Assembly: GCA_014240065.1 (NCBI GenBank)
Contig: JAAZXR010000021.1
Span: 1 to 64,000 of the forward strand
Length of the DNA: 64,000 bases
Direction of reading: 5' to 3'
DNA from: Myxococcales bacterium
GTDB taxonomy: Bacteria > Myxococcota_A > Polyangia > Nannocystales > Nannocystaceae
Shown: positions 1 to 64,000 of the stretch, in pieces
How the letters are laid out: every line of letters starts with the position of its first letter
Numbering within the stretch: position 1 is the stretch's first letter
Program-made: the position numbers and the translations under genes
Notes under the pieces: generated by a model
What the model was told of the DNA's origin: nothing
Seen by the model: the letters and a program-made list of their open reading frames with translations, nothing else
The model's database searches: none

Positions 1-174
1 CCGCTGATGTCAGCGAGGCTTGTGGATCGATACTAGTCCTAACATTCCTAATGCACATCGCCGACTGTGGCGTGAGACGCACGTCGTTCACGCGTTGTTC
101 AATCGTGTGGATGCGAGAGTCCTGCGGGGCACGAGGTTCTCGCTGGTACTTGGCCAACCACCACGAGCGCAGGT

Positions 175-1521
175 TTAGCCACCCGTGGGGATCGCGGCGG
201 AGCGGCGCTGGAGCAGCGTGATCACCCGCGCGACCATGAAGATGAGGAGAGAGCACCAAAGCAAGCCCATCGACGAAATGACGACGCCTAGACTGAAGCA
301 TGGCAAGAACCCGAGCGAGATCGACCACAGCATGGCTGCGCGCAATTCCGCGCTCGCGGAGGTGCCGATGAACAGGCCGTCGAGAATGTAGGCGATGGAG
401 CCGACCATGGCGCAGGCGACACACGCAGGGATCCACCGCGTCGCGAGGGCGACGACGGGCTCAATATCTGTGAGCAGGGACAGCAGCGGCCCCGACCAGC
501 CCAGCGCGGCGCCACCGAGCAACGTTGAAATGAGAACCGCGCTGAGGATCCCCCACCGCACCACCCGACGCGCATCGTCCGTCTCCCCGCGGGCGACAGC
601 TTGCCCAGCGAGGGTTTCGACGGCGTAGGCCAGCCCATCCACCGCGTAGGAGAACAGGCCGAGGATTCGTAAGAGCACCGCTTGAGCGGCGAGCATGGTG
701 GCGCCAAACAGCGACCCCGCGGCCGTAAACGCCGAGAACGCCGTGACCAAGCAGATCGTACGGATGGTGAGATCGCCGCCGATCTGGAAGAGCGCACGCG
801 TCGCGGTTCGCTCAAAGATCTGTCCAACCATCGGGCGTGGCGTCGCGGCCGGGATCAACGAGCCACCGACGAGGAGCACGCTGAGCCATTGGGCACACGC
901 GGTCCCGAGTCCCGCGCCAGTGGCTCCGTAGTTTAGCACCACGATGAAGACGATATTGAACGCGATGTTCCCGAGGTTTTGGAGCAGCGCGAGGACCAAG
1001 GCGCGTCCGCTCCGCCCCGTGCCGATCAACCACCCCGCGAGCGCGAAGTTGGCCAAACTTGCCGGCGCGCCGACGAGGCGTGCTTGGACGTATCCCGCCG
1101 CCTCGGCTCGGACCTCGGGCATCCCTTCAAAAAGGAGCGGCGCGAGCAGGCCGATGATCGGCACGAAACACAAGAGGGCGACACCGATGAGGAAGCCGAT
1201 GGATGTGCCTCGCCACAGCAGCGCGCGAAGTTGGTCGTGCTCCTCGCGACCCACCGCGCCCGCGGCGAGCCCCGTCGTCGCCATGCGCAAGAAGCCGAAG
1301 GACCAAAACACGTAGTCGAAGAAGATCGCACCGAGGGCCACGCCGGCCAAGGACACCTCGGTGGGGAGGTGCCCGAGCATGGCGGTGTCCACGAGCCCGG
1401 CGAGCGGCACAGTGATCGTGGAGAGGACATTCAGCGCGCTAAGTCTCGCGAAAACCTTGGGTGTCACGGGCATGGGCGCGGCGTCGACGCTCGCATTTGG
1501 ATGCTCGTTGGACCCCCCCAT
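175..1521 (-). CDS. MATE family (DinF-like) efflux transporter
   Basis: Inner-membrane exporter of the MATE family, which moves drugs or metabolites out in exchange for Na+ or H+. The 448-residue product has the usual family length and about twelve hydrophobic segments. The first carries the typical P-L-A-G-L-V-D-T pattern followed by M-L-G-H-L. The start is the ATG at 1519-1521. The frame stays open upstream, but that part lacks family character and would run through the start of the divergent dehydrogenase gene. It shares a 174-bp divergent intergenic region with that gene. The substrate cannot be told from sequence. Confidence 0.9.
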   Translation of the reverse strand: MGGSNEHPNASVDAAPMPVTPKVFARLSALNVLSTITVPLAGLVDTAMLGHLPTEVSLAGVALGAIFFDYVFWSFGFLRMATTGLAAGAVGREEHDQLRALLWRGTSIGFLIGVALLCFVPIIGLLAPLLFEGMPEVRAEAAGYVQARLVGAPASLANFALAGWLIGTGRSGRALVLALLQNLGNIAFNIVFIVVLNYGATGAGLGTACAQWLSVLLVGGSLIPAATPRPMVGQIFERTATRALFQIGGDLTIRTICLVTAFSAFTAAGSLFGATMLAAQAVLLRILGLFSYAVDGLAYAVETLAGQAVARGETDDARRVVRWGILSAVLISTLLGGAALGWSGPLLSLLTDIEPVVALATRWIPACVACAMVGSIAYILDGLFIGTSASAELRAAMLWSISLGFLPCFSLGVVISSMGLLWCSLLIFMVARVITLLQRRSAAIPTGG

Positions 1522-1695
1522 GAGGCTGTAGTTTGCCACGTCCTCAAACCGCGTGCGCCGAGGAATAAAGTGACCGGAATCATGGTGGAGAGGGCGGGCG
1601 ACCGACCGACCACAGTTCCGCGGGGTGGGGTCACCAGGAGGGCCTTCGCGCCGTGGGCGTGCATCCTGGGGTTTCGCCGCTAGGCTCCCAGGTGA

Positions 1696-2451
1696 ATGGA
1701 CAGCCGACGCCCCACAGCGTTGATTCAAGGCGCGAGCCGTGGAATCGGGCTCGAGATGACTCGCCAGCTGCTGGCGGACGGATGGCGTGTGGCGGCGACG
1801 TGCAGAACCCCCGCGACGGCGAGCGCGCTGCGGGACGTGGCCACGACGGTCGGGGCCACACAGTGTCGGGTGTTTGCGCTGGACGTGAGCGAGGAGGACA
1901 CGGTGGGCGAGGCGGCCTCCGATTTCGCGGAGTGGACGGACCGGCTGTCCCTCCTCGTCAACTCCGCGGGTGTGTTGCATGGTGAGGATTTTGGGCCCGA
2001 GCGGAGATTGTCTCAGGTTCGTCCGGACGTCCTCCACAAGGTGTTCGCAGTGAACGCGTTTGGCCCTTTGTTGGTGGCCAAGCACTTTGAACGTTTTTTT
2101 CTCCATAAGGAGAGGGCGGTGTTCGCCAATGTGTCCGCGAGGGTCGGCAGCATCGGGGACAATCACGCGGGGGGCTGGTATGCGTATCGCGCCTCGAAGG
2201 CGGCGCAGAATATGTTCACGAAGGGGCTCTCCATCGAGCTTGGCCGACGCGCCAAATCCCTCATCGTGCTGGCCGTCCACCCCGGCACTGTGGCCACGGA
2301 GTTGTCGGCGCCGTTCGTGCCACGCCGTGGTCCAGACACACGCTTCACAGTCGAGCGCGGCGCGTCACAACTCCTGGAGATATTTCGGGAGGCGACGCTT
2401 GAAGACAGCGGGAAGTTCTTCGCGTGGGATGGCAGCGAGATCGTTTGGTAG
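1696..2451 (+). CDS. Short-chain dehydrogenase/reductase (C-factor-like SDR)
   Basis: NAD(P)-dependent oxidoreductase of the classical SDR fold, 251 residues. It has the nucleotide-binding G12-A-S-R-G-I-G18, an N-S-A-G motif near residue 89, a catalytic Ser near 147, and Tyr164-x3-Lys168. Its layout resembles the C-factor/CsgA-like SDRs common in myxobacteria. That resemblance is family knowledge, and I do not claim a developmental signalling role. The start ATG is preceded by AGGTGA. It diverges from the MATE gene and converges on the PLP enzyme with only 11 bp between stops. Confidence 0.88.
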   Translation: MDSRRPTALIQGASRGIGLEMTRQLLADGWRVAATCRTPATASALRDVATTVGATQCRVFALDVSEEDTVGEAASDFAEWTDRLSLLVNSAGVLHGEDFGPERRLSQVRPDVLHKVFAVNAFGPLLVAKHFERFFLHKERAVFANVSARVGSIGDNHAGGWYAYRASKAAQNMFTKGLSIELGRRAKSLIVLAVHPGTVATELSAPFVPRRGPDTRFTVERGASQLLEIFREATLEDSGKFFAWDGSEIVW

Positions 2452-2462
2452 CGGTCGCTCGC

Positions 2463-3689
2463 CTAGTTGATCATCCCCACGTACTCGAGCGCCTCGCGCA
2501 GCTGTGACCAGCGCTGCTCGAGCGTGCCGGTGTATCCCATGGAGAGACGCACGAGTCCGGGCCCAATCCCCGCGTCGTCGAGCGCGTCTTCGGTGAGCTC
2601 GCTGCTGGTGCTGGCGCCGCTCGCGGACATGAGGGTGTCGCTGTAGCCGAGGCTGACCGCCATGAATCCAAACCCGTGGCGATTTTGCAGGTGCTCCATG
2701 AACGCGTTCGCGCGCCCCAGGGAGTTGAGGTTGAGCGTCAGCAGCCCGCCATACCCGTAGCCTTGATTGAGCTGGGCGGTCATCAGCTCGTGCTCCGGGT
2801 GGGAGGGGAGCCCCGGGTAGACGACGGGGAGGTCGAGGTCGTGGAGGCGGGTGGCGATGCCCATGGCGCGGTCGGAGTGGGCGCGCATGCGAATCCCCAG
2901 GTGTGGGAGTCGCATGGAGATCTCAAACGCAGTCTTGGGGTCCATGGTCGGCCCGAGCAACATCAACGATCCCGTGTACAGGTCCATGAGCTCCGCGATG
3001 AACTCCTCCGTGGAGCAGATCGCCCCCGCGATGACATCCGAGGCGCCGTTGATGAACTTGGTGAGGCTGTGCACGACGACGTCGGCCCCGAGTCGGAGCG
3101 GGCTGATCAGGACCGGGGTGAAGGTGTTGTCGATGACCAGCTTCGCGCCCCGACGGTGGGCGATGTCGGCCAGCGCCTGGATGTCGGCGACTTGCAGGGT
3201 TGGATTGGAGACGACCTCGGCGAAGATGACCTTGGTGCCGGCGGTGCACGCCGCCTCCACGGCTGCGAGGTCTCGAATGTCGACGAAGGAGGTCTCCACG
3301 CCGGACTTGAGCGGGAGGTAGTTGTTCATGAGCGCATAGCTGCCCCCGTAGATCGTGTTGGAGGCGACAATGTGATCGCCCTGGTTGCACAGCTGCGTCA
3401 GGGTGGCGCTAATCGCTCCCATCCCGCTGCTGCAGCAGTACCCCGCCTCCGCGGACTCGAGCGCCGCGAGCTCGTGGCCGAGGGAGTACACCGTGGGGTT
3501 GAAGTGTCGCGCGTACAGGAAACAGCCGTCGGCGTCCGGCGTCCGGCGACCTGCGAAGATGTCGGGGAGGGTCTGGGCGGCCATCACCGTGAAGGTGGTG
3601 CTCGCCTCGATCGACTTGTTGACGCCGCCGTGCTCTCCGAAGGTGTGGCGCGCCGCCGCGAGGGTCTCGATGGGGTCGAAGTCCTGCAT
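2463..3689 (-). CDS. PLP-dependent Cys/Met metabolism enzyme (methionine gamma-lyase / sulfhydrylase type)
   Basis: Cytoplasmic enzyme of the Cys/Met-metabolism PLP family (cystathionine gamma-synthase, methionine gamma-lyase, O-acetylhomoserine sulfhydrylase), 408 residues, the usual length. The PLP-binding Lys211 lies in H-S-L-T-K-F, with Asp187 in V-I-D-N-T-F for the pyridine nitrogen and S-S-G-M-G-A near residue 87 for phosphate binding. The R-H-F-N-P-T segment near residue 61 replaces the more usual Y-x-R-x-x-N-P-T. No sulfur-assimilation gene lies nearby, so a degradative lyase is as likely as a biosynthetic role. Confidence 0.88.
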   Translation of the reverse strand: MQDFDPIETLAAARHTFGEHGGVNKSIEASTTFTVMAAQTLPDIFAGRRTPDADGCFLYARHFNPTVYSLGHELAALESAEAGYCCSSGMGAISATLTQLCNQGDHIVASNTIYGGSYALMNNYLPLKSGVETSFVDIRDLAAVEAACTAGTKVIFAEVVSNPTLQVADIQALADIAHRRGAKLVIDNTFTPVLISPLRLGADVVVHSLTKFINGASDVIAGAICSTEEFIAELMDLYTGSLMLLGPTMDPKTAFEISMRLPHLGIRMRAHSDRAMGIATRLHDLDLPVVYPGLPSHPEHELMTAQLNQGYGYGGLLTLNLNSLGRANAFMEHLQNRHGFGFMAVSLGYSDTLMSASGASTSSELTEDALDDAGIGPGLVRLSMGYTGTLEQRWSQLREALEYVGMIN

Positions 3690-3868
3690 GGTTCGGTTCT
3701 AGCCGTGTTGACGAGGCGGAGCAATCGCCATCTTGGCGGCGGTTGTTGGTCGATTGCGCTAATTGCAGGGCTACCCGCCGACGTGTGTGGGCAGCGGACT
3801 GCGCATGCCGGCGTTCGACCGAAGTTTGGGCTAGTGACCGAGTCTCTTCAACGGTAGTTTACTCGTCG

Positions 3869-4774
3869 GTGGACAGGTCCAGACAGACGACCCCGGCGCG
3901 TTACTTTCCCGTGCGGCCAGGTCCGCTCAAGATGCAGGCGGGGCTGCGTAAATTCCCTGAGGACTTCGGGAACGGCGCGGCGGACGGATATATTTTCCAG
4001 CGAGATCTAGAGTTTGAGACGTACATCGCCGCGAAGGGGAACCCCGCGAGAGCGCAGGGCCGCGCCCCGCGAGAGCGCGCGTGGGTGACCGATGCTCCGG
4101 GAGATCCCGAGATCGTGCGGGAGGTGCTCGCGTGGAGCGACGCGAGGGCCAAGGAGGAGGTGGCGGGGTATGCGAGCGCAGCGACCGAGGACGGGGAGCA
4201 ACCCGACATCGTGACCGCATGGGATCATTTTGCACTTCAGGTGCAAGAGGACCTCGCGGTCCTCCGCATGCACGGAGACGGCACGCATCGGCTCATCGCG
4301 GCGCATGTCTGTTTTCCATCCGGCTGGCGGCCCGAGCGTTTGGTGGGGGCGAGTTTTGACGAGATTCATCGGCCCGTTCCTGACTTCGCCGACGACTCGC
4401 GCGCCTCGGCGAGCATGGCGCGGAGCATGGTGGAGCGCGGACCTTACGTGCGCTTCGTGTGGACGGTGAGCGCCGACGACGCGCTCGACCACCACCCGGA
4501 GGACGGTGTCCGAGCGCCGCTCGAGGGGGCGTCGCGGCTGTGGCTTCGGGTGGAGCGGCAGCTCACGGTGCCCTTCGCCAAGGTGGGTGGATCGCTGTTC
4601 GTGATCCGCACCTTCCGGTACCCGGTGGAGTCCCTGACAGCGTCGCAGCGCGCGGACCTGACCGATGCGGTGCGGGCCATGCCCGAGACGATCGCGGCGT
4701 ACAAGGGTCTCGCGGCCGGTCGCGCGACCATCCTCGACCATCTCGACCATCTCGCGGCGCTCGACAGCGCGTGA
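3869..4774 (+). CDS. DUF3445 protein (haem-dependent oxidative N-demethylase family)
   Basis: Member of the DUF3445 family, some of which are described as haem-dependent oxidative N-demethylases. The key stretch near residues 145-175 has L-R-M-H-G-D-G, then C-F-P-S-G-W-R-P, then I-H-R-P-V-P, which matches the family signature. The end is clear (TGA at 4774). The start is not: the conserved Y-F-P-V-R-P-G-P segment begins before the first convenient ATG (3932), so I chose GTG 3869, giving 301 residues. No strong ribosome site is visible. Family assignment is from remembered motifs. Confidence 0.75.
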   Translation: MDRSRQTTPARYFPVRPGPLKMQAGLRKFPEDFGNGAADGYIFQRDLEFETYIAAKGNPARAQGRAPRERAWVTDAPGDPEIVREVLAWSDARAKEEVAGYASAATEDGEQPDIVTAWDHFALQVQEDLAVLRMHGDGTHRLIAAHVCFPSGWRPERLVGASFDEIHRPVPDFADDSRASASMARSMVERGPYVRFVWTVSADDALDHHPEDGVRAPLEGASRLWLRVERQLTVPFAKVGGSLFVIRTFRYPVESLTASQRADLTDAVRAMPETIAAYKGLAAGRATILDHLDHLAALDSA

Positions 4775-4891
4775 GCGTAGGCTCGGGCAACCTTGTGCCG
4801 GTGCGACGGGCAGCGTTCGAGGGGGCGCGAATCCTCGCGTGGGGACCCACATCGTTGTTTCATCGCACCCCGCGGGTGGGTGCGAACGGGC

Positions 4892-5638
4892 ATGTGGATG
4901 AGAGTGTGTGTCGCGAGTCTATGGATGGTGAGCGTGACGCTCCCTGGATGTGCCGCGGACGACCCTGGCGAGTCCGAGGGCGCCACGGCCAGCACGTCGA
5001 GCGGCGAACAGGGGAGCGGTAGCGGAGACGGGGATGGAGAGGTCGGGGGCAGCGCGGCGTGTGAGAACCCCGAGCCGTTGACGAGCCCCGCGACGGGCAT
5101 GCCCACGGGCTTCGTGCGCTGCAGCGACGGGTTCATTCACCGCGAGGAGGCGGTGGGGATCCCCTCGGCGGAGACCCCTGCCAATCCTTCCTGTGGATTC
5201 GACTGGGACGATTGCGCGACCGATGCAGACTGCAATGGCGGATCGCCAGGCGGGCTCTCGCGGTGCGTAGAGCTCTTCAGTTGCTCGTCGTTCTGTCACT
5301 GCGTGGGAAGCTGCGAGGTGGATGACGACTGCGGCCCTGGACACGCCTGCGTCGATGCAGAGTTGACGGGGGACGTGCCCCGCTGCGCGCCCGCGGGGTG
5401 TCGCGACTCGAGCCAGTGCGGCGAGGGACTATGTGGCATCAGTGTGATGAAGAATGATGATGATGCGCATCCCGAGATCGAGCTTGCCTGCATGACGGAT
5501 TCGTCCGCGTGCCGCATGGACAACTGCACCCTGTCCGACGTCCCGGACGTGCCCAGTTGGGCCGTTGATGAGGATATAGATTGCCTGGCGGTGGACGGGC
5601 AATGGACCTGCGTCGCAGACCTAGGCTCCTGCGGCTAG
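4892..5638 (+). CDS. Cysteine-rich predicted lipoprotein
   Basis: Predicted envelope lipoprotein of 248 residues. A short hydrophobic leader ends in a lipobox L-P-G-C (Cys20), followed by a Ser/Gly/Asp linker with G-D-G-D-G. The mature domain has many cysteines in patterns such as C-x-x-D-x-D-C, like other myxobacterial disulfide-stabilised surface proteins. I recognise no catalytic motif. The last 20 residues (D-C-L-A-V-D-G-Q-W-T-C near the end) recur, frame-shifted, in the decayed gene just downstream. ATG 4892 gives a clean signal sequence; a second ATG at 4898 is possible. Confidence 0.8.
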   Translation: MWMRVCVASLWMVSVTLPGCAADDPGESEGATASTSSGEQGSGSGDGDGEVGGSAACENPEPLTSPATGMPTGFVRCSDGFIHREEAVGIPSAETPANPSCGFDWDDCATDADCNGGSPGGLSRCVELFSCSSFCHCVGSCEVDDDCGPGHACVDAELTGDVPRCAPAGCRDSSQCGEGLCGISVMKNDDDAHPEIELACMTDSSACRMDNCTLSDVPDVPSWAVDEDIDCLAVDGQWTCVADLGSCG

Positions 5639-5745
5639 GGGTGGCAGTCGCAGGCGACGCACCGCACCTGCACTTTAGATCTACGCCTCGTGGAACACCT
5701 CGATCGTGATGCGCAGGGGACGGGGCATGAGGGTGTATTGTGCTG

Positions 5746-5945
5746 GCCGCGGCTTCGCAGGTAAGGTTGCGGCGTGTTGATCGCTTCGTCTCGTCGTTTC
5801 GTCGCTCCGCTGCTGAGCTTCTCGCTTCTTTGTACGGCGGCCTGCGGGGCGGAGAGAGGTGACGTCGGCGCGGTTGACGGGGACGGGGGCACCGGTGACG
5901 AGAGCGACACCGGGGACCGGGACGTCTGGGATGGCACCTGGCCGA
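5746..5945 (+). repeat. Direct repeat copy A (lipoprotein promoter/leader)
   Basis: About 200 bp here closely match 9064-9271 by eye, with most positions identical. The copies cover the bases before the GTG start, the signal peptide and the G-D-G-G-T-G-D-E-S-D-T-G-D linker. The match stops just after the D-G-T-W-P codons, where the 9.1-kb gene goes on into its own mature domain. Confidence 0.85.
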
Positions 5946-6049
5946 GTCAACCGCCTGGCGGTGGACTGGGAATCGACCTGCGTCGGTGTTGCGGGCGTCT
6001 GTCGCGAGGAGGGCCGGTCCTCCCCGAGGACACCCATCCTGAACCCTAG
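5774..6049 (+). pseudogene. Chimeric lipoprotein remnant
   Basis: From GTG 5774 the frame encodes a lipoprotein leader (T-A-A-C lipobox) nearly the same as that of the gene at 9094. It then abruptly reaches DNA (about 5952-5986) that matches the 3' end of the Cys-rich lipoprotein gene (about 5582-5616), but in another frame: the next frame reads L-A-V-D-W-E-S-T-C where the intact gene reads L-A-V-D-G-Q-W-T-C. A mature domain is missing between the two parts. This looks like a Cys-rich lipoprotein gene that lost its middle and its frame. The out-of-frame tail ends at TAG 6047-6049. Confidence 0.7.
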
Positions 6050-6277
6050 GAGCCCTCGCGGGCGCGGGCCCGGCGGCCGATGAGCACATGCGGTGCGGGC
6101 GGTGGCATGGTCGGAACGTAGCGAGCGAGTGGGGCGGCGGCATTGGAACCTGCGGTGCCAGGAAGGGCCGGTGGACCGGCGCGCGGTCCCGGAGATTGCA
6201 ACGCATATGGGGTGGCGCGGCACCGACCGGTACCAGCGATGGTGACGATATGGCCGTCTCTGGCGTAGCATCTGGCT

Positions 6278-6526
6278 GTGGGATTCCTCGTCCTGGCAGG
6301 ATTCATGTACGTCGCGGTGGGGCTCGCGCTCGCCCGGGGGCTGGTGCGGGATGGAATCCCAGCGATCGTGCCTGAGGCGGCCGGGTCCACCCGCGGTTTT
6401 CGGTGGCTCATCACGCCAGGTGTCGTGCTCCTCTGGCCGCTCGTCCGAAGACGGGCACGGGCGGCCGCCCGTGTCGAAGACCCACACGGCGGTGGAGCAG
6501 ACCGATCGAGGGGGCGGGCCGAGTGA
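6278..6526 (+). CDS. Small membrane protein, first gene of redox operon
   Basis: An 82-residue product with two hydrophobic segments (about residues 2-22 and 43-56) and a basic, hydrophilic tail. I do not recognise a family. The case for a real gene is context: GTG start at 6278, and its stop TGA (6524-6526) overlaps the GTG start of the next gene as GTGA, the first of three such overlaps in a row. It probably sits in the inner membrane and may be an accessory subunit of the haem/Rieske protein encoded two genes downstream. Confidence 0.65.
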   Translation: MGFLVLAGFMYVAVGLALARGLVRDGIPAIVPEAAGSTRGFRWLITPGVVLLWPLVRRRARAAARVEDPHGGGADRSRGRAE

Positions 6527-7074
6527 ATCATCGACAGCGACGCACCCACGCAATTGTCGCCGTCGCACTCGTCGCTGCGCTGCCGGCGGGTGTCGCCGTC
6601 GCCCTCGACGCGCGCGCGCCGATGCTTGTGATGCAGGCGCTGCCGCAGCCCCTCGCGGGCGCGGAGAAGACCTCGATGCCCCAGGGGGTGACGCCACTTG
6701 CCCTCGGGGACATGGGGTTCAGGGTGTACGTGGTTAATGACGCGGTGCAGGTGCACGGTCCCCTGGACCGCGCCGTGCCCGGACCGCTGCTGTACTGGGC
6801 GCCGCGCATCCCGGAGACCCTCGCGCTCCCGGACGGTGCCATCTTTCTCGGACGCCTCGCGGATGATGGCGGCGGGCCGTTCCCGCTGCCTGCCGGTGCG
6901 GGTTCGGGCGCGTCCGCAGGCCGCGTCCGCGGGACGCTCGTGGTGTTCAGTCTCGGACATGGACAGGTGGAGGCCTCTGCGTCGCTCGCCAGCGTGGCGC
7001 GCGAGCCGAGTGGGTCGGGCGAGCGGGGTTTGCCGAGTGGACCGGGCGACGCCGGCGCTGGAGGTGCCCCTTGA
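6523..7074 (+). CDS. Membrane-anchored periplasmic protein of redox operon
   Basis: A 183-residue protein with one N-terminal hydrophobic segment (about residues 8-28) that could be a signal anchor, then a soluble Gly/Pro-rich domain with no Cys and no cofactor motif that I can see. The low-complexity Gly/Ser/Pro C-terminus is typical of high-GC drift. The GTG start overlaps the previous stop and its own TGA overlaps the TTG start of the next gene, so it should be translated together with its neighbours. Function unknown; a partner of the electron-transfer protein is an inference from linkage. Confidence 0.65.
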   Translation: MNHRQRRTHAIVAVALVAALPAGVAVALDARAPMLVMQALPQPLAGAEKTSMPQGVTPLALGDMGFRVYVVNDAVQVHGPLDRAVPGPLLYWAPRIPETLALPDGAIFLGRLADDGGGPFPLPAGAGSGASAGRVRGTLVVFSLGHGQVEASASLASVAREPSGSGERGLPSGPGDAGAGGAP

Positions 7075-8144
7075 GCGCGCACTACCAGGCGGTCGGATGG
7101 AATCGACACAAGAAGACCTACGACCTCGTCGTCGTCGGGCTGGTCGTGACCTGCCTCGCGCTGTTCGTGGCCGTGGGGATGTGGCGAGTGCCCCACGCCA
7201 ACCCTGTGACGCTGCTGCTGCGCGGACTGGGGGTGACGGGCTTCGTGCTTTTGCACCTGGTGCTCTCCATCGGTCCGCTGGCGCGCCTGAGCCCCGTGTT
7301 CGCGCCGCTTCTGTACAACCGCCGCCACCTTGGGGTCACCATGTTCGCGGTGGCCGCGGCGCACGGGTTGTTCGCCCTGGGCTACTACCACGCCCTCGGG
7401 GACGCCGAGCCGATCACAGCTATGCTGACCGCGAACGGGCGGCTTGACAGCGTCTCGCAGTTTCCCTTCCAGCCCCTGGGGTTCGTGGCCCTCGTCATCC
7501 TGGCGTTGATGGCCGCCACCAGCCATGACCTCTGGCTCAAGGTGCTCGGGCCGCGCGTGTGGAAGTCGCTGCACATGCTGGTCTATCTGGCCTACGCCCT
7601 CGTGGTGATGCACGTGGCGCTCGGGGTGCTGCAAAGCGAGACATCGCCGACGCTGTCCTGGGCGCTTGGGGGCGGGGTGTGCTGGGTGCTGGGGCTGCAC
7701 GCCGTGGCCGCCATGCGCACCGTGGCGGACGACGGCCACATGCGCCGCGCGGCGGGCTCGGTGGCCGACGAGGCGGCGCTGCGTACTGAGGGCTTCGTGC
7801 CGCTGTTTAAAGGTGCGCGCGAGGTCCCCACAGATCGGGCCCGTGTGGCGGCCCTGCCCGCGGGGCAGCGCGTGGCGGTGTTTCGCCACGGCGACCGCCT
7901 GCGCGCCGTCTCCAACCTCTGCCGACACCAGGGGGGTCCGCTTGGCGAGGGGCGCGTCATGGACGGCTGCATCACCTGTCCCTGGCACGGCTGGCAGTAC
8001 CGGGTGGAGGATGGCTGCTCACCGCCGCCGTTCGACGAGAAGGTGGAGACCTACCGGCTACGGGTGGTGAGCGACGCCGTCTGGATTCATCCGACGTCCG
8101 CGCCGCTCGGCAGCACCGACGAGGGAGAGGAGGCGACGCTGTGA
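7071..8144 (+). CDS. Ferric reductase-like membrane domain fused to Rieske [2Fe-2S] domain
   Basis: Integral membrane electron-transfer protein, 357 residues. Residues about 18-215 form six hydrophobic segments like the ferric-reductase/MsrQ haem-b domain. Candidate haem ligands are His62, His86 (in R-R-H-L-G), His98, His168 (S-L-H-M-L-V-Y) and His181. Residues about 238-340 form a Rieske domain with C284-x-H286, sixteen residues, then C303-P-W-H306. There is no flavin or NAD domain, so the Rieske centre probably replaces it as electron donor or acceptor. Start TTG 7071 overlaps the preceding TGA, and the stop overlaps the next GTG. Architecture is seen; direction of electron flow is unknown. 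Confidence 0.85.
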   Translation: MSAHYQAVGWNRHKKTYDLVVVGLVVTCLALFVAVGMWRVPHANPVTLLLRGLGVTGFVLLHLVLSIGPLARLSPVFAPLLYNRRHLGVTMFAVAAAHGLFALGYYHALGDAEPITAMLTANGRLDSVSQFPFQPLGFVALVILALMAATSHDLWLKVLGPRVWKSLHMLVYLAYALVVMHVALGVLQSETSPTLSWALGGGVCWVLGLHAVAAMRTVADDGHMRRAAGSVADEAALRTEGFVPLFKGAREVPTDRARVAALPAGQRVAVFRHGDRLRAVSNLCRHQGGPLGEGRVMDGCITCPWHGWQYRVEDGCSPPPFDEKVETYRLRVVSDAVWIHPTSAPLGSTDEGEEATL

Positions 8145-8947
8145 ACGGTGACTCGCGAGATGAGCCCATGTTCGTGGGCTACCTCGACGGCATGCCCCGG
8201 CGCACCCGGGCGGCCATGCGCGCTACGGTGCTCGGGGTATTTGTTGTGGTCGCGTCGGCCGCGGCCGCGCTCACCTCGGCGCAGCTGCCGTTTGACGCGA
8301 GCGGCTACGACCTGATCTCTGTGCGCACCTTCGAGGGTGTAGTGCGCGTCGATCCGCACCCCACCATCGAGCTCGACGTCCCGTCCACAGCGGGGGAGAT
8401 CGTACGGGCGTTCGTGGTGAACCTCGGCAAGTTCTCGGCCCGCGGCGCGCTCGAGGAGGCTGACGGCAAGCGCGCGCGCCTGCGAGGCAAGCTCGTCTAC
8501 CGCGGCGACCAGGTGATGATCGAGCTGCTGCCCTGGTCCGTGGAGGTGCTCGGCGAGGGTGAGAGCGCAGGTGACGTCGCGGCGGCGAGCGCACACCCGG
8601 GCGAGACCGTGGAGGCGCACGGCGAGGTGACCCTGGTGGGAGAGATCGTGGACAGCAAGTGCTACTACGGCGTCATGAACCCCGGGAACCTCAAGCCGCA
8701 CCGGGGCTGCGCCGTGCGCTGTATCAGCGGCGGCATCCCGCCGGTGCTCTTGGTGCGCAGCGAGGCAGCGGGGGAGACCTCCGTGCGTTACGTGCTGCTC
8801 GTGGGCCCCGATGGCGCGCCCATCAATGAGGCGATCCTCGATCGCGTCGCCGAACCGGTGCAGGCGAAGGGGGCGCTAGAGCGTCATGACGACATGTGGG
8901 TCCTGCGCGTCGCTCCAGGGGACATCACGCGGGTGACGTCGAACTAG
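8141..8947 (+). CDS. Membrane-anchored protein with conserved-looking Cys/His motif
   Basis: 268 residues with one membrane segment (about 27-47) and a large soluble, probably periplasmic, part. Near residues 168-200 lies a dense motif: V-D-S-K-C174, then H187, C190 and C194, followed by I-S-G-G-I-P-P. Three Cys and one His this close suggest a metal or cluster site, or a disulfide-based redox centre, but there is no CxxCH. Start GTG 8141 overlaps the stop of the Rieske fusion gene. It is the last gene of the four-gene operon. I do not recognise a named family. Confidence 0.75.
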   Translation: MNGDSRDEPMFVGYLDGMPRRTRAAMRATVLGVFVVVASAAAALTSAQLPFDASGYDLISVRTFEGVVRVDPHPTIELDVPSTAGEIVRAFVVNLGKFSARGALEEADGKRARLRGKLVYRGDQVMIELLPWSVEVLGEGESAGDVAAASAHPGETVEAHGEVTLVGEIVDSKCYYGVMNPGNLKPHRGCAVRCISGGIPPVLLVRSEAAGETSVRYVLLVGPDGAPINEAILDRVAEPVQAKGALERHDDMWVLRVAPGDITRVTSN

Positions 8948-9063
8948 CCTCACCGCGGCGCGACGACGTGAGACGTCTGCATCTGGCACAGACATTCGAT
9001 GACGGATCGGGATACCGATGGGGATGGGATGAAGAGGTAATGGGTCCTGCGGACCTCTTGTTC

Positions 9064-9271
9064 GGCCCGCGGCTTCGAAGGTATGGTTGCGGCGTGTTGA
9101 CCGCTTTGTCTCGTCGTTTCGTCGCTCGTCTTCTGAGCGTCTCGTTTGTTTTCACGGCGGCCTGCGGGGCGGAGGCAGGTGACGTCGGCGTGGACGACGG
9201 GGACGGAGGCACCGGTGACGAGAGCGACACCGGGGACGGGGACGGGGACGCCTGGGACGGCACCTGGCCGA
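9064..9271 (+). repeat. Direct repeat copy B (lipoprotein promoter/leader)
   Basis: Partner of the copy at 5746-5945. It spans the bases upstream of the GTG start, the signal peptide and the Gly-Asp linker of the intact lipoprotein gene. Because the match includes non-coding bases before the start, it reflects DNA duplication and not only protein similarity. Confidence 0.85.
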
Positions 9272-11097
9272 CGCTAGACTGCGACCCGCTCGTCCCGAGC
9301 TACTGCGCCTTTCCGCTCCCCAACAACGTGTTCACCGTGGCCGACCCAGCGCGGGAGACGGGGCTGCGCACGCAGTTCGATCCCATGACCGTCCCGGTGA
9401 GCAGCTCGGGCGGGGTCACCGACGTGACCCCGTTCAACACGCGCGATGGGTTCTCCCCCGGCATCAACATGGTGACGCATCTGCCCGGCGCCACGGCGCA
9501 GGGCCTGCCTCGCCCCGACAGCATCGAGGAATCGCTGAGCCCGTCCTCGCCCACGATTCTGCTGGATGTGGAGACGGGGGCGCTGGTGCCCCACTGGTCG
9601 GAGATCGACATGAGCACCGCGGATGACGAGCGGCGCGCCTTTCTCATCCGCCCCGCCGTACGCCTCGACGACGCGAAGCGCTACATCGTGGCCATCCGCG
9701 ACGTGGTGGACGGGAACGGGGAGCCCATCGCTCCCTCGGAGGGTTTCTTGGCCCTTCGCGACGACGGTGCGTCCGACGATCCTGCCATCAACGATCGCCG
9801 GGACCTCTACGACAACATCTTCCGGGAGCTCGAGGACGCGGGCGTCCCCCGCGACGATCTGCAGCTTGCCTGGGACTTCACCACCGCGAGCCGCGACGAC
9901 ACCACGGCGTGGATGCTTCACATGCGGGATGTAGCTTTGGAGATGACGCCGGCGTCGGGGCCGAGCTACCTCCTCGATTCCGTCACGCCAAACTGGGCCC
10001 CGGGGATCGCGTTCCGCGTGGAGGGCCACGTGGAGGTGCCGCTGTTTTTGGACGACCCCGGACCGGGTGGGATGATGCGCATCGGCGACGACGGGCTCCC
10101 GCGGGCGGAGAGCACGGCCATGTATCCCTTCCTCGCGCTTATTCCTGAGAGCGCGGGTACCGAGCCGGCCGCGCTGTTGCAGTTTGGGCACGGCCTGTTT
10201 GGGACCTACACGCAGGTGGAGGGGACGCAGGCCATCGCCACCGGCTACAACATGGTGACCTTCGGGGTCGACTGGATCGGAATGTCGAGTGAGGACCCGG
10301 TCCAGCTGCTGGCCCTGCTCTCCAGCGGGGACCTCTCGAATTTCGCGACGCTGCCGGACCGGCTGCTGCAAGCGCAGGTCAACGCGCTCTTGACCATGCG
10401 CATGATGATGGGGGACTTCAAGGACGACCCGCAGCTTCAAGTCAACGGCCAAATCCCCATCGACGCCGAGGAGCGCTACTACGCCGGAGGGAGTCTCGGT
10501 GGAATTTTGGGCAGCGTCTACATGGCGATCACCCCCGACGTGCAGCGCGGCGGGCTCATGGTGCCCGGGCAATCCTTCAACCTCTTGCTCAGCCGCAGCG
10601 TGCTGTTTCAGCCGTTTTTTGACGTGCTGCAGCTCAACTACGACGACCCCCTGGACATCCCCATGTTCCTCGCGACCGCGATGCTGCTCTGGGACCGCGC
10701 GGAGCCCACGGGTTTCACGCCGTACCTTCGAAGCGGCGCGCTCACCGACGGGTTCAAACACGAGGTGTTGATTCAAGGCGCCATGGGGGATCACCAGGTC
10801 ACCAACTTTGGGACGCACCTCATGTCGCGGGCCATCGGCGCGCCGCCGCTGGTGACCTCGGGCGAGTACTTTTGGGGGATGGATCCGGTGGAGGATGGGC
10901 ACGAGGGATCGGCGACCATCATGTACGATTTTGGACTCCCGCCCATTCCCCTCGAGAACGTCCCGATGGAGGAGGGCGACGATCCGCACGCGTCGATCCT
11001 GCTCCTCCCGGGTGGGGAGGGGCTGACCACGCTCGACACCTTCCTCCGGACGGGCGCCGTGATCAACGCCTGCGACGGCGTCTGCGATCCGGATTGA
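9094..11097 (+). CDS. Large lipoprotein with alpha/beta-hydrolase-like features
   Basis: Predicted outer-envelope lipoprotein of 667 residues. The leader ends with lipobox T-A-A-C (Cys24), then an Asp/Gly/Thr linker to about residue 58. The mature part has a hydrolase-style F-G-H-G-L-F-G (about 364-370), a nucleophile-elbow-like G465-G-S467-L-G469, and a late G-D566-H567 that could supply acid and base. This recalls bacterial lipase/virulence-factor hydrolases, but the match is by motif only. GTG 9094 is chosen because the duplicated leader at 5774 starts at the same codon; the frame is open further upstream without signal-peptide character. Confidence 0.75.
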   Translation: MLTALSRRFVARLLSVSFVFTAACGAEAGDVGVDDGDGGTGDESDTGDGDGDAWDGTWPTLDCDPLVPSYCAFPLPNNVFTVADPARETGLRTQFDPMTVPVSSSGGVTDVTPFNTRDGFSPGINMVTHLPGATAQGLPRPDSIEESLSPSSPTILLDVETGALVPHWSEIDMSTADDERRAFLIRPAVRLDDAKRYIVAIRDVVDGNGEPIAPSEGFLALRDDGASDDPAINDRRDLYDNIFRELEDAGVPRDDLQLAWDFTTASRDDTTAWMLHMRDVALEMTPASGPSYLLDSVTPNWAPGIAFRVEGHVEVPLFLDDPGPGGMMRIGDDGLPRAESTAMYPFLALIPESAGTEPAALLQFGHGLFGTYTQVEGTQAIATGYNMVTFGVDWIGMSSEDPVQLLALLSSGDLSNFATLPDRLLQAQVNALLTMRMMMGDFKDDPQLQVNGQIPIDAEERYYAGGSLGGILGSVYMAITPDVQRGGLMVPGQSFNLLLSRSVLFQPFFDVLQLNYDDPLDIPMFLATAMLLWDRAEPTGFTPYLRSGALTDGFKHEVLIQGAMGDHQVTNFGTHLMSRAIGAPPLVTSGEYFWGMDPVEDGHEGSATIMYDFGLPPIPLENVPMEEGDDPHASILLLPGGEGLTTLDTFLRTGAVINACDGVCDPD

Positions 11098-11195
11098 ACG
11101 CCGGGATTCAACTGTCGCTCGATGCGTGCAGGCTCTCGCGCTACGAGCGGCGGTGGAGGTCATCCCAGCGAGGAGCCCAGCGACGGACCTCGTCC

Positions 11196-12209
11196 TCACC
11201 CAAGCGTTGGATCGACGTTGGCACCCGAGGCGACGACGACGAGCCGGCGGAGCTCGGGTCGGGCCCGGACGAGATCTCGGGCGCAGGCCAAGGCCACCGC
11301 ACCCGCGCCCTCGACCACGCCGTGGAGTTGGGCGAGCCCCACGCGGCGCAGATCCTCGGGTTCCGGCGCTCCCCAGGCGAGACGAAAGGCCTCCATCGCC
11401 GCTACGATCGAGCCCTCGTCCACGAGCTGAAACTCATCGAGCATCTGCCTTAACAGTCCGGAGGTGTAGCGTGGCGGCTCGCCCACCGCGAGACCGTCGG
11501 CGACCGTCGTCCCCACGGCGCGCGGCGTTCGTTGGCCGCGCCGCCACGCGTCATGCATGGCGGGAGCGCGGTCGCTCTGGGCGCCCACGAGCGGCCATGG
11601 CCACCCCGCGGTGTGCAAGCCGAGCCCGAGCGCGGCGGCGCAGCTCCCGACGCCGACGGGGGCGATCACGGCGTCCACGTCTGTCACGCCCATCGAGCCC
11701 AGCTGGTTGGCGAGCTCGAGCCCCATGGAGGCGTTGCCGTGCACGAGCGCGGGGGTGTCGCCGGGGTTCACGAGGTGGGCACCCGACACTTGGGCGTAGG
11801 CCCTCGCGCCACGAGAAGCGTCGTCAAAGTCGTCGCCCCACATGACCACGCGGGCGCCCAGATGAAGCACCGCGGTTAAGAGCACCAAGCCAAACAGGGC
11901 GCTGATCAGCGCGGTGACCTTGCCGCCCGATTCCCCACCACCCGCAAACGCGATCGCCGCCTCGAGCATCCAGAGCACGACCGTGGACGCCAGCAGCGCG
12001 CGTAAGGGCACGTCGAGCACGCCGGGGTGATCCGGGACCAGCCGGGTCTCGGCGTAGCGTCCGCGCAACACGAACAGGTCGCGCACCACCGCGCCGAGGC
12101 ACCGCGCCGCGTAGACGATGGCGTTGGACTGCTCGCGCAACACGCCCGGGTTGGGGGCGGGCACGGGCGCGGACGCGGCGTCTGGGTCGTGGTCGTGGTC
12201 GGCGGTCAT
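11196..12209 (-). CDS. Fusion: membrane segment plus C-terminal part of threonine/serine dehydratase
   Basis: 337 residues in two unlike parts. Residues 1-116 hold two hydrophobic segments (about 69-90 and 99-116) of an unidentified membrane protein. From about 117 (L-G-A-R-V-V-M-W-G) onward the sequence follows the C-terminal two thirds of threonine dehydratase, including G-V-G-S-C-A-A-A-L (phosphate-loop-like) and E-G-A-G-A-V-A. The N-terminal dehydratase region with the PLP-binding S-x-K-x-R-G lysine is absent here and I did not find it nearby. A normal catalytic role is therefore unlikely. The junction lies near 11858-11864. It could be a real deletion fusion, a decayed gene or an assembly error. 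Confidence 0.7.
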   Translation of the reverse strand: MTADHDHDPDAASAPVPAPNPGVLREQSNAIVYAARCLGAVVRDLFVLRGRYAETRLVPDHPGVLDVPLRALLASTVVLWMLEAAIAFAGGGESGGKVTALISALFGLVLLTAVLHLGARVVMWGDDFDDASRGARAYAQVSGAHLVNPGDTPALVHGNASMGLELANQLGSMGVTDVDAVIAPVGVGSCAAALGLGLHTAGWPWPLVGAQSDRAPAMHDAWRRGQRTPRAVGTTVADGLAVGEPPRYTSGLLRQMLDEFQLVDEGSIVAAMEAFRLAWGAPEPEDLRRVGLAQLHGVVEGAGAVALACARDLVRARPELRRLVVVASGANVDPTLG

Positions 12210-12520
12210 GGCGATGCGTGCGGCCCCGTTGGGACTGAATCTATCGCGGGGGGGACGGCATGCAAGCCCTTTTTGCTTGTTCGGGGGCGCTTTGATGAGC
12301 AGCGGGTGAGCCGCGCCACCGATCCTGAGCAGGCGCTGTGAGCGGATCTCTAGACGGCCGTGACAACCGGATGTGACTCGGTCGTCATGATATATTTTGT
12401 CGCCATGGAGCCCCGTGACACCCGAATGAACGTGGTTGCCGCAGCTGTGGGCTCAGCGGTTGACGGCAGGGTCATGAGCGTCGCGCGGCGAGCCCCGCGA
12501 GAGGGGCGGCCTCAAACAAA
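12210..12520. other. Divergent intergenic region
   Basis: This 311-bp gap separates the leftward dehydratase fusion from the rightward glycosyltransferase pair. It probably holds promoters for both. A short AT-rich patch (TATATT near 12390) could be a -10 box for the rightward genes, but no paired -35 box is clear. I saw no small gene. Confidence 0.4.
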
Positions 12521-14230
12521 GTGACGGGCCTGTCCCCACCCGCGGGGCGACCCCGCCGCCATGGCTTGTGGTGTGTCGCCGGCGTGGCGTGTCTCGTGTA
12601 CGTGATGTGCGTCGCTCACGGGTACACGCTCGATGACACCGCCGCCTTGCTCAACAACCCGGTCGTCGTTGGAGAGGTGGGGCTCAAAGAGGTGTGGCTC
12701 CGCGAGTTTTGGGGCCGTGAGCTCGGGGAGTTCGATTGGTCAAGCTCGTATCGACCGCTCACGTCCCTGTCCTTCGCGGTGGAGCATCGCGTCACGCCCG
12801 CGGCATGGCTTCACCACCTCGTCAATGTTTTGATGTTCATGGGACTTTGCGTTCAGGTGACCTGGATCGCGGGTCGGTATGCGTCATGGCGGGTCGCGAC
12901 GTGGGCAGGCGCCTTGTTTGCGGTCGCGCCCGTACATGTCGAGAGCGTAGCGTCCATCGTGGGGAGGGCCGACATGTTGTCGACAATGGCCGGGCTCGGA
13001 TCCTTCGCGCTCTTGGTGCGCCCGCCGAGCGCCCACACCACGGTGCGCGCGCTCGGGCGTGTCGCCGCAGGCAAGCCCGCGAGGGTGTTGTGTGGCTGCC
13101 TGCTTTATCTGGCGGGCATGTTGTGCAAGGAGAGCATCGCGCTGCTGCCCGGCGTCGTCATCGGTTGGATCTTGCTGGGATGGCTGGCGTCCCGGGGCGA
13201 CCCGGACGCTCGACGGTCGCTCGACTGGCAGACCGCGACAGCCATCGGCGGCGCCGGAATCATGTATCTCGTGGTGCGGCAGGTCTTCATGCCGGTCGAG
13301 CTCCCAGAGTCTTTCATCTCTGCGGACAACGTCCTCGCGGGCCTCCCGCTCGGTGAGCGGCTGTGGCTGTCGATGACGGTGCTCGGTCGGTACGCGGAGC
13401 TGGTGGTGATCCCGGTGCGGCTGTGCGCCGACCACACCTACGGCGACGTGGTCCCGTCGGGAGCGCTGTGGGGCGCGCAGGCGGGGTATCAGTGGCTCGG
13501 GGTGCTGCTGGCGGGGCTCGGCGTCTCCTGCATGCTGGGCGCGCTCATCTCCGCGAAGCGAGGTGGTGCGAGGGAACGTACCGTCGCGCTGGGGATGGTG
13601 AGCAGCGCGATGATCTCCTATGCGCTCGCCGGCCAATGGGTGGTGCCGCTGTCTGTGATCCTCGCGGAGCGCTTGATGTGCTGGCCATCGGTGTGGCTGG
13701 CCTTGGCGGGGGCCGCGACCGCACAGTGGGCGCACGTGCGGGCGCCGAGGCTTCGCCTGCGAGGATCGATCCTCGCGGTGGTCGTGGTGATCCACGGGGG
13801 GCTGGCCATGGATCGCGCGTGGGACTGGCGGGACTCCATGGCGCTGCACGGTTCGTCGGTCGCCCGATGTCCCGCGGCGATCCACAACAGGATCGCGCTC
13901 GGGGCGACGCAAGCGCAGGCGGGTGAGCACAAGGAGGCGTTGTGGAACTTCGCTGTGGCCGGGGTGCTGCGTGGGAGATTCCCGGCGCCACCCGGCCACC
14001 TCGCGGCCTTCGATGCCGAAGCCGCGGAGCTGGAGGTAGACCAGCGATTGGCGCTGATGCGCGGTCTGTTGGGTTACACAGACGAGGCCGCGTGGCGCCG
14101 GTTCGTTGGGGGCATGATGCAGTTTCTCGAGGGAGAGGGGTGGGTCGGGGCACACCGCGAATTGCGGCGGCTCATGGCGTCGGGCGAGGGCGGCCCCGTG
14201 CGGCCTTCGAGGGGAGTCACTGGGCGATGA
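12521..14230 (+). CDS. GT-C glycosyltransferase, TMTC-like
   Basis: Polytopic membrane protein, 569 residues, about ten hydrophobic segments. The first luminal/periplasmic loop has T-L-D-D-T-A-A-L (Asp38-Asp39), then S-S-Y-R-P-L-T-S-L-S (about 74-83), then A-P-V-H-V-E-S-V and V-G-R-A-D. These are the hallmarks of the TMTC/DUF1736 O-mannosyltransferase-like proteins, but only traces of the usual TPR tail remain after residue 445. It probably transfers sugar from a lipid-linked donor to exported proteins or glycans. GTG start. Its stop overlaps the next ATG (ATGA), so the pair is coupled. Confidence 0.8.
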   Translation: MTGLSPPAGRPRRHGLWCVAGVACLVYVMCVAHGYTLDDTAALLNNPVVVGEVGLKEVWLREFWGRELGEFDWSSSYRPLTSLSFAVEHRVTPAAWLHHLVNVLMFMGLCVQVTWIAGRYASWRVATWAGALFAVAPVHVESVASIVGRADMLSTMAGLGSFALLVRPPSAHTTVRALGRVAAGKPARVLCGCLLYLAGMLCKESIALLPGVVIGWILLGWLASRGDPDARRSLDWQTATAIGGAGIMYLVVRQVFMPVELPESFISADNVLAGLPLGERLWLSMTVLGRYAELVVIPVRLCADHTYGDVVPSGALWGAQAGYQWLGVLLAGLGVSCMLGALISAKRGGARERTVALGMVSSAMISYALAGQWVVPLSVILAERLMCWPSVWLALAGAATAQWAHVRAPRLRLRGSILAVVVVIHGGLAMDRAWDWRDSMALHGSSVARCPAAIHNRIALGATQAQAGEHKEALWNFAVAGVLRGRFPAPPGHLAAFDAEAAELEVDQRLALMRGLLGYTDEAAWRRFVGGMMQFLEGEGWVGAHRELRRLMASGEGGPVRPSRGVTGR

Positions 14231-16002
14231 GCGCGGCAGCGCGAACCGGATCCACGGGGGAATCTTCGAGTGCGGCGACGCGTCACACCGACGCTGAGGT
14301 CGCCGGTGAAGGGCGTGTGGGGAGGCGGAGGCTTGGTTGGTGGTTGGTGGTGGCGGTCGCGGTCTTCGCCCGGGGATTGGCGATCACGACCGAGTCGGCC
14401 TACGTGCATCCGGACGCAATTTGGCAGGGGATAGAGCCCGCCTACCAGCTCCTCCATGGCGCCGCTGTGCACAGTCAGTTGCCGTGGGAGTTTCAAGAGG
14501 GGGTGCGCTCTTGGGCCTGGCCAGCGGTGTTGGCTGTGGCCATGCACATCGGCGAGCGAATCCAACCCCTGCTGTTGTGGTGCTCGGGGGCGCCGCCGGG
14601 AGCGCTGTGGTGGACGACGGCAGCGGCGAGCGGGATTCTCGGACTGAGGCTCGGGGTCGTCGCCCTCGATCTGCTGGCGCTCTGGGGTCTGCGGGAGGCG
14701 ATCGTGAGGAGCGCCGAGGTGGGAGGGCGCGGTGGTGGGGCGCCGCGCACCGGAGAGGGCTCCGCCGCAGGATCCGCACCGCGTCAGCGCGCCGCGTTTT
14801 GGGGGTGCTTGTTCTTCGCGGCTCACCCTGTGTTCGCGATCCCCGGCGGCCAGCCGCTCATCGACATCCCGGCGACGGCGGCGCTCGTTTGGTGTGTCGT
14901 CGCGTGGCTCAGGTGGTGTCGAGTTGGCGCTCCTCGCGATGCCTTCGCCGTCGGATTTTCGTGCGGGGTCGCGGTCTTGCTGCGGGTGCAGCTTGCCCCC
15001 GCGATCATCGCTGTGGCGGTGTTGTCGCTGCTGCACCGGCGCCGCTGGGGAGGAGCGCGTGAGCCGAGCGTGCCAGCCCCCGGCAGTGAACGCGCGCGTG
15101 GTCTTGAGGGGCGTCCGTTGGGCGCGTGGTCCGTTTGGATCGGCGGCGTCGTCGTGGCGTGCCTGCTATTCTCGGGGGTCGATCGTTGGGTGGCTCCCGA
15201 ACCCACGACGCCGCTCGCGTGGTGGGTGGGATACTTAGAGTTCAACCTCGATGGGGGAGCGACGGCGTTTGGCGCGATGCCTGTGGACCGCTATGTCGAC
15301 CACGCGCGCCTCGCATTTGGAAGCCTCCCCCTGTTCGTCGGGGCGCTCCTCGTCGCGGCCTCGGGACGGCGCGGTCTGTTCCTCGTGGTGCCAGCCCTCG
15401 CGCTTTTGATCCCTCACCAGCTGCTCTCCTATCGTGTTTGGAGGTTCATTCATCCCGCCGTCGTCTTGTTGGTCGGCGCCGCGGCGCTCGGTGGGATGCG
15501 AATGATGCTCGCGGCTCAGGGGCGCTCGAGGGCCGCCGGGCTGTCATTTGGGGGCGTTGTCATGGCCGCCGCGGTCGCGTCGGTCTTCTCAAGTTGGACG
15601 ACGGGATCGCTCTGGAAGACGACGTGGTTATTCAATCAAGGCGGGGCTGCGGCCGTGGAAGGGTCGGCGCAACTCAACGAAGCCTTGCTCTGGGTGGCTG
15701 GGGATCTCAGCGAGGAGCGGGCGGGCTCCCCAGCCAGACAGCCCTCGGCGGACGCCGGATCTAGCGCGCGGCAGGTCGTGCAGTGGATCGTACCCAGGCA
15801 GGGTGCACCAGGGCTGGCGTTCTTGGGGGCCGATGTGCCCTTGCAGAGTCCAATCGCCGCGCCGCCCAGCGCGCCACGACCCTCCCCCGAGGGCTGGTGG
15901 ATCATTCCGGAGGCCAAATCTGCGGCGCTCTCGAACCAGGGATTTGTGGTCGTGCATCGGGGTTCATCTGCGGGGATCGTCGTGATGCGGTCGGCGCCGT
16001 AG
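14227..16002 (+). CDS. GT-C glycosyltransferase, GT22/PIG-B-ALG12-like
   Basis: Polytopic membrane protein, 591 residues. After the first membrane segment it has H61-P-D-A-I-W-Q67 and then L-P-W-E-F-Q-E-G-V-R-S-W, which match the H-P-D-E-x-F-Q and W-E-x-x-x-x-x-R-S signatures of GT22 mannosyltransferases, known mainly from eukaryotic GPI and N-glycan synthesis. Ala replaces the usual Glu after H-P-D. The start ATG 14227 overlaps the upstream stop by four bases. The frame stays open upstream, but that would overlap the TMTC-like gene heavily. It probably acts with the preceding enzyme on a shared lipid-linked sugar. Confidence 0.8.
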   Translation: MSAAARTGSTGESSSAATRHTDAEVAGEGRVGRRRLGWWLVVAVAVFARGLAITTESAYVHPDAIWQGIEPAYQLLHGAAVHSQLPWEFQEGVRSWAWPAVLAVAMHIGERIQPLLLWCSGAPPGALWWTTAAASGILGLRLGVVALDLLALWGLREAIVRSAEVGGRGGGAPRTGEGSAAGSAPRQRAAFWGCLFFAAHPVFAIPGGQPLIDIPATAALVWCVVAWLRWCRVGAPRDAFAVGFSCGVAVLLRVQLAPAIIAVAVLSLLHRRRWGGAREPSVPAPGSERARGLEGRPLGAWSVWIGGVVVACLLFSGVDRWVAPEPTTPLAWWVGYLEFNLDGGATAFGAMPVDRYVDHARLAFGSLPLFVGALLVAASGRRGLFLVVPALALLIPHQLLSYRVWRFIHPAVVLLVGAAALGGMRMMLAAQGRSRAAGLSFGGVVMAAAVASVFSSWTTGSLWKTTWLFNQGGAAAVEGSAQLNEALLWVAGDLSEERAGSPARQPSADAGSSARQVVQWIVPRQGAPGLAFLGADVPLQSPIAAPPSAPRPSPEGWWIIPEAKSAALSNQGFVVVHRGSSAGIVVMRSAP

Positions 16003-16110
16003 CGCTCGCGCGGCTCGTCGAATACCATCCAATATGAGCCCCGGCGCGTGCTCCTCTTCCCATCGCGCTCACGCGTCCCCTCGCAACCTCTCTATCCGCC
16101 GAGAACACCC

Positions 16111-16764
16111 ATGACGCCGCCTCCCGACCCGACGATCCCGACACCGCGCTTGCATCGAGCGCTTGAGCGCTATTTCGCCGCCTGCGAGGGCGCCGAACGG
16201 CGGGTGCCCGCGTCGCGCAGGCGGGCGCTCGACGTCGTCGCCACCTACGTTCGACGCCAGCGCGCCGACGGAGCCGTCGCGAGGCTCGTCTTCATTTGCA
16301 CGCACAACTCGCGACGCAGTCACATGGCGCAGCTCTTCGCACACGCGGCGTTCATTCGCGCGGGGATCCTCGGCGTGGAAACCTACTCGGGTGGCACGGA
16401 GGCGACGGCGGTGAATCTCCGCGCGGTCGAGGTATTGCGAGGTGCGGGTTTTCGTATCGAGGCGGCGAACGCGAGCTCCGCGAACCCTCGCTATCGGGTC
16501 ACCGTGGGCGAAGGGCTCGCGCCCTTGGTCGCGTTCTCAAAGCAGCTCTTTGAGCCATCGAATCCGCGGAGAAACTTCGCGGCGGTGATGACCTGCGCCG
16601 ACGCCGATATCGCGTGCCCGGTGGTCGAGGGTGCGGACGTTCGCGTCGCGCTCCCTTATGTGGATCCGAAGCGCGCGGACGGCACTGTTCACGAGCACTC
16701 AATCTACGAGGCAAGCGCCCAAGAAATCGCGAGAGAGTTGTTGTATCTAGTTGCCGGAGTGTAG
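16111..16764 (+). CDS. Arsenate reductase / low-molecular-weight phosphatase-like protein
   Basis: 217 residues. The C-terminal 160 residues form a low-molecular-weight phosphatase fold with the catalytic P-loop C63-T-H-N-S-R-R-S, fitting C-x5-R and the thioredoxin-linked ArsC pattern. An N-terminal helical extension of about 55 residues precedes it. Later D-P-K-R-A-D-G-T sits where the catalytic Asp-Pro is expected. The second Cys pair needed by thioredoxin-coupled ArsC could be C-A-D-A-D-I-A-C (about 169-176). No ars operator or arsenite pump is adjacent, so a protein-phosphatase role is equally possible. Start ATG 16111 was preferred over a TTG or ATG further upstream. Confidence 0.78.
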   Translation: MTPPPDPTIPTPRLHRALERYFAACEGAERRVPASRRRALDVVATYVRRQRADGAVARLVFICTHNSRRSHMAQLFAHAAFIRAGILGVETYSGGTEATAVNLRAVEVLRGAGFRIEAANASSANPRYRVTVGEGLAPLVAFSKQLFEPSNPRRNFAAVMTCADADIACPVVEGADVRVALPYVDPKRADGTVHEHSIYEASAQEIARELLYLVAGV

Positions 16765-16865
16765 GGAACGGCCCCGCCTAGTTATGTGTGCGCGGGGGGG
16801 GGCAGACATGCGTTCCAGATTGCGACGAGACTAAAAGGAACAGCGAGCCCCGTACGGGCCGCGGC

Positions 16866-16914
16866 GACGTTGTTCACGGTGAGTGGCAGACAACGTCTGT
16901 TCGGACTGAGCCGA
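16866..16914 (+). promoter_or_regulatory. Inverted repeats upstream of the TPR protein gene
   Basis: Two nearby hairpins: GACGTTGT (16866-16873) pairs with ACAACGTC (16890-16897), and TCGG/CCGA pair at 16901-16914. They are followed by CTATAAAA, which could serve as a -10 box about 120 bp before the gene at 17039. They could be an operator or the 5' end of a leader RNA. Confidence 0.3.
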
Positions 16915-17038
16915 CCTATAAAACTGCGTCCGGCCAACTTGGGTGGCGAGGCAGGCGGGCGCGATGGCGGACTGCTCGCAGAGTAGATATAGTTCCCCCC
17001 AGCGCATCGGCCGGGTCGGGAGCGCGAAAGTGATCACA

Positions 17039-18016
17039 ATGCCAGCGCAGAATGGATTTGTTTGGGCGCGTCGGAAGTCAATCGTCGCTGTGATCGTGGG
17101 GACAGCGGGCTCGACCCAAATGGTCACACCTGCGCACGCCACAGTCCGGGCGGACGCCGCCTGGAGGCTCGCGCAAGAAGTGAGCCCGTTCGATGAGGCG
17201 CGCGCGCTCTTTCGTGAGGGGGTGGGCCTGTACGACATGTCCAATTATACCGAGGCCCTCGACCGATTCTCGAAGGCTTATTTGATCTCGCGGGACATCG
17301 AAGACGAGGCGATGCGCGCGAAGGTGTTGCACGGGTTGCAGTTCAACCTCGCCCGCGCCCACGTGCGCTCCTTCGAGATCGACAAGGACTCCAAGCATCT
17401 GCGCATCGCTAGTGACCTGCTCGACAAGTATATCGGGAACGACGCGGGGCTCACGGTGGACAAGGAGGCGGAGTCGCTGCAGGTACAAGTGGCGGCCTTG
17501 CTCGCGGAGGCCGAGGCTGCGCTGGCGGAGGCGGAGGCGGAGGCGCGGCGAGAGACTCAAGCGTCCTCGCAGAACGAGGGGTCCGAATCCTCCACCGACG
17601 ACGCCGCGGACGAGGGCGACGCCGATGACGGCACCTTCGTTCCGCGAGACGCCCCGACACCCAAGAAGGCGAAACTGCTCCTCATCTCGGGCTACTCCTC
17701 CCTCGGGATGGCGGGGGCCAGCCTCGGTCTGATGGCCGTCGGCTTCTCGCAGGCCGACACGGCCCAAGACGATCTAAAGGCCGCGGCCACGGGCACCGCA
17801 GCCGATCGCGCCGATTCGAAGGGGAAGACCGGAAACCTCCTGGGCGCGATCGGTATCGCCGGCGCCGCGGCGTTCGCGGCCGTAGGGACGACGCTGGTTG
17901 TGCTCGGGATGAAGAAGAAGAAAGAAGCGCGCGACGAACCGGCCTTTACGCGGGTTCAGTGGGCGCCGCTGGTGGGCGGAGAGGTCACTGGATTGTCGCT
18001 TGGCGGGAAGTTTTAA
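17039..18016 (+). CDS. Secreted TPR-like protein with C-terminal membrane pair
   Basis: 325 residues. A signal-like N-terminus ends near A-H-A (about residue 34). A TPR-type helical domain follows (about 45-165; A-R-A-L-F-R-E-G-V-G-L-Y near its start), then an Ala/Glu-rich coiled region, an acidic linker and two hydrophobic segments (about 223-240 and 273-296) before a short tail. This layout is common among myxobacterial envelope proteins of unknown role. It ends 4 bp before the start of the giant repeat protein, so the two genes probably form one transcription unit. ATG 17039 was chosen because it begins the signal-like segment. Confidence 0.75.
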   Translation: MPAQNGFVWARRKSIVAVIVGTAGSTQMVTPAHATVRADAAWRLAQEVSPFDEARALFREGVGLYDMSNYTEALDRFSKAYLISRDIEDEAMRAKVLHGLQFNLARAHVRSFEIDKDSKHLRIASDLLDKYIGNDAGLTVDKEAESLQVQVAALLAEAEAALAEAEAEARRETQASSQNEGSESSTDDAADEGDADDGTFVPRDAPTPKKAKLLLISGYSSLGMAGASLGLMAVGFSQADTAQDDLKAAATGTAADRADSKGKTGNLLGAIGIAGAAAFAAVGTTLVVLGMKKKKEARDEPAFTRVQWAPLVGGEVTGLSLGGKF

Positions 18017-18020
18017 ATTT

Positions 18021-21000
18021 ATGAAGAACCCAAGACATGGCCTGCTCTGGTTGCTCGGCGGCATTTTGCTGCTCCCCACCGCTTGCTTTTACGAGCCCAA
18101 TTCGCGCGTCGGAGAGGAGTGTCTCGACAATGACGCGTGCAGAGATGGCACGGTGTGCGATCCCATCTTGAACGTCTGCGTGGAGCCAGATAATGTCTCC
18201 GCTGGCGACGATAATTCGGGCAGCTCCGGGGCCGAATCGGGGACGGAGTCCGGGACGGGCACCATGTCGGGCGACGGGGACGGGGACGTGTGCGGCGACG
18301 GGGTGGTGAGCGGGACCGAGGCGTGCGACGACGGAAACGCGATCACCGAGACCTGCGCCTACGGAGAGACCGAGTGCGTGGTGTGTGACGAGAATTGCGC
18401 CGAGGTTCCAGGCGCCACGAGCTACTGCGGCGACAGCTCCATCGACGACACCAACGACGAAGAGTGTGACAACGGCGGAGAAACAGCGGCGTGCGACGCC
18501 GATTGTACCTTGGTGGAGTGTGGCGACGGCACGGTCAATGCGACCGCAGAGGAGACCTGCGACGACGCTGGCGAGACCGTGACCTGCGACGCCGACTGCT
18601 CTGAGGTGGAGTGTGGCGATGGGCTGGTGAACGCGACCGCGGGCGAGGCCTGCGACGACGCCGGAGAGTCGGCGTTTTGCGACGACGACTGCAGCGATGC
18701 CGAATGCGGTGATTCCGTGCTGAATGCGAGCGCTGGAGAGGCGTGTGACGACGGGCTCTCCAACGGGAACGGGATCTCAGCGTGCTCGGACAGCTGTCAG
18801 GCCAATGTGTGCGGTGACGGATATCATGGGCCTGGAGAGGGGTGCGATGATGGCAACCTCGACGAGGGTGACGGGTGCACCGCGTCGTGCGAGCTCACCT
18901 CATGCGGCAACGAATCCATCGATTTTGGCGAGGAGTGTGACGACGGCAAGAACGGAAATGACGACGACGGATGCACGGATCTGTGTCGACTCCCTGCGTG
19001 TGGCGACGGCATCTTGCAGGCGTCGAGTAACGCGGAAGAGTGCGATCCAGGTCTCGGTGCGCTCGACAACAACGGCGACTGCACCCTCGCTTGCACGGCG
19101 GGCATATGTGGGGATGGTTGGGTGTGGTCGGCAGGCGCGGGGGTGGAGAGTTGTGACGGCGATGGGGCCGGGGTCGGCGGCGAAACCGCGACGTGTAACG
19201 TCAATTGCAGCCCCCACGCTTGCGGTGACGGCACCGTCAATTTGACGGCCGGCGAGGAGTGCGACGACGGGGTCGAGAGCGCCTCCTGCGATGAGGACTG
19301 CACGCTGGCGACGTGCGGCGACGGAGTGCTGAACGCGACGGCCGGGGAGGACTGCGATGACGCTGGGGAGTCGCTCGCGTGTGACGACGATTGCAGCCCC
19401 GTGGTTTGCGGCGACGGTGTGGTGAATATGGCCGCCGGGGAGGAATGTGACGACGGCGCCAGCAATGGCGACGGGCTCTCGACGTGCGCGAGCGACTGTC
19501 TGACCAACGTGTGTGGTGATGATTATCTGGGGCCTGGGGAAGGCTGTGACGACGGCAACACCATGGACGGCGACGGGTGTTCGTCGATCTGCGTGTTCGA
19601 CACCTGCGGCAACGGAGTCGTGGAGGGTATGGAGGAGTGTGACGACGGCCAGAATGGTGACGACGACGACGGATGCATGGACATCTGCAAGTCGCCGTCG
19701 TGCGGCGACGGCATCGTGCAACCAAATTCCAACGCGGAGGCGTGCGACGACGGATCGGGCAATGGAGATGACGCGGACTGCACCTCGAGCTGTGCCGCCG
19801 CAACCTGCGGTGATGAATTGATCTGGAGCGGCGGGACTGGCACGGAGGTCTGCGACGGGGCCAACCTCGGAGGCCTCACCTGCGAGTCGCAAGGGTATGA
19901 CGGAGGCGCCATCAGCTGCGCGGGCGATTGTGGATCTGTCGACTTCTCCGCGTGTTTCTACGAGTGTGGGGACGGGAATATCGATCCCGGCGAAGAGTGC
20001 GATGACGGCAATCAAAACACCGAAGGTTGCGCGTACGGAGCATCGTCGTGCACCGTGTGCGGCAGCCAGTGCACCGATGTGCCGGGAGCCTCCACGAGCT
20101 ACTGCGGTGACAGCATCGTCGACGGGGCCAACGGGGAGTCGTGCGATGACGGAAACGCCGATGTCGAGGCGTGCGCCTATGGAGAGACGGCCTGTCTGGT
20201 CTGTGGCGACGCGTGCACCGATGTTCCAGGGAGCTCCACCTCGTGGTGCGGAGATTTTGTGGTCGACGCGGCCAGCGGTGAAGATTGCGACCAGGGGGGC
20301 AACGCGACCGCCAGCTGCGATGCGGACTGCACCTCGGCGTACTGCGGGGATGGTGCGATCAACGCGATCGCCGGCGAGGAGTGTGACGAAGGGGTCCTGA
20401 ACGGCAACGGAAACACGACCTGCGGCCCGACCTGCCTCAACAACGTGTGCGGTGATGGATATCACGGTCCGGGTGAGGGCTGCGACGACGGCAACACCAC
20501 CGACGGGGACGGCTGTTCTTCGATCTGTGAGACGATCGACTGCGGCAACGATGAACTCAACCCAGGGGAAGATTGCGATGACGGCAAGAACGGGGACGAT
20601 GACGACGGCTGCACCGACAGCTGCAACTTCCCCCAGTGCGGAGATGGGATCGTGCAGACGAACTCCAACGGGGAGGGTTGCGACGACGGCATCGCCAACG
20701 CAGATGACGCCGACTGCACATCCACGTGCGAGGTGGCGACCTGCGGCGATGGCTTGATCTGGTCGGCTGGGACCGGCGCGGAGGTCTGCGACAGCAGCGA
20801 TCTCGCCGGGGCAAGCTGCACGGGAGAGGGCTTCGACGAGGGCACCCTGGCGTGCGCCGGCGACTGCCTGAGCCTCGATACGAGCGCATGCGACTACGTG
20901 TGCGGCGACGGCGAAGTCGACCCGGGTGAGGAGTGCGACGACGGCAACACGACGACCGAAGATTGCGCGTACGGCGTGGCTTCGTGTCAGGTGTGCGGCT

Positions 21001-24000
21001 CCGGCTGCACCAACGTGGCCGGCGGCGGCGTGAGCTACTGCGGCGACACGGTCATCGATGGGCCCAACGGCGAGACCTGCGATGACGGCAACGCCGTGAC
21101 CGAGGGTTGCCCCTACGGCGAGACCTCCTGTGATGTGTGCGGGGACACCTGCACCACGGTGCCGGGTGGCAACGTGAGCTATTGCGGAGATGGGACCACG
21201 GATTCGGGGAATGGGGAGACCTGCGACGATGGCAACACCGTGATCGAGGACTGCGTGTACGGCGAGACGTCGTGCGACGTCTGTGGTGACAGCTGCACGA
21301 CCGTGCCGGGTGGGAACGTGAGCTACTGCGGGGATACGGCGATCGACATCCCGAACGGGGAGGACTGCGACGACGGGAACGCGGTGACCGAGGACTGCGG
21401 ATACGGAGAGAGCTCGTGTGACGTGTGTGGCGACACCTGCACCACCGTGCCAGGTGGCAACGTGTCGTACTGTGGAGACGGCGCCATCGACGGCACCAAC
21501 GGGGAGGTCTGCGACGACATGGGCGAGTCGCTGACTTGCGATGATGACTGCTCGCTGGTCCAGTGCGGAGACAGCAACCTCAACGGCACCGCCGGGGAGG
21601 AATGTGACACCGGGGGTGAAACGTCCACCTGCAACGCGAACTGCACGGACGCTGCGTGCGGGGACAACATCGAGAACACATCCGCCGGGGAGGATTGCGA
21701 CGAAGGCGCTAGTGACACGGCAACCTGCAACGGCACGAGCGCCGGCGACGAATCGTGCAAGACGTCGACCTGCGGCGACGGACACGCGAACGCGGCCGCG
21801 ATGGAGACCTGCGATGACGGGGGCGAGTCGGCGATGTGTGACGACGACTGCACGGCGGTGTCGTGCGGAGATCTGAACATCAACGAAGCGTCGGGGGAGG
21901 AGTGCGACGACGGCGTGGCCAACGGTGACGGGACTTCGTCATGCACCGCGCTTTGTACGTTGAACGTGTGTGGCGACGGCTACGTCGCGGGCTCAGAAGG
22001 ATGCGATGACGGCGATACTGACGACGGAGACGGCTGCTCGTCGGTCTGCGTCTCGGAGAGCTGCGGCAACGGGACCATCGATTCAGGTGAGGAGTGTGAC
22101 GACGGCCCCGCCGGCGCCGGGAACAACGACGACGGGTGCACCGACAGCTGCACGACCCCGAAGTGTGGGGACGGCTACGTGCAGGCGTCGCTCAACGAGG
22201 ACTGCGACGGCGACGGCGCGGGCTTCGGTGGAGAGACCGCCACTTGCAACGGTTCGGACGCGGGGGCGGTCGCCTGCAAGACCTCGGTGTGTGACGACGA
22301 GTGGATCAACGAAACCGCGGGAGAAGAGTGCGATTTTGGCGTCACCAACGGCAACGGAGGGGTGGACTGCTCGGACGCCTGCCTGTTCAATACCTGTGGG
22401 GACGGCTACCAGTACACGGTCGAGGAGGCCTGCGACGACGGCGCCGACAACGGCATCGAGGTGACCTCCGATTGCAAGAGCGACTGCACGGCGACGACCT
22501 GTGGCGACGGCTACCTCGGGACACCGGGCAGCGAGGCGTGCGACGACGGCAACAACGAGAGCGAAGACGGCTGTGACGCGACCTGCGGGCAGGAGTCGTG
22601 CGGGGACGGGATCACCCAGGCCGGGCTCGGCGAGGACTGCGACGACACGGTCCAAACGGCGAGCTGTGACATCGACTGCAGCTTCAGCGTGTGCGGGGAC
22701 GGTACGCTCAACACCCTCGACGGCGAGGTCTGCGACACGGGCGGCAACAGCGTCACCTGCGACTCCGATTGTACGCCCCCCGAGTGTGGCGACGGTCTCG
22801 AGAACGGCGCCTTCGGCGAGCAGTGTGACGACGACAACAACGTCACCGAGGAGTGCGCCTATGGGGAGACCTCGTGCGTGGTGTGCAGCGCGACCTGCCA
22901 GTCGGTCAACGGCGACACCGATGTGTGCGGCGACGGTACGACCGATGCGCCGAACGAGGACTGCGATGACGGGGACACGGTCCAAGATGACGAGTGCGCC
23001 TACGGGGAGACCTCTTGCACCGTCTGCGGCGCGGATTGCCAAGACGCGGCGGGAGAGACCGACTACTGCGGGGATGGGGTCATCGACGCCGTCGACGGCG
23101 AGCAGTGTGACGACGGCGATTCCGACGATGGGGATGGCTGCTCAAGCACCTGCCAGATCGAGGACGGGTGGACCTGCACGGCGCCCGGGCCGAGCACCTG
23201 CGGCGCCGCGTCGTGTGGGGACAACATCGAGGCTGGGTCCGAGGAGTGCGACGACGGCAACAACGACGTCGAGGACTGCGTCTATGGTGAGACCTCGTGC
23301 CAAGTGTGTGGCGCGCTGTGTGCCTACGTCGCCGGCAACACCAGCTATTGCGGCGACGGCGCGACGGACATGAGCAACGGCGAGACCTGCGACGACGACA
23401 ACACGGTGACGGAGGAGTGTGACTACGGACTCACCTCCTGCACCGTGTGCGCCGCGAACTGCACCGAGATCGCCGGAGAGACCGACTATTGCGACGATTT
23501 CGCCGTCGACTCGGCGGACGGCGAGCAGTGCGACGAGGGTCCTGCGGTCAACGGCATCGAGGAGTGTTCCTACGGGGAGACCTCGTGCACAGTGTGCAGC
23601 GCCGACTGCAAGAACGTGGCAGGCGAGACCGACTATTGCGGCGATGGGGTAACGGACCCGGGGGAGGAGTGCGACGACGGCGCCATGAACAACTCCGACA
23701 CCGCCCCCAACGCGTGCCGAACGAATTGCACCTCCGCCACGTGCGGGGACGGCGTGACCGACACGGGCGAGGCCTGCGACGACGGCAACGGCATCGACAA
23801 CGACGAATGCACCAACAATTGCACCTCCGCGACCTGTGGGGACGGCGTCGAACAGATGGGGGAGGAGTGCGACGATATGAACGCGGACAACTCGGACGCG
23901 TGCACCGCGGTGTGCACCGATGCGGTCTGCGGAGACGGCTGGGTGCGCGCGGACAATATGGGCTTCAACGAGGTCTGTGACGGCGACGGCATGGGCAACG

Positions 24001-26975
24001 GCGGCGAGGTCGCTCTATGCGACGACGACTGCACGGCGGTGTCCTGCGGAGACGGCAACCACAACGCGACCGCCGGCGAGGGATGTGACGACGGCGCCGC
24101 CAATTCCAATATGGACGTGGACGCGTGCCGCACGAACTGCCAGCCCGCGGGGTGTGGAGACGGTGTCACCGATACGGGAGAACAGTGCGACGACAGCATC
24201 GACACCGCCGGTTGCAACGGCCCCGGCGCTGGCGTTGATTCGTGCCAGTCGGCGGCGTGCGGGGATGGGTACGAGAACACGGCCGCAACCGAAGAGTGCG
24301 ACGACGGCAACAACATCAACACCGACACCTGCACCAACGCCTGCACCGACGCGGTGTGTGGAGACGGCTGGCAGCAGGCGGGCGAGGGCTGCGACGGCGA
24401 TGGCAACGGTACGGGCGGCCAGAACGCGGGCTGCGACGCCGACTGTACGGCGAGCCAGTGCGGAGACGCAACGTGGAACGCCAACGCCGGAGAGGAATGC
24501 GACGACGGGAACGCGTCCAACACCGACGGCTGCCTCCAAACCTGCGAGGACGCGAGCTGCGGCGACGGCCACGTGTGGGCAGGGCAAGAGCAGTGTGACG
24601 CGGGCGCCGCCAACGGCACCACAAGCTCCATGTGCCTCTCGAACTGCACCGACAACACCTGCGGCGACGGTGTCGTGGGCTCCTTGGAGGAGTGCGACGA
24701 CGACAACAACACCAACGGTGACGGCTGTAACAGCGCCTGCGTGTGGGAGTTTTGCGGCGACGGCATCGACAACGACGGCTCCAACGAGCAGTGTGACGAC
24801 GGGAACAACAACTACAATGATGGTTGTGTGGAATGCAGGACCGCGTACTGTGGCGACGGGTGGCGACGTACGGACGACGCCTCCGAGCAGTGCGACGGCA
24901 ACAACAACGGCACCGGCGGTGGCACCAACACCTCCATCTGCGACGACGACTGCACACAGCCCACCTGCGGGGACTTGCACACGAACACCGCCGCGGGCGA
25001 GGACTGCGATGATGACACCGACGACGCCGATTGGTGTAACGACTGCAGCTTCAGCGCCTGCGGGGACGATGTCGCCGTCACCAACTGCACCGGGGACCTC
25101 TCGGGCAACTGCGTGGTGGAGGAGTGCGACGGCAGCGACTTGAAGGGGCTCGACTGCGGCGACTACGGCTTCGACGCGACCCTCGGAAACCTCTCGTGTG
25201 GTACGTCCGGGTCGAGCGCCTGCGAAATCGACAGCAGCGCGTGTACCAACTGCGGCAACGGCACCCTCGAGTCGGGGGAGGTGTGCGACGACACGCCGTA
25301 CACAAGCTGCACCGAATGCCAGGTGCGTGACCCCTCCAACGTCGATGACATCTGGTACTACGGGCAGAATGCGGGCGACAACTTGGGCGCCGTGGAGGAA
25401 AAGGAAGGTGACGGCAACTTGGCCGTCCCGGGGGATGACTATCTGGTGCTCGGGGCGCCGAATTACGCACACCCTTCGAGTTGCGATTCAGGAGGCGGGC
25501 CGCTCACCAGCTGCGGGGTAATCCACATCTTGGACGACATCGACCTCGCCAGCGACACAAACACCAGCGCTAGGAGCGCATACAGTCATGATTCGCGGAC
25601 GGTCTTTGGGGGTTACAACGCGACGTGGGACTACCTGGACGGAGAGTTTGGGTATGCGATGGAGAACGTCCAGACCCAATACACAGGCTCCCCAAGCTAC
25701 ACCTGGAACCACGAGTTGTTCGTGTCGAGCCCTGGAGCCACAATATTTTCACCAGCCCAGGGGGCGGTGCTCGTCTACAACGACGCGACCTTGGACGCTT
25801 GGGCAATCACCGACACGGCGGCGGCATCAAATGATAATAGGGAAGAGGCGTGCAAGGTTTGGCACGGCGCGCAAGAGGGGGAGGAGGCCGGAAGAAGCCT
25901 CTCCAGCGGGGATATCGACGAGAACACCAGCGCGGACGAAGTGGTGATCGGCGCGCCCTCCTACAAATACGGCGGCACCTCAAACGTCGGTCGCGTCTTC
26001 GTCCTCGAAGGCGAGGTCGCGAGCTGTCGTACCAACGCCGGGGGGAACTACTACAGCCTAGCCGGAACCACCGACGTGGTCCCGGTGCGCGGGGATGTGG
26101 ACCACTTTGGAGGGGGATTCGGCTTCTCCTCTGCCGTCCTCCACCGTTGGGACAAGAGCTCTTTGACCACCGATTGTAGCACCTCCACCTGCCGCGGCTC
26201 TCTGGCGGTGGGAGCATACTTGCACGATGAGGGCTCCGATATGGACACGGCCACCCCCGAAGAGGGGATCGTGTACATCATCCGGGGCAGCAAGTTCAGA
26301 GATTACTTCGTCACCAACAACACTTCGGAGCGTGAGGTGGACGACGTGGAGAACAAGAATATCCGGGGGGACTCCAACTACGGGGGCGAGCGCTTCGGGG
26401 CCGCGTTGAGTCACGGGGATTTCGACAACGATGGCGTCGGAGACCTCGCCGTCGGCGCGCCCTACAGCAGCTCGGCCATGGGGCGGGTGTATATCTTCCT
26501 CGGGAGCTCGTTTGGGCGGAATACGTACCAGGGTAGCCTGGTCTCCACCGACGCCGACATCATCATCGAGGGTGGCTCGAGCAGCGATTACTTGGGATAT
26601 TCGGTCCACGGCGAGAGCTATATCGACGGCACGTCCGGGACGGACCTGCTGATCTCGGCACCCTACGCGGACAATGGGGGCCTCTCGGGTAATGGCGCCG
26701 TGTACATGTTCAGCGGCGAGACGCTCACCGACCCCAGCGGTCCGTGCATGGACGACGGGGTGTGTACGGTCGCGGACGCGGACCACGCGATGTATGGTGC
26801 GAACGGCGGCACGAATTTCGGCTATCCCCTTCGCAGCGGTTCGGCGCCTCACAACAGCAACCTCGAGGTTCACAACGGCGGCGTCGCGGTGGCGACCTTT
26901 AAGGACGATGACGCAGATGGGGACGGTGCCACTGCGGACGAGGGCTCAGTCTACATCTACTACCCCACCCCCTAG
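18021..26975 (+). CDS. Giant disulfide-repeat / FG-GAP surface lipoprotein (2984 aa)
   Basis: Very large predicted surface lipoprotein. The leader ends L-P-T-A-C (Cys22), then a Ser/Gly/Asp linker. Residues about 93-2435 are some 63 tandem cysteine units of the myxobacterial disulfide-repeat type, each about 30-50 residues and built around C-G-D-G ... G-E-x-C-D-D-G ... C-x-x-x-C. Residues about 2437-2984 are FG-GAP/integrin-type repeats with Asp-rich calcium-like loops (for example D-F-D-N-D-G-V-G-D) and L-A-V-G-A-P. Expected role: adhesion, sorting or cell-cell contact. ATG 18021 lies 4 bp after the previous stop. Groups of units are themselves repeated (see findings). Confidence 0.92.
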   Translation: MKNPRHGLLWLLGGILLLPTACFYEPNSRVGEECLDNDACRDGTVCDPILNVCVEPDNVSAGDDNSGSSGAESGTESGTGTMSGDGDGDVCGDGVVSGTEACDDGNAITETCAYGETECVVCDENCAEVPGATSYCGDSSIDDTNDEECDNGGETAACDADCTLVECGDGTVNATAEETCDDAGETVTCDADCSEVECGDGLVNATAGEACDDAGESAFCDDDCSDAECGDSVLNASAGEACDDGLSNGNGISACSDSCQANVCGDGYHGPGEGCDDGNLDEGDGCTASCELTSCGNESIDFGEECDDGKNGNDDDGCTDLCRLPACGDGILQASSNAEECDPGLGALDNNGDCTLACTAGICGDGWVWSAGAGVESCDGDGAGVGGETATCNVNCSPHACGDGTVNLTAGEECDDGVESASCDEDCTLATCGDGVLNATAGEDCDDAGESLACDDDCSPVVCGDGVVNMAAGEECDDGASNGDGLSTCASDCLTNVCGDDYLGPGEGCDDGNTMDGDGCSSICVFDTCGNGVVEGMEECDDGQNGDDDDGCMDICKSPSCGDGIVQPNSNAEACDDGSGNGDDADCTSSCAAATCGDELIWSGGTGTEVCDGANLGGLTCESQGYDGGAISCAGDCGSVDFSACFYECGDGNIDPGEECDDGNQNTEGCAYGASSCTVCGSQCTDVPGASTSYCGDSIVDGANGESCDDGNADVEACAYGETACLVCGDACTDVPGSSTSWCGDFVVDAASGEDCDQGGNATASCDADCTSAYCGDGAINAIAGEECDEGVLNGNGNTTCGPTCLNNVCGDGYHGPGEGCDDGNTTDGDGCSSICETIDCGNDELNPGEDCDDGKNGDDDDGCTDSCNFPQCGDGIVQTNSNGEGCDDGIANADDADCTSTCEVATCGDGLIWSAGTGAEVCDSSDLAGASCTGEGFDEGTLACAGDCLSLDTSACDYVCGDGEVDPGEECDDGNTTTEDCAYGVASCQVCGSGCTNVAGGGVSYCGDTVIDGPNGETCDDGNAVTEGCPYGETSCDVCGDTCTTVPGGNVSYCGDGTTDSGNGETCDDGNTVIEDCVYGETSCDVCGDSCTTVPGGNVSYCGDTAIDIPNGEDCDDGNAVTEDCGYGESSCDVCGDTCTTVPGGNVSYCGDGAIDGTNGEVCDDMGESLTCDDDCSLVQCGDSNLNGTAGEECDTGGETSTCNANCTDAACGDNIENTSAGEDCDEGASDTATCNGTSAGDESCKTSTCGDGHANAAAMETCDDGGESAMCDDDCTAVSCGDLNINEASGEECDDGVANGDGTSSCTALCTLNVCGDGYVAGSEGCDDGDTDDGDGCSSVCVSESCGNGTIDSGEECDDGPAGAGNNDDGCTDSCTTPKCGDGYVQASLNEDCDGDGAGFGGETATCNGSDAGAVACKTSVCDDEWINETAGEECDFGVTNGNGGVDCSDACLFNTCGDGYQYTVEEACDDGADNGIEVTSDCKSDCTATTCGDGYLGTPGSEACDDGNNESEDGCDATCGQESCGDGITQAGLGEDCDDTVQTASCDIDCSFSVCGDGTLNTLDGEVCDTGGNSVTCDSDCTPPECGDGLENGAFGEQCDDDNNVTEECAYGETSCVVCSATCQSVNGDTDVCGDGTTDAPNEDCDDGDTVQDDECAYGETSCTVCGADCQDAAGETDYCGDGVIDAVDGEQCDDGDSDDGDGCSSTCQIEDGWTCTAPGPSTCGAASCGDNIEAGSEECDDGNNDVEDCVYGETSCQVCGALCAYVAGNTSYCGDGATDMSNGETCDDDNTVTEECDYGLTSCTVCAANCTEIAGETDYCDDFAVDSADGEQCDEGPAVNGIEECSYGETSCTVCSADCKNVAGETDYCGDGVTDPGEECDDGAMNNSDTAPNACRTNCTSATCGDGVTDTGEACDDGNGIDNDECTNNCTSATCGDGVEQMGEECDDMNADNSDACTAVCTDAVCGDGWVRADNMGFNEVCDGDGMGNGGEVALCDDDCTAVSCGDGNHNATAGEGCDDGAANSNMDVDACRTNCQPAGCGDGVTDTGEQCDDSIDTAGCNGPGAGVDSCQSAACGDGYENTAATEECDDGNNINTDTCTNACTDAVCGDGWQQAGEGCDGDGNGTGGQNAGCDADCTASQCGDATWNANAGEECDDGNASNTDGCLQTCEDASCGDGHVWAGQEQCDAGAANGTTSSMCLSNCTDNTCGDGVVGSLEECDDDNNTNGDGCNSACVWEFCGDGIDNDGSNEQCDDGNNNYNDGCVECRTAYCGDGWRRTDDASEQCDGNNNGTGGGTNTSICDDDCTQPTCGDLHTNTAAGEDCDDDTDDADWCNDCSFSACGDDVAVTNCTGDLSGNCVVEECDGSDLKGLDCGDYGFDATLGNLSCGTSGSSACEIDSSACTNCGNGTLESGEVCDDTPYTSCTECQVRDPSNVDDIWYYGQNAGDNLGAVEEKEGDGNLAVPGDDYLVLGAPNYAHPSSCDSGGGPLTSCGVIHILDDIDLASDTNTSARSAYSHDSRTVFGGYNATWDYLDGEFGYAMENVQTQYTGSPSYTWNHELFVSSPGATIFSPAQGAVLVYNDATLDAWAITDTAAASNDNREEACKVWHGAQEGEEAGRSLSSGDIDENTSADEVVIGAPSYKYGGTSNVGRVFVLEGEVASCRTNAGGNYYSLAGTTDVVPVRGDVDHFGGGFGFSSAVLHRWDKSSLTTDCSTSTCRGSLAVGAYLHDEGSDMDTATPEEGIVYIIRGSKFRDYFVTNNTSEREVDDVENKNIRGDSNYGGERFGAALSHGDFDNDGVGDLAVGAPYSSSAMGRVYIFLGSSFGRNTYQGSLVSTDADIIIEGGSSSDYLGYSVHGESYIDGTSGTDLLISAPYADNGGLSGNGAVYMFSGETLTDPSGPCMDDGVCTVADADHAMYGANGGTNFGYPLRSGSAPHNSNLEVHNGGVAVATFKDDDADGDGATADEGSVYIYYPTP

Positions 26976-27023
26976 CACTCGCGGTGACCTGCGGGCGCGC
27001 GGAGTTTGGTGGGCCCAACGACA

Positions 27024-27049
27024 AGAGGGCGGCGCACGCACCGCCCTCT
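27024..27049. terminator. Hairpin between convergent genes
   Basis: A perfect 9-bp stem, AGAGGGCGG (27024-27032) with CCGCCCTCT (27041-27049), and an 8-base loop. It lies between the stop of the giant gene and the convergent lipoprotein gene, so it can act in both directions. There is no T-run on either side, so intrinsic termination is not certain. Confidence 0.5.
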
Positions 27050-27073
27050 GAATGGCTGTCGTAGGGGCAAGGC

Positions 27074-27766
27074 CTAGGGCGCCGTGATGAAGTCGCTGCG
27101 CCCGCGGGCCACGGCTTGGATGCTCCCGCTCAGCCCCGAGGCCATGCTGCCCGCGGTGGTGCGATCCACGATGACCTTGGCGTTGCAGGACTCGCCTGCG
27201 TCCTCGTCGGTGGCGTCGAGGCTCCCGGAGGCGATGGTGTGGGTGCCGTCGTCTTGGACGGTCTCGCTGTGGCTAAAGATGCACGAGCCGCTCACGGACA
27301 CCCGAACGTCTCCGGTGTCGTTGTTGTCCCAGGTGACGTCGAGGGCCTCCGCGCGGGAGACGGTGGCGTCGCTGGGCGCCGTGACTGTGACCGCCTCGCG
27401 GGCGTTGCTCACGGTGGAGGTGTAGGGGTCCTCGTCGGGGCGGCTGAGCACGAAGTCGTAGGAGTCCGAGGGCTCGAGGGACGCCACGTAGACCTCGGGG
27501 TTGTCGTAGCCGGGGCTCGCGGTCATCACCTTGCCGTTCACCGCGATCTCGTCGCCGCAGTCGCCAAGCTCGAGGTAGGTGCCGCCGGCGTTGTCGCCGA
27601 CCCAAAAGATCGCCTGGGCTTCCACGCTGCCGTTCTCCTCGACCGCGTCGAGCTCGAGGTACAGGCCGTCGGTCTTAATGTTGCAGGAGTCCTCCACGGG
27701 GAAACACCCGGTGGTGATGGGGAGGGAGAGCGCGAGCGCTACGGTGGTCAAGACATACTTATGCAT
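27074..27766 (-). CDS. Predicted lipoprotein, unknown function
   Basis: 230 residues. The leader has a hydrophobic core and lipobox T-T-G-C (Cys21). The mature domain is rich in Asp, Thr, Ser and Val and looks like a beta-sandwich; Cys residues near both ends could form disulfides. No known family. Start ATG 27764-27766 is preceded by AAGGA (complement of 27771-27775) at good spacing, which decides it over the longer open frame. It converges on the giant gene and diverges from the ABC transporter operon. Confidence 0.78.
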   Translation of the reverse strand: MHKYVLTTVALALSLPITTGCFPVEDSCNIKTDGLYLELDAVEENGSVEAQAIFWVGDNAGGTYLELGDCGDEIAVNGKVMTASPGYDNPEVYVASLEPSDSYDFVLSRPDEDPYTSTVSNAREAVTVTAPSDATVSRAEALDVTWDNNDTGDVRVSVSGSCIFSHSETVQDDGTHTIASGSLDATDEDAGESCNAKVIVDRTTAGSMASGLSGSIQAVARGRSDFITAP

Positions 27767-27970
27767 AGGTTCCTTAGGGTTGCATCGCCGAGATGCGGGC
27801 GCAAGCGGAGGCTCGGCGGTGCGTGCTCGTGGCAAAAAAGTCGCTCGCCCCGTTGCCAGACGTCCGCAGGGGTCTCGTCATTCAAGCGCGCGCGACGAGG
27901 TGCGCGTCCGCGCGTGGCGGCGCTCCCGCTCGGGAATGAACGGCTTTCGCCCGTGGTACCTTGCCTACAG

Positions 27971-28816
27971 ATGCTGTCCCGCGACATTTGGATCATCGCT
28001 CGCTTCGAGGTGTGGCGGCATCTGAACTCTCGGCACGGGGTGTTGGGCCTGGTGCTCTTGGTGCTCGCCAGTGGCGTGCTGGGGTACCAAATCGGCGGAT
28101 ACACCGAGGAGGTCGACGCCCTGGTGGACCAGGCGCATCCGGCGCTGGTCGTGGGTGGGGGGATGTTGCAGAGCATGACCGAGCTGCCGCTGGATCAGCT
28201 GCTGGCGGTGCTCGACGCCCACCCCCCCATGCTCGTGATGTTGTTCGCGGGCTTGTTGTCCATGGTGCCCCTGGCGACCTACGTCTTCGCCTTCGACCAG
28301 ACCGCCTCGGAGATCGAGACGCGCCACGCCCGGTACCTGCTGTTTCGCAGCGAGCGCGACGCGATCTACTTGGGCAAGGCGCTGGGCGCCTACCTGATGG
28401 TGGCGGGCGCGGTCACCATCGCGACGGCGCTGCTCGCCGCCTTCATCCTGGCGCGCAGCGGCACCTTCGCCCCGGTCAAAGACACGCTCTACATGGGTCG
28501 GGCGTGGCTCACCTGTCTCGCCACCGCGATCCCCTACGTCGCGTTCTTAGGCATGCTTGGCGCGGTGGTGGGTAAGTCGCGCCGGGTGCTCTCGGTGGCG
28601 GTGTTTTTTTGGATCGTCCTGGGGATTGTTGGTGGGCTTTTGTCGAGCTGGCGACCGGAGCTCGACTTCACACCCTACCTGTTCCCGAGCCTCTCGCGGT
28701 TTCACCTGCTGACCGATTCGTTCTCCATGGCCTTGCCCACGCTCGTGCACCTCGTTTTGTTCAGCGTGACCTGCGTGGGGCTCGGGCTGTGGCGCTTTCG
28801 ACGGAGGGATCTATGA
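27971..28816 (+). CDS. ABC transporter permease (ABC-2 type)
   Basis: 281 residues with six hydrophobic segments. The first follows a short cytoplasmic N-terminus, and a long periplasmic loop (about residues 45-92) separates the first two, as in ABC-2 exporter permeases of the gliding/Nod/CcmB kind. The frame is open far upstream but antisense to the lipoprotein gene; ATG 27971 begins the membrane protein. The stop overlaps the ATG of the ATPase gene (ATGA), so the two should be made in step and form one exporter. The substrate is unknown. Confidence 0.82.
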   Translation: MLSRDIWIIARFEVWRHLNSRHGVLGLVLLVLASGVLGYQIGGYTEEVDALVDQAHPALVVGGGMLQSMTELPLDQLLAVLDAHPPMLVMLFAGLLSMVPLATYVFAFDQTASEIETRHARYLLFRSERDAIYLGKALGAYLMVAGAVTIATALLAAFILARSGTFAPVKDTLYMGRAWLTCLATAIPYVAFLGMLGAVVGKSRRVLSVAVFFWIVLGIVGGLLSSWRPELDFTPYLFPSLSRFHLLTDSFSMALPTLVHLVLFSVTCVGLGLWRFRRRDL

Positions 28817-29760
28817 GCCTCGCGCTCCGCGTCCGCGGCCTGCAAAAGTCCTACGGCAGCCACGCCGTGCTCAAGGGCGTCGACCTCGACGTGCCCACCG
28901 GGGTGGTGTTCGGCCTCGTCGGTCCCAACGGCGCCGGCAAGACCACCCTGTTCTCCACGGTGAGCGGCTACCTCCCGCAAGACGCGGGGGCGGTGGAGCA
29001 CTTCGGCGTGCACACGCCCCCCGGGGGGGCGCCCCCGAAGGGCACCTATTCGATCTTGCCCCAAGACGCGGCGTTCCTCCCCACGGTGAACCTCGGCGCC
29101 CAGCTGGAGTTTTACGGCCGCTTGCAGGGGCTCTCGGCCAAGGCGGCCAAGACCGAGCGGGCGCGGGTGCTCGACAGCGTCGGCCTGCCAGAGGTGGCGC
29201 GACAAAAGCCGGCCGCGCTCTCGCACGGCATGCAAAAGCGCGTCGGGATCGCGCAGGCCTTCATCGGCACGCCACGCCTGGTGATTTTGGACGAGCCCAC
29301 CGCCGGCCTCGACCCCACCGCCGCGAGGCAGGTGCGCGGGCTGATCCGCGAGCTCGCGCGCGCGTCCACGGTGCTGGTGTCGAGCCACAACCTGTCGGAG
29401 ATGGAGGACCTGTGCAGCGAGTTCGCCATCCTCCACGAGGGCCGCATCGTCCGCCAAGACAACCTCGCCGGCGTGATCGGTGGGGCGGCCGTGGTGATCT
29501 TTCGGCTCGGGGGTGAGGTGACCGAGGCGCTGCGCCAGGCCATGCTCGCGCTGCCGTCCGTGACCGATCTCGACTGGTCCGACGACACGGAGCGCTTGCG
29601 CGTTCACTTCGATCCCGAGGTGCTCGCGCCGCCCAAGGCGGCGCAGGCCATGCTCGCGGTGCTCGTGGACGGGGGCACGCCCTTCGTGGAGATGCAGCTG
29701 GGCAAGAGCCTCGAAGATCGCTTCATCGAAGAGACGACAGGGGTCGACGCGGTCGGGTAG
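28813..29760 (+). CDS. ABC transporter ATP-binding protein
   Basis: 315-residue ATPase of an ABC-2 exporter. Walker A is G37-P-N-G-A-G-K-T-T, the signature region is L-S-H-G-M-Q-K-R (near residue 138), Walker B is L-V-I-L-D-E-P-T-A-G-L-D, and the switch His is in V-S-S-H-N-L-S-E-M. The signature has H-G-M in place of the usual G-G-Q/G-M-K. The C-terminal 85 residues after the core form the extra domain typical of export ATPases. The start overlaps the permease stop. Confidence 0.9.
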   Translation: MSLALRVRGLQKSYGSHAVLKGVDLDVPTGVVFGLVGPNGAGKTTLFSTVSGYLPQDAGAVEHFGVHTPPGGAPPKGTYSILPQDAAFLPTVNLGAQLEFYGRLQGLSAKAAKTERARVLDSVGLPEVARQKPAALSHGMQKRVGIAQAFIGTPRLVILDEPTAGLDPTAARQVRGLIRELARASTVLVSSHNLSEMEDLCSEFAILHEGRIVRQDNLAGVIGGAAVVIFRLGGEVTEALRQAMLALPSVTDLDWSDDTERLRVHFDPEVLAPPKAAQAMLAVLVDGGTPFVEMQLGKSLEDRFIEETTGVDAVG

Positions 29761-29831
29761 GCGCGGCGCGCGACGACGGTTGCAACCTGCTACGATGCTC
29801 GCGACGGCGCATGTATGCGCCGCGGCTGCCC

Positions 29832-30542
29832 ATGTCCCGCGACTATCTGATGCCACCTCCCCCGACCCCGAGCGCCGCCGTCGACGGTGATGCGCGGCGA
29901 TTTGCGTTGCGACGGGTGCTCTGCGTGGGCCGCAACTACGCCGCGCACGCGCGGGAGATGGGCCAAGACCCGGCGCGTGAGCCCCCGTTTTTCTTCGCCA
30001 AGCCAGCCGACGCCGTCTTCGACGCCCAGCCGAGCGCCGACGCGAGCGTCGCGTACCCGCCGCTCACCGAGAATCTGCACCACGAGATCGAGCTGGCGGT
30101 GGCCATCGGGAGCGGCGGCCGTGAGATCCCGTCGGCGCAGGCCCTCGATCACGTCTTCGGTTACGCCCCCGCGCTCGACCTCACCCGCCGCGATCTCCAA
30201 AAGGCCGCGAAGGCCAAGGGGCACCCGTGGGAGTTCGGCAAGGCCTTTGACCGCTCCGCGCCGCTGGGGGCGCTCGTGCCGGCCGCGCGGAGCGGGCACC
30301 CCACGAGGGGGCGGGTGTGGCTGGAGGTCAACGGGGAGCTGCGCCAAGAGGGCGATCTGTCCGAGCTCATCTGGTCGGTCGCCGAGGTCATCGCCGAGCT
30401 GAGCGCCTCCATCGCGCTGGCCCCTGGGGATCTCATCTTGACCGGGACGCCCGCGGGCGTCGGGCCGCTCGTGCCCGGTGACGAGGTGCGCGGTGGCGTC
30501 GAGGGCGTCGGCGACCTCGCCCTGAAGATACGCGGCGGCTAG
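29832..30542 (+). CDS. Fumarylacetoacetate hydrolase family protein
   Basis: 236-residue hydrolase or decarboxylase of the FAH fold (fumarylpyruvate hydrolase branch). It has V-G-R-N-Y-A-A-H-A, then F-F-F-A-K-P, the metal-binding E-I-E-L (after H-H), and the C-terminal L-T-G-T-P-A-G-V-G-P loop. Family members cleave C-C bonds in aromatic-catabolism products using Mg2+ or Mn2+. ATG 29832 was chosen over 29811 because M-S-R-D-Y-L matches the usual N-terminus. The stop shares the CTAG palindrome with the convergent SulP gene. Confidence 0.85.
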   Translation: MSRDYLMPPPPTPSAAVDGDARRFALRRVLCVGRNYAAHAREMGQDPAREPPFFFAKPADAVFDAQPSADASVAYPPLTENLHHEIELAVAIGSGGREIPSAQALDHVFGYAPALDLTRRDLQKAAKAKGHPWEFGKAFDRSAPLGALVPAARSGHPTRGRVWLEVNGELRQEGDLSELIWSVAEVIAELSASIALAPGDLILTGTPAGVGPLVPGDEVRGGVEGVGDLALKIRGG

Positions 30543-32293
30543 CCGATGTCGCGGCGCGGCTCGGGGCTTTTGTTTTCGGGCGACGGCGTCGCATCGGGAT
30601 CCGGTTCATCGCCGCAGCGTGAGGCCCATTGACCTCGGTCCAAAGAAACGGGCAGCGGCGGCCGCGGTTGGGAAGCGGTCGCATCGCGATCTGCTTCGCC
30701 TCGGCGTGAGCCCGCGCCACGTTCCAAGCTCGGATGTGGCCCCGAGAGGTTGGGGTCGCGCAGTCGGACGCCGCTGGTGTCGAGGCTGATCCCGCGCTGG
30801 AGCGCGGTTATTTTGTACTCTCGAATCAGCTCGGCGATTTCCTCATCGAGGTAGCGGACCTGCTCCCCAGTGATCGAGAGGGAGGCGCCGTCCGGCAGGT
30901 TCTCGAAGATCTCTCGGATCTTCGGCTTGTGGAGGAACGAGACGGTTTCGCCGAGGCGCATGACGAAGCTGTCGTCGGTGTCCCCATGCCGGAGGCGCAC
31001 CGCGTGGGACACGTGCGCTTTGAGTACGAACACCACGCTCGCGCACAGCCCGAGTCCGACCCCGATGAGGAGATCTGTAAACAGGATCCCCGCGATCGTG
31101 ATGGAGAAGGGGAGCATGCGCTCCCAGCCCTCGGCGTACATCTCGCGAAACAGGCTCAGGGGCATGAGTTTGTAGCCCACGTGAAGCAAGATGGCGGCCA
31201 AGGCCGCGAGCGGGATTTGATTTAGGAGCCCCGGGATCGCGACGACGGTCCCGACCAACAACAGGGCGTGGATGAACGCCGAAGCTTGGGTCTTCGCGCC
31301 GGAGTAGACGTTGGCCGATCCGCGAACGATGACCGCTGTGAGCGGCAGCCCTCCGAATAGGCCGCAGACCATGTTCCCGACCCCTTGAGCCTTCAGCTCT
31401 CGGTTGGCGGGCGTCACGCGGCGCAACTGATCGATCTTGTCGACAGCCTCCACGCACAGCAAGGTCTCGATGGAGGCCACCACCGCGATAACGGCACCGG
31501 TCTTCCACACCGCGAGGTTGTCGAAGGCTGTGAGGTCCGGCCGCGGGAGGGACGCGACGAGCGGCCCTAGGCCGTCGGTGATGGGCACACCGACGAGCAG
31601 GTGCTCACGTACGGAGAGGGAGGTCACGACGGCTTCGAACAGGTAGTTCATCGCGATGCCGAATCCGACGACGAGCAGCGGCGCGGGAATCGCCGTCGCG
31701 CGGATTCGCGCGGAGATTTTCGGCCAGAAGATCAAGATGCTCAGACTCACCATGCCGATGAGGGTGGCCCCGCGATGGTAGTGACCGAGCGCGTAGGGGA
31801 TCTCCGTGAGCGTGTTTCGTCCGTCCGCTTGTGCGAAGGTGAAGTCTCCCTCGTAGTCCCCGTCAAAACCGAAGGCGTGGGGGATCTGCTTCAAGATCAG
31901 CACGGCGCCGATTCCCGCGAGCATGCCCTTGATGACGCTCGCCGGGAAAAAGTGCGCGATTTTGCCCGCTCGGGCGAATCCGAGCGCCACTTGGAAGACG
32001 CCGGCGAGGAGCACCGCGGTCAAAAATAGCTCGTAGCTGCCAAGCTCGGCGATGGCGTCCACCACGATCACCGTGAGCCCAGCGGCAGGTCCGCTCACGG
32101 CCAGCGGCGCCTTGCTCAGCACGGCGACGACAAGTCCCCCCACGATCCCGGCGACCAGCCCCGAAACGAGAGGCGCGTTGGACGCGAACGCGATACCCAG
32201 GCACAGCGGGAGCGCGACCAGGAATACAACCAGTCCCGCCGGGGCGTCGTGGCGCAAGTGTTGAAACGGAGAGAGTGGGGGAGTCGCGTTCAT
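30539..32293 (-). CDS. SulP family inorganic anion transporter
   Basis: 584-residue membrane transporter for sulfate, bicarbonate or similar anions. It has the family core with S-G-P-A-A-G-L near residue 67, P-A-S-V-I-K-G-M-L near 117 and K-Q-I-P-H-A-F-G, about 10-12 membrane segments, then a C-terminal STAS-like cytoplasmic domain (about 445-530) and a polar Pro/Arg-rich tail. The P-H-A-F-G and N-R-E-L-x-A-Q-G signatures resemble the branch often linked to carbonic anhydrase, but none is adjacent here. Start ATG 32293. Confidence 0.88.
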   Translation of the reverse strand: MNATPPLSPFQHLRHDAPAGLVVFLVALPLCLGIAFASNAPLVSGLVAGIVGGLVVAVLSKAPLAVSGPAAGLTVIVVDAIAELGSYELFLTAVLLAGVFQVALGFARAGKIAHFFPASVIKGMLAGIGAVLILKQIPHAFGFDGDYEGDFTFAQADGRNTLTEIPYALGHYHRGATLIGMVSLSILIFWPKISARIRATAIPAPLLVVGFGIAMNYLFEAVVTSLSVREHLLVGVPITDGLGPLVASLPRPDLTAFDNLAVWKTGAVIAVVASIETLLCVEAVDKIDQLRRVTPANRELKAQGVGNMVCGLFGGLPLTAVIVRGSANVYSGAKTQASAFIHALLLVGTVVAIPGLLNQIPLAALAAILLHVGYKLMPLSLFREMYAEGWERMLPFSITIAGILFTDLLIGVGLGLCASVVFVLKAHVSHAVRLRHGDTDDSFVMRLGETVSFLHKPKIREIFENLPDGASLSITGEQVRYLDEEIAELIREYKITALQRGISLDTSGVRLRDPNLSGPHPSLERGAGSRRGEADRDATASQPRPPLPVSLDRGQWASRCGDEPDPDATPSPENKSPEPRRDIG

Positions 32294-32602
32294 GTTGACG
32301 GAGACTTGACGCCCTCGTAGGTCCAAGGATTTTCTGCCATGTAGTCAGGCTCGTCCTTATTAATAGCGGATCTTCGCCGCCGCGCAGCAAATTCTGCGGT
32401 CTTTGTTCCATCTCTTGCGCGCAATTTGCGGAAGGCGCACACCATGAGCCGCGCCGTGTCGCCGACGTGGGGCGCGGGCTTTGAATGATGGTCGACAATT
32501 GAACCGCGGGGGAGCGTGTGGTGGAGCGTCCTCGTCGCGCCGGCGGGCTCCCGAATTGGGCCTCAAGCGGTCCATTGGAAGCCTCCTCCTGCGTCGGGGA
32601 CT
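32294..32602. other. Intergenic region upstream of the SulP gene
   Basis: This 309-bp gap lies between the stop of the leftward AAA+ gene and the leftward SulP start. It contains an AT-rich patch (ATTAATAG, about 32358-32365) that, read leftward, gives a possible -10 box CTATTAAT for the transporter gene. No gene or clear terminator was seen. Confidence 0.35.
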
Positions 32603-33832
32603 TCAAGAGGAGCGGTTGCTCTTTACCCCCTCGGCCCGAACGGCGAGGCTGTCGAGTTGCTCGTTGGCGCTGAACTCACTGAGCCGCTCCTCAAGCTCGC
32701 GAAACTCCTCTTTCGCGCAGCCGGGACCGAGCGTATCTCGTCGCGCGACGTACTCCGACACCCAGGCGATCGGCCACGCGGCCAAGGCGTCGAGGTGAGG
32801 GTCGTCGGATCCGACCATCTGCTCCACGAGCTCCCGGCAGGGGGTGAAGACCCGCACCATCTCGTCGAAGCGCCCCGGTCTCAACACGGCAGAGTTCAAG
32901 CTCCCGTAGCCGTTGGCGGTGGCGATGACCAGGGGCACACGAAGGCGTATTTGCTCGAGCATGCCCAGCATCTCTGCTCCAAAACCGACCCGGTCAATGT
33001 CGTCGAGCAGCACCGCCTGCGGCTGGAGGCAGTCCACGATGGTCTGAAGGTTGAGGCAGGGGTCCCCGTTGCCCTCGCGATTGAAACGGGCCGTCTCCCG
33101 TAGCATCTGGGTGAGCGCGCCCACGTCGATCTGCACGGAGCGCGAGCCGAGGCGGTCGGCGAGCTGGCGGGCCGCGGTGGTCTTTCCGGTGCCGGGCGGC
33201 CCCACGAGCAGCACGGATCGAGAGGCGCCCCGCGCTCGGAATTGTTGGACGCGGGCCTCGAGTTTGTGCAGGGACTCCGTCGAGAGCATGGGCGGCGTCT
33301 CCGGTTGTCGCACCAACCCGCCGCCACGCACGGCCAGGTGTTCGTGGCCCAGGGAACGCCAGATCCGCTCGCCGAGGGCCGTGATCGTCTCTTCGCGGCG
33401 GGCGCGACGGTAGTAGGGGCCTCGGAGCACGCCCTGTTGACCGCTGCCTTCGATCCACCCGATGACTTCGGCGTCGAGCGACGCCTCCACGACGATCTCG
33501 TGGTCATCCGCGCGCGCCGGGAGGGGTCGCACGTCGTGGGCGTGCCTCAAGATCCATTGGGCGAGCACGGGCGCCGCCGCTTCCCACTCGGGCTCCGGCC
33601 CGTCGGTGTTGAACGCGAAGAACGAGCAGGGCGTCTTGCGCGCGGCGGCTTCGGACCAGATCTTGTGCCCGACGCCAGCACCGTAGGCGCCGAGGGCGAG
33701 CCAGTCGAGCGGACGCGGACGATCACGGAGGCGAATGATCAGCGCGGCAGCCTCGGCTGCGATCTCTAGAATTCTACCCGCGGTGGCGAAGCCATTGTTG
33801 GGCTGATGGCGGAATTTATGTCGTCGTGGCAT
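32603..33832 (-). CDS. AAA+ ATPase, BCS1-like core
   Basis: 409 residues. The C-terminal half is a AAA+ module: Walker A G211-P-P-G-T-G-K-T-T, Walker B L-L-D-D-I-D (about 275-280), sensor I-A-T-A-N (303-307) and the arginine-finger-type R-P-G-R-F-D (318-323). The order and spacing recall BCS1/FtsH-class ATPases. The N-terminal 190 residues are unlike any domain I know; one hydrophobic stretch lies near residues 43-55. It may unfold or translocate a protein. ATG 33832 begins the conserved-looking protein; an open frame upstream is antisense to the next gene. Confidence 0.78.
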   Translation of the reverse strand: MPRRHKFRHQPNNGFATAGRILEIAAEAAALIIRLRDRPRPLDWLALGAYGAGVGHKIWSEAAARKTPCSFFAFNTDGPEPEWEAAAPVLAQWILRHAHDVRPLPARADDHEIVVEASLDAEVIGWIEGSGQQGVLRGPYYRRARREETITALGERIWRSLGHEHLAVRGGGLVRQPETPPMLSTESLHKLEARVQQFRARGASRSVLLVGPPGTGKTTAARQLADRLGSRSVQIDVGALTQMLRETARFNREGNGDPCLNLQTIVDCLQPQAVLLDDIDRVGFGAEMLGMLEQIRLRVPLVIATANGYGSLNSAVLRPGRFDEMVRVFTPCRELVEQMVGSDDPHLDALAAWPIAWVSEYVARRDTLGPGCAKEEFRELEERLSEFSANEQLDSLAVRAEGVKSNRSS

Positions 33833-33988
33833 GGGACCTATGGAACAGCGCGCGAGGCGCGAGGCGCGAGGCGTGGGGGGGAGCGAACCCTCCCAAGGTG
33901 TCACGAACGCGTACTCCCAACGGGAGCACGGGCGTCGCTCGCATTCGCCCACTGGCACCCACTTGGAGGCTGTTGTACGGTGGTCGTC

Positions 33989-34732
33989 ATGAATATGACT
34001 TATTTGCGCATGAATGCAGTGATCGTGGTGGTCTCGGCCAGTCTCGGGCTCACCGTCGCCTGTACGCCCAAAGATGGCGACACGGACACGGCGGCGAGCG
34101 GCACCGGCACGGACGGAACCGACGGCACTGGAACCGCCGACGAGAGCGGGGGCGGCACCGCCGAGGGTGGCGGCACCTCTGGCACCGATGACGGGGGCAC
34201 CTCCGGCAACGAGGGCGGCAGCACCTCGGGCGATGGAGATGGCGACGGTGATATTTGCGAGGACGTCGGGGCCAAGCTCATTGAGTGTGGATGGGATGCG
34301 GGCACCGCCGCGGAAGCCCAAGAGGAGTGCGTGTTCGAGGTTACGGGCGCGTACGGCCACTCGGTCGCGTGCGGAGACGCGTGGGTCGCGACCTACACCT
34401 GCTTATTCGCGCTCGATTGTGCGGAGATCGAGGGCGGCTACTACGCGTGTGAGAGCCGGTTCTATGCCATCGAGGAGGCGTGTTATGGGCGCGAGACCGA
34501 CGGCGACTGGGGCGACGACGGCACCTGGTCCGACACTGCTGAGGGCACCACCGCCTGGGAGGACACGGGCTTCGACGACACGGGCTTCGACACGGGCTTC
34601 GACACCGGCTTCGACACCGGCGAGACAGGCTTCGACGGCTCAGGTGACGGCTCAGGTGACGGCGGAGGAGGTCCCACGGGCGGAGGTCCCACGGGCGGAG
34701 GTCCCACGGGCGGAGGTCCCACTGGCGGGTAG
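33989..34732 (+). CDS. Predicted lipoprotein with TGFD and GGGPT repeats
   Basis: 247 residues. The leader ends L-T-V-A-C (Cys25), then about 65 residues of Thr/Gly/Asp/Ser linker. A compact Cys-containing domain (about 87-168) follows. The tail is low complexity: several T-G-F-D units, then four G-G-G-P-T units running to the stop. The repeats are tandem at DNA level (34562-34640 and 34670-34729). No known function. The start ATG begins the signal sequence; a second ATG at 33995 is possible. The next gene begins 16 bp after this stop. Confidence 0.75.
   Translation: MNMTYLRMNAVIVVVSASLGLTVACTPKDGDTDTAASGTGTDGTDGTGTADESGGGTAEGGGTSGTDDGGTSGNEGGSTSGDGDGDGDICEDVGAKLIECGWDAGTAAEAQEECVFEVTGAYGHSVACGDAWVATYTCLFALDCAEIEGGYYACESRFYAIEEACYGRETDGDWGDDGTWSDTAEGTTAWEDTGFDDTGFDTGFDTGFDTGETGFDGSGDGSGDGGGGPTGGGPTGGGPTGGGPTGG
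34562..34729 (+). repeat. Coding tandem repeats at lipoprotein 3' end
   Basis: Two adjacent short arrays: variants of GACACGGGCTTC (34562-34640), giving T-G-F-D, and four copies of GGCGGAGGTCCCAC(G/T)G (about 34670-34729), giving G-G-G-P-T. All units are multiples of three bases, so length change keeps the frame. Confidence 0.8.
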
Positions 34733-34748
34733 CCGCGGTGGGCCATGG

Positions 34749-35912
34749 GTGGCAGCGGTGCTCGTCACTTGCTGCTGCACCATTGCGAACGCGGCCTCCG
34801 CACCAGAGCCTGCTTCGGCGCTAGCGCCTGCTTCGGCGGGAGCGCCTGCTTCGGCGGGAGCGCCTGCTTCGGCGGGAGCGCTCGCCCCAGGCCAGGGCGC
34901 GGCCGGCGAGCAGGCTGTGACAGCGGTTGGCGGGCCCGTGGCGCCCGCCCCCGAGGTGCCGCCCGGCTTTGCGCTTGCGCCCACGGCGGTGGAGCCGTCG
35001 GTCTCCATGGACGAGGAGGAGGACGCCCGCATGGCCGAGGCTTTCTCTCTTGGTCTGCACCCATTGCCGAACGGGGGCTTCGCCTACGAGGGGACACCGG
35101 GCGAGCGCTTCGACGCGCTCATTCGACCCGACGGTGTGGTGCGCTTGCTCCCCGAGTCTCCGGTGCAGGTGAAGGCCGACTCGATCTGCGCGGTGGTGGT
35201 CTGCGTGCGCACCAAAAAAACGTCGCCGGGACGCACGGCCTCGAATCGCGCCGAGCGGTGGGTGGCTTTGGCCGGCGCCTACGCGGCCGCCCTCACGGCG
35301 ACGGCGTTCGGTGGCGACCCGAACCAGAATCTCGGTACCCCCCAAGAAGCGGTCATGCAAGGCCGCGGATGGCAACAGACGCCGGCGCAGCTGAGCAATC
35401 CGGCGGGGGCGGCGCCCGGGTCGGTCGCCCCCGTGGCGTCGGCGAGTGGGCGCTATGGGTTTTTGCCCACGCCCAACCGCCAGATGGCGGCGTTCTTGAA
35501 CCGGACCTTTGAGTTTCGCCTGCGCCTCGCGATCGCGGCGTGGGAGCGGCGTTGCGAAGAGGCGCTCGTGCAGCTTCCTTCGCGGTTACTCACCATTTGG
35601 AATGACGACTCGCTCTCCCATGCGGATCGCCGCGCCGAGATTTTGTATCTGTGGGACAGCCTTGAGTTTCGCACGGTGGATGTGCCCCTCGGCACCGCGG
35701 TGGCGAGCGAGGTAGACGCGAACCGGCTCCGCGCCGCAGAAGCAGCACGCGCGCGGATTTTGAAGTTCGTGCGGACGAGCTTGCCGGCGCGGTCTCCCCG
35801 TTCGTTCACCCGCAAGGAGCTTCGCCGCTTCAACGAGGGGCGCGCCGGCGCCTCCTTGTTTTGGCCCTACAAAGCCCCGCGCCGCCGCTTGTTCCTCGGC
35901 GGCCAGCGTTAA
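34749..35912 (+). CDS. Secreted envelope protein, unknown function
   Basis: 387 residues from GTG 34749, with a short signal-like N-terminus rich in Cys (V-T-C-C-C-T) ending near A-N-A-A-S-A. Three perfect A-P-A-S-A-G units follow (18-bp DNA repeats at 34824-34877). The rest is a soluble domain with a helical, Arg-rich C-terminal half (about 245-387). I do not recognise a family. The start is a guess forced by the preceding stop at 34732; the frame is open upstream inside the lipoprotein gene. Probably co-transcribed with it. It converges on the DUF1501 gene. Confidence 0.6.
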   Translation: MAAVLVTCCCTIANAASAPEPASALAPASAGAPASAGAPASAGALAPGQGAAGEQAVTAVGGPVAPAPEVPPGFALAPTAVEPSVSMDEEEDARMAEAFSLGLHPLPNGGFAYEGTPGERFDALIRPDGVVRLLPESPVQVKADSICAVVVCVRTKKTSPGRTASNRAERWVALAGAYAAALTATAFGGDPNQNLGTPQEAVMQGRGWQQTPAQLSNPAGAAPGSVAPVASASGRYGFLPTPNRQMAAFLNRTFEFRLRLAIAAWERRCEEALVQLPSRLLTIWNDDSLSHADRRAEILYLWDSLEFRTVDVPLGTAVASEVDANRLRAAEAARARILKFVRTSLPARSPRSFTRKELRRFNEGRAGASLFWPYKAPRRRLFLGGQR

Positions 35913-35927
35913 GGCGCGGACGCACGC

Positions 35928-37346
35928 TCAGGCTTTAAGCATCGCGGGGATCAGCTGCGGCGTCTGGTTCCCGAGGTGATCCCACCCGAGTCCCATGGCC
36001 TCCAGCACCGTGGCGTGGATGTCCGTGGGGCGAATGAGCATCCCACGACCGGAAGGCGAACCAGAGCGAGGATCGATGGTCATGGACCCGAAGGTGTCGT
36101 CGGTGGTGGCGCCGACGACCTTGCCACCTTGGATGTTCATGCCTGCCACGAGACAGCTGCTGGCGAGGTGATGGTCGCGACCGCCGCGGGGGTTGAGCTT
36201 GGGCTCGCGGGCGAAGTCACTGGTGACCAGCACCACGGTGCGATCGAGGAGGACCCCGCTTCCGTCTGGCGTGTTCTTGAGGAATGAGAGCAGCCCCGCG
36301 ACCGCCTCGAAGCCGACGCGGAGGTTGGCGGAGTGCTCGGTCTGCCACTCTTCGTCGTGGGTGTCGAGCCCATCGACGACCTCCAGCGAGACCGCGTGGC
36401 TGGTCCCCGACGCGAGCGCCTGGCACGCGAGCATCGCCGCGCCGTAGGATTTCTTGCGTTGACTGTCGAGGCTAGCGAAGTCGGCGACGCCGAAGTGCGA
36501 GAGCAATCCAGCCAGGAGATCGGGGTTGCCCTCTAGATCGAAGCTCGACCACAGCGCCCCGCTCGACAAGATCGCCGCGGAGAGCCGTGAGGCCTCGAAG
36601 GTGGTGACTTTCTTGGCGCCGTCGGCCCGAAGCTCCCCGCAGGTCACGCGATCGAGGTAGGCCTCGACCGCCTCCGCTGCGCCGGGCGCGAGGAGCGTCT
36701 CCGGTCGGAGCGCGTTGACCAGGTCTTCCATGTCCTCGAAGTCCGAGATGGCGACGCCCGAGATCGAGGCGTCGAGCCCCTCGTTGTAGGTCTCCATCCC
36801 GATGACCAAGTTGGGGATGGCGGGCGGCATCCTCGATCCAGTGCCGAGCCCTTCGTAGGCGACACGCGTGCCGAGGGACGAGCCGTTCGCGGACAGCCCG
36901 CGCGGGAACTTTCCGGTCAAGAAGTAGCGCTTGCCCACGGCGTGGGTCAACGTGCCCATGTCCACGCCGCGCACGAGGCACAGATCGGAGGCCATGGCGC
37001 GCAAAGACGCTGGGATGGACGGACCAAAGGTCATCCCCGACGGGCCGTCCGTGAAGACGCCGGTGCCGTTGGTGTCGGCCAGCGCGTCGAGGATCAGCGG
37101 ATCTCCAGTCGCCGCGAGATCGTAGGCGGGATAAATCGTCCCCTCGGGATCGGCGAAGTCGATATTGGAGCGGGGATCCAGGGTCAGCTGGGTGTCCCAG
37201 CCACCGCTGAAGGTGACCTGAACCACCAGCGGCGCCTTGCCGTCCGCGGCCATGGTCTGGCGGAGTGAGAGGCCACCGAGCGAAAGCACACCCGCGGCGG
37301 CACCGAAGCCACCGAGGAGATTTCTACGTGAGATGTGATGCGGCAT
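35928..37346 (-). CDS. DUF1501 family exported protein
   Basis: 472 residues, last gene of a four-gene leftward operon. The N-terminus has a twin-arginine signal (S-R-R-N-L-L-G-G-F), so it is exported folded, probably with a bound metal. The body matches the DUF1501 / sulfatase-like alkaline-phosphatase fold: S-G-G-W-D near residue 47, D-T-H-D near 345, and T-S-D-F-A-R-E-P with G-R-D-H-H near 390-407. DUF1501 proteins typically sit next to cytochrome-type DUF1588/1592 proteins, as here. ATG 37346 has AGGAG (complement of 37352-37356) five bases upstream, overlapping the previous stop. Confidence 0.88.
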   Translation of the reverse strand: MPHHISRRNLLGGFGAAAGVLSLGGLSLRQTMAADGKAPLVVQVTFSGGWDTQLTLDPRSNIDFADPEGTIYPAYDLAATGDPLILDALADTNGTGVFTDGPSGMTFGPSIPASLRAMASDLCLVRGVDMGTLTHAVGKRYFLTGKFPRGLSANGSSLGTRVAYEGLGTGSRMPPAIPNLVIGMETYNEGLDASISGVAISDFEDMEDLVNALRPETLLAPGAAEAVEAYLDRVTCGELRADGAKKVTTFEASRLSAAILSSGALWSSFDLEGNPDLLAGLLSHFGVADFASLDSQRKKSYGAAMLACQALASGTSHAVSLEVVDGLDTHDEEWQTEHSANLRVGFEAVAGLLSFLKNTPDGSGVLLDRTVVLVTSDFAREPKLNPRGGRDHHLASSCLVAGMNIQGGKVVGATTDDTFGSMTIDPRSGSPSGRGMLIRPTDIHATVLEAMGLGWDHLGNQTPQLIPAMLKA

Positions 37347-37354
37347 GGGGGCTC

Positions 37355-38116
37355 CTAGTAGATGTGAAACTCCGGGGATTTCATCATGGCGATGCACACG
37401 ACGCGCCAGCCCTCCAGGACTGGAGTCTTGGCGACCTGGTCGTCGTTGGTGACGGCCTCGTCGTGCGCGGTGAAAAACAGGTTCTCGAGGGCTTCGATCG
37501 TGGGGTCCTCGCCAGCGCGAGGGCGCTCGCCGAAGAACCGCAGGTGCAGGTAGCGAAGATTGGCCTCGACATCTGCCGGTTCGATGCTCTCCAGCGTCGT
37601 GTCGCGCAAGAGCACGCGCGCGTCCGTGTCGACCCGTTTTCGGTCGGCCTCGGCCATATTCGTGCAGACCTGGCGCGCCATGTCGTCCATGAGTTTGACG
37701 TACAAGGCGTTGGGGATGGCCGCTTCCTCCACGCGCTCGATATAATCGGGATCCCCAAGCGCGGGGCCGAGTTTGTTGCTCGCGAACATCTCGGTCCCGG
37801 TGGGATTCGTCCCGGAGTTGGCGCGCCAAGTGATGGGGAACCCTTCGTCGTCCGGGCCGGCGATGACGGGCATCGAGGCGCGCAGCTGGGCGACCGTCAT
37901 GCGTTTGCCCACCCTCGACTTGGTCGGGGGCGGAGAGGGGGTGATGCTCGGCCCCTCTTCGGTTTCTTCGGTCGCGCCGTCGTCGCCGGTGGTGGTGGTG
38001 TCTGAGGCGACCCCCTCGTCCTCTGCGCCGGTGGTGGTGGTGCCGCAGCCCGCGAGGAGCAGAGCGAGCGCGAGGGAACCAAGGGGCGTGGCGTGGCGTG
38101 AATTTACGGATCTCAT
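37355..38116 (-). CDS. Predicted lipoprotein of the cytochrome/DUF1501 operon
   Basis: 253 residues. The leader ends L-L-A-G-C (Cys24), followed by a Thr/Glu/Asp-rich linker (about 26-65) and a mainly helical domain with R-Y-L-H-L-R-F-F-G-E near residue 190. No haem motif. It lies 8 bp before the DUF1501 start, and its own ATG overlaps the stop of the upstream cytochrome gene, so it is a coupled operon member. The similarity of its C-terminal W-R-V-V-C-I-A-M-M-K-S-P-E-F to the ends of planctomycete cytochrome-type proteins suggests a related helper. Confidence 0.78.
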   Translation of the reverse strand: MRSVNSRHATPLGSLALALLLAGCGTTTTGAEDEGVASDTTTTGDDGATEETEEGPSITPSPPPTKSRVGKRMTVAQLRASMPVIAGPDDEGFPITWRANSGTNPTGTEMFASNKLGPALGDPDYIERVEEAAIPNALYVKLMDDMARQVCTNMAEADRKRVDTDARVLLRDTTLESIEPADVEANLRYLHLRFFGERPRAGEDPTIEALENLFFTAHDEAVTNDDQVAKTPVLEGWRVVCIAMMKSPEFHIY

Positions 38117-39774
38117 CGGGACCTCCTGTACTCGTCGAGGGAGACGATGGCGCGGACGATGCCGCGGAAGTCGTTATCGTCGCGAAGCTGCTGACTGAGC
38201 GCGTCGATCTGCGCCGTCTCCACGTTGGGATCCAGCGGGTCGAGGATCGGCGGGCGGCCCATGAAATGTGTCCAGAGATGGATCACCATGCTCCGGGCGA
38301 AGGTGCCGCTGGCGATCACCGGGTCGGTGAGCCCAGGGAGCCCGGCCTCGATATGCGCCTTGATGGCGGCGTGGGTGGGTGTCTCGTCATCGGCGTACTG
38401 CAGCCGTCGCAGCCACCCCGGCTTCGCGCCATCTTCCTTGGTCTCGTAGAAGCGGCGGCAGGCGATATTGTTGGAGCCGATGCAGTCCTCCTCATATTCC
38501 GGGAGGCTGTCGATGAGCCCCGAGCCGGCGAGCGCGGTCTGGGAGAAGGACGCCGCGAGGGGCTCGAGGACCTGATGGCACTGGCGGCAGGTGCAGCGCT
38601 CCGTGATGTCGGGGTCTGCGGGGTCGCAGTCGCTGGCGTCCTCGATGGACGGCGGCTGGAAATACTGGCCTTCGAAGATGATCCGGAACCGATTGGCGCG
38701 CGCCCGGTTGGTCGCGAAACGCAGCGAATAGGCGTTCTCCGTGAGGATCCCGGAGTGCTGCGGGCCGCGTTGCTCCACCACCCAGGTGGTGTCGGTCGCG
38801 ATGGGATCGCTGGCCAGAGGGGCGTCTCCGTCGGACCAGTCGGCGTAGGCCTTCGTGAGGTTGGCCATGGGCGCCAGGTGCTTCTTCCAGAACTGCAGCG
38901 TCCCGTTGGTGAACCCCGTGGTGCTGGTGATCAACGAGGAGTAGGGCGCTCCCCCAACGGTCACCTGATCCACGTTGAGCAGCAGCTGCTCTTGGATGGC
39001 GGTGAGGATCGTGTCTTCCGAGTTGCCCGTGTAGCACCACCGAAGATCAGGGCCGCATCCACACTCGGCGGAGGCGTTCGCGCCGCGATAGTTGCACGGG
39101 ATGAGATCGGTGCCGTCGAGTCCTTCGGCGGCGGTTTGAGCTTCGAAGGCGCACACCTTGACGGTGTCTTGGGCCGCCGTGTGCCAGTAGGGGACCAGCT
39201 CGACCCACCCATCCAAGCACGCGTCACCCACCTGTTCACACTCGGGGACCTCTCCGAGCACGTAGTCCTTGTCGATGTCGGTTTGAGGTTTGTCTTGGCA
39301 GACAGTGTCTTCGACGCGGTATTTTTTTCGTCGTCCAGAGCTCGCGGTCTTCCACACTTGGTCCCCGCCGGCCAAGGTCGCGGTGTTGAGCTTGACGTTC
39401 CCGCTGTTCAGCGCGACGTTGTCCACGTTCCCCCAGAACAGATCCATGTGGAAACGACGGGCCCACTGACGGAAGTCCTCCGTCTGGAGGAGCGCATTCA
39501 CAGTGGCTTCCGGCACGTCGGCTTGCCCTGCGAGCGCCTCGTACTCCTCGATGGCCGGGGCGCGCATATTGAGGTCCAGCGACAAGCGCCGCAGCAGCAC
39601 CTCGGGCTCCACCGGATCGTAGAGGTGGCAGGTGCTCGCGTCGGGGGGCGCGCTCGGATCGTGATCGGCGAGCGCCGTCGACAAGCCGAGGCCTGCAGCA
39701 AAGCAAGGCGCCGCGAGGCCGATGAGGCGCCACGGCCTGCGGAGGATGACGGGGGGTGGATGCGGTCGGTTCAT
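38113..39774 (-). CDS. Exported haem-c protein, DUF1592/DUF1588-like
   Basis: 553 residues with a signal sequence (about 12-36). Residues about 53-120 resemble the helical module of planctomycete cytochrome-associated proteins (L-L-R-R-L-S-L-D-L). A single haem-c site C396-R-Q-C-H400 lies in the second half. The end (I-V-R-A-I-V-S-L-D-E-Y) is typical of the DUF1585/1592 group. It contains many further Cys. Start and stop both overlap neighbouring genes by four bases. Role: periplasmic or surface electron transfer, inferred from haem and family. Confidence 0.82.
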   Translation of the reverse strand: MNRPHPPPVILRRPWRLIGLAAPCFAAGLGLSTALADHDPSAPPDASTCHLYDPVEPEVLLRRLSLDLNMRAPAIEEYEALAGQADVPEATVNALLQTEDFRQWARRFHMDLFWGNVDNVALNSGNVKLNTATLAGGDQVWKTASSGRRKKYRVEDTVCQDKPQTDIDKDYVLGEVPECEQVGDACLDGWVELVPYWHTAAQDTVKVCAFEAQTAAEGLDGTDLIPCNYRGANASAECGCGPDLRWCYTGNSEDTILTAIQEQLLLNVDQVTVGGAPYSSLITSTTGFTNGTLQFWKKHLAPMANLTKAYADWSDGDAPLASDPIATDTTWVVEQRGPQHSGILTENAYSLRFATNRARANRFRIIFEGQYFQPPSIEDASDCDPADPDITERCTCRQCHQVLEPLAASFSQTALAGSGLIDSLPEYEEDCIGSNNIACRRFYETKEDGAKPGWLRRLQYADDETPTHAAIKAHIEAGLPGLTDPVIASGTFARSMVIHLWTHFMGRPPILDPLDPNVETAQIDALSQQLRDDNDFRGIVRAIVSLDEYRRSR

Positions 39775-41099
39775 GGCAAGGTTCCAGTCGATATCCAGCG
39801 GTCGATGGTGGCGATCTCCACCGAGGTGAGGGTGAATCCCGTGCCCGGAGGCGGCATGGAGCCGTCTTTGGTGCGCGAGCCGAGGGCCTGCGCGCGCTCG
39901 ACGGCTTGGTCGTAGTCGCTCCAGTCGATGAGCACGGCGCCCGTGTCTTCGTTTTGGTGGCAGATATTGCACACACCGCCGACTATCGGCGCGACAGAGG
40001 TGGCGAAGGAGACGGGCTCGCCGGTGTAAAACGCCGTGAGCTCGCCGTCTCGGAGCACCCACAGGTGCCCGTAGCCGTCGGCGTCAATCTTTGTCGGGGC
40101 GGTCTCGAAGGTGAGCAACTCCTCGATTCTCGCGTCCTCGTCGTCGAGGATCAGCACCGAATTTCCGACGAGCGCGTAGACACCCCCTCCAGGGCGCGAG
40201 ACGAGCTGATCGATGCGGGCGGTGACATCGCTGGCGCTGGCGCTCGCGCCCAAGGTGTAGTGACGCAGCGCGCCCTCGAGGGTTCGCACCAGCACGCCGC
40301 GCGCTCCACCCACGTACAGTCGCGCGCTCTCATCCCGCACGCCGTGCTGGACGGTCCCCATTGGAGTCTCGAGGTCCCGCGTGGCCCCGCCTTCGAAGGT
40401 GAGCTCCACGAGGTGGTCACCTTGGGCGAGGAGGGCGACCCCCTCCGACTCCACCGCCATCGTGAGGCCGTCGGTCGGTTCGAATTGGGGGATCGTCCAC
40501 TGATGGATCATACCCTCGGTGAGGCGGTAGTCGCCCGAGCTCGACAAGATCCACAACGCGAGGGTGCCGTCCGTGGATCGTGAGCCTCCAAACAGCGTGG
40601 GGTCTTCGAGGTCTGCGACAAAATCCGAGAGCGGGTGGTAGACGAGGCGGTCGCCGTCGTTGGCGAAGACGCCCTGAGTCGCGCGCAGCATCGCCACGCC
40701 GTCGATGGTGCGCGCCTCGAGGATCGTGCCGACGCTCGCGGGGGTGGTCCCGTCGGTGACGACCTCCACCGCGTCGAGGTTGGTTTCGACCACGTGCGCG
40801 GGGCCGTCTTCGGTGGCCACGAAGACCTCCGTGCCCGAAGTCGCGAGGTCGGTGATCGGCGCGCCAGAGATGCTGGCGTCGGCGGGCGAGGTGGTGGGAG
40901 GGGAGGGGGCGTCCGCGATGATTTCGATGATGACGTCATCGGGATCGCCGCCGGTCTCGGCGCCGTCCTGGGAACCATCCGGGCCGCCGCCGCAGCCGAC
41001 GAGGCAGAGCGACACCGAAAGCGCGCCCAGCGTCGGCGTCAGCGACGGTGCGCGCGCCCGCGCCACCGCGCATCCTTCATCCACTGACCCCAACGACAT
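39771..41099 (-). CDS. Haem-c lipoprotein with repeat (propeller-like) body
   Basis: 442 residues, first gene of the leftward operon. A long leader ends L-C-L-V-G-C (Cys36). Residues about 75-355 form repeated beta-type segments, each with Val/Asp/Gly-rich strands, like a six- or seven-bladed propeller. The C-terminus has one haem-c site C377-N-I-C-H381 followed by M-P-P-P-G near 415, a likely axial Met. This arrangement suits an outer-envelope electron-transfer subunit. ATG 41099 gives the signal sequence; the open frame continues upstream into the divergent promoter region. Confidence 0.82.
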   Translation of the reverse strand: MSLGSVDEGCAVARARAPSLTPTLGALSVSLCLVGCGGGPDGSQDGAETGGDPDDVIIEIIADAPSPPTTSPADASISGAPITDLATSGTEVFVATEDGPAHVVETNLDAVEVVTDGTTPASVGTILEARTIDGVAMLRATQGVFANDGDRLVYHPLSDFVADLEDPTLFGGSRSTDGTLALWILSSSGDYRLTEGMIHQWTIPQFEPTDGLTMAVESEGVALLAQGDHLVELTFEGGATRDLETPMGTVQHGVRDESARLYVGGARGVLVRTLEGALRHYTLGASASASDVTARIDQLVSRPGGGVYALVGNSVLILDDEDARIEELLTFETAPTKIDADGYGHLWVLRDGELTAFYTGEPVSFATSVAPIVGGVCNICHQNEDTGAVLIDWSDYDQAVERAQALGSRTKDGSMPPPGTGFTLTSVEIATIDRWISTGTLP

Positions 41100-41264
41100 C
41101 CACGACAACCTAGCACTCTGTCCCCTAGGTGGGCAATACCGCGCCTCATATGAGGGCTTCCACGAGGGCTTATTTCGCCGCTGAAGCGGCATCGGGGACG
41201 GTTTCAAATCTCGGATCGAGACGGAGCGGTGGGCAAGCGCGGGTGCGGTGAGTACCCTGCGCGT

Positions 41265-42125
41265 ATGGAGCAGGAGCTTCCCTACTTCACCAGGCATGCG
41301 GGGGGCTCGGACGACCTCCTCGTCCTCGACCAAGATCACCCCGGTTTTCGCGACCAGATCTACCGCGAGCGGCGCGATGCCATCGCGAAGATCGCCCTCG
41401 CCTACGAGACCGGGAGCCCCGTGCCGAGGGCGCCGTACGCCGCCGAAGAACACGCGGTGTGGAGGCTGGTACGCCAGCAGCTCGCGCCGATCCATGTGGA
41501 TCGGGTGTGCGCCGAGATCTTGGAGCTTCAGACGGTGCTGCCGCTCGACTCCGTGGACATCCCGCAGCTGTGCGAGTTGAACCCCGCGCTTCAGGCCGCC
41601 GCCGGATTTCGCATGGAGCCGGTCGCCGGCCTGGTCAGCCCGCGCACCTTTATGCGCTATCTCGGACAGCGGGTGTTCTTGTCCACCCAATACATCCGCC
41701 ACCACTCCAAGCCCTTGTACACTCCAGAGCCCGACATTTTGCACGAGCTGATCGGTCACGCCGCCACCTTGGTGCACCCGGGGATCGCGGAGCTCAACCG
41801 CCTGTTGGGACGCGCGGCGGCGGTGGCCTCGGATGCGGAGATGAGGCGACTCGAGCAGATGTACTGGTACACGCTGGAGTTCGGTGTCGTCCAAGAGCGC
41901 GGCGCGGTGAAGGCCTACGGCGCGGGGCTGCTGTCGAGCATTGGCGAGTTGTCCGACTTCGACACCAAGCCGCGACTCGAAGCCTGGGATCTCGACGCCA
42001 TCTCTCGCACGCCCTACGACCCTACCAACTACCAGGATGTGCTGTTTGTGGCGCCCTCGTTCACCCGCATGCTCGTCGACGTGACGATCTGGGTCCGCAC
42101 CGGTGGGTGGCGGAGCGCGACCTGA
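41265..42125 (+). CDS. phhA: Phenylalanine 4-monooxygenase
   Basis: Cytoplasmic iron and pterin-dependent enzyme converting phenylalanine to tyrosine, 286 residues, the usual bacterial size. The iron ligands are visible: H160 and H165 in L-H-E-L-I-G-H, and E205 in Y-T-L-E-F-G. F-M-R-Y-L and Y-I-R-H-H-S-K-P-L-Y-T-P-E-P-D also match the family. No pterin-recycling dehydratase (phhB) is adjacent. Start ATG 41265 is the first Met of the family-like sequence. It diverges from the cytochrome operon. Confidence 0.93.
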   Translation: MEQELPYFTRHAGGSDDLLVLDQDHPGFRDQIYRERRDAIAKIALAYETGSPVPRAPYAAEEHAVWRLVRQQLAPIHVDRVCAEILELQTVLPLDSVDIPQLCELNPALQAAAGFRMEPVAGLVSPRTFMRYLGQRVFLSTQYIRHHSKPLYTPEPDILHELIGHAATLVHPGIAELNRLLGRAAAVASDAEMRRLEQMYWYTLEFGVVQERGAVKAYGAGLLSSIGELSDFDTKPRLEAWDLDAISRTPYDPTNYQDVLFVAPSFTRMLVDVTIWVRTGGWRSAT

Positions 42126-42207
42126 GGGGCGCCGACGGCTGCGGTGCCGCGAGATGGCGGGGCCTTGTCAGTTCCCGCTCGTTCGCGGATATACTCGCGC
42201 TCTCTTC

Positions 42208-42885
42208 ATGCTGAGCTTTGACAAACTTCACGCGCGTGCGGTGGCGCGCAAGGGCGAGGAGGCCCTCGCCGCGCGCATGCCCAAGACCAAGTCCTCCCGG
42301 AGCATCGCGGCCACGCCGGACCACCGCTGCCTCTCCGCCATGGCGAAGGCGCTGTTTCAAGCGGGTTTTGTGTGGCGTGTGATCAACAACAAGTGGGAGG
42401 GGTTTGAGGCGGCGTTTCACGGCTTCGATCCCGAGCGTGTGGCGAATCTTTCGGGGGCGGAGGTCGCGGCGTTGCGACGGGACGAACGCATCGTCCGCAA
42501 CGGCCAGAAGATCGAGGCGGTCGTGGAGAACGCGGGCTACGTGCTCGACGAAGCCGCCGAGCACGGGAGCTTCGCGAAGATGGTCGCGCGGTGGCCCGAA
42601 GACGACATCGTGGGGCTGTGGGCGCGCCTAAAAAAGCGCGGCAGCCGACTCGGTGGTGATACGGGGCCTCGGGTGCTGCGCAGCGTGGGCAAGCCGACCT
42701 TTGTGCTGACCCGCGACGTGGTGGCGAGTCTCGTGGCCCAGGGCATCGTGGACAAGCGACCGACCGCCAAAAAAGACCTGGCGCGGGTACAAGACGCCTT
42801 CAACACCTGGGCAGCCCAAAGCGGCGAGGACCTCAGCGCGATCAGCATGACCCTCGCCTGCACCGTCGACGCGGGCGGTCCGTAG
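42208..42885 (+). CDS. DNA-3-methyladenine glycosylase I-like protein
   Basis: 225-residue base-excision repair glycosylase of the Tag family. It has W-R-V-I-N-N-K-W-E-G-F-E-A-A-F, then D-E-R-I-V-R-N-G-Q-K-I, close to the Tag core that contacts the alkylated base. The zinc-binding Cys and His ends of E. coli Tag are not obvious here, and the N-terminus (about 45 residues) differs, so this is a divergent subfamily and I give no gene symbol. It removes alkylated adenine from DNA if active. It converges on the gene at 42900. Confidence 0.75.
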   Translation: MLSFDKLHARAVARKGEEALAARMPKTKSSRSIAATPDHRCLSAMAKALFQAGFVWRVINNKWEGFEAAFHGFDPERVANLSGAEVAALRRDERIVRNGQKIEAVVENAGYVLDEAAEHGSFAKMVARWPEDDIVGLWARLKKRGSRLGGDTGPRVLRSVGKPTFVLTRDVVASLVAQGIVDKRPTAKKDLARVQDAFNTWAAQSGEDLSAISMTLACTVDAGGP

Positions 42886-42899
42886 GTCAAGCGCCGCGC

Positions 42900-44123
42900 T
42901 CAGCACCGGCAGCCGTAGAAGGGGCGGGCGTTGGTGGCGATCGATTCGCCGGCGACGTCGAGGAGCGTGTAGCTGTCGCGGTCATCGATGTCATAGATCA
43001 GCGTCTCGAGTCGGCCGTCGCGATCCACGTCGAGGAAGGCCACGGGCGGGGTGGTGAGCCAGTCCATGGTGGGGAGGGGCTCTAGGCCGCCAGCGCGCAG
43101 CAGCGTGGTCTTGGAGTGCGACTCACCGAAGCCGTCGCCGCAGGACTGCGGGACTTCCCCCACGGACTGGAACAAGACCCGCTTGAGGCCCGCGCCCCCT
43201 CGATAGACCCGTCGTTGATAGCTGCTCCGGGCGAAGGTGTCCCAGTCGGGTGGTCCGTCGAGCCCCGGTGCTGGGACGGTCTGCGTGTCCAGGTAGCGCT
43301 CGTACTCGTCGCGCAGCCTGGCTTCGGCGTCCGAGAGAAAATCCTCGCGGCGTTTCTTCGACGTGACGCCGACCTCGCTCGCCCACATCAGCGGAGCGGG
43401 CAGCGAGGCGCTGCGGGCGAACACCGCCCCGTCGCAAGACGCGGGGAGCTCGAGCTGTGCCGTGAGCCATCGGTCTTCACGCTCGAACACCGACGCGCGG
43501 AGCGCCTCTCCTTGCTCGTGGTCGAGGGTGCCGTCGTCATGCGGAACAAACCCGTGCTCGCTAAAGAAGGGCATGCCGTCAAACTCTGCGACGATGGTGA
43601 GGGCACCCAGACGCGCCTCACAAATTTTTCCGTGGTCGCCGTAGACGTCCACGATGGAGCCGTCCGCACCGCGAAACTCCTCGGGGATGGCGGACAGGTC
43701 CGCGTCTTGTTCCGCGTACATGTAGGTGTGAAGGTCTCGAGAGGGCGGCCCGACGCGTCCACGCAGGGGTCCGCGTCCCCACGAAGTCGCCGCCGCTTGA
43801 CTCAAGATGAGGTGCCCGTCTTTGACAAATGCGAAGTTGATTGCGGGGGCCTCGTCGGACTGCTCGACTTCATGTGGGTCAAGGCGGTCGGGGTGACACG
43901 CGAGTTCGGTGCCGCACCCGTCATCTCCATCGTCTGGATCCTGGGACTCCGCAACGGGCACGGGGCTCACGGGGAGCGCGGGACAGTCCGCCGGCGCGGG
44001 GTCGTGGGGCGTCGGCAAGAGCTCCACAGGGCGCATCAGCTGCGCGGCACAGAGCGCGAGGGGGCCGAGCATTGCCACGGCATAGGGGATCCAGTCGGAG
44101 GAGGTGCGCGAGGGGGTCATCAT
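42900..44123 (-). CDS. Exported protein of unknown function
   Basis: 407 residues with an N-terminal hydrophobic segment (about 12-30) that could be an uncleaved anchor or signal, and a polar, acidic Pro/Asp-rich linker to about residue 90. The mature domain contains W-G-R-G-P-L-R-G and a D-V-D-R-D-G-R-L-E-T-L loop near residue 376 that resembles an FG-GAP or calcium-binding turn, and it ends with three Cys (Y-G-C-R-C). No family recognised. Two adjacent ATG codons (44123 and 44120) are possible starts. Confidence 0.65.
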   Translation of the reverse strand: MMTPSRTSSDWIPYAVAMLGPLALCAAQLMRPVELLPTPHDPAPADCPALPVSPVPVAESQDPDDGDDGCGTELACHPDRLDPHEVEQSDEAPAINFAFVKDGHLILSQAAATSWGRGPLRGRVGPPSRDLHTYMYAEQDADLSAIPEEFRGADGSIVDVYGDHGKICEARLGALTIVAEFDGMPFFSEHGFVPHDDGTLDHEQGEALRASVFEREDRWLTAQLELPASCDGAVFARSASLPAPLMWASEVGVTSKKRREDFLSDAEARLRDEYERYLDTQTVPAPGLDGPPDWDTFARSSYQRRVYRGGAGLKRVLFQSVGEVPQSCGDGFGESHSKTTLLRAGGLEPLPTMDWLTTPPVAFLDVDRDGRLETLIYDIDDRDSYTLLDVAGESIATNARPFYGCRC

Positions 44124-44259
44124 GGACGAGCACGCGCCACGCGGGGTCGATATTCCCCACCCGGACCAAAAATGGCGATTAGAGGCTCACGCGCGCCCGT
44201 GGAGTCTCTCGGGCGGTTTTTCGTTCGCGCTCGCTTCCGAGGGACGCTACTCTTCGGCC

Positions 44260-45027
44260 ATGGCTTTTGTAGCGATGGCGTCTCGGCTTGGCATGTGTGC
44301 GTCGCTCCTCGCAAGTGTGGGACTGCCCGCGTGCGACGACGGACGGGATTCAGGGGACCAGTATGACGAGGGCTCGACGAACGACCGCGAATGTGAGGAC
44401 ACGGTCATGGTCCTGGCGTCCCTCGCGGAGGTGAGCGCCGGGGGCGTCGCGGGGCAAGAACTGGTCGATGCGGCTTCCAACTTGGGCACGCGCATCCTGA
44501 CGTGGACCGATACCGATGCAGTGGGTGATGGGTTTGTCGTGGTTACGAACGCCACCCCTGGCCCGGTCGACCTCACCCTCGGCGCGGTCTACGACGGGGG
44601 AGAGATCCGCTATGTCGCGTCGGAGCGCGCGCCTGGCGATGGGAGTGAAGAGCCTGCGATCTACATTGAGTGCCCGGATCGACTGGAAGTGGACGTGACC
44701 CTCGGATTCTCCACCTCAGACGGGTTGTTTGCAGAGCAGTTTCAGACCAGGCTCGTCCATCGTTTCTATGAGCAGGGGGACCCCGCCGGCTCGGGTCCTC
44801 GGGTGTACGTGGATGACCGGCTCGATATGGACACGCTCGCGGGTGATCTTGAGGTCGCGGAGATGCAACCGGACGCGCCGGAGACGCTCGTCCACACCTT
44901 CAGCGCTTCGTTCCCGCTGGGCCCCGATTCAATGAGCCCTCCCAAGGGCTCGGTCGGGTCTCAAGGGACGTGGAGTTATCCGAACGGCATCGAGTCGGCG
45001 GCCTTCTTTACGATGGCGTCGTGGTGA
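44260..45027 (+). CDS. Predicted lipoprotein, unknown function
   Basis: 255 residues. The leader ends V-G-L-P-A-C (Cys25) followed by Asp-Asp, an arrangement that in E. coli keeps lipoproteins in the inner membrane; whether this holds here is unknown. The mature part is acidic, rich in beta-type segments and low in Cys, with no motif I know. The start ATG 44260 gives a slightly long leader; ATG 44275 would also keep it. It lies 30 bp upstream of the small HEAGH membrane protein and may be co-transcribed. Confidence 0.7.
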   Translation: MAFVAMASRLGMCASLLASVGLPACDDGRDSGDQYDEGSTNDRECEDTVMVLASLAEVSAGGVAGQELVDAASNLGTRILTWTDTDAVGDGFVVVTNATPGPVDLTLGAVYDGGEIRYVASERAPGDGSEEPAIYIECPDRLEVDVTLGFSTSDGLFAEQFQTRLVHRFYEQGDPAGSGPRVYVDDRLDMDTLAGDLEVAEMQPDAPETLVHTFSASFPLGPDSMSPPKGSVGSQGTWSYPNGIESAAFFTMASW

Positions 45028-45057
45028 CAGGGAGACGGGCAGCGCTCTTTGGAGGTC

Positions 45058-45642
45058 ATGCGTCGTAGCCCTGCACCCCGCGTGCCGGAGGAGAGCCTGC
45101 GTATCGGCGATTGGCTTCGGTCCTATGACCGTGGTCATTTGGCCGTGACGATTGGGCTCGGGTTGTATGGGGTGTTGATGGTGTTCACCCCGGGAGAGTT
45201 TCGATTTATGGACTGGGTGGACCTCGCCTTCCATGAGGCCGGACACCTCTTCCTCACCCCCTTCGGGCGGGTGATGCATTTTTTGGGGGGCACGCTCGGG
45301 CAGCTGTTTTGGCCCCTCGCCTGCGGTGTCTATTTTTGGCGACGCAGCCAGCGGTTCTCCGCCGCGGTGATGGTGCTGTGGCTCGGACAAAATATGTTCA
45401 ATATTGCTCGGTACATGAAGGACGCGGTCCTCACCGAGCTGCCGCTGGTGGGAGGGGGCATGCACGACTGGAACTGGCTGTTCTCTCGGTGGCACGTGCT
45501 CCACCGCGCGCAGCTCTTTGGAAACCTCGTCTACGCGGTGGGCGTGCTGTTGGTGGGGCTCTCCATCTACGGGATGTGGCGATTTTCGCGGCGAGCCGAG
45601 AGCGCAGACCCACCGCCCGTGTGGTCGGCGACCAGTGGTTGA
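45058..45642 (+). CDS. Membrane protein with HExxH motif
   Basis: 194 residues with about four hydrophobic segments. Between the first two lies F-H-E-A-G-H (about residues 59-64), a zinc-protease signature, followed by P-F-G-R-V-M-H-F-L-G-G. The topology is like a short site-2 protease (M50), but the second metal motif (N-x-x-P-x-x-x-L-D-G) is missing. A W-H-V-L-H-R segment near residue 145 could supply further metal ligands. It may be a small membrane metalloenzyme of unknown role. The start is uncertain between TTG 45049 and ATG 45058. Confidence 0.7.
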   Translation: MRRSPAPRVPEESLRIGDWLRSYDRGHLAVTIGLGLYGVLMVFTPGEFRFMDWVDLAFHEAGHLFLTPFGRVMHFLGGTLGQLFWPLACGVYFWRRSQRFSAAVMVLWLGQNMFNIARYMKDAVLTELPLVGGGMHDWNWLFSRWHVLHRAQLFGNLVYAVGVLLVGLSIYGMWRFSRRAESADPPPVWSATSG

Positions 45643-45732
45643 CGCCGCACTTTACCGGGCCTTTACCGTGGGGCGGCACCTCGTACACGTGGAGCGCTCG
45701 CGAACGCCAGCAGTTTCGCGTAGGGTCCGTCC

Positions 45733-46404
45733 ATGAAGATCGCTCGCGTGTCCCGTACGGCCTCGTCGCTCGCCACCTCGCGTGCTCTTCGGCTGTCTTG
45801 CGACGCTGCGTCGGTGGCGTTGGCGCTCGCCCTAGCGCTCGTGGGATGCGGAGTCGCCGACGACGGCGGAGACGGCAGCGGGGGCGAAGAGGGGTCCACG
45901 TCGCAGACCTCCGCGGACGACACCGGGACCGCGAGCGCCGACACCGGGGACGGGGACGGGGACGGGGACGGGGACGGGGACGGGGACGGGGACAGCGCGT
46001 GCGCGTTCCCCCTCGTGGCGCTCCAGACCGGCCAAGACTCCACCTGCGCGGGCGGCAACGTCCACACCTGGCCGATCGGCATGGCGCCCGAGGATTGTCA
46101 CGGCTGGGTGGGCGTGGACAATATGGGCGAAGAGCACGCCAACTCCGCCAACGCCATCGGCTGCAACGCCGACGGCACCTTCACCTTCACGCAATTCGCG
46201 GGCAACCTCGACTGCAGCAGAGGTGGGGTGGAGAAAGTTTTTACGATGGGTGTGTGCGAGCAAGACATCCCACCGGTGCTCTATACGGTGGGACTCAACC
46301 TCGCCTGTTGTCTCGACCCGACGTCGCCGGATTGCGTCACCGGGATCCCCTCGGTGGAGGTGCAAGGCGGCAGCGTCTACCTCAACGGCGTCGCCTGTGA
46401 GTAG
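45733..46404 (+). CDS. Predicted lipoprotein with (GD)8 linker
   Basis: 223 residues. The leader is long and ends L-V-G-C (Cys39). A Ser/Thr/Asp linker follows and includes eight Gly-Asp pairs encoded by a perfect hexanucleotide array. The mature domain (about 92-223) has eight Cys, consistent with a compact disulfide-bonded fold, and ends close to the stop with G-V-A-C-E. No known family. The linker should hold the domain away from the membrane. It converges with the copper monooxygenase gene, with 15 bp between stops. Confidence 0.78.
   Translation: MKIARVSRTASSLATSRALRLSCDAASVALALALALVGCGVADDGGDGSGGEEGSTSQTSADDTGTASADTGDGDGDGDGDGDGDGDSACAFPLVALQTGQDSTCAGGNVHTWPIGMAPEDCHGWVGVDNMGEEHANSANAIGCNADGTFTFTQFAGNLDCSRGGVEKVFTMGVCEQDIPPVLYTVGLNLACCLDPTSPDCVTGIPSVEVQGGSVYLNGVACE
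45946..45993 (+). repeat. (GGGGAC)8 coding microsatellite
   Basis: Eight perfect tandem copies of GGGGAC inside the lipoprotein gene, coding for alternating Gly-Asp. Copy-number change would lengthen or shorten the linker without shifting the frame. Confidence 0.95.
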
Positions 46405-46419
46405 CCCCGCCGCTCACGT

Positions 46420-47781
46420 CTACAGCGGTTTGTAGGCGACGCCGAGCCCCACCAGGCACATCTCATCGAGGGTGCCTTCGCCGACCTCCACGTCGATGGG
46501 TTCGGTCTCACCGACCTCGGCGAGCGCTTCGAGCACGGCGGGGTTGTCCATGGTGTTGTCGTAGGTGCAGCGCACCCGGACGATGTCGCCGTTCTCGACC
46601 TTGAAACCCTCCGCGATGGGCGTGTCGTAGGTGTAGATCCGCTGCCAGTTAAAGTCCCAGGAGGGGGTCTGCACCAGGCAGTATTCTTCGCCGCCGCGGA
46701 TGATGCTCGTCTGCATGTCCACCCCCACCTTGTGCATATGATTGGCCGCCGCCCACACGCGCGCGTCGACGTTGCCGAAGTCGGGGACGAACCAATCCAC
46801 CACCTCTTCGTGGTCCTTGGCGCCCGCTTTGATGAGGAAGGGTGGGTCTTGAATGGTGCCGACGCCGGGGGCGCCCACCAGCTCAAAAAACGAGCTCCAC
46901 TCGGGGGGTTGTGCGGAGTACCGAACGGCGAGCGCGGTGGAGTCATCCACCTCAGGGCCGCCGCCCGTGGCGTGGTAGTGGTAGTTTAAGATCATCCGCG
47001 CGCCTGCGGGGAACTCGACGCCGACGCCCGCGGGGGATTGGAACGGGAAGGAGCCCGGGACCCAGCCGCCGATGAGGGTGGCGTCGGCGACGCCCGGTCC
47101 GCCACCGCAGTCCTCTCGGATGCCGTCTTGCCAGGACGCCGAGGCGCCCGCGGGGTCGATGAACATCAGCACGTGGTGGGCGACCTCGGGGTTGCCCGGG
47201 ATCACTTGAATGCCGTCGAGGTAGATATTCTCGGTGTTGCCGAGATCGAAGCTGAGGCAGTGCACGAAGTCGAGCGTGGTGTCGGTTGCCTCCACCGTGA
47301 TCGACCCCTGCATGGGGATGGTGGCGGTGGGATTTTTAAGGTTGGGATCGATGGGCGGTGGGATGCTCACCGCCAGCGTCGGATCACCCTCCGGGGCGCC
47401 GAGGTCTGCCCAGTCGATGAAGGCTTGAATCTCCTCTTCGGACAGGCGCGCGTCGTGGTTGAAGGGAAACGGTGGCGCGCAGGTCTCTGTCTCCACCGCG
47501 TGCCACGGAGGCATGATCCCCGCGGCGACCTGTTGGGCCATGAACGCTGCCCACGGTCTCGTCTCCTCGTAGTCGTTCATCGAAAACGGCGCGATCCCGC
47601 CGTCGCTGTGGCAGCTTTGGCAATTGGAGGCGACCAATGGCGCCATGTCCTCGTACCAGTTGGGGCGGGCATCTGTCGTCCCGCCGTCATCCGTACCGCT
47701 GAGCCCCGACTGATTCGAACAACCGACTGCGCTTCCGACGACAGCACACCCAATCCACAACGCGAGCCTCGTTAATCTCAT
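46420..47781 (-). CDS. Haem-c / type II copper ascorbate-dependent monooxygenase-like lipoprotein
   Basis: 453 residues. The leader ends S-A-V-G-C (Cys21). An N-terminal cytochrome-type domain has C54-Q-S-C-H58 with M-P-P-W-H near 90. The C-terminal two thirds match the peptidylglycine/dopamine-monooxygenase fold, with H202-H203-V-L-M-F, H268-Y-H270 and N-H348-M-H350 as copper-ligand candidates. Such fusions are expected to hydroxylate a substrate at the envelope using electrons delivered by the haem domain; the substrate is unknown. Start ATG 47781 was chosen because it begins the lipoprotein leader. Confidence 0.85.
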   Translation of the reverse strand: MRLTRLALWIGCAVVGSAVGCSNQSGLSGTDDGGTTDARPNWYEDMAPLVASNCQSCHSDGGIAPFSMNDYEETRPWAAFMAQQVAAGIMPPWHAVETETCAPPFPFNHDARLSEEEIQAFIDWADLGAPEGDPTLAVSIPPPIDPNLKNPTATIPMQGSITVEATDTTLDFVHCLSFDLGNTENIYLDGIQVIPGNPEVAHHVLMFIDPAGASASWQDGIREDCGGGPGVADATLIGGWVPGSFPFQSPAGVGVEFPAGARMILNYHYHATGGGPEVDDSTALAVRYSAQPPEWSSFFELVGAPGVGTIQDPPFLIKAGAKDHEEVVDWFVPDFGNVDARVWAAANHMHKVGVDMQTSIIRGGEEYCLVQTPSWDFNWQRIYTYDTPIAEGFKVENGDIVRVRCTYDNTMDNPAVLEALAEVGETEPIDVEVGEGTLDEMCLVGLGVAYKPL

Positions 47782-47913
47782 GACAGGAGCGTAGCGCGCC
47801 AGCGGCGGGGGCCGCAACACGCGTCGATCAGACCGCGGCGTGGTCGCGCATGAGGTTGAGAAGGTCGTGGGCGGGTGTGGTGCAGGAGGTGGGGAGATGT
47901 CCTACGATGATGT

Positions 47914-48252
47914 ATGCCCTACTGCGAAGCGCTCGCGGATCGCGTGCGGATCGTCCTCGGACCCCGGCCGGACATCGCGGAGCAGAAAATGTTCGGAGGG
48001 CTCGCGTTCTTGTTGAGGAGAAAAGTCGGCGTCGGCGTCATCCGCGAGGAGCTGCTGGTGCGCGTCGGCACCGCGCGATACGAGCGGGCGCTGCGGCATC
48101 CACACGCGCGCGTCATGGACTTCACGGGGCGACCGATGAGGGGGTACGTGTTCGTGACCCCGCCCGGTTGTTTGGAGTCTTCCTCGGTGGAGGGCTGGGT
48201 CGCGCAAGGGCTCGCGTGCGTCGAGCAGCTGCTGTATCGCGACGACGCATGA
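47914..48252 (+). CDS. TfoX N-terminal domain protein
   Basis: 112 residues matching the TfoX N-terminal domain: K-M-F-G-G-L-A-F-L, then R-V-G-T-A-R-Y-E-x-A-L and M-D-F-T-G-R-P-M-R-G-Y-V. Stand-alone proteins of this type are widespread and their role is poorly known; the domain was named from a competence regulator. Clear ATG start. The gene diverges from the copper monooxygenase gene and lies 61 bp before the DUF924 gene. Confidence 0.88.
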   Translation: MPYCEALADRVRIVLGPRPDIAEQKMFGGLAFLLRRKVGVGVIREELLVRVGTARYERALRHPHARVMDFTGRPMRGYVFVTPPGCLESSSVEGWVAQGLACVEQLLYRDDA

Positions 48253-48313
48253 GGGCTCGCGGGCATCTCGAATTGACGAGATGAGACGCGGAGATTCATG
48301 GCACTATCTCCGC

Positions 48314-48880
48314 ATGAGCACCTCTGTCGACAACTCAGTGACCGGTGGCGACGTGTTGTCGTTCTGGTTCGAGACCCATGGTCCCAAGGACTGGTTCGGT
48401 GGAGCGGAGAGTTTTGACAAGGCGGTGATCGAGGGGTTCTCGACGACCCACGCGAAGGCGGTCTCCAACGAGCTTGTCTCGTGGCGGAGCACGCCGGAGG
48501 GGCGGCTCGCAGAGATCATCGTGCTCGATCAGTTCAGCCGCCAGATTCATCGTCGGCATCCACGCGCCTTCGCGGCCGACGGACAGGCGCTGGCCTTGGC
48601 CCAGGAGATGGTGCTGCGAGGGGATGATGTCAAGATCGAGGAGGCGCGAAGGCGCTTCGCGTACATACCGTTCATGCACTCCGAGTCCCGCGTTGTTCAG
48701 GACGAATCGGTGCGGTTGTTTTCTGCGTTCGATGAGGAGTCGCAGCGATACGCGAAGGACCATCGCGCGCTGATCGTGCGTTTCGGTCGATATCCGCACC
48801 GCAACGCGACGTTGGGGCGAGCGAACACCGCCGAGGAGGCCGAGTACCTCGCGGGGAGTCACGAGTCCTACGGACAGTGA
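48314..48880 (+). CDS. DUF924 family protein
   Basis: 188-residue soluble helical protein of the DUF924 family. It has V-L-S-F-W-F-E near the start, W-F-G-G-A-E-S-F-D, then I-V-L-D-Q-F-S-R-Q-I-H-R, Y-I-P-F-M-H-S-E, and R-F-G-R-Y-P-H-R-N near the end. Function unproven; members resemble TPR-like folds. ATG 48314 gives the usual N-terminus; an in-frame start 33 bases upstream is less likely. A T-run at about 48972-48978, after a weak GTCGC/GCGAC stem, may end its transcript. Confidence 0.88.
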   Translation: MSTSVDNSVTGGDVLSFWFETHGPKDWFGGAESFDKAVIEGFSTTHAKAVSNELVSWRSTPEGRLAEIIVLDQFSRQIHRRHPRAFAADGQALALAQEMVLRGDDVKIEEARRRFAYIPFMHSESRVVQDESVRLFSAFDEESQRYAKDHRALIVRFGRYPHRNATLGRANTAEEAEYLAGSHESYGQ

Positions 48881-49013
48881 GCGTCGCGCGGTGTGTCCCA
48901 CACCGTAGGGGGGTGTGACGCAGGGAGCAGACGGTCGCAGCGCGCGGTGGGTTCGTTCCGGGACGCCGCGACTTTTTTTCCAAAATGTGCGGGGGGCTCT
49001 CGAAGGGAAGGAC

Positions 49014-49046
49014 ATGAACCACAGCAGCTACGTTCGTATCAAATAA
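49014..49046 (+). CDS. Candidate 10-codon leader peptide
   Basis: ATG at 49014 is preceded by a strong purine-rich ribosome site (GAAGGGAAGG) and encodes M-N-H-S-S-Y-V-R-I-K followed by TAA. It lies directly before a hairpin and a terminator. It is too short for sequence-based proof. Position and ribosome site are the only support. Confidence 0.4.
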   Translation: MNHSSYVRIK

Positions 49047-49081
49047 GAGGAGACCGCGACGTGTCACGCGGCTTTCTCTTC
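49047..49081 (+). promoter_or_regulatory. Hairpin covering a second ribosome-binding site
   Basis: GAGGAGACCGCG (49047-49058) can pair with CGCGG...TCTCTTC (49067-49081), with one G-U pair and a 3-base bulge. The stem hides the GAGGAG ribosome site of a further short frame (GTG at about 49061, 26 codons). With the upstream 10-codon frame and downstream terminator it looks like a leader or attenuator. Confidence 0.4.
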
Positions 49082-49091
49082 GCCATCACTC

Positions 49092-49125
49092 ACCAAGGCT
49101 CGTTATCGCGAGCCTTGGTCTTTTT
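49092..49125 (+). terminator. Rho-independent terminator
   Basis: A perfect 11-bp stem, ACCAAGGCTCG (49092-49102) with CGAGCCTTGGT (49109-49119), a 6-base loop, then C and five T (49121-49125). The T-run shows that it works on rightward transcripts, from DUF924 or from the short leader region. Confidence 0.85.
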
Positions 49126-49137
49126 GGTCGGGCCGAC

Positions 49138-50286
49138 TTAGGCGGAGGGGAGCCCGGGGAGGTCTGGTGGATTCACGGCGCAGCCTCCGATGACCTTCCC
49201 GGTCCATCGCGCCTGCACGGCGGCCGCGGCCTCGCGCAATGAAAAGGTATGCGAGATATGTGGCGCGAGCTTGCCCTCCGCGGCGAGGGCCTTGAGGTGC
49301 CGTACGCGGGGAGGACGAATGCTTGGATCTTTTTGGGTGGAGATGACCATGGGGCAGCCGAGGACCTTGAGTCCCTTCATCATGATGAGGTTCGTCGGCA
49401 GGAGGTTGGCGTTGGGGGCGCCGCGGCCTCCTTTACCCTTGGCGACGGCGGGGGTCGCCGCCCATCCCACGATCAAAAATCTGGCGCCAAACTTCACGCA
49501 GCGTAGGCTCTCAAGGGAGATGTCGCCGCCGACCGCGTCGTAGACCACGTCCACGCCCGCGCCCCCTGTGAGCGCCTTCACGTCGTCTCGGAAACGCCGG
49601 ACGCCGGGGGTCCCGTCCTCGTTGCCCAAGGTGAGGACATGATCCGCGCCGTGCTGGGCGACGACCTCGAGCTTGCTGCGGGTGCGCCCCGTGGCGATGA
49701 CCGTGGCGCCGAGCGCCTTGGCGAGCTGGACCGCGGCGAGGCCTGTTGCGCCGGACGCCCCGTGGATGAGGATCGTCTCCCCAGCTTGTAGGTCGCCGCA
49801 GGCGACCAAGCAGTGCCACGCGGTCTCGTAGCTGCCGGCGAAGTTGCACGCCTGATCGAAGCTCAGCGATGGGGGCTTGGGGATCACGGCGCGCGCGGGG
49901 GCGACGGCGTAGGAGGCGAACCCCCCCCACCCTTGGTAGGCGCCGGAGGTGCGCGGTCCAACCTGAAAACCGTCGGCGTAGACCTCATCCCCCACCGCGA
50001 TCCTCGCGGGATCAACGTCGGCGCCGATCCACGCCACGACGCCGCTGTACTCGAGCCCCGGTGTGTAGGGGAGCGCGGGCATGTGCTGGTACTGCCCGCT
50101 CGTCATGAGGGCGTCGACCCAAGAGACGCAGGCGCTCTTGACGGCGATGATCACGTCATGGGGGGCGAGCGACGCTGGATCTGGCGGGGCTTGCTCCTCG
50201 ATGTGGAGGTGGTTGGCGATGCCTTGAGTGGGGTCGTCCGCGAGCGCGCGCACGACCGCACGGATTCCGTGGGGGAGGGGAGTCAT
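49138..50286 (-). CDS. Zinc-free MDR / NADPH:quinone oxidoreductase family protein
   Basis: 382-residue medium-chain dehydrogenase/reductase of the quinone oxidoreductase type. It has Y-T-P-G-L-E-Y-S-G-V-V near residue 75, the cofactor-binding H-G-A-S-G-A-T-G-L-A-A-V-Q (about 176-188) and D-V-V-Y-D-A-V-G-G near 248. It lacks the structural-zinc Cys cluster and the catalytic Cys/His zinc ligands of alcohol dehydrogenases. It probably reduces quinones or enones with NADPH. It is the third gene of a leftward run, 12 bp after a lipoprotein gene. Confidence 0.87.
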   Translation of the reverse strand: MTPLPHGIRAVVRALADDPTQGIANHLHIEEQAPPDPASLAPHDVIIAVKSACVSWVDALMTSGQYQHMPALPYTPGLEYSGVVAWIGADVDPARIAVGDEVYADGFQVGPRTSGAYQGWGGFASYAVAPARAVIPKPPSLSFDQACNFAGSYETAWHCLVACGDLQAGETILIHGASGATGLAAVQLAKALGATVIATGRTRSKLEVVAQHGADHVLTLGNEDGTPGVRRFRDDVKALTGGAGVDVVYDAVGGDISLESLRCVKFGARFLIVGWAATPAVAKGKGGRGAPNANLLPTNLIMMKGLKVLGCPMVISTQKDPSIRPPRVRHLKALAAEGKLAPHISHTFSLREAAAAVQARWTGKVIGGCAVNPPDLPGLPSA

Positions 50287-50298
50287 GATGGTTTGGGG

Positions 50299-50724
50299 TT
50301 ATTTCTCGCGGATGATGTCGCCGCGAATCTTGAGCTTCACACATCCTGGATAAAATGGGAGCAGCGTGAACGGGATCACGTAGTTGCCCACGCACTGGCG
50401 CGCCATGATCTTCAGGTTCACAACTGCTTGCCCTTCGGCGGCGTCGATTTGCGCGTTGACCTCGTCGGAGAGGTCGGTGAACTTGCGCGTGGGGACCGCG
50501 CCCCACACCAGGCTCCACGCCCGTCGATCTACCTTGAGCGAGCCGACTTTCTGACGGGCGGCGGGGTCCAATATCTCGCCGTCACTCCCGTAGACCGTGG
50601 GGGACAGCGACACTGGGTATTCGGTGTCGTCAAACTGAACGGTGGTGCGTCCGCCGGCGATGCATCCAGACAAGGCGCAGGCGGCGACGAGTGATCCCAG
50701 GACAGGGCGGCGCGCGATTTTCAT
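50299..50724 (-). CDS. Predicted small lipoprotein
   Basis: 141 residues. The leader ends A-L-S-G-C (Cys21). The mature domain has V-Q-F-D-D-T-E-Y-P-V-S-L-S-P and two further Cys (about 111 and 128). No known family. The start ATG overlaps the stop of the upstream lipoprotein gene by four bases, so the two are coupled and the products may act together. Confidence 0.75.
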   Translation of the reverse strand: MKIARRPVLGSLVAACALSGCIAGGRTTVQFDDTEYPVSLSPTVYGSDGEILDPAARQKVGSLKVDRRAWSLVWGAVPTRKFTDLSDEVNAQIDAAEGQAVVNLKIMARQCVGNYVIPFTLLPFYPGCVKLKIRGDIIREK

Positions 50725-51272
50725 GGCGCCTCCGGATTCGGGATGGTGTTGGACTCGGACTCGGACTCGGAGTCGGTGTCGGAGTCGGGCTCGGGTGCAG
50801 GCTCGGGCGCAGGCGCGGGCGCGGCCTGGCTCGACACCGTCCCGAACAAGTTGACCGTGGTTTTCTCAAACGCCCACCCGACCACGAAGAGCATCGCTTT
50901 TACCTGCGCGCCACCCAAGGCGACGAACGTGCGGTCGCGTCCGCCGGTCGCGGTGCTCACGGCGTTGTCGAGCATATGTTGGTTGTTGATCCAAAGCTCG
51001 GGGTCATTTACATCGCCCGTGCTGACCTTCACGTTCATCAACAACGCGCTGAAGGGGGAGAGGGGCGACGCATCGCGTGGCGACGCGGCTTCAATTTGGT
51101 GGACCGGCCCCACGAGGACGGGGGTGTCGGTGTTGGCGGCGGCGGTCACGTCGTGGATGCAGCCCACGAGCGAGAGGCCTGCGATCGCGAGGAGCGCTCG
51201 TTGCGCGCTCGGCCGCCAACCGGGGGAGCAGGACACGCGCTGCGGGCCTGATGTGGGTGCGGGAGGCATCAT
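50721..51272 (-). CDS. Predicted lipoprotein with acidic repeat tail
   Basis: 183 residues. A long leader ends L-S-L-V-G-C (Cys38). The mature domain (about 45-150) has V-L-V-G-P-V-H and N-Q-H-M-L-D-N. The tail is low complexity, with A-P-A-P-E-P and then a D-S-D-S-E-S-E type run. It is the first gene of the leftward trio with the small lipoprotein and the quinone oxidoreductase. Two adjacent ATGs (51272 and 51269) are possible starts. Function unknown. Confidence 0.72.
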   Translation of the reverse strand: MMPPAPTSGPQRVSCSPGWRPSAQRALLAIAGLSLVGCIHDVTAAANTDTPVLVGPVHQIEAASPRDASPLSPFSALLMNVKVSTGDVNDPELWINNQHMLDNAVSTATGGRDRTFVALGGAQVKAMLFVVGWAFEKTTVNLFGTVSSQAAPAPAPEPAPEPDSDTDSESESESNTIPNPEAP

Positions 51273-51459
51273 GTCCGGCGGACGTTACCACGGGGCCAGG
51301 TATTCGACCCGCGCGTCCGATTACCTGGAGGGGCGCTGAATTGGCCTAGGAAACCGGCGCCTTGGATGTCCGTGTCTCGATGAGATCGCGAGCCGGCGTG
51401 ATCTTGGTCATCGCGCCGGGCTTCACAGCAGCCGATCCGTGGTGTAGGCCCATGGGTGG

Positions 51460-52449
51460 ATGGAGCAGATCCTGACAGGTTCGGACTCACGCGCTGAACC
51501 GTGGCTCGTGCGACGGCGCGAAGAGTGGCGGCAGGTGGGTATTGTCGCCGTCTACAACGCGCTGATCTTGACGCCCGTGTTTGTCGCGTCAGCCCGCCAT
51601 CCGCTCGTGTTTCTGGCGGCCTGCTATTTCAGCTTCCTCAACGCGGTGGTGATTCATAACCACCTGCACAAAGGGGTGTTTCATTCCAAGCAGCTCAACA
51701 AGGCCTTCCGGTTCTTGCTGAGCTTCGGGGCGCTGTACCCGGCGTCGGCGAATATCCCCTCACACAACCTGGTGCATCACCACTTTGGCGACGACGGACA
51801 GCCCGACTGGGCCGCGCCAGGCCATGTGCGCTTCCGGTGGAATTTTTTGAATCTCCTGCACTTCCCCAACGTGGCGGGGCCCAACACCTTCACCGGGGTT
51901 AAGCGCTGGTCGGACGTGACGCGGCACGCCGGCTTTGTGCTCCAATATAACGCCGAGACTGTGTTCGCCTTCGCGGTCACCGGGCTGCTCCTTTGGGGCA
52001 ACTTCTGGCCTACGATCGCCTTTGTGGTGCTGCCGCAGTTTTATGGCGCGCGCTGCATCCTGCGGATCAACCTGATTCAACATGACTCGTGCGACGTGGA
52101 CTCGGAGTGGAACCACAGCCGCAACTTCGTGGGGCGCGGATTCAACTGGATCATGTGCAACAACGGCTACCACACGATCCACCACAACCGCGCCGGGATG
52201 CACTGGGCCGACCTGGCGCAGGCCCACCGCGAGCAGGCGGTGCCGCGAATGGATCGACGCCTCGATGAGCGGAGCATGGTGGGGTATCTGCTGCGGGCGT
52301 TCGTGTTCAAGGTCCATCGCGAGCCGACAGTGTCGGGTGCGGGGCACGAGGACGTAAAAGAGAGTGACGACCTCGGGCTCCCGTCGCGCCCGGAACGCTT
52401 CGCCGCCGCCGATGAGGTGGCGATCCAAGAGGCGGGAGGAGCGACGTAG
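51460..52449 (+). CDS. Fatty acid desaturase family protein
   Basis: 329-residue membrane di-iron enzyme of the fatty acid desaturase/hydroxylase superfamily. The three His boxes are visible: H66-N-H-L-H70, H102-N-L-V-H-H-H108 and Y-H238-T-I-H-H242, with two pairs of hydrophobic segments between them. It would insert a double bond or hydroxyl into a lipid acyl chain, or into a carotenoid or sphingoid chain. The next gene starts within its stop codon (one-base overlap). Confidence 0.9.
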   Translation: MEQILTGSDSRAEPWLVRRREEWRQVGIVAVYNALILTPVFVASARHPLVFLAACYFSFLNAVVIHNHLHKGVFHSKQLNKAFRFLLSFGALYPASANIPSHNLVHHHFGDDGQPDWAAPGHVRFRWNFLNLLHFPNVAGPNTFTGVKRWSDVTRHAGFVLQYNAETVFAFAVTGLLLWGNFWPTIAFVVLPQFYGARCILRINLIQHDSCDVDSEWNHSRNFVGRGFNWIMCNNGYHTIHHNRAGMHWADLAQAHREQAVPRMDRRLDERSMVGYLLRAFVFKVHREPTVSGAGHEDVKESDDLGLPSRPERFAAADEVAIQEAGGAT

Positions 52450-53300
52450 TGGACTGGACGACGCCGCTCGCGTGGATGGGCCTCGGATTTTTTTGGGTGC
52501 ACACCCTGCTCATGGCCGCCCATGCTGGGGCACAAGGAGCGGCGCTCGGTCGGCGCTTGCGGGTGTGGGCGAGCGGTGGGCTGCGGCGCGCTCGTGTGGT
52601 GGAGGGAGCCGGTGTGGGTCGACAGCTCGCGGTACATCGCGTGGAGCAGACGGGTCGCAGCAAGGGGGATCCAAAGATCCACTTCCACGATCGCGCCTAT
52701 CACTCGGAGCTCGAAGGAGGCGCTCTCGAACTTGAAGACGGCGTGGTCGCGAAGCTGCCCGCGGGCGGTCCCGTGGAGGTGTGGATCGATCCGACGTCGC
52801 AGCGAGCTCGTGCGGACGTGTTCGGCGAGAGTGAATTCGAGAGCGCCCACGCGCTGGCCCGAAAGGCGCGCGGGTTCTCCCGCGTCCTGGAGCACCCGGT
52901 CTGTGATGGGGATGAGGTCTGGTTCTATGGTGTGGGCGAGGACGGGGCTCCACTCATGACGGTGTCAACGGCGAGCGCCACCTATGTGGGAGTTTTGGTG
53001 CCTTCGCCGTGGACCCCCGTGATCGCGACCTTTGATCCGCGGCCGTGGTTGCGCGGACGAATGTGGGTCGCCCGCCTCGCCGCGCTCGGCATCGTCACGA
53101 GCGCCGTGGTGGTCACGGCGCCGATGTTCTTGTGGGAGCCGTTCGGGCTGGAGGCGAAGCTCGGGGCGCTGGGCGCGGTCATCGTGTTCAACCTGCAGCA
53201 GCTTGCGCTTAAGATGGTCCGCGACTACACCCGCGAGCCGTCGCAGTGTCACGTGCGAGGCTGCTGGCGAGGAGCCGCGGGCGAATCGACGGCCTCCTGA
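52449..53300 (+). CDS. Membrane protein of unknown function, coupled to desaturase
   Basis: 283 residues with an N-terminal hydrophobic segment (about 5-25), a soluble domain of about 170 residues containing W-F-Y-G-V-G-E-D-G near 158, and two C-terminal hydrophobic segments (about 206-230 and 236-252). I do not recognise a family. The GTG start shares one base with the desaturase TAG stop, so it is very probably co-translated. It may assist the desaturase or modify the same lipid; that is inference from position only. Confidence 0.7.
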   Translation: MDWTTPLAWMGLGFFWVHTLLMAAHAGAQGAALGRRLRVWASGGLRRARVVEGAGVGRQLAVHRVEQTGRSKGDPKIHFHDRAYHSELEGGALELEDGVVAKLPAGGPVEVWIDPTSQRARADVFGESEFESAHALARKARGFSRVLEHPVCDGDEVWFYGVGEDGAPLMTVSTASATYVGVLVPSPWTPVIATFDPRPWLRGRMWVARLAALGIVTSAVVVTAPMFLWEPFGLEAKLGALGAVIVFNLQQLALKMVRDYTREPSQCHVRGCWRGAAGESTAS

Positions 53301-53662
53301 TCGCGGGCGACGAGCCCTGGGCTGATGTTGGGAGGGCATCGAGACCGCGCGGACATGTGGGGCCCGGGGCTCGCGGCGTCTTGGGTCTCTAGAGGAGCGT
53401 CGCACGGACGGGGAGCCGCTAACATTTGTGCTTGGCTCCATAAGAGCGGCGCCGCCGAGCGCGCCGATCAAAATTTGCATTCTCTCCTCCGTGAGCCGGA
53501 GTATGCGCCTGCGGTCGAGGCTAGTTGTTTGTTCTAGATCTGAGGAGGACGCCCACCTTGACCGGCTGGATGCGGACGTGGATGGTAGGGCATGACGCCG
53601 GTTGTTGGGCGCGCGGTGTCATCGAGCAGGGACGCTCAAGCCCGACGAGGAGAAAGTTAGTC
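53301..53662. other. Intergenic region upstream of the nitrilase-fold gene
   Basis: This 362-bp gap has no gene that I can support on either strand. It probably holds the promoter of the next lipoprotein gene; a TTGACC near 53567 resembles a -35 box, but no matching -10 box is clear. GAGGAGAAAG near 53647-53656 is the ribosome site of the next gene. Confidence 0.4.
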
Positions 53663-54664
53663 ATGATCACAAAGAGAATTCATCGTCTGTTGGGGATCGC
53701 GTGGATGGTGGGTGCGTTGCTCTCGGTGCCAGGGTGTGGAGAGGCGCCGGATGGCTCCCAAATCGTGGATGAATCCGGAGACGGAGACGACAACGGCGAC
53801 GGAGACGGAGACGGAGACGACAACGGAGACGGAGACGACAACGGAGACGGAGACGACAACGGAGACGGAGACGGAGACGGCGACGGCGATCTGCTCCCGC
53901 CATCCATCGCGCTCGTGCAATACAACGCCGATCTGAACTTCGCGGACGCCAACCTCAACGTGAGCAATTTGACCGATCTGAGCCTCGAAGCGGTGGAGCT
54001 GGGCGCGAAGATCATCGTGCATCCCGAGGGCTCCACCTGGGGGTATGCGACGCACAATACGCTCTGGTGTCTGCCCGGAGAGGAGATGTACGGCTGGATG
54101 TTCTGTGTGGATGTGTCCCTGGCTGCGGAGCCGATCCCCGGCGGGCCTACGACCGGATACTGGGAATCCTTCGCGGCGATGCACGATGTCTACGTCATCT
54201 ATCATGTCCCCGAAGTGGAGGGAGGTGACTACTTCAACTCTGTGGGAATCGTTGGACCCGAAGGATTCGTGTCTCGCTATCGCAAACGCGAACTCTATAG
54301 TACTGACCTGGCGTACGCGCAGGAGGGTACAGAGAGCGTGATCTTCGAGACGGAGTACGGGGACTTCGGCATGATGATCTGCATGGACGGGACCTACAAC
54401 GGCGTGCTGTACGACGAGTATGTGGAGGCCGGTGTCGATGGGATCATCCTCTCCATGAACTGGGATGAGGACCCCGACGGGTCCTATGCGGCCGCGACAT
54501 GGTTTACGGAACGCGCCGCGGACAACAACATCATCATCTACGCCTCCGATGTCTCCGCGTGGGACGGCACCGCGAAGTATCTCCCCGATGGAACCCGCGA
54601 GCGCAACGGGCTCCCCGATCCAGCCGTCGGGATCGACGGGCTCTCGCTGCATCTGCTCGAATAG
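53663..54664 (+). CDS. Nitrilase-superfamily (carbon-nitrogen hydrolase) lipoprotein
   Basis: 333 residues. The leader ends S-V-P-G-C (Cys25), followed by about 40 residues of Gly/Asp/Asn repeats (53777-53890). The rest is a nitrilase fold with the catalytic triad E122 (H-P-E-G-S), K208 (Y-R-K-R-E-L) and C240 (M-I-C-M-D-G). It would hydrolyse an amide or nitrile at the cell envelope. Most bacterial nitrilases are cytoplasmic, so the lipid anchor recalls secreted relatives such as vanin/biotinidase. GAGGAGAAAG upstream supports ATG 53663. Confidence 0.85.
   Translation: MITKRIHRLLGIAWMVGALLSVPGCGEAPDGSQIVDESGDGDDNGDGDGDGDDNGDGDDNGDGDDNGDGDGDGDGDLLPPSIALVQYNADLNFADANLNVSNLTDLSLEAVELGAKIIVHPEGSTWGYATHNTLWCLPGEEMYGWMFCVDVSLAAEPIPGGPTTGYWESFAAMHDVYVIYHVPEVEGGDYFNSVGIVGPEGFVSRYRKRELYSTDLAYAQEGTESVIFETEYGDFGMMICMDGTYNGVLYDEYVEAGVDGIILSMNWDEDPDGSYAAATWFTERAADNNIIIYASDVSAWDGTAKYLPDGTRERNGLPDPAVGIDGLSLHLLE
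53777..53890 (+). repeat. Asp/Gly/Asn-coding tandem repeat
   Basis: Imperfect array of GGAGAC hexamers with interspersed GACAAC, in effect an 18-bp higher unit (GGAGACGGAGACGACAAC) used about four times, coding for the linker of the nitrilase-fold lipoprotein. Confidence 0.85.
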
Positions 54665-54768
54665 GAGGCGGCGCCAGGAGCCGAGCGAGCGTTGTCGCGG
54701 GGGCTATCTGCGCGCCCCTCGTCCTCCTGGGCGATCCGCGGGGTCGTCTCCCGTCGCGCGTCCCGGTG

Positions 54769-56661
54769 CTAGTGCTCTGGCGAGCCCGAGCGTCCCTGAC
54801 ATGCGCTCGCAACCTTCGCCACAAACGTCTTCGGGACGAATGGTTTTTGAAGAAAGCTGACATTCGCCGGAGCGTCGCCGAAGGCATCGAGGAGGTCACC
54901 GGGGTTGCCCGAGATAAACATGACGGGCAGCGCGGGGAGCCGCTCCCGGACCGCCGCGGCGATGTCGAGCCCCGAGTCTTCTGGAAGGTGAACGTCACTG
55001 ACGAGCACGGAGAAGTCATCTCGTGTCTCAAGCGCTCGCATGGTCTCCCCGAGCGAACCAGCCACGGTCACCTGGAAACCACTTCGCGTTAACGCGCCGA
55101 CGAGTGTTCGGCGGACGCTGACATCGTCTTCGACCAAGAGCACGGAGCCCGCTCGCGTGGGGAGCGAGGCGGTGTCCGTGAGGCGCTCGCTGTTGTTCGG
55201 TGCGGACGTCCGGTCGAACACAATGGTGAACGTTGTCCCGACGCCGGGGGTGCTCTCGACGCTGATCTCGCCCTTGCTTTGCGTGATGATGCCGTGCACC
55301 ATCGCGAGTCCGAGTCCCGTGCCGGACTCGCGGTCCTTGGTGGTGAAGAAGGGCTCGAACGCGCGATTAGCGAGCGTCTCGTCCATCCCAACGCCGGTAT
55401 CGCTCAATCGAATGACCACCGACTCGCGCCCGGTGGACGTGTCCCTGGAGAGGGAGGTCGTGATGGCGAGGGTCCCGCCATCGGGCATCGCGTCCCTCGC
55501 GTTGACCGCGAGGTTCATGATGACTTGGCTAAACTGATCCTTGTCGAGCTCCACAAAGACAGTGTCGTCAGCGTAGTCTTGCTGAATGACGACGTTGTCA
55601 CCCAACAGACGCGAGAGGAGGGTGCAAGATTCCGTCAGCGCTTGATGCAGATCGACCGTCTGAAACGCCAGGACTTGCTTCCGTCCGATGGCGAGGAGCT
55701 CCCGGACGAGGCTCTCCCCTTTTCGCGCGGCGTCGAGCGACTGCTCGAGCTCGAAGCGAACGGCGGATGGGTCGTCGGCGTCTTCGATCGCGACCCCGGT
55801 ACACATCTGGATGATCGTGAGCAGGTTGTTGAGGTCGTGCGCGACACCGCCGGCGAGTCGTCCGAGCGACTCGAGCCGTTGGGAGTGGGCGAGCTGTACG
55901 CGCAGGTCCTCCTCTACTCGCAGGGCGAGTGTCTCTTGGGTGATATCAGTGACGACGATGACGAGCCCCCCGCGACCTTCTAGCTTCGATGACGTGATCC
56001 TGACCGGCATCGACTGGCCGGGAGCCACGTGGATTTCGCGCTCCACGGCGTGGCAGGGATGTTCGAGAGGGGGATCACCGCCCGCGAACAGAGGGCCGAG
56101 CGGAGCGCCAATCAACGTCGCATCGTCCCCGCCGAACATGGTCGCCGCGTGCGAATTGACCAAGGAGATATTCATGGCTTCATCAACGACGACGACCGCA
56201 TCCGACAAGGATCGCAAGATGGTCCGAAGGAAGCTCTCAGACTCTGCGATCTCGAGGTGCCGCCTGAGTTCTTTCCGCTGCGAATCGAGCAGCAGGAAGA
56301 ATTTGAGTTTGTTGATGAGGATGTCTTTTTGAATCGGCTTGATGAGGAAATCGACCGCGCCGGCCTCGTAGCCCCGGAAGACGTGGGCGTCCTCTGAATA
56401 CACCGCCGACACAAACAGAATTGGGAGCGCGCGTGTTCGCTCGTCGGACCGCAGGATCTCCGCGAGCTCGTACCCATCCATCTCGGGCATCTGGACGTCA
56501 ATAACCGCAGCGGCGAAGTCATTGTGGAGCGTGGCGGTGAGGGCCTCATTTCCGCTGTGAACGCAGACGATCTCGACATCGAGCCCCTCGAGCACGCGAC
56601 CCATCGCTACGAGATTTGCGCCGGTGTCATCGACGACGAGTATCTTCTGTATGGAGTTCAT
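54769..56661 (-). CDS. Receiver-PAS-histidine kinase-receiver protein
   Basis: 630-residue cytoplasmic signalling protein. Domains in order: receiver (about 5-120, Asp55), PAS-like (about 145-245), HisKA-type dimerisation domain with H275 in G-G-V-A-H-D-L-N-N-L, ATPase (N-box N-A-R-D-A, G-T-G-L-G-L near 447-452), then a second receiver (about 505-622, Asp556). The front receiver suggests that it takes phosphate from the upstream hybrid kinase and the rear one passes it on. Third gene of the leftward signalling operon, 16 bp after cheR. No DNA-binding domain. Confidence 0.92.
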   Translation of the reverse strand: MNSIQKILVVDDTGANLVAMGRVLEGLDVEIVCVHSGNEALTATLHNDFAAAVIDVQMPEMDGYELAEILRSDERTRALPILFVSAVYSEDAHVFRGYEAGAVDFLIKPIQKDILINKLKFFLLLDSQRKELRRHLEIAESESFLRTILRSLSDAVVVVDEAMNISLVNSHAATMFGGDDATLIGAPLGPLFAGGDPPLEHPCHAVEREIHVAPGQSMPVRITSSKLEGRGGLVIVVTDITQETLALRVEEDLRVQLAHSQRLESLGRLAGGVAHDLNNLLTIIQMCTGVAIEDADDPSAVRFELEQSLDAARKGESLVRELLAIGRKQVLAFQTVDLHQALTESCTLLSRLLGDNVVIQQDYADDTVFVELDKDQFSQVIMNLAVNARDAMPDGGTLAITTSLSRDTSTGRESVVIRLSDTGVGMDETLANRAFEPFFTTKDRESGTGLGLAMVHGIITQSKGEISVESTPGVGTTFTIVFDRTSAPNNSERLTDTASLPTRAGSVLLVEDDVSVRRTLVGALTRSGFQVTVAGSLGETMRALETRDDFSVLVSDVHLPEDSGLDIAAAVRERLPALPVMFISGNPGDLLDAFGDAPANVSFLQKPFVPKTFVAKVASACQGRSGSPEH

Positions 56662-56677
56662 CTGGGCGCCAGTTGCG

Positions 56678-57586
56678 TTAGGGCTTCGTTGTTGAAACCG
56701 AAGGTTGTCTTGTCACGGAGGGTGAGGGGGCGTGGCGAGGAGGGGACTCGAGGGGAGGCGTCTGGACCCGGCGAAATACCCGCATAGGGTGCAGATCCGT
56801 GGTGCGAAAGCGTACGCCAGCGTGCTCCGACGTGACGGCCTCGGCCTCACCGAGCCACAGATATCCGCCTTTGCAGAGGCTCTCCGCAAAAATTCGCTCG
56901 GCCCGGCGCTGCAGTTGTTCGGTAAAGTAGATGAAGACGTTGCGACAGATGACGAGGTGAACCTCGCTGAACACCTCGTCTTGCGCGAGATTATGTTCCG
57001 CGAAGGTCACGCGGCGAAGCAAGTCACGACTGAAGACGAGGTGCTCGCCTCTCCGGGTGAAATATTCGGAGAGAGAGAGCTTGCCTCCAGCCTCGGAGTA
57101 GGCGGCGATCAGTTCGTGCTCATCCTTCGCTGCATGAACAGCGAGCTCGGCCCGCTTGAGCGTGGTCTGGCTGATGTCGGTGGCGAAGACAGTCGCTCGT
57201 TCGTAGAGCCCAGCCTCCTTGAGCAGGATCGCGAGGGAGAGCACCTCCTCCCCGGAGGCACATCCCGCGTGCCATATGCGAAAGACCGGGAAAGTCGACA
57301 GCCACGGAAAGACCTGATCTCGAATGGCGCGGTAGGAGGAGGGGTCACGGAACATTCTCGTGTGACGAACCGTGAGACTCTCACAGATTCGCCGGGCGAA
57401 GTCCGCGTCACGGCCGAGCCGCGGAATAAGATCGATGGCCCGCTCACACTCGACCTCATCGGTGTACATTTGAAGCCGTTCAAGGACGAAGTCTCGGTTG
57501 TAGCCACGAAAATCAAAACCGTGAAACCGGTGCAGGGCTTCGAGGACCAGCGCCGCGTCGGTCCATTTTTGCTTGGCTTCGCTCAT
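56678..57586 (-). CDS. CheR-type protein-glutamate methyltransferase
   Basis: 302 residues. An N-terminal helical domain is followed by the SAM-binding fold with W-H-A-G-C-A-S-G-E-E (about 104-113), F-A-T-D-I-S (about 133-138) and I-C-R-N-V-F-I-Y-F (about 213-221), as in CheR. The low-complexity Pro/Ser/Thr tail (about 274-302) is unlike E. coli CheR. It lacks an evident partner CheB or chemoreceptor here. It lies 15 bp after the hybrid kinase gene. The target may be the kinase's own HAMP coiled coil, which is speculation. Confidence 0.9.
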   Translation of the reverse strand: MSEAKQKWTDAALVLEALHRFHGFDFRGYNRDFVLERLQMYTDEVECERAIDLIPRLGRDADFARRICESLTVRHTRMFRDPSSYRAIRDQVFPWLSTFPVFRIWHAGCASGEEVLSLAILLKEAGLYERATVFATDISQTTLKRAELAVHAAKDEHELIAAYSEAGGKLSLSEYFTRRGEHLVFSRDLLRRVTFAEHNLAQDEVFSEVHLVICRNVFIYFTEQLQRRAERIFAESLCKGGYLWLGEAEAVTSEHAGVRFRTTDLHPMRVFRRVQTPPLESPPRHAPSPSVTRQPSVSTTKP

Positions 57587-57601
57587 GGTAAAAATCGTTG
57601 T

Positions 57602-60600
57602 TCAGGAGAGCAACGCCTTCATACATGCGCACAGTCGCTCGATATCCACTGGTTTTGTGAGGTAGTCGGTGGCGCCAGCCTGGATACACTTCGCACGATC
57701 TTCCGGCATCGCTTTCGCGGTCAGCGCGATGATCGGGAGTGTCTGAAGGCCCAAGTCATCCCGAATGATCTTGGTCGCGGTCAGGCCGTCCATGACCGGC
57801 ATCATGAGGTCCATGAGGACGAGGTCGAAGGTGTCGGACCGCAGAGCGGCGACGGCGCGTTCCCCATTTTCTACTTTGACGACCTCCATTCCACGATCTC
57901 GGAGGATGTTGCCGAGGGCGAAGACGTTCCGCATGTCGTCGTCCACGAGAAGAATCCGACGACCGCTGAGCGTGTCGGTGTCCGCTTGATACCGGCGGAG
58001 CAAGTCGCGAGCGCCCGTGGGCAGGTTGTCGATCACTCGATGAAGGAAAATCGACGTCTCGTCGAGCAGTCGTTCTTCGGAGCGGGCCCCCTTGATGATG
58101 ATGCTCTCGGCGTAGCCGCGTAGGGTCTCTGCTTGAGCCTCGCTGAGGTCTCTCCCCGTGTAGACGATGACGGGCGGGTAGCTGTCGAGGACTCCCTGCA
58201 TCTTGTCGAGGAGTTCAAAGCCGCTCATGTCGGGCAAGCCCAAGTCGAGCACCATACAGTCAAACTGAGAGCTTTGAAGGAGGTGAAGGCACTCCTCGCC
58301 GGAGCTCGCCTCCGTCGTTTTGATATCTCCATTTCCCAAGAGTTTTCGAATGGCGAGGCGCATATTGTCGTCATCCTCGACGATGAGGAGATCTTTGACT
58401 GCTCGACCAAAGGTGTTCTCCAATCGCGCGAGGGCCCCCTCAAGATCAGCTTCGCTGACAGGTTTTTGCAGGAACCCGACGGCACCTTTCCGCAGGACGT
58501 GGATGGTCGCATCTTCGATCGATACGAAATGGACGGGGATGTGACGGGTGCGGGAGTCGGACTTCAAGTCGTCGAGGACCCGGTGTCCGTCAACGCCTGG
58601 GAGTTGAACGTCGAGGAAGATCCCCACGGGGTGACATTCTCGCGCCATGGCGAGGCCTTCTTCCCCACTTGACGCGACGATCACCTGGTAGTCGCGTTCA
58701 CGACAAAAATCACGCGCGATGGCTGCGAACGCGAGATCATCTTCAATGATGAGGAGGGGCTTGCTGTCCGGCTGGAGGTCGTCACGATCATCAGTGATCT
58801 GATTCCACGGCGCGGCCTTGTTGGCGTTGTTCTCCCTCAGGCGCGATGTCGCGGGCGCTGGTGGTGAATGATGGGGACGGGGGCTCGCATCCGTCGACAG
58901 GCGCGGGGTCTGCTCGATTGGGTGACGAAGCTCGAAGACGCTCCCCGAGGGACTCGTGGATTCAAGTGTCAACGTCGCGCCGAGCAGGTGTGCGAGCTGA
59001 CGGGAGATCGCCAAACCCAAGCCCGTGCCGCCGTGTGTTCGGCTGGTACCCCCGTCTGCCTGTTGGAACGCCTCGAAGATGGTTGAGACCATGTGCGCGG
59101 GGATCCCCATCCCCGTATCGGAAACTCGAAAAACCAGGTGTTCGCTGGTGATGTCGGCGGTGTCCGCCACGTCGCGGCCGAGGACCTCGACGGTGACCGA
59201 GCCGCGCTCTGTAAACTTGACGGCGTTCGAGAGGAGATTTCGGAGGATCTGCCCAAGTCGGGAGCGGTCGGTGTCGACGTAGAGCCCATCCGGGCACGAC
59301 ACTCTTAACTCCAGGTTCTTTTCGTTGGCGAGGGGAGCGATACTGTGTGTGACGCCTGTGACGATGGGGCTTACGGAGTGCCTCGCGATGGTCGCGTCCA
59401 TGCGACCCGCCTCGATTTTGGCGAGATCGAGGATCTCATTGATCAGGTTGAGAAGGTCGTTCCCACTACGGCCGATCACCTGGGCCGACTTCACCTCATC
59501 GTCACTGAGGGACCCTCGAGCATTCTCAGCGAGATGGTTCGACAACAGCAGCATGCTGTTGAGCGGTGTGCGGAGCTCGTGCGACATGTTCGCGAGGAAT
59601 TCTGACTTGTAGCGGCTCGACTCTGCGAGCTGTTGAGCGCGCTCGTCAAGGGCGAGGGCGGCTTCGTCGAGGGCGGCGTTTCGACGCTCAAGCTCCTCCG
59701 CTTGAGCCTCCAGAGCGTGGTTTTGAGCTTGAAGCTTCTGGTTGACGATCTCAACCTCTTGACTCTGCTTCCGCGTCCTTTCCTCAGACTCTTCCAACGT
59801 TCGAGTCTGGTCTTCGAGTCTGCGATTTGTGGCCAGGATCTCGATTTTCTGCGCCTCGAGCTCGTTGGTGAGGGCTGTTGAGGTCATGAGCAGCTCCTCC
59901 GTCTTCGCGCGGGAGAGCGCTCCGTCGAGGGCGATGGTGAGGCTCTCTGAGATCAAGCGAAGCAGCTCATGGACACGGGGAGCGGGGGTGTCCATGAAGG
60001 CGAACTCAAGCAGCCCGATCACCCGATCGTTGAGAGACAGCGGATAGATGATCAGCGTGTGAGGGCTGGCATCCAAAAATGTCGACCGGAGCCGCTCTGG
60101 ATGGTGGGCTGGGGGTTGCAGGATCAGGGGGGCGTTGTTGAGCGCGGCCTGGCCGACGAGCCCTTCACCGATTTGCCATTCGGTCCCCGGCTGTTTGTCG
60201 CGAGTGAACGCGAAGGCACCTTCGATGACGAAGGTGTCGGTGTCCGGCTTGCGAACATAGGTAGCGCCGCTGCTCGCGTTCATTGTAGAGCACAGGGTGG
60301 CGAGCGCCTGCGACGCCAGCTCAGAGAGTGTTGGGAGGCCCCGCAGCTGGTCGCTAAGTCGATTGGTCGCTTCGATGAGCCAGAGTTGCTGGTCGTTGTT
60401 CTCCTTGCTCTCTCGAAGCGCGTTCGCCATGGCAGAGAGGGCCGCGCCTAGCTCGTCCTCCTGACTTCGCGGCGCGATTTGAACGGTATAGTCACCGGTC
60501 GCGACCGCCCGCACTTGCTCGACGACGGCGCGAGTAGATTCAAGCATCATGCGGACGGACGAACCGAGGGCGTCCTCGTCACTTGTCACGGACAACGCTA

Positions 60601-61369
60601 CGCTGAGATCACCCCTGGCGACGCGCTCGGCGAGCGTGGCGATTTCTTCGAGTCGGTCCCGCATGCGGACGAGTCCCTGACCGAGCACGTCGTTGGGTCC
60701 CGCGGTCGTGATGGTCGAGCGGTAGTTTCCCTGGGTGATGGCCGCTGTCTGCGAGATGATGTCCAAGAAACGTCGCTGAATTCTGACGAGTGCGCGCGCG
60801 AAGTCATCGTCATGATAGTCATCGACATCGATGAGGGTGTTGACTTCGCCCGCTGCGAGATTTTTGAGGAAATTAAGGAGGCTGGCGTGCTCGCTTTTTT
60901 GTGTGCGCGCGCGGTCGTCGGCGTGCTCCGCGAAGGCCTGGAGGACGATGGACGCGTCGATCTGAACCAGTTTTTGGACCGCAGACGCGGCGGCATTCCG
61001 CTCGGAGTTCGACAGCGTCTCAACTTCGTGGACGCTGCGTACGAAGAGCCGCTCCATGGCCTGCAGCGCGCGAAGGTACACTTGCGCGGGGAGTCCGACG
61101 ATCGCGTGAACCTCACCGACCTTGTTTCGCGATGCGAGGTAGGTCGCGTCGATGCGACCCGTAAAAAACTCTTCCCAGTAGGTATGCTGCAGCCGCTTGA
61201 GTCGAGGCACCTGGTCGTCTCGAAGATGCTCTCGTCCGCCTCCTCGCTCGCTCATCAACCACCCATAGAACTCATTGAGCAGCTCGGGGATCTGGGCGGT
61301 GAGGGTGGACGAGACAGTGCCGAGCGTGTCGCTATCCTCGGCAGACCAGTTGATATCGGAGAGTTCCAT
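57602..61369 (-). CDS. Protoglobin-HAMP-GAF hybrid histidine kinase with three receivers
   Basis: 1255-residue soluble sensor kinase, first gene of the leftward operon. Residues 1-165: globin-coupled-sensor domain with proximal His88 in G-E-V-H-A-I-V-G-L and Y-W-E-E-F-F before it. About 205-320: three HAMP-like units with D-x-L-G marks. About 345-490: GAF. About 490-590: coiled coil. HisKA with H597 (M-S-H-E-L-R-T-P), ATPase (about 695-815; G-T-G-L-G-L), then three receivers with Asp920, Asp1042 and Asp1187. No membrane segment. A haem-bound gas (O2, CO, NO) or redox signal is the likely input. Confidence 0.9.
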   Translation of the reverse strand: MELSDINWSAEDSDTLGTVSSTLTAQIPELLNEFYGWLMSERGGGREHLRDDQVPRLKRLQHTYWEEFFTGRIDATYLASRNKVGEVHAIVGLPAQVYLRALQAMERLFVRSVHEVETLSNSERNAAASAVQKLVQIDASIVLQAFAEHADDRARTQKSEHASLLNFLKNLAAGEVNTLIDVDDYHDDDFARALVRIQRRFLDIISQTAAITQGNYRSTITTAGPNDVLGQGLVRMRDRLEEIATLAERVARGDLSVALSVTSDEDALGSSVRMMLESTRAVVEQVRAVATGDYTVQIAPRSQEDELGAALSAMANALRESKENNDQQLWLIEATNRLSDQLRGLPTLSELASQALATLCSTMNASSGATYVRKPDTDTFVIEGAFAFTRDKQPGTEWQIGEGLVGQAALNNAPLILQPPAHHPERLRSTFLDASPHTLIIYPLSLNDRVIGLLEFAFMDTPAPRVHELLRLISESLTIALDGALSRAKTEELLMTSTALTNELEAQKIEILATNRRLEDQTRTLEESEERTRKQSQEVEIVNQKLQAQNHALEAQAEELERRNAALDEAALALDERAQQLAESSRYKSEFLANMSHELRTPLNSMLLLSNHLAENARGSLSDDEVKSAQVIGRSGNDLLNLINEILDLAKIEAGRMDATIARHSVSPIVTGVTHSIAPLANEKNLELRVSCPDGLYVDTDRSRLGQILRNLLSNAVKFTERGSVTVEVLGRDVADTADITSEHLVFRVSDTGMGIPAHMVSTIFEAFQQADGGTSRTHGGTGLGLAISRQLAHLLGATLTLESTSPSGSVFELRHPIEQTPRLSTDASPRPHHSPPAPATSRLRENNANKAAPWNQITDDRDDLQPDSKPLLIIEDDLAFAAIARDFCRERDYQVIVASSGEEGLAMARECHPVGIFLDVQLPGVDGHRVLDDLKSDSRTRHIPVHFVSIEDATIHVLRKGAVGFLQKPVSEADLEGALARLENTFGRAVKDLLIVEDDDNMRLAIRKLLGNGDIKTTEASSGEECLHLLQSSQFDCMVLDLGLPDMSGFELLDKMQGVLDSYPPVIVYTGRDLSEAQAETLRGYAESIIIKGARSEERLLDETSIFLHRVIDNLPTGARDLLRRYQADTDTLSGRRILLVDDDMRNVFALGNILRDRGMEVVKVENGERAVAALRSDTFDLVLMDLMMPVMDGLTATKIIRDDLGLQTLPIIALTAKAMPEDRAKCIQAGATDYLTKPVDIERLCACMKALLS

Positions 61370-61879
61370 AGGGACGGCGAGCCTTTGTTGTGGGTGTCGA
61401 GACGACGAGCGGAGAGATACCTTCGCGGGGTGGTTCGGAGCGCGGGCTCCGGTGGTGCTGGGGAGTCAGCCGCGCCGGGGCGGGAAATGCGGAGTTGGGG
61501 GGGGCCGAAGCGCAGAAGGAAGCTTCAAAGGGAGCCGAATATAGCGACCGACATCGTCTCGAGACAAGGTCAACGTGTCACTGGGCAGATCCACTCAATT
61601 TTGGAACGGTGACGCGGAGTGGAAGACCGAGAGTTGAGCCGAGGCTGCGTTTGTTCTCCAGGGTCGAGCCGTTCCCGTGGCTACCGTCTCAAGGGAGGTG
61701 CGCAGAACGGAGTCCGGCTTGGCTGTGTCGGCGAGCCGCGCGCTCCGGGCGGCGCCGCGCAAAACCTACGCGCGCACGAGTACTCCGGCGCTCGGCACGC
61801 AATTTCGGCCCGTGGGAAGGAAGGGACGGAGGGCATCCATGGAGGTCTACGTTGGAAGACCTCGTGGTATGACGCGGTT
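61370..61879. other. Divergent intergenic region
   Basis: This 510-bp stretch lies between the leftward signalling operon and the rightward membrane-protein gene. It must hold both promoters. The rightward gene's frame stays open through much of it (from about 61619), but that part has low-complexity Arg/Gly content and no start I trust. I saw no RNA gene. Confidence 0.4.
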
Positions 61880-62725
61880 GTGAGCTTCCTTGGGACGATC
61901 GCCATCCGCCGGAGCGAACGCGTCGCGTGCTGCGCGCTCCTGCTTTGTGCCCTCTTTCCACTGGTCGCGGCCGCCGCGGTGCGTGAGCCAGTGGAGGCGG
62001 CGTCGACGGAAGGACGGGCAGACGTTCACACGTCGAGCGCTCCTGAGGGCCCGCTAGAGGCGGAGGCGGAGTCTCTCGACACGCCGCGGATGGTCCCGCT
62101 GACCAAAGCCCTCGCGCCTCCCACCGGCGACCGGATGCTCATCATGGGGAGCATCTCCATGGGGCTCGGACTGGCGGGCCAGATGATCGGCTTTGGCTGG
62201 ATGCACCGCGCCTGCAGCAAGATCGTTGACGATGAGTTTCAGGATCCAAGCTTCCAAGCGGCCGTCTCATGTGGGGTGGGGTTCGCCGCAGGCGGCGCCA
62301 CGCTGTTCATGTCGGGCATCCCTCAGATTCTTGGCATGCCATGGATCATCGCGGGCATCACCCAGCGGGGGCGGCGACGCGCGTTCGAGGACGAATTGAT
62401 GAGCGATGGATCCAAGCGGGCGCGTCGTCCCGGGCTGGTGAGCACCGGGAGCGTGCTCTTGGGCGCCGGCGTGGTGCTGTGGGTGGTCGCGCCCATCGCC
62501 GCCTTCCGTCATTGCGGTGACGACCCGAGCATCACCTGTTCCCTCGACACGACCACGTGGGGCTGGAACCTCGGCCTCGCCATGGTCACGGGGGGGAGCG
62601 CCATGCTCGGTTACGGCGTCGCGTACAAGCGGTCGCGCAAGCGCTTCAGCACGATTCGCGCCGTAAAACTCAGCCCGACGTGGGGACGCCGCGGCGCCGG
62701 ATTCACACTCCACGGTCGTTTTTGA
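61880..62725 (+). CDS. Exported/membrane protein of unknown function
   Basis: 281 residues from GTG 61880, with a signal-like segment (about 14-33). Four further hydrophobic segments follow (about 91-112, 128-150, 175-200 and 228-248) and a basic tail. Repeated G-S-I-S-M-G-L-G-L and G-S-V-L-L-G-A-G-V openings suggest an internal duplication of a two-helix unit. I do not recognise a family. The start is uncertain, since the frame is open upstream. The next gene begins 80 bp later. Confidence 0.6.
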   Translation: MSFLGTIAIRRSERVACCALLLCALFPLVAAAAVREPVEAASTEGRADVHTSSAPEGPLEAEAESLDTPRMVPLTKALAPPTGDRMLIMGSISMGLGLAGQMIGFGWMHRACSKIVDDEFQDPSFQAAVSCGVGFAAGGATLFMSGIPQILGMPWIIAGITQRGRRRAFEDELMSDGSKRARRPGLVSTGSVLLGAGVVLWVVAPIAAFRHCGDDPSITCSLDTTTWGWNLGLAMVTGGSAMLGYGVAYKRSRKRFSTIRAVKLSPTWGRRGAGFTLHGRF

Positions 62726-62805
62726 GACGGGGCGGCTCGGCGGCTCAATCGCCCAAGAATCGGAGGGGATCCGCGTCGAAAGTTCGGTATCCTTCGACCT
62801 TGACG

Positions 62806-64000
62806 ATGAGCTTGTTCACGCGGACGCCCAAGGAGACTCCGAACGATCCGCGCCCTTCGTTGCGCGGTGCTCGGTCCATCGCGGCGTGCGTGGTCTGGTT
62901 CACCCTCGCCGGGTGCGGAGAGCCGTCGTCTGGATCCTCGGGGGTTGGGGACGAGACCACCAACGGTGGAGCGGAGAGCGGAGAGGTCGACACCACCGAC
63001 ACAGGAGATGAGAGCACGACCGGCAGCGGAGAAGAGGTCGAGGAGATTCCCTACGAGGTCCGCGTGCGGGTGACCCAAGACGGCGTCGCCAAGGAGGGGG
63101 CCATCGTGATGCAGGCGGGGAGCGCCATCCAGCAGCTCACGGACGCGGCCGGAGAGGCGGTCGTCGCCATCGACCTGGAGATCCCTGGCGATCGGGTGGT
63201 GGTGGCGTCGACGCTGAACGCCCGCAGCAGGGGCGCGGACGCGCCGGCGCCCGAAGAGGGCGAGGTGATCGAGGTGGCGCTCACCACCATCGCGGAGGGG
63301 GACAACGAGGCCTACACCTTCGAAGACCCGGGCACGCCGACCGACAACGGCACGACCGCCAAGTGCGCCCACTGTCACCCGAGCCAGGTGAACGACTGGG
63401 TGCGTTCACCCCACCGCGCGAGCGCGTCGAACCCTGTGGTGCAAGATGTGTATGCGGGGACGTCGGCGGCCATCACCACCGCCGCCGCCTGCACCGCGGT
63501 GGGGGGGACGTGGGCTGCGGGGATCGGGCCCGGGGCGGTGCCCGGCGTGAGTCGCTGCTACCTCGGGGAGGGCACGCTGGCCGATTTGAACCCTTCGTGT
63601 GTTGGTGGTGTGGCGTGTGAGCTGGACGCGACGGCGTTTGGTGCCTGCGCCGATTGTCATGCCCCAGGGATCGATGGTGTCCTCGGGGGGCGGAGCTTGC
63701 TCGAAGCCGAGGGGTTCGCCTACGACTACGGGGTTCACTGCGACGTGTGCCACAAGGTGGAGTCGGTCGACTTGAGCGCCCCAGCAGGGGTCGCGGGGCG
63801 ACTTCGAATCCAACGCCCGTTGGAGGGACCGGCCGGCTCCTTTGAGTGGCTGCCGCTCACCTTCGGGCCCTTCGTGGACGTGATCAACCCTCGCATGGGC
63901 GCCACCGCCCGCGACCACTTTCAGCAGCCCGAGTTTTGCGCCGGCTGCCACGAGCTGATGCAAGAGGTGCTCGTACCGGGCGCCGCCATCGACGCCGCGC
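62806..64000 (+). CDS. Multihaem cytochrome c lipoprotein (3' end beyond window)
   Basis: Open frame from ATG 62806 to the right edge, 398 codons with no stop, so partial. The leader ends T-L-A-G-C (Cys37), then an Asp/Glu/Thr/Gly linker to about residue 85. A beta-type domain follows (about 86-170; V-R-V-T-Q-D-G-V-A). Then come haem-c sites C-A-H-C-H (63364), C-A-D-C-H (63646), C-D-V-C-H (63739) and C-A-G-C-H (63937). Their spacing and the W-V-R-S-P-H-R-A-S near the first recall the cytochrome c554/NrfA-like multihaem group. Expected role: electron transfer at the envelope. Confidence 0.88.
   Translation, partial: MSLFTRTPKETPNDPRPSLRGARSIAACVVWFTLAGCGEPSSGSSGVGDETTNGGAESGEVDTTDTGDESTTGSGEEVEEIPYEVRVRVTQDGVAKEGAIVMQAGSAIQQLTDAAGEAVVAIDLEIPGDRVVVASTLNARSRGADAPAPEEGEVIEVALTTIAEGDNEAYTFEDPGTPTDNGTTAKCAHCHPSQVNDWVRSPHRASASNPVVQDVYAGTSAAITTAAACTAVGGTWAAGIGPGAVPGVSRCYLGEGTLADLNPSCVGGVACELDATAFGACADCHAPGIDGVLGGRSLLEAEGFAYDYGVHCDVCHKVESVDLSAPAGVAGRLRIQRPLEGPAGSFEWLPLTFGPFVDVINPRMGATARDHFQQPEFCAGCHELMQEVLVPGAAIDAA

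Follow-up and report, generated by a model that had tools for sequence, protein, structure and literature searches.

MsrQ (YedZ) is thought to take electrons from the flavin reductase Fre and hands them to the periplasmic protein MsrP (PMC5676040). In the NOX enzymes and ferric reductases (FRE), a membrane domain of the ferric reductase domain (FRD) type is followed by a C-terminal cytoplasmic electron-input domain, which there comprises FAD and NADPH domains. The accessible part of a 2013 survey of FRD proteins lists a Rieske domain as one of six bacterial FRD domain extensions (architecture “M4”) and states that, in general, such variants seldom occur outside groups of related species (PMC3591440). 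The locus analysed here, located in a window of 64,000 nucleotides (the whole stretch of DNA under study), encodes a protein, C, which resembles NOX/FRE in joining an FRD membrane domain to a C-terminal, predicted cytoplasmic input domain, the latter, however, being a Rieske [2Fe-2S] domain. Together with the products of three adjacent genes, A, B and D, it would form a conserved four-component membrane electron-transfer complex, for which comparative sequence data and structural models provide strong support; that haem and cluster are bound and that the four proteins assemble is proposed, as are the cofactor of D and the substrate.

Four overlapping genes and their occurrence

The four genes are all on the + strand of the window. 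Gene A (6278–6526) encodes a two-helix membrane protein of 82 aa, gene B (6523–7074) a single-anchor protein of 183 aa with an extracytoplasmic C-terminal part, gene C (7071–8144) a protein with an MsrQ/ferric-reductase-like six-helix haem domain (residues about 17–215) and a Rieske [2Fe-2S] domain (about 250–340), and gene D (8141–8947) a protein with a one-helix anchor and two OB folds, the second of which carries the motif D-x-K-C-x12-H-x2-C-x3-C (residues 171–194); C starts with TTG, the others with GTG. An earlier note on this DNA had described four consecutive genes overlapping by four bases each, and all four open reading frames as well as the overlaps, GTGA at 6523–6526 (A/B), TTGA at 7071–7074 (B/C) and GTGA at 8141–8144 (C/D), were found as described. 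The non-ATG starts of B, C and D are supported by alignment with the N-termini of homologues: that of B matches the family N-terminus, which keeps R6 and H9, the first residues of C align with “MS..Y.AV.WNRQKK” and those of D with “M..DxFYVGY”. Purine-rich stretches precede C (GGAGGTG) and D (GGAGG), and an Rfam search of window positions 5500–9500 gave no match.

A direct repeat of 217 nt (5708–5924 and 9028–9244, 84% identical) lies on either side of the four-gene cassette, which may therefore reside in a duplicated or inserted segment; both copies contain the 5′ end of a lipoprotein-like gene, the upstream one being truncated. A shorter repeat of 67 nt (5583–5649 and 5953–6019, 72%) connects the 3′ end of the preceding lipoprotein-like reading frame with the end of the truncated copy; the arrangement resembles a paralogue whose middle has been lost.

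Four-base gene overlaps are common in compact, high-GC genomes and are, taken alone, no proof of a complex, which is the point in favour of A–D being co-transcribed neighbours that share no common complex. That explanation was confronted with relatives of the locus. When one genome per species was scanned with the C alignment, 80 C loci were recovered, at 42–54% identity, from Acidobacteriota, Bacteroidota, Planctomycetota, Verrucomicrobiota, Pseudomonadota, Gemmatimonadota, Myxococcota, Cyanobacteriota and others; with five Myxococcota loci added, the set comprises 85 loci from at least 12 phyla. A is encoded upstream of C in 81 of them, B is present in 80 and D in 83, with several of the gaps being contig ends; 29 loci have a four-base overlap between the stop of C and the start of D, and in 12 the overlap amounts to eight bases. 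The earlier note had made its reading depend on the genes staying together in relatives; they do, the order A-B-C-D being kept across about a dozen phyla with 76 of the 85 loci complete, which is far beyond chance. Exceptions are a C without D in locus L092 and locus L026, where A and B are not detectable. Given this order and the fusion of C to D in at least three lineages (see below), mere co-transcription is largely refuted already and retains a minimal probability. The evidence that the genes stay together is mostly genomic; it speaks to partnership and not to the direction of electron flow.

Within Myxococcota the distribution is patchy, as D is significant in 10 of 284 genomes and in none of the listed members of the family to which the window belongs. 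C and D are adjacent in six genomes, the window's own among them, and the remaining D matches in the phylum are mostly short or weak. On Rhizobium plasmids the gene order recurs under the annotations hypothetical, hypothetical, “Rieske 2Fe-2S domain-containing protein”, hypothetical; for the WSM1689 plasmid, A, B and D are each picked up by the respective family profile.

Neither A nor B has a Pfam or NCBIfam match above cut-off. The A family conserves Y11, G15, P47, G48, W53 and P54, and its profile recovers the window member with an E-value of about 1e-16. The window member of the B family (E 2.3e-27) keeps R6 and H9 ahead of its helix; the family is often poorly conserved, and the B stop meets or overlaps the C start in about 50 loci. 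In a plasmid copy from Rhizobium leguminosarum (L106, 8840–9004) B measures only 54 aa and retains the R/H-rich N-terminus and the helix, suggesting that the anchor rather than the outer part is the essential portion. The idea that A and B are small membrane partners of C holds insofar as both are membrane proteins occurring with C, but B is for the most part a single-anchor protein with an extracytoplasmic part.

The haem and Rieske domains of C

Pfam places a Ferric_reduct domain (PF01794) at residues 53–178 of C (E 1.2e-12) and a Rieske domain at residues 250–328 (E 3.4e-15), both above the curated cut-offs, and detects no flavin or NAD(P) domain. Together with the six helices of the model, these matches agree with the initial description of a ferric-reductase-like six-helix domain joined to a Rieske centre without a flavin domain; C is, moreover, the only Ferric_reduct protein encoded in the 4.7-Mb host genome. 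Two assignments were considered and rejected: C is not taken for a NOX/FRE enzyme, there being no FAD- or NADPH-binding Pfam match, nor for an MsrQ equivalog. Its similarity to the NCBIfam MsrQ model extends over residues 25–213 (E 7e-13), at 48.5 bits, below the cut-off of 130; none of A–D matches a molybdopterin family, the constant partner being D.

In the alignment of C homologues, histidines H86, H98, H152, H168 and H181 of the haem domain are each present in 86 of 86 sequences, so that the haem histidines, whose conservation the earlier note had left to be checked, are invariant. The same applies to the Rieske ligands C284, H286, C303 and H306 (C-x-H…C-x2-H). Membership in the FRD superfamily is indicated by PF01794, by H98, H168 and H181 (86/86) and by the six modelled helices. 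An arginine (R84) occupies the first TM3 position and is followed by H98, with H168 and H181 thirteen residues apart, which is the YedZ/STEAP pattern given in the accessible part of PMC3591440. Measured against the NOX type, in which two pairs of TM3/TM5 histidines bind two haems, H98 and H181 make up one histidine pair, the other TM3 position being the arginine, with the invariant H86 two residues further on; judged from these residues, including the additional H86, C might carry one haem or two.

The Rieske domain in the model of a C–D fusion (L032) superimposes on soluble dioxygenase ferredoxins with TM-scores of up to 0.88; because of this fold match, it is considered to be of the ferredoxin type and not of the bc1 type.

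Partnership with D and the Cys/His site

C and D form one open frame in six loci (L032, L054, L055, L060, L075 and L076), in all of which D's own hydrophobic helix is kept. As the tree of C shows the fused loci in three or more unconnected positions, the fusion has arisen repeatedly, which is strong evidence that C and D work together. (The joint C–D alignment also contains five unfused pairs, joined across one stop codon solely to serve as alignment rows.) The L032 fusion is modelled with a pLDDT of 87.9 and a pTM of 0.85; its six helices are followed by the Rieske domain, by another helix, the seventh, and by a pair of OB folds. Positive charges per protein average 3.3 at the N-terminus of C, 4.2 in loop 2-3, 1.7 in loop 4-5 and 3.6 after TM6, with 0.3, 0.7 and 0.2 in the other loops. 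This charge pattern, the six helices preceding the Rieske domain and the helix of D in the fusions place the N-terminus and the Rieske domain of C in the cytoplasm and D in the periplasm; the predicted topology and the partnership of C and D are both well supported. The Cys/His cluster of D had been proposed to lie outside the membrane, and models and charge distribution do assign it to the periplasmic side, with the refinement that D is itself membrane-anchored. Gene order in at least 12 phyla, repeated C–D fusion, invariant ligands and a fusion model with Rieske domain and D on opposite sides all speak for the membrane electron-transfer complex as first suggested.

For D, neither Pfam nor NCBIfam gives a match above cut-off, and a PDB search with a profile built from 80 D sequences detects no sequence relative. 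Its AlphaFold model (pLDDT 89.1, pTM 0.82) has a helix at residues 20–46 and two OB folds, with the five-stranded barrel typical of this fold, and the best Foldseek matches are OB-fold proteins, SSB and PriB among others; full-length TM-scores are low, owing to the two OB domains and the anchor. A PDB search result relating residues 71–128 (window 8351–8524) to the N-terminus of enolase (E 9e-4) was judged a chance match and dropped, because the stretch is short, the 80-sequence profile has no PDB relative and the model is an OB fold.

The cluster of Cys174, His187, Cys190 and Cys194 noticed at the outset is invariant. These residues, together with K173, G177, M179, P181 and A191, are kept in 82 of 82 D sequences (D171 in 81), and wherever the motif pattern matched, in 80 sequences, C174 and H187 are the same distance apart (C-x12-H); the possibility that the motif might prove variable in relatives, raised in the same note, thus did not materialise. 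In the model, the candidate site is part of the second OB fold, where C174 starts one short helix and C190 and C194 lie on another. From its sequence the site is probably a redox metal or thiol centre, for which these residues are candidate ligands. A twin-arginine (RR-type) motif is found in 6 of 81 D N-termini, which disfavours an Fe-S cluster delivered by the Tat pathway; therefore thiols or a cofactor acquired extracytoplasmically are likelier than a pre-folded cluster. A standalone small secreted protein with a D-like motif (D-x-x-C…H-x2-C-A-x2-C) is encoded in another locus (L016, 8084–8494), with genes for a multicopper oxidase and a VKOR-domain protein several kilobases away.

The scarcity of Tat motifs, making a pre-formed Fe-S cluster unlikely, and the location of C190 and C194 (C-x3-C) on one predicted helix with C174 near in sequence would also suit a periplasmic thiol reductase or repair protein following an MsrP/DsbD-like logic, its cysteine pair being kept reduced by C for protein or lipid repair. 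Because H187, K173 and M179 are conserved just as strictly as the cysteines, a metal site is suggested more than a plain pair of thiols, and this function is given only a small chance. Alternatively, C might be a metallo- or oxygen reductase akin to STEAP, FRE or NOX, in which the haem, on its periplasmic side, reduces Fe3+, Cu2+ or O2 directly and D serves to bind metal or has a structural role. Its Ferric_reduct domain and YedZ/STEAP-like ligands (R84 with H98/H168/H181; PMC3591440, accessible part) fit such an activity, as do the abundance of Cys, His and Met in the D site, CopD or YHS neighbours in some loci and the standalone D-like protein near a multicopper oxidase, but strict conservation, fixed spacing and fusion to C make D look like an obligatory partner and not an accessory, and we regard this alternative as rather improbable.

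Proposed electron route, neighbouring genes and known systems

The operon probably encodes a NOX/MsrQ-like membrane electron-transfer complex with cytoplasmic input through a Rieske centre, outward transfer via haem b and D as periplasmic partner, a scheme we favour with some reservation. The Rieske [2Fe-2S] centre of C, in the position of the flavin domain of NOX and ferric reductases, would accept electrons singly from a soluble reductase or flavoenzyme in the cytoplasm. They would then pass through one or two b haems of the MsrQ-like six-helix domain (H98/H181, possibly H86/H168) and exit at the periplasmic side to the anchored, tandem OB-fold D, whose Cys174/His187/Cys190/Cys194 centre may act on a substrate in the periplasm or supply it with electrons; A and B would be small membrane subunits of the same complex. 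This route, from reductase via Rieske, b haem and D to substrate, is drawn by analogy with MsrQ, and it is on such analogy that the outward direction is favoured. The earlier note had not committed itself to a direction; a quinone, which it named as a possible donor, might also serve.

Possible donors are found among the genes next to the operon in relatives, the clustering of which relies on a composition-based gene caller. Enzymes with a Rieske domain fused to a glutamate-synthase-like or TPP (pyruvate-oxidase-like) part lie by the operon, for example in L020 (7006–8634), L027 (6466–8415) and L012 (11462–13441); in raw counts, the former type occurs in 19 loci and the latter in about 20, hits to C itself being removed. 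Judged from sequence, both are possible cytoplasmic electron donors. In Rhizobium sp. Q54 (L092, 10126–11217) a Rieske–FMN reductase (FMN_red) fusion directly follows C, no D being detected; this gene suggests flavoenzymes as donors and is itself a plausible one. Further recurrent neighbours are, again as raw locus counts, ATP-grasp (24), OlsB-like GNAT acyltransferase (22), DinB (21), TANGO2 (20), a YHS protein (18) and OlsA-like acyltransferase (15). All these recurrent genes, the two Rieske fusion types included, are mostly encoded on the same strand as the operon and occur in Bacteroidota, Acidobacteriota, Planctomycetota, Gemmatimonadota and others; this spread, though given as raw counts, argues for a functional link. 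Downstream of D in L018, L032, L054, L064, L083 and others, genes for OlsB-like GNAT, OlsA-like acyltransferase, DinB, TANGO2 and an alpha/beta-hydrolase with VTT and a C-terminal ATP-grasp-like part form a run which looks like an undescribed aminolipid or peptide pathway. The window genome contains no Rieske-TPP or Rieske-glutamate-synthase fusion, a search for OlsB was empty there and ATP-grasp matches were weak, so the core operon can apparently stand alone.

The same neighbours, the Rieske–glutamate-synthase-like and Rieske–TPP enzymes and the OlsB/OlsA-like acyltransferases, and the ferredoxin type of C's Rieske domain, which normally feeds oxygenases, could be accommodated by a reverse flow, from a periplasmic donor through D and the haem of C to the Rieske centre and on to a cytoplasmic oxygenase or flavoenzyme (e.g., for lipid or amino-acid modification). 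An oxygenase catalytic subunit is, however, never a constant neighbour, and the nearest characterised analogues, MsrQ, NOX and ferric reductases, all work outward; inward flow is therefore considered unlikely. Extending the favoured outward scheme, we speculate that D is the founder of a new periplasmic redox class, with a centre of three Cys and one His (plus Met/Lys) on an OB fold that receives its electrons from the cytoplasmic Rieske domain by way of a haem relay across the membrane and forms the core of a conserved pathway common to about a dozen phyla (Rieske-flavoenzymes, OlsB/OlsA-like acyltransferases, ATP-grasp, DinB and TANGO2); this is possible, if doubtful.

Searches of the open-access literature brought up the 2013 FRD survey and papers on MsrQ and NOX only, and nothing that deals with the operon, with A, B or D, or with the neighbour module. 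The label “undescribed” in the earlier note thus fits the operon and D, as judged from that literature and the family libraries, but not the FRD-Rieske architecture, which is listed in the accessible part of PMC3591440. There, the operon, A, B and D are absent from the description of “M4”, and C, unlike the variants confined to related species, spans about 12 phyla. What emerges appears to be a transmembrane electron-transfer complex without a described function, spread over about a dozen phyla and present in the culturable Flagellimonas and Rhizobium. It would extend the known bacterial routes by which reducing power is sent outward and would give a function to three unnamed families (A, B and D), and the conserved neighbours make the pathway directly testable.

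Cytochromes bc1 and b6f likewise combine a b haem membrane protein with a Rieske centre, which there is of another type and periplasmic or lumenal, whereas that of C is of the ferredoxin type and predicted to be cytoplasmic; a bc1/b6f-type assignment was rejected, as positive-inside pattern, six preceding helices and fusion helix do not place the domain outside the cytoplasm. The Rieske ferredoxins of dioxygenases (BphA3, naphthalene dioxygenase ferredoxin, CarAc) share fold and C-x-H…C-x2-H ligands with C, but are soluble, while the domain of C is covalently joined to a membrane haem domain. In the dual Sec/Tat haem-Moco fusion family of Sco3746 (PMC5449189), a haem b membrane domain is fused to a periplasmic redox partner as in the C–D fusions; that partner is a Tat-exported molybdoenzyme, whereas D has neither a molybdopterin domain nor a clear Tat motif. 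MsrQ resembles C as a six-helix haem b protein of the FRD type with three matching histidines, an arginine for the first TM3 histidine and an outward path to a periplasmic partner (PMC5676040 and the accessible part of PMC3591440), but has no Rieske domain, and its partner MsrP is a molybdoenzyme and not an OB-fold Cys/His protein. Compared to these systems, the flavin input of the NOX type would here be replaced by a Rieske centre and paired with an unnamed, predicted periplasmic family bearing an invariant Cys/His site.

Follow-up and report, generated by a model that had tools for sequence, protein, structure and literature searches.

A conserved intergenic element ending in an intrinsic terminator, putatively a small RNA gene with a leader-type frame, in two Nannocystaceae genomes

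Described systems with a comparable layout

Small RNAs derived from the 3'-UTRs of mRNAs are a known kind, and rnTrpL of Sinorhizobium meliloti is reportedly a small terminated RNA. The leader peptide that goes with rnTrpL, peTrpL, is described as acting away from its own locus (PMC7298713). For the macrolide-responsive leader peptide ErmDL (MTHSMRLR), an RLR triplet at positions 6-8 and a required N-terminal context are described (PMC8298421). The element analysed here, at 48999-49125 on the + strand of the window (the whole 64,000-nt stretch of DNA under analysis), resembles peTrpL in its short leader-type frame; however, the peTrpL leader belongs to the transcription attenuator of an operon, whereas no operon follows here. 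With ErmDL it shares an M-x-H-S start, a late +X+ triplet and a subsequent structure that includes a second ribosome site, but it has no resistance gene, its second frame (26 codons) is not conserved as a protein, and arrest on it is putative. Like a 3'-UTR-derived small RNA, it would be a conserved, terminator-bounded RNA just 3' of a same-strand gene, yet it bears a conserved ribosome site and frame. By analogy, then, the element's mode of action would be closest to that of small RNAs carrying a leader-type frame, that of peTrpL for example, no kinship being implied. It was absent among the matches listed in literature searches on Nannocystaceae and myxobacterial small RNAs, dual-function RNAs, macrolide leaders and trans-acting attenuators, and a search on conditional terminators gave no match. 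Across the whole window, no Rfam match reached its gathering threshold; three matches near the site had E-values of 0.28-1, far below gathering scores.

Anatomy and conservation of the locus

The genome containing the window comprises 4.7 Mb in 235 contigs, and the element was found in the same synteny in a sister species, a metagenome-assembled Nannocystaceae genome of the same genus. A sequence-only reading had proposed a leader frame, a hairpin masking a ribosome site and a terminator, and all of the parts that it named were located within 49002-49125. On the + strand the order is GAAGGGAAGGAC, then the ATG of ORF1. The features are as follows.

48314..48880, + strand: DUF924 family gene (PF06041; Pfam E 3.7e-57), upstream flank, in the sister species too
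48999..49125, + strand: conserved island, the proposed small RNA or mini-mRNA unit; identity 0.913 to the sister
49002..49007, + strand: candidate ribosome-binding site GAAGGG, 6 nt before the ATG; unchanged in the sister
49014..49046, + strand: ORF1, MNHSSYVRIK*, 10 codons plus TAA; MNHSSYIRIK* in the sister
49045..49080, + strand: hairpin with an 8-nt loop (49059-49066); its 5' arm starts in the ORF1 stop codon and includes GAGGAG
49047-49052, + strand: GAGGAG, the second ribosome site (SD2), before ORF2 and within the hairpin 5' arm
49061..49141, + strand: ORF2, GTG start, 26 codons plus stop, reading through the terminator; probably no gene
49082..49091, + strand: invariant linker (10/10 identical), mostly unpaired in folds; candidate seed
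49092..49125, + strand: intrinsic terminator from stem scan and conservation; stem 49092-49119, T5 at 49121-49125
49138..50286, - strand: convergent gene of the zinc-type alcohol dehydrogenase/quinone oxidoreductase family (PF00107, PF08240, PF13602)

The convergent dehydrogenase gene is 95% identical in the sister. Upstream, the window carries a gene for a TfoX N-terminal domain (PF04993) at 47914-48252; BLAST aligned nothing in the sister contig with the stretch 47725-48349, in whose place stand ~200 bp, indicating gain or loss near the element. Two putative lipoproteins, recognised by eye at 45733-46404 and 53525-54664, have long low-complexity runs of the Gly-Asp type near their N-termini.

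Comparison with the sister, and hence between two sequences, showed the island at 48999-49125 to be 91.3% identical, with sharp edges. The 118 bp flanking it upstream were 66.9% identical, noncoding pieces elsewhere in the syntenic block 66.7% (45643-45732) and 63.6% (51273-51459), and two short noncoding pieces 60.0% (15 bp) and 66.7% (12 bp), while fourfold sites of the two flanking genes gave 69.7% (76 sites) and 71.2% (222 sites). At an identity of 0.71, the chance of at least 113 identities in 124 positions is P 4e-8. Since the island stands at 91% with sharp edges against 60-67% for noncoding sequence and 70-71% for fourfold sites, we conclude that it is under selection. When coding sequence is included, 36% of aligned windows of the same length reach the island's identity, so that it is unremarkable by that measure; only the noncoding yardstick makes its identity telling. 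By part, identity was 11/12 for the ribosome-site segment, 30/33 for ORF1, 25/25 for the hairpin 5' arm and loop, 7/10 for the hairpin 3' arm and 10/10 for the linker, and in the terminator 28/28 for stem and tail and 2/6 for the loop. Changes in the terminator are thus confined to its loop, as expected of a functional terminator.

The terminator had been described as an 11-bp stem followed by T5; we counted 12 pairs, the innermost G-U, which leaves 11 Watson-Crick pairs. Although this stretch was picked post hoc, its folding energy gave z of about -7 in the window and the sister alike, and 0 of 500 shuffles equalled it. Judged by number it is less unusual: the window's + strand has two stems of at least 10 pairs with a T-rich tail, whereas 20 Markov sequences averaged 0.5, two of them likewise reaching two. 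A looser scan of 3.5 kb found three such structures against a shuffle mean of 1.7. A further strong terminator-like stem on the + strand lies at 35430-35459 (11 pairs, T5). For the whole unit on the + strand, z was about -3.4 to -3.6 in the window and -2.7 to -3.2 in the sister, but unit columns 1-90, which exclude the terminator, folded no more stably than shuffled sequence (z -0.9 and -0.2), so the low energy of the whole unit comes mostly from the terminator. Among the single-sequence statistics, the terminator alone stands out.

Sequence conservation is by itself strandless, and minus-strand folds score similarly (whole unit, z -2.6 and -2.8), as would be expected if the conserved RNA lay on the opposite strand as the 3'-UTR of the dehydrogenase gene. 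We consider this improbable, because the T-tract, the ribosome site and the retained short frame are all on the + strand, and by eye there is no T-run that would end a minus-strand transcript near 48999.

The main, serious rival takes the element for the tail of the DUF924 mRNA: a conserved 3'-UTR plus terminator, promoterless and with an incidental short frame, from which processing may yield a 3'-UTR-derived small RNA. It is serious since no promoter was recognised: a search of the + strand between 47500 and 51000 gave no promoter match. The DUF924 gene, moreover, lies on the same strand with its end at 48880, and the intervening 118 bp are no more alike between the species than an unconstrained UTR would be. 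Against it, inspection by eye revealed a 7-bp stem with a 14-nt loop followed by T7 already at 48943-48979, and a plain 3' end has no need of the ribosome site and ORF1, both of which have been kept. We hold the DUF924 reading to be rather unlikely. In the sister, again by eye, the stem at 48943-48979 is lost, and the T-run and the following CCAAA are kept, which could be the remnant of a terminator or of a promoter.

Reading frames, folding and the absence of a target gene

The sequence-only reading had noted that nothing lies downstream in the same direction, and the next gene is convergent in both species. On inspection, the + strand of the window holds just frames antisense to - strand genes up to 51460, where a fatty-acid desaturase gene, the next convincing + strand gene, begins; no convincing same-strand gene was seen after the element in either species. 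An attenuator, as had been suggested, is therefore unlikely. Nor did the modelled folds described below contain an antiterminator, and a classical attenuator was rejected, neither a convincing target gene nor mutually exclusive antiterminator and terminator structures having been seen. The variant in which the element is an attenuator leader whose downstream gene was lost or relocated draws on the order of leader frame, hairpin and terminator, which is that of an attenuator. Against this suggestion, both species retain the block while lacking a target, and no second copy occurs elsewhere in the genome; we regard it as distinctly improbable. With no target gene, second copy or antiterminator seen, a leader layout is present without a target.

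For ORF1, the claim of a strong ribosome site with a 10-codon frame held as to the presence of both, but "strong" was an overstatement. AAGGA sits 1 nt from the ORF1 ATG and reads AAAGA in the sister; CsrA-type GGA motifs were considered and rejected, AAGGA not being kept there. Differences from the sister by codon position 1/2/3 are 1/0/2, comprising one V-to-I replacement and two synonymous changes, which fall in the R and K codons. These changes fit a translated frame, as judged from sequence, and are too few for proof. ATG frames of 5-30 codons with an upstream SD-like 4-mer are common in the window (38 on the + strand, 20 on the - strand), so the 10-codon frame alone is no evidence. In addition, the ORF1 start codon is paired in the unconstrained fold of the window's sequence (unpaired probability 0.01-0.09, against 0.40-0.91 in the sister), which counts against efficient initiation there. 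The peptide MNHSSYVRIK has no residue run beyond S-S, and hence lacks the repeated regulatory codons of a classical attenuator leader.

The 26-codon frame after GAGGAG is likewise present, at 81 nt in both species, but does not evolve as a gene. Changes by codon position 1/2/3 are 3, 2 and 6, and six of the eight changed codons are nonsynonymous, so that ORF2 was rejected as a gene despite its equal length.

The hairpin said to hide GAGGAG was found, at 49045-49080. This stretch too was picked post hoc; it outdid shuffles only slightly in folding, with z of -2.5 in the window and -2.8 in the sister. The inner stem (CCGCG/CGCGG) and the loop are invariant between the species, while the outer 3' arm has changed and, in the sister, re-pairs around a bulge. 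RNAalifold gave compensatory changes at 0 of 31 predicted pairs, with one predicted pair passing from G-U to G-C. The compensatory changes expected by the sequence-only reading were thus not seen, a result that is uninformative rather than refuting, since covariation cannot show in two sequences whose stems are so conserved.

Equilibrium folds were also constrained by ribosomes with assumed footprints of 30-33 nt, at four ribosome positions in both species. In these models a ribosome late in ORF1 covers the outer 5' arm of the hairpin and so releases the 3' arm, which in the window and the sister alike pairs instead with the ORF1 ribosome site. Pairing of the 3' arm with this site, and likewise with GAGGAG, turned up under constraint in each of the two species. 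At all four positions, again in both, the pairing probability of the terminator stem was 0.96-0.99; as the stem stays folded in every modelled state, no antiterminator is seen. On these models, the pyrimidine-rich 3' arm (CUUUCUCUUC) could mask either the ORF1 ribosome site or GAGGAG, and through this alternative pairing a ribosome on ORF1 would alter which parts of the RNA are exposed. Of the paired parts, the 3' arm, on which such a switch would depend, is the least conserved.

Such a layout recalls ribosome-stalling leaders of the cat/erm kind, in which arrest on ORF1 (e.g., by a macrolide-like drug, at R8-I9-K10) would hold the hairpin open, GAGGAG would be exposed, ORF2 would be translated through the terminator, and the read-through transcript would be antisense to the convergent dehydrogenase gene. 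The hairpin 5' arm starts within the ORF1 stop codon, and a ribosome with codon 9 in the P site and an assumed 33-nt footprint would cover 49045-49052 plus two of the five inner-stem bases. R-I-K, moreover, fits the +X+ arrest motif, and the triplet is kept in both species even though both its R and K codons have changed synonymously. However, of the window's 169 ATG frames with 7-14 codons, 6 also end in +X+ and 30 contain it at any position, and the arrested ribosome would itself occupy GAGGAG. Further, ORF2 does not evolve as coding sequence, no resistance gene lies downstream and the terminator stem is folded in all states modelled. We therefore hold a stalling leader to be very doubtful. 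Still more speculative, and in our estimate extremely improbable, is a self-contained ribosome-sensing RNA in which macrolide-type arrest at R-I-K swaps the shared anti-ribosome-site arm between the two ribosome sites, yielding an antibiotic-triggered antisense switch against the dehydrogenase gene. If true, ribosome sensing would turn a terminated small RNA into an antisense transcript that reads through and is translated, although no resistance gene is associated with it.

Distribution and interpretation

The element matched in two of 59 genomes searched (own genome included), those of the window and the sister. A peptide pattern allowing up to two mismatches returned the same two among 317 genomes of the class, as did a covariance model among 29 family genomes and, with stricter filters, among the 317; of these 317, 178 have a completeness of 90% or more and little contamination. 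With this one peptide pattern and one RNA model, the element was not found in the other 315 class genomes. A looser peptide pattern run on GTDB contigs returned the congener and a Xanthovirga site, the latter in unlike sequence and taken as chance. In 25 other family genomes with both flanking genes, many of them fragmented drafts, comparison by eye placed the best matches on different contigs or far apart. A repeat or mobile element was rejected on account of the single copy in its own genome, where searches beyond the element gave weak matches (E 0.05 and up) and the terminator palindrome. As for phage or plasmid origin, there was no blastn match, and viral contigs held no match to the peptide pattern. 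The element is best read as probably genus-specific, having been seen in this genus only.

Potential targets were sought with a 12-mer of the linker, allowing up to one mismatch, in both genomes (the sister being 54% complete). This gave 42 sites, 33 in the window's genome and 9 in the sister's; among the 30 compared (21 and 9, respectively), none were orthologous except the element itself. One site pair (L124/L139) was rejected, its matches lying in several overlapping pieces away from the linker sites.

The best fit is the proposed free small RNA or dual-function RNA, since a conserved island ends in an intrinsic terminator and neither species shows a target gene; translation of its frame is putative. 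We accordingly favour, with confidence about evenly balanced, a putative free-standing small RNA gene of ~125 nt that would be read rightward through to its terminator at 49092-49125. The candidate RNA would be transcribed on its own. ORF1 may well be translated, which would make the unit a mini-mRNA or dual-function RNA. Likely contact sites are the invariant loop (49059-49066) and linker (49082-49091), through which the RNA may pair with target mRNAs.

If it is a stand-alone RNA whose 10-codon frame is translated, the element would give Nannocystaceae a candidate dual-function RNA, and a leader-like layout would be in use without a target gene; otherwise, it would be no more than a common type of 3' end or of lineage-specific small RNA.
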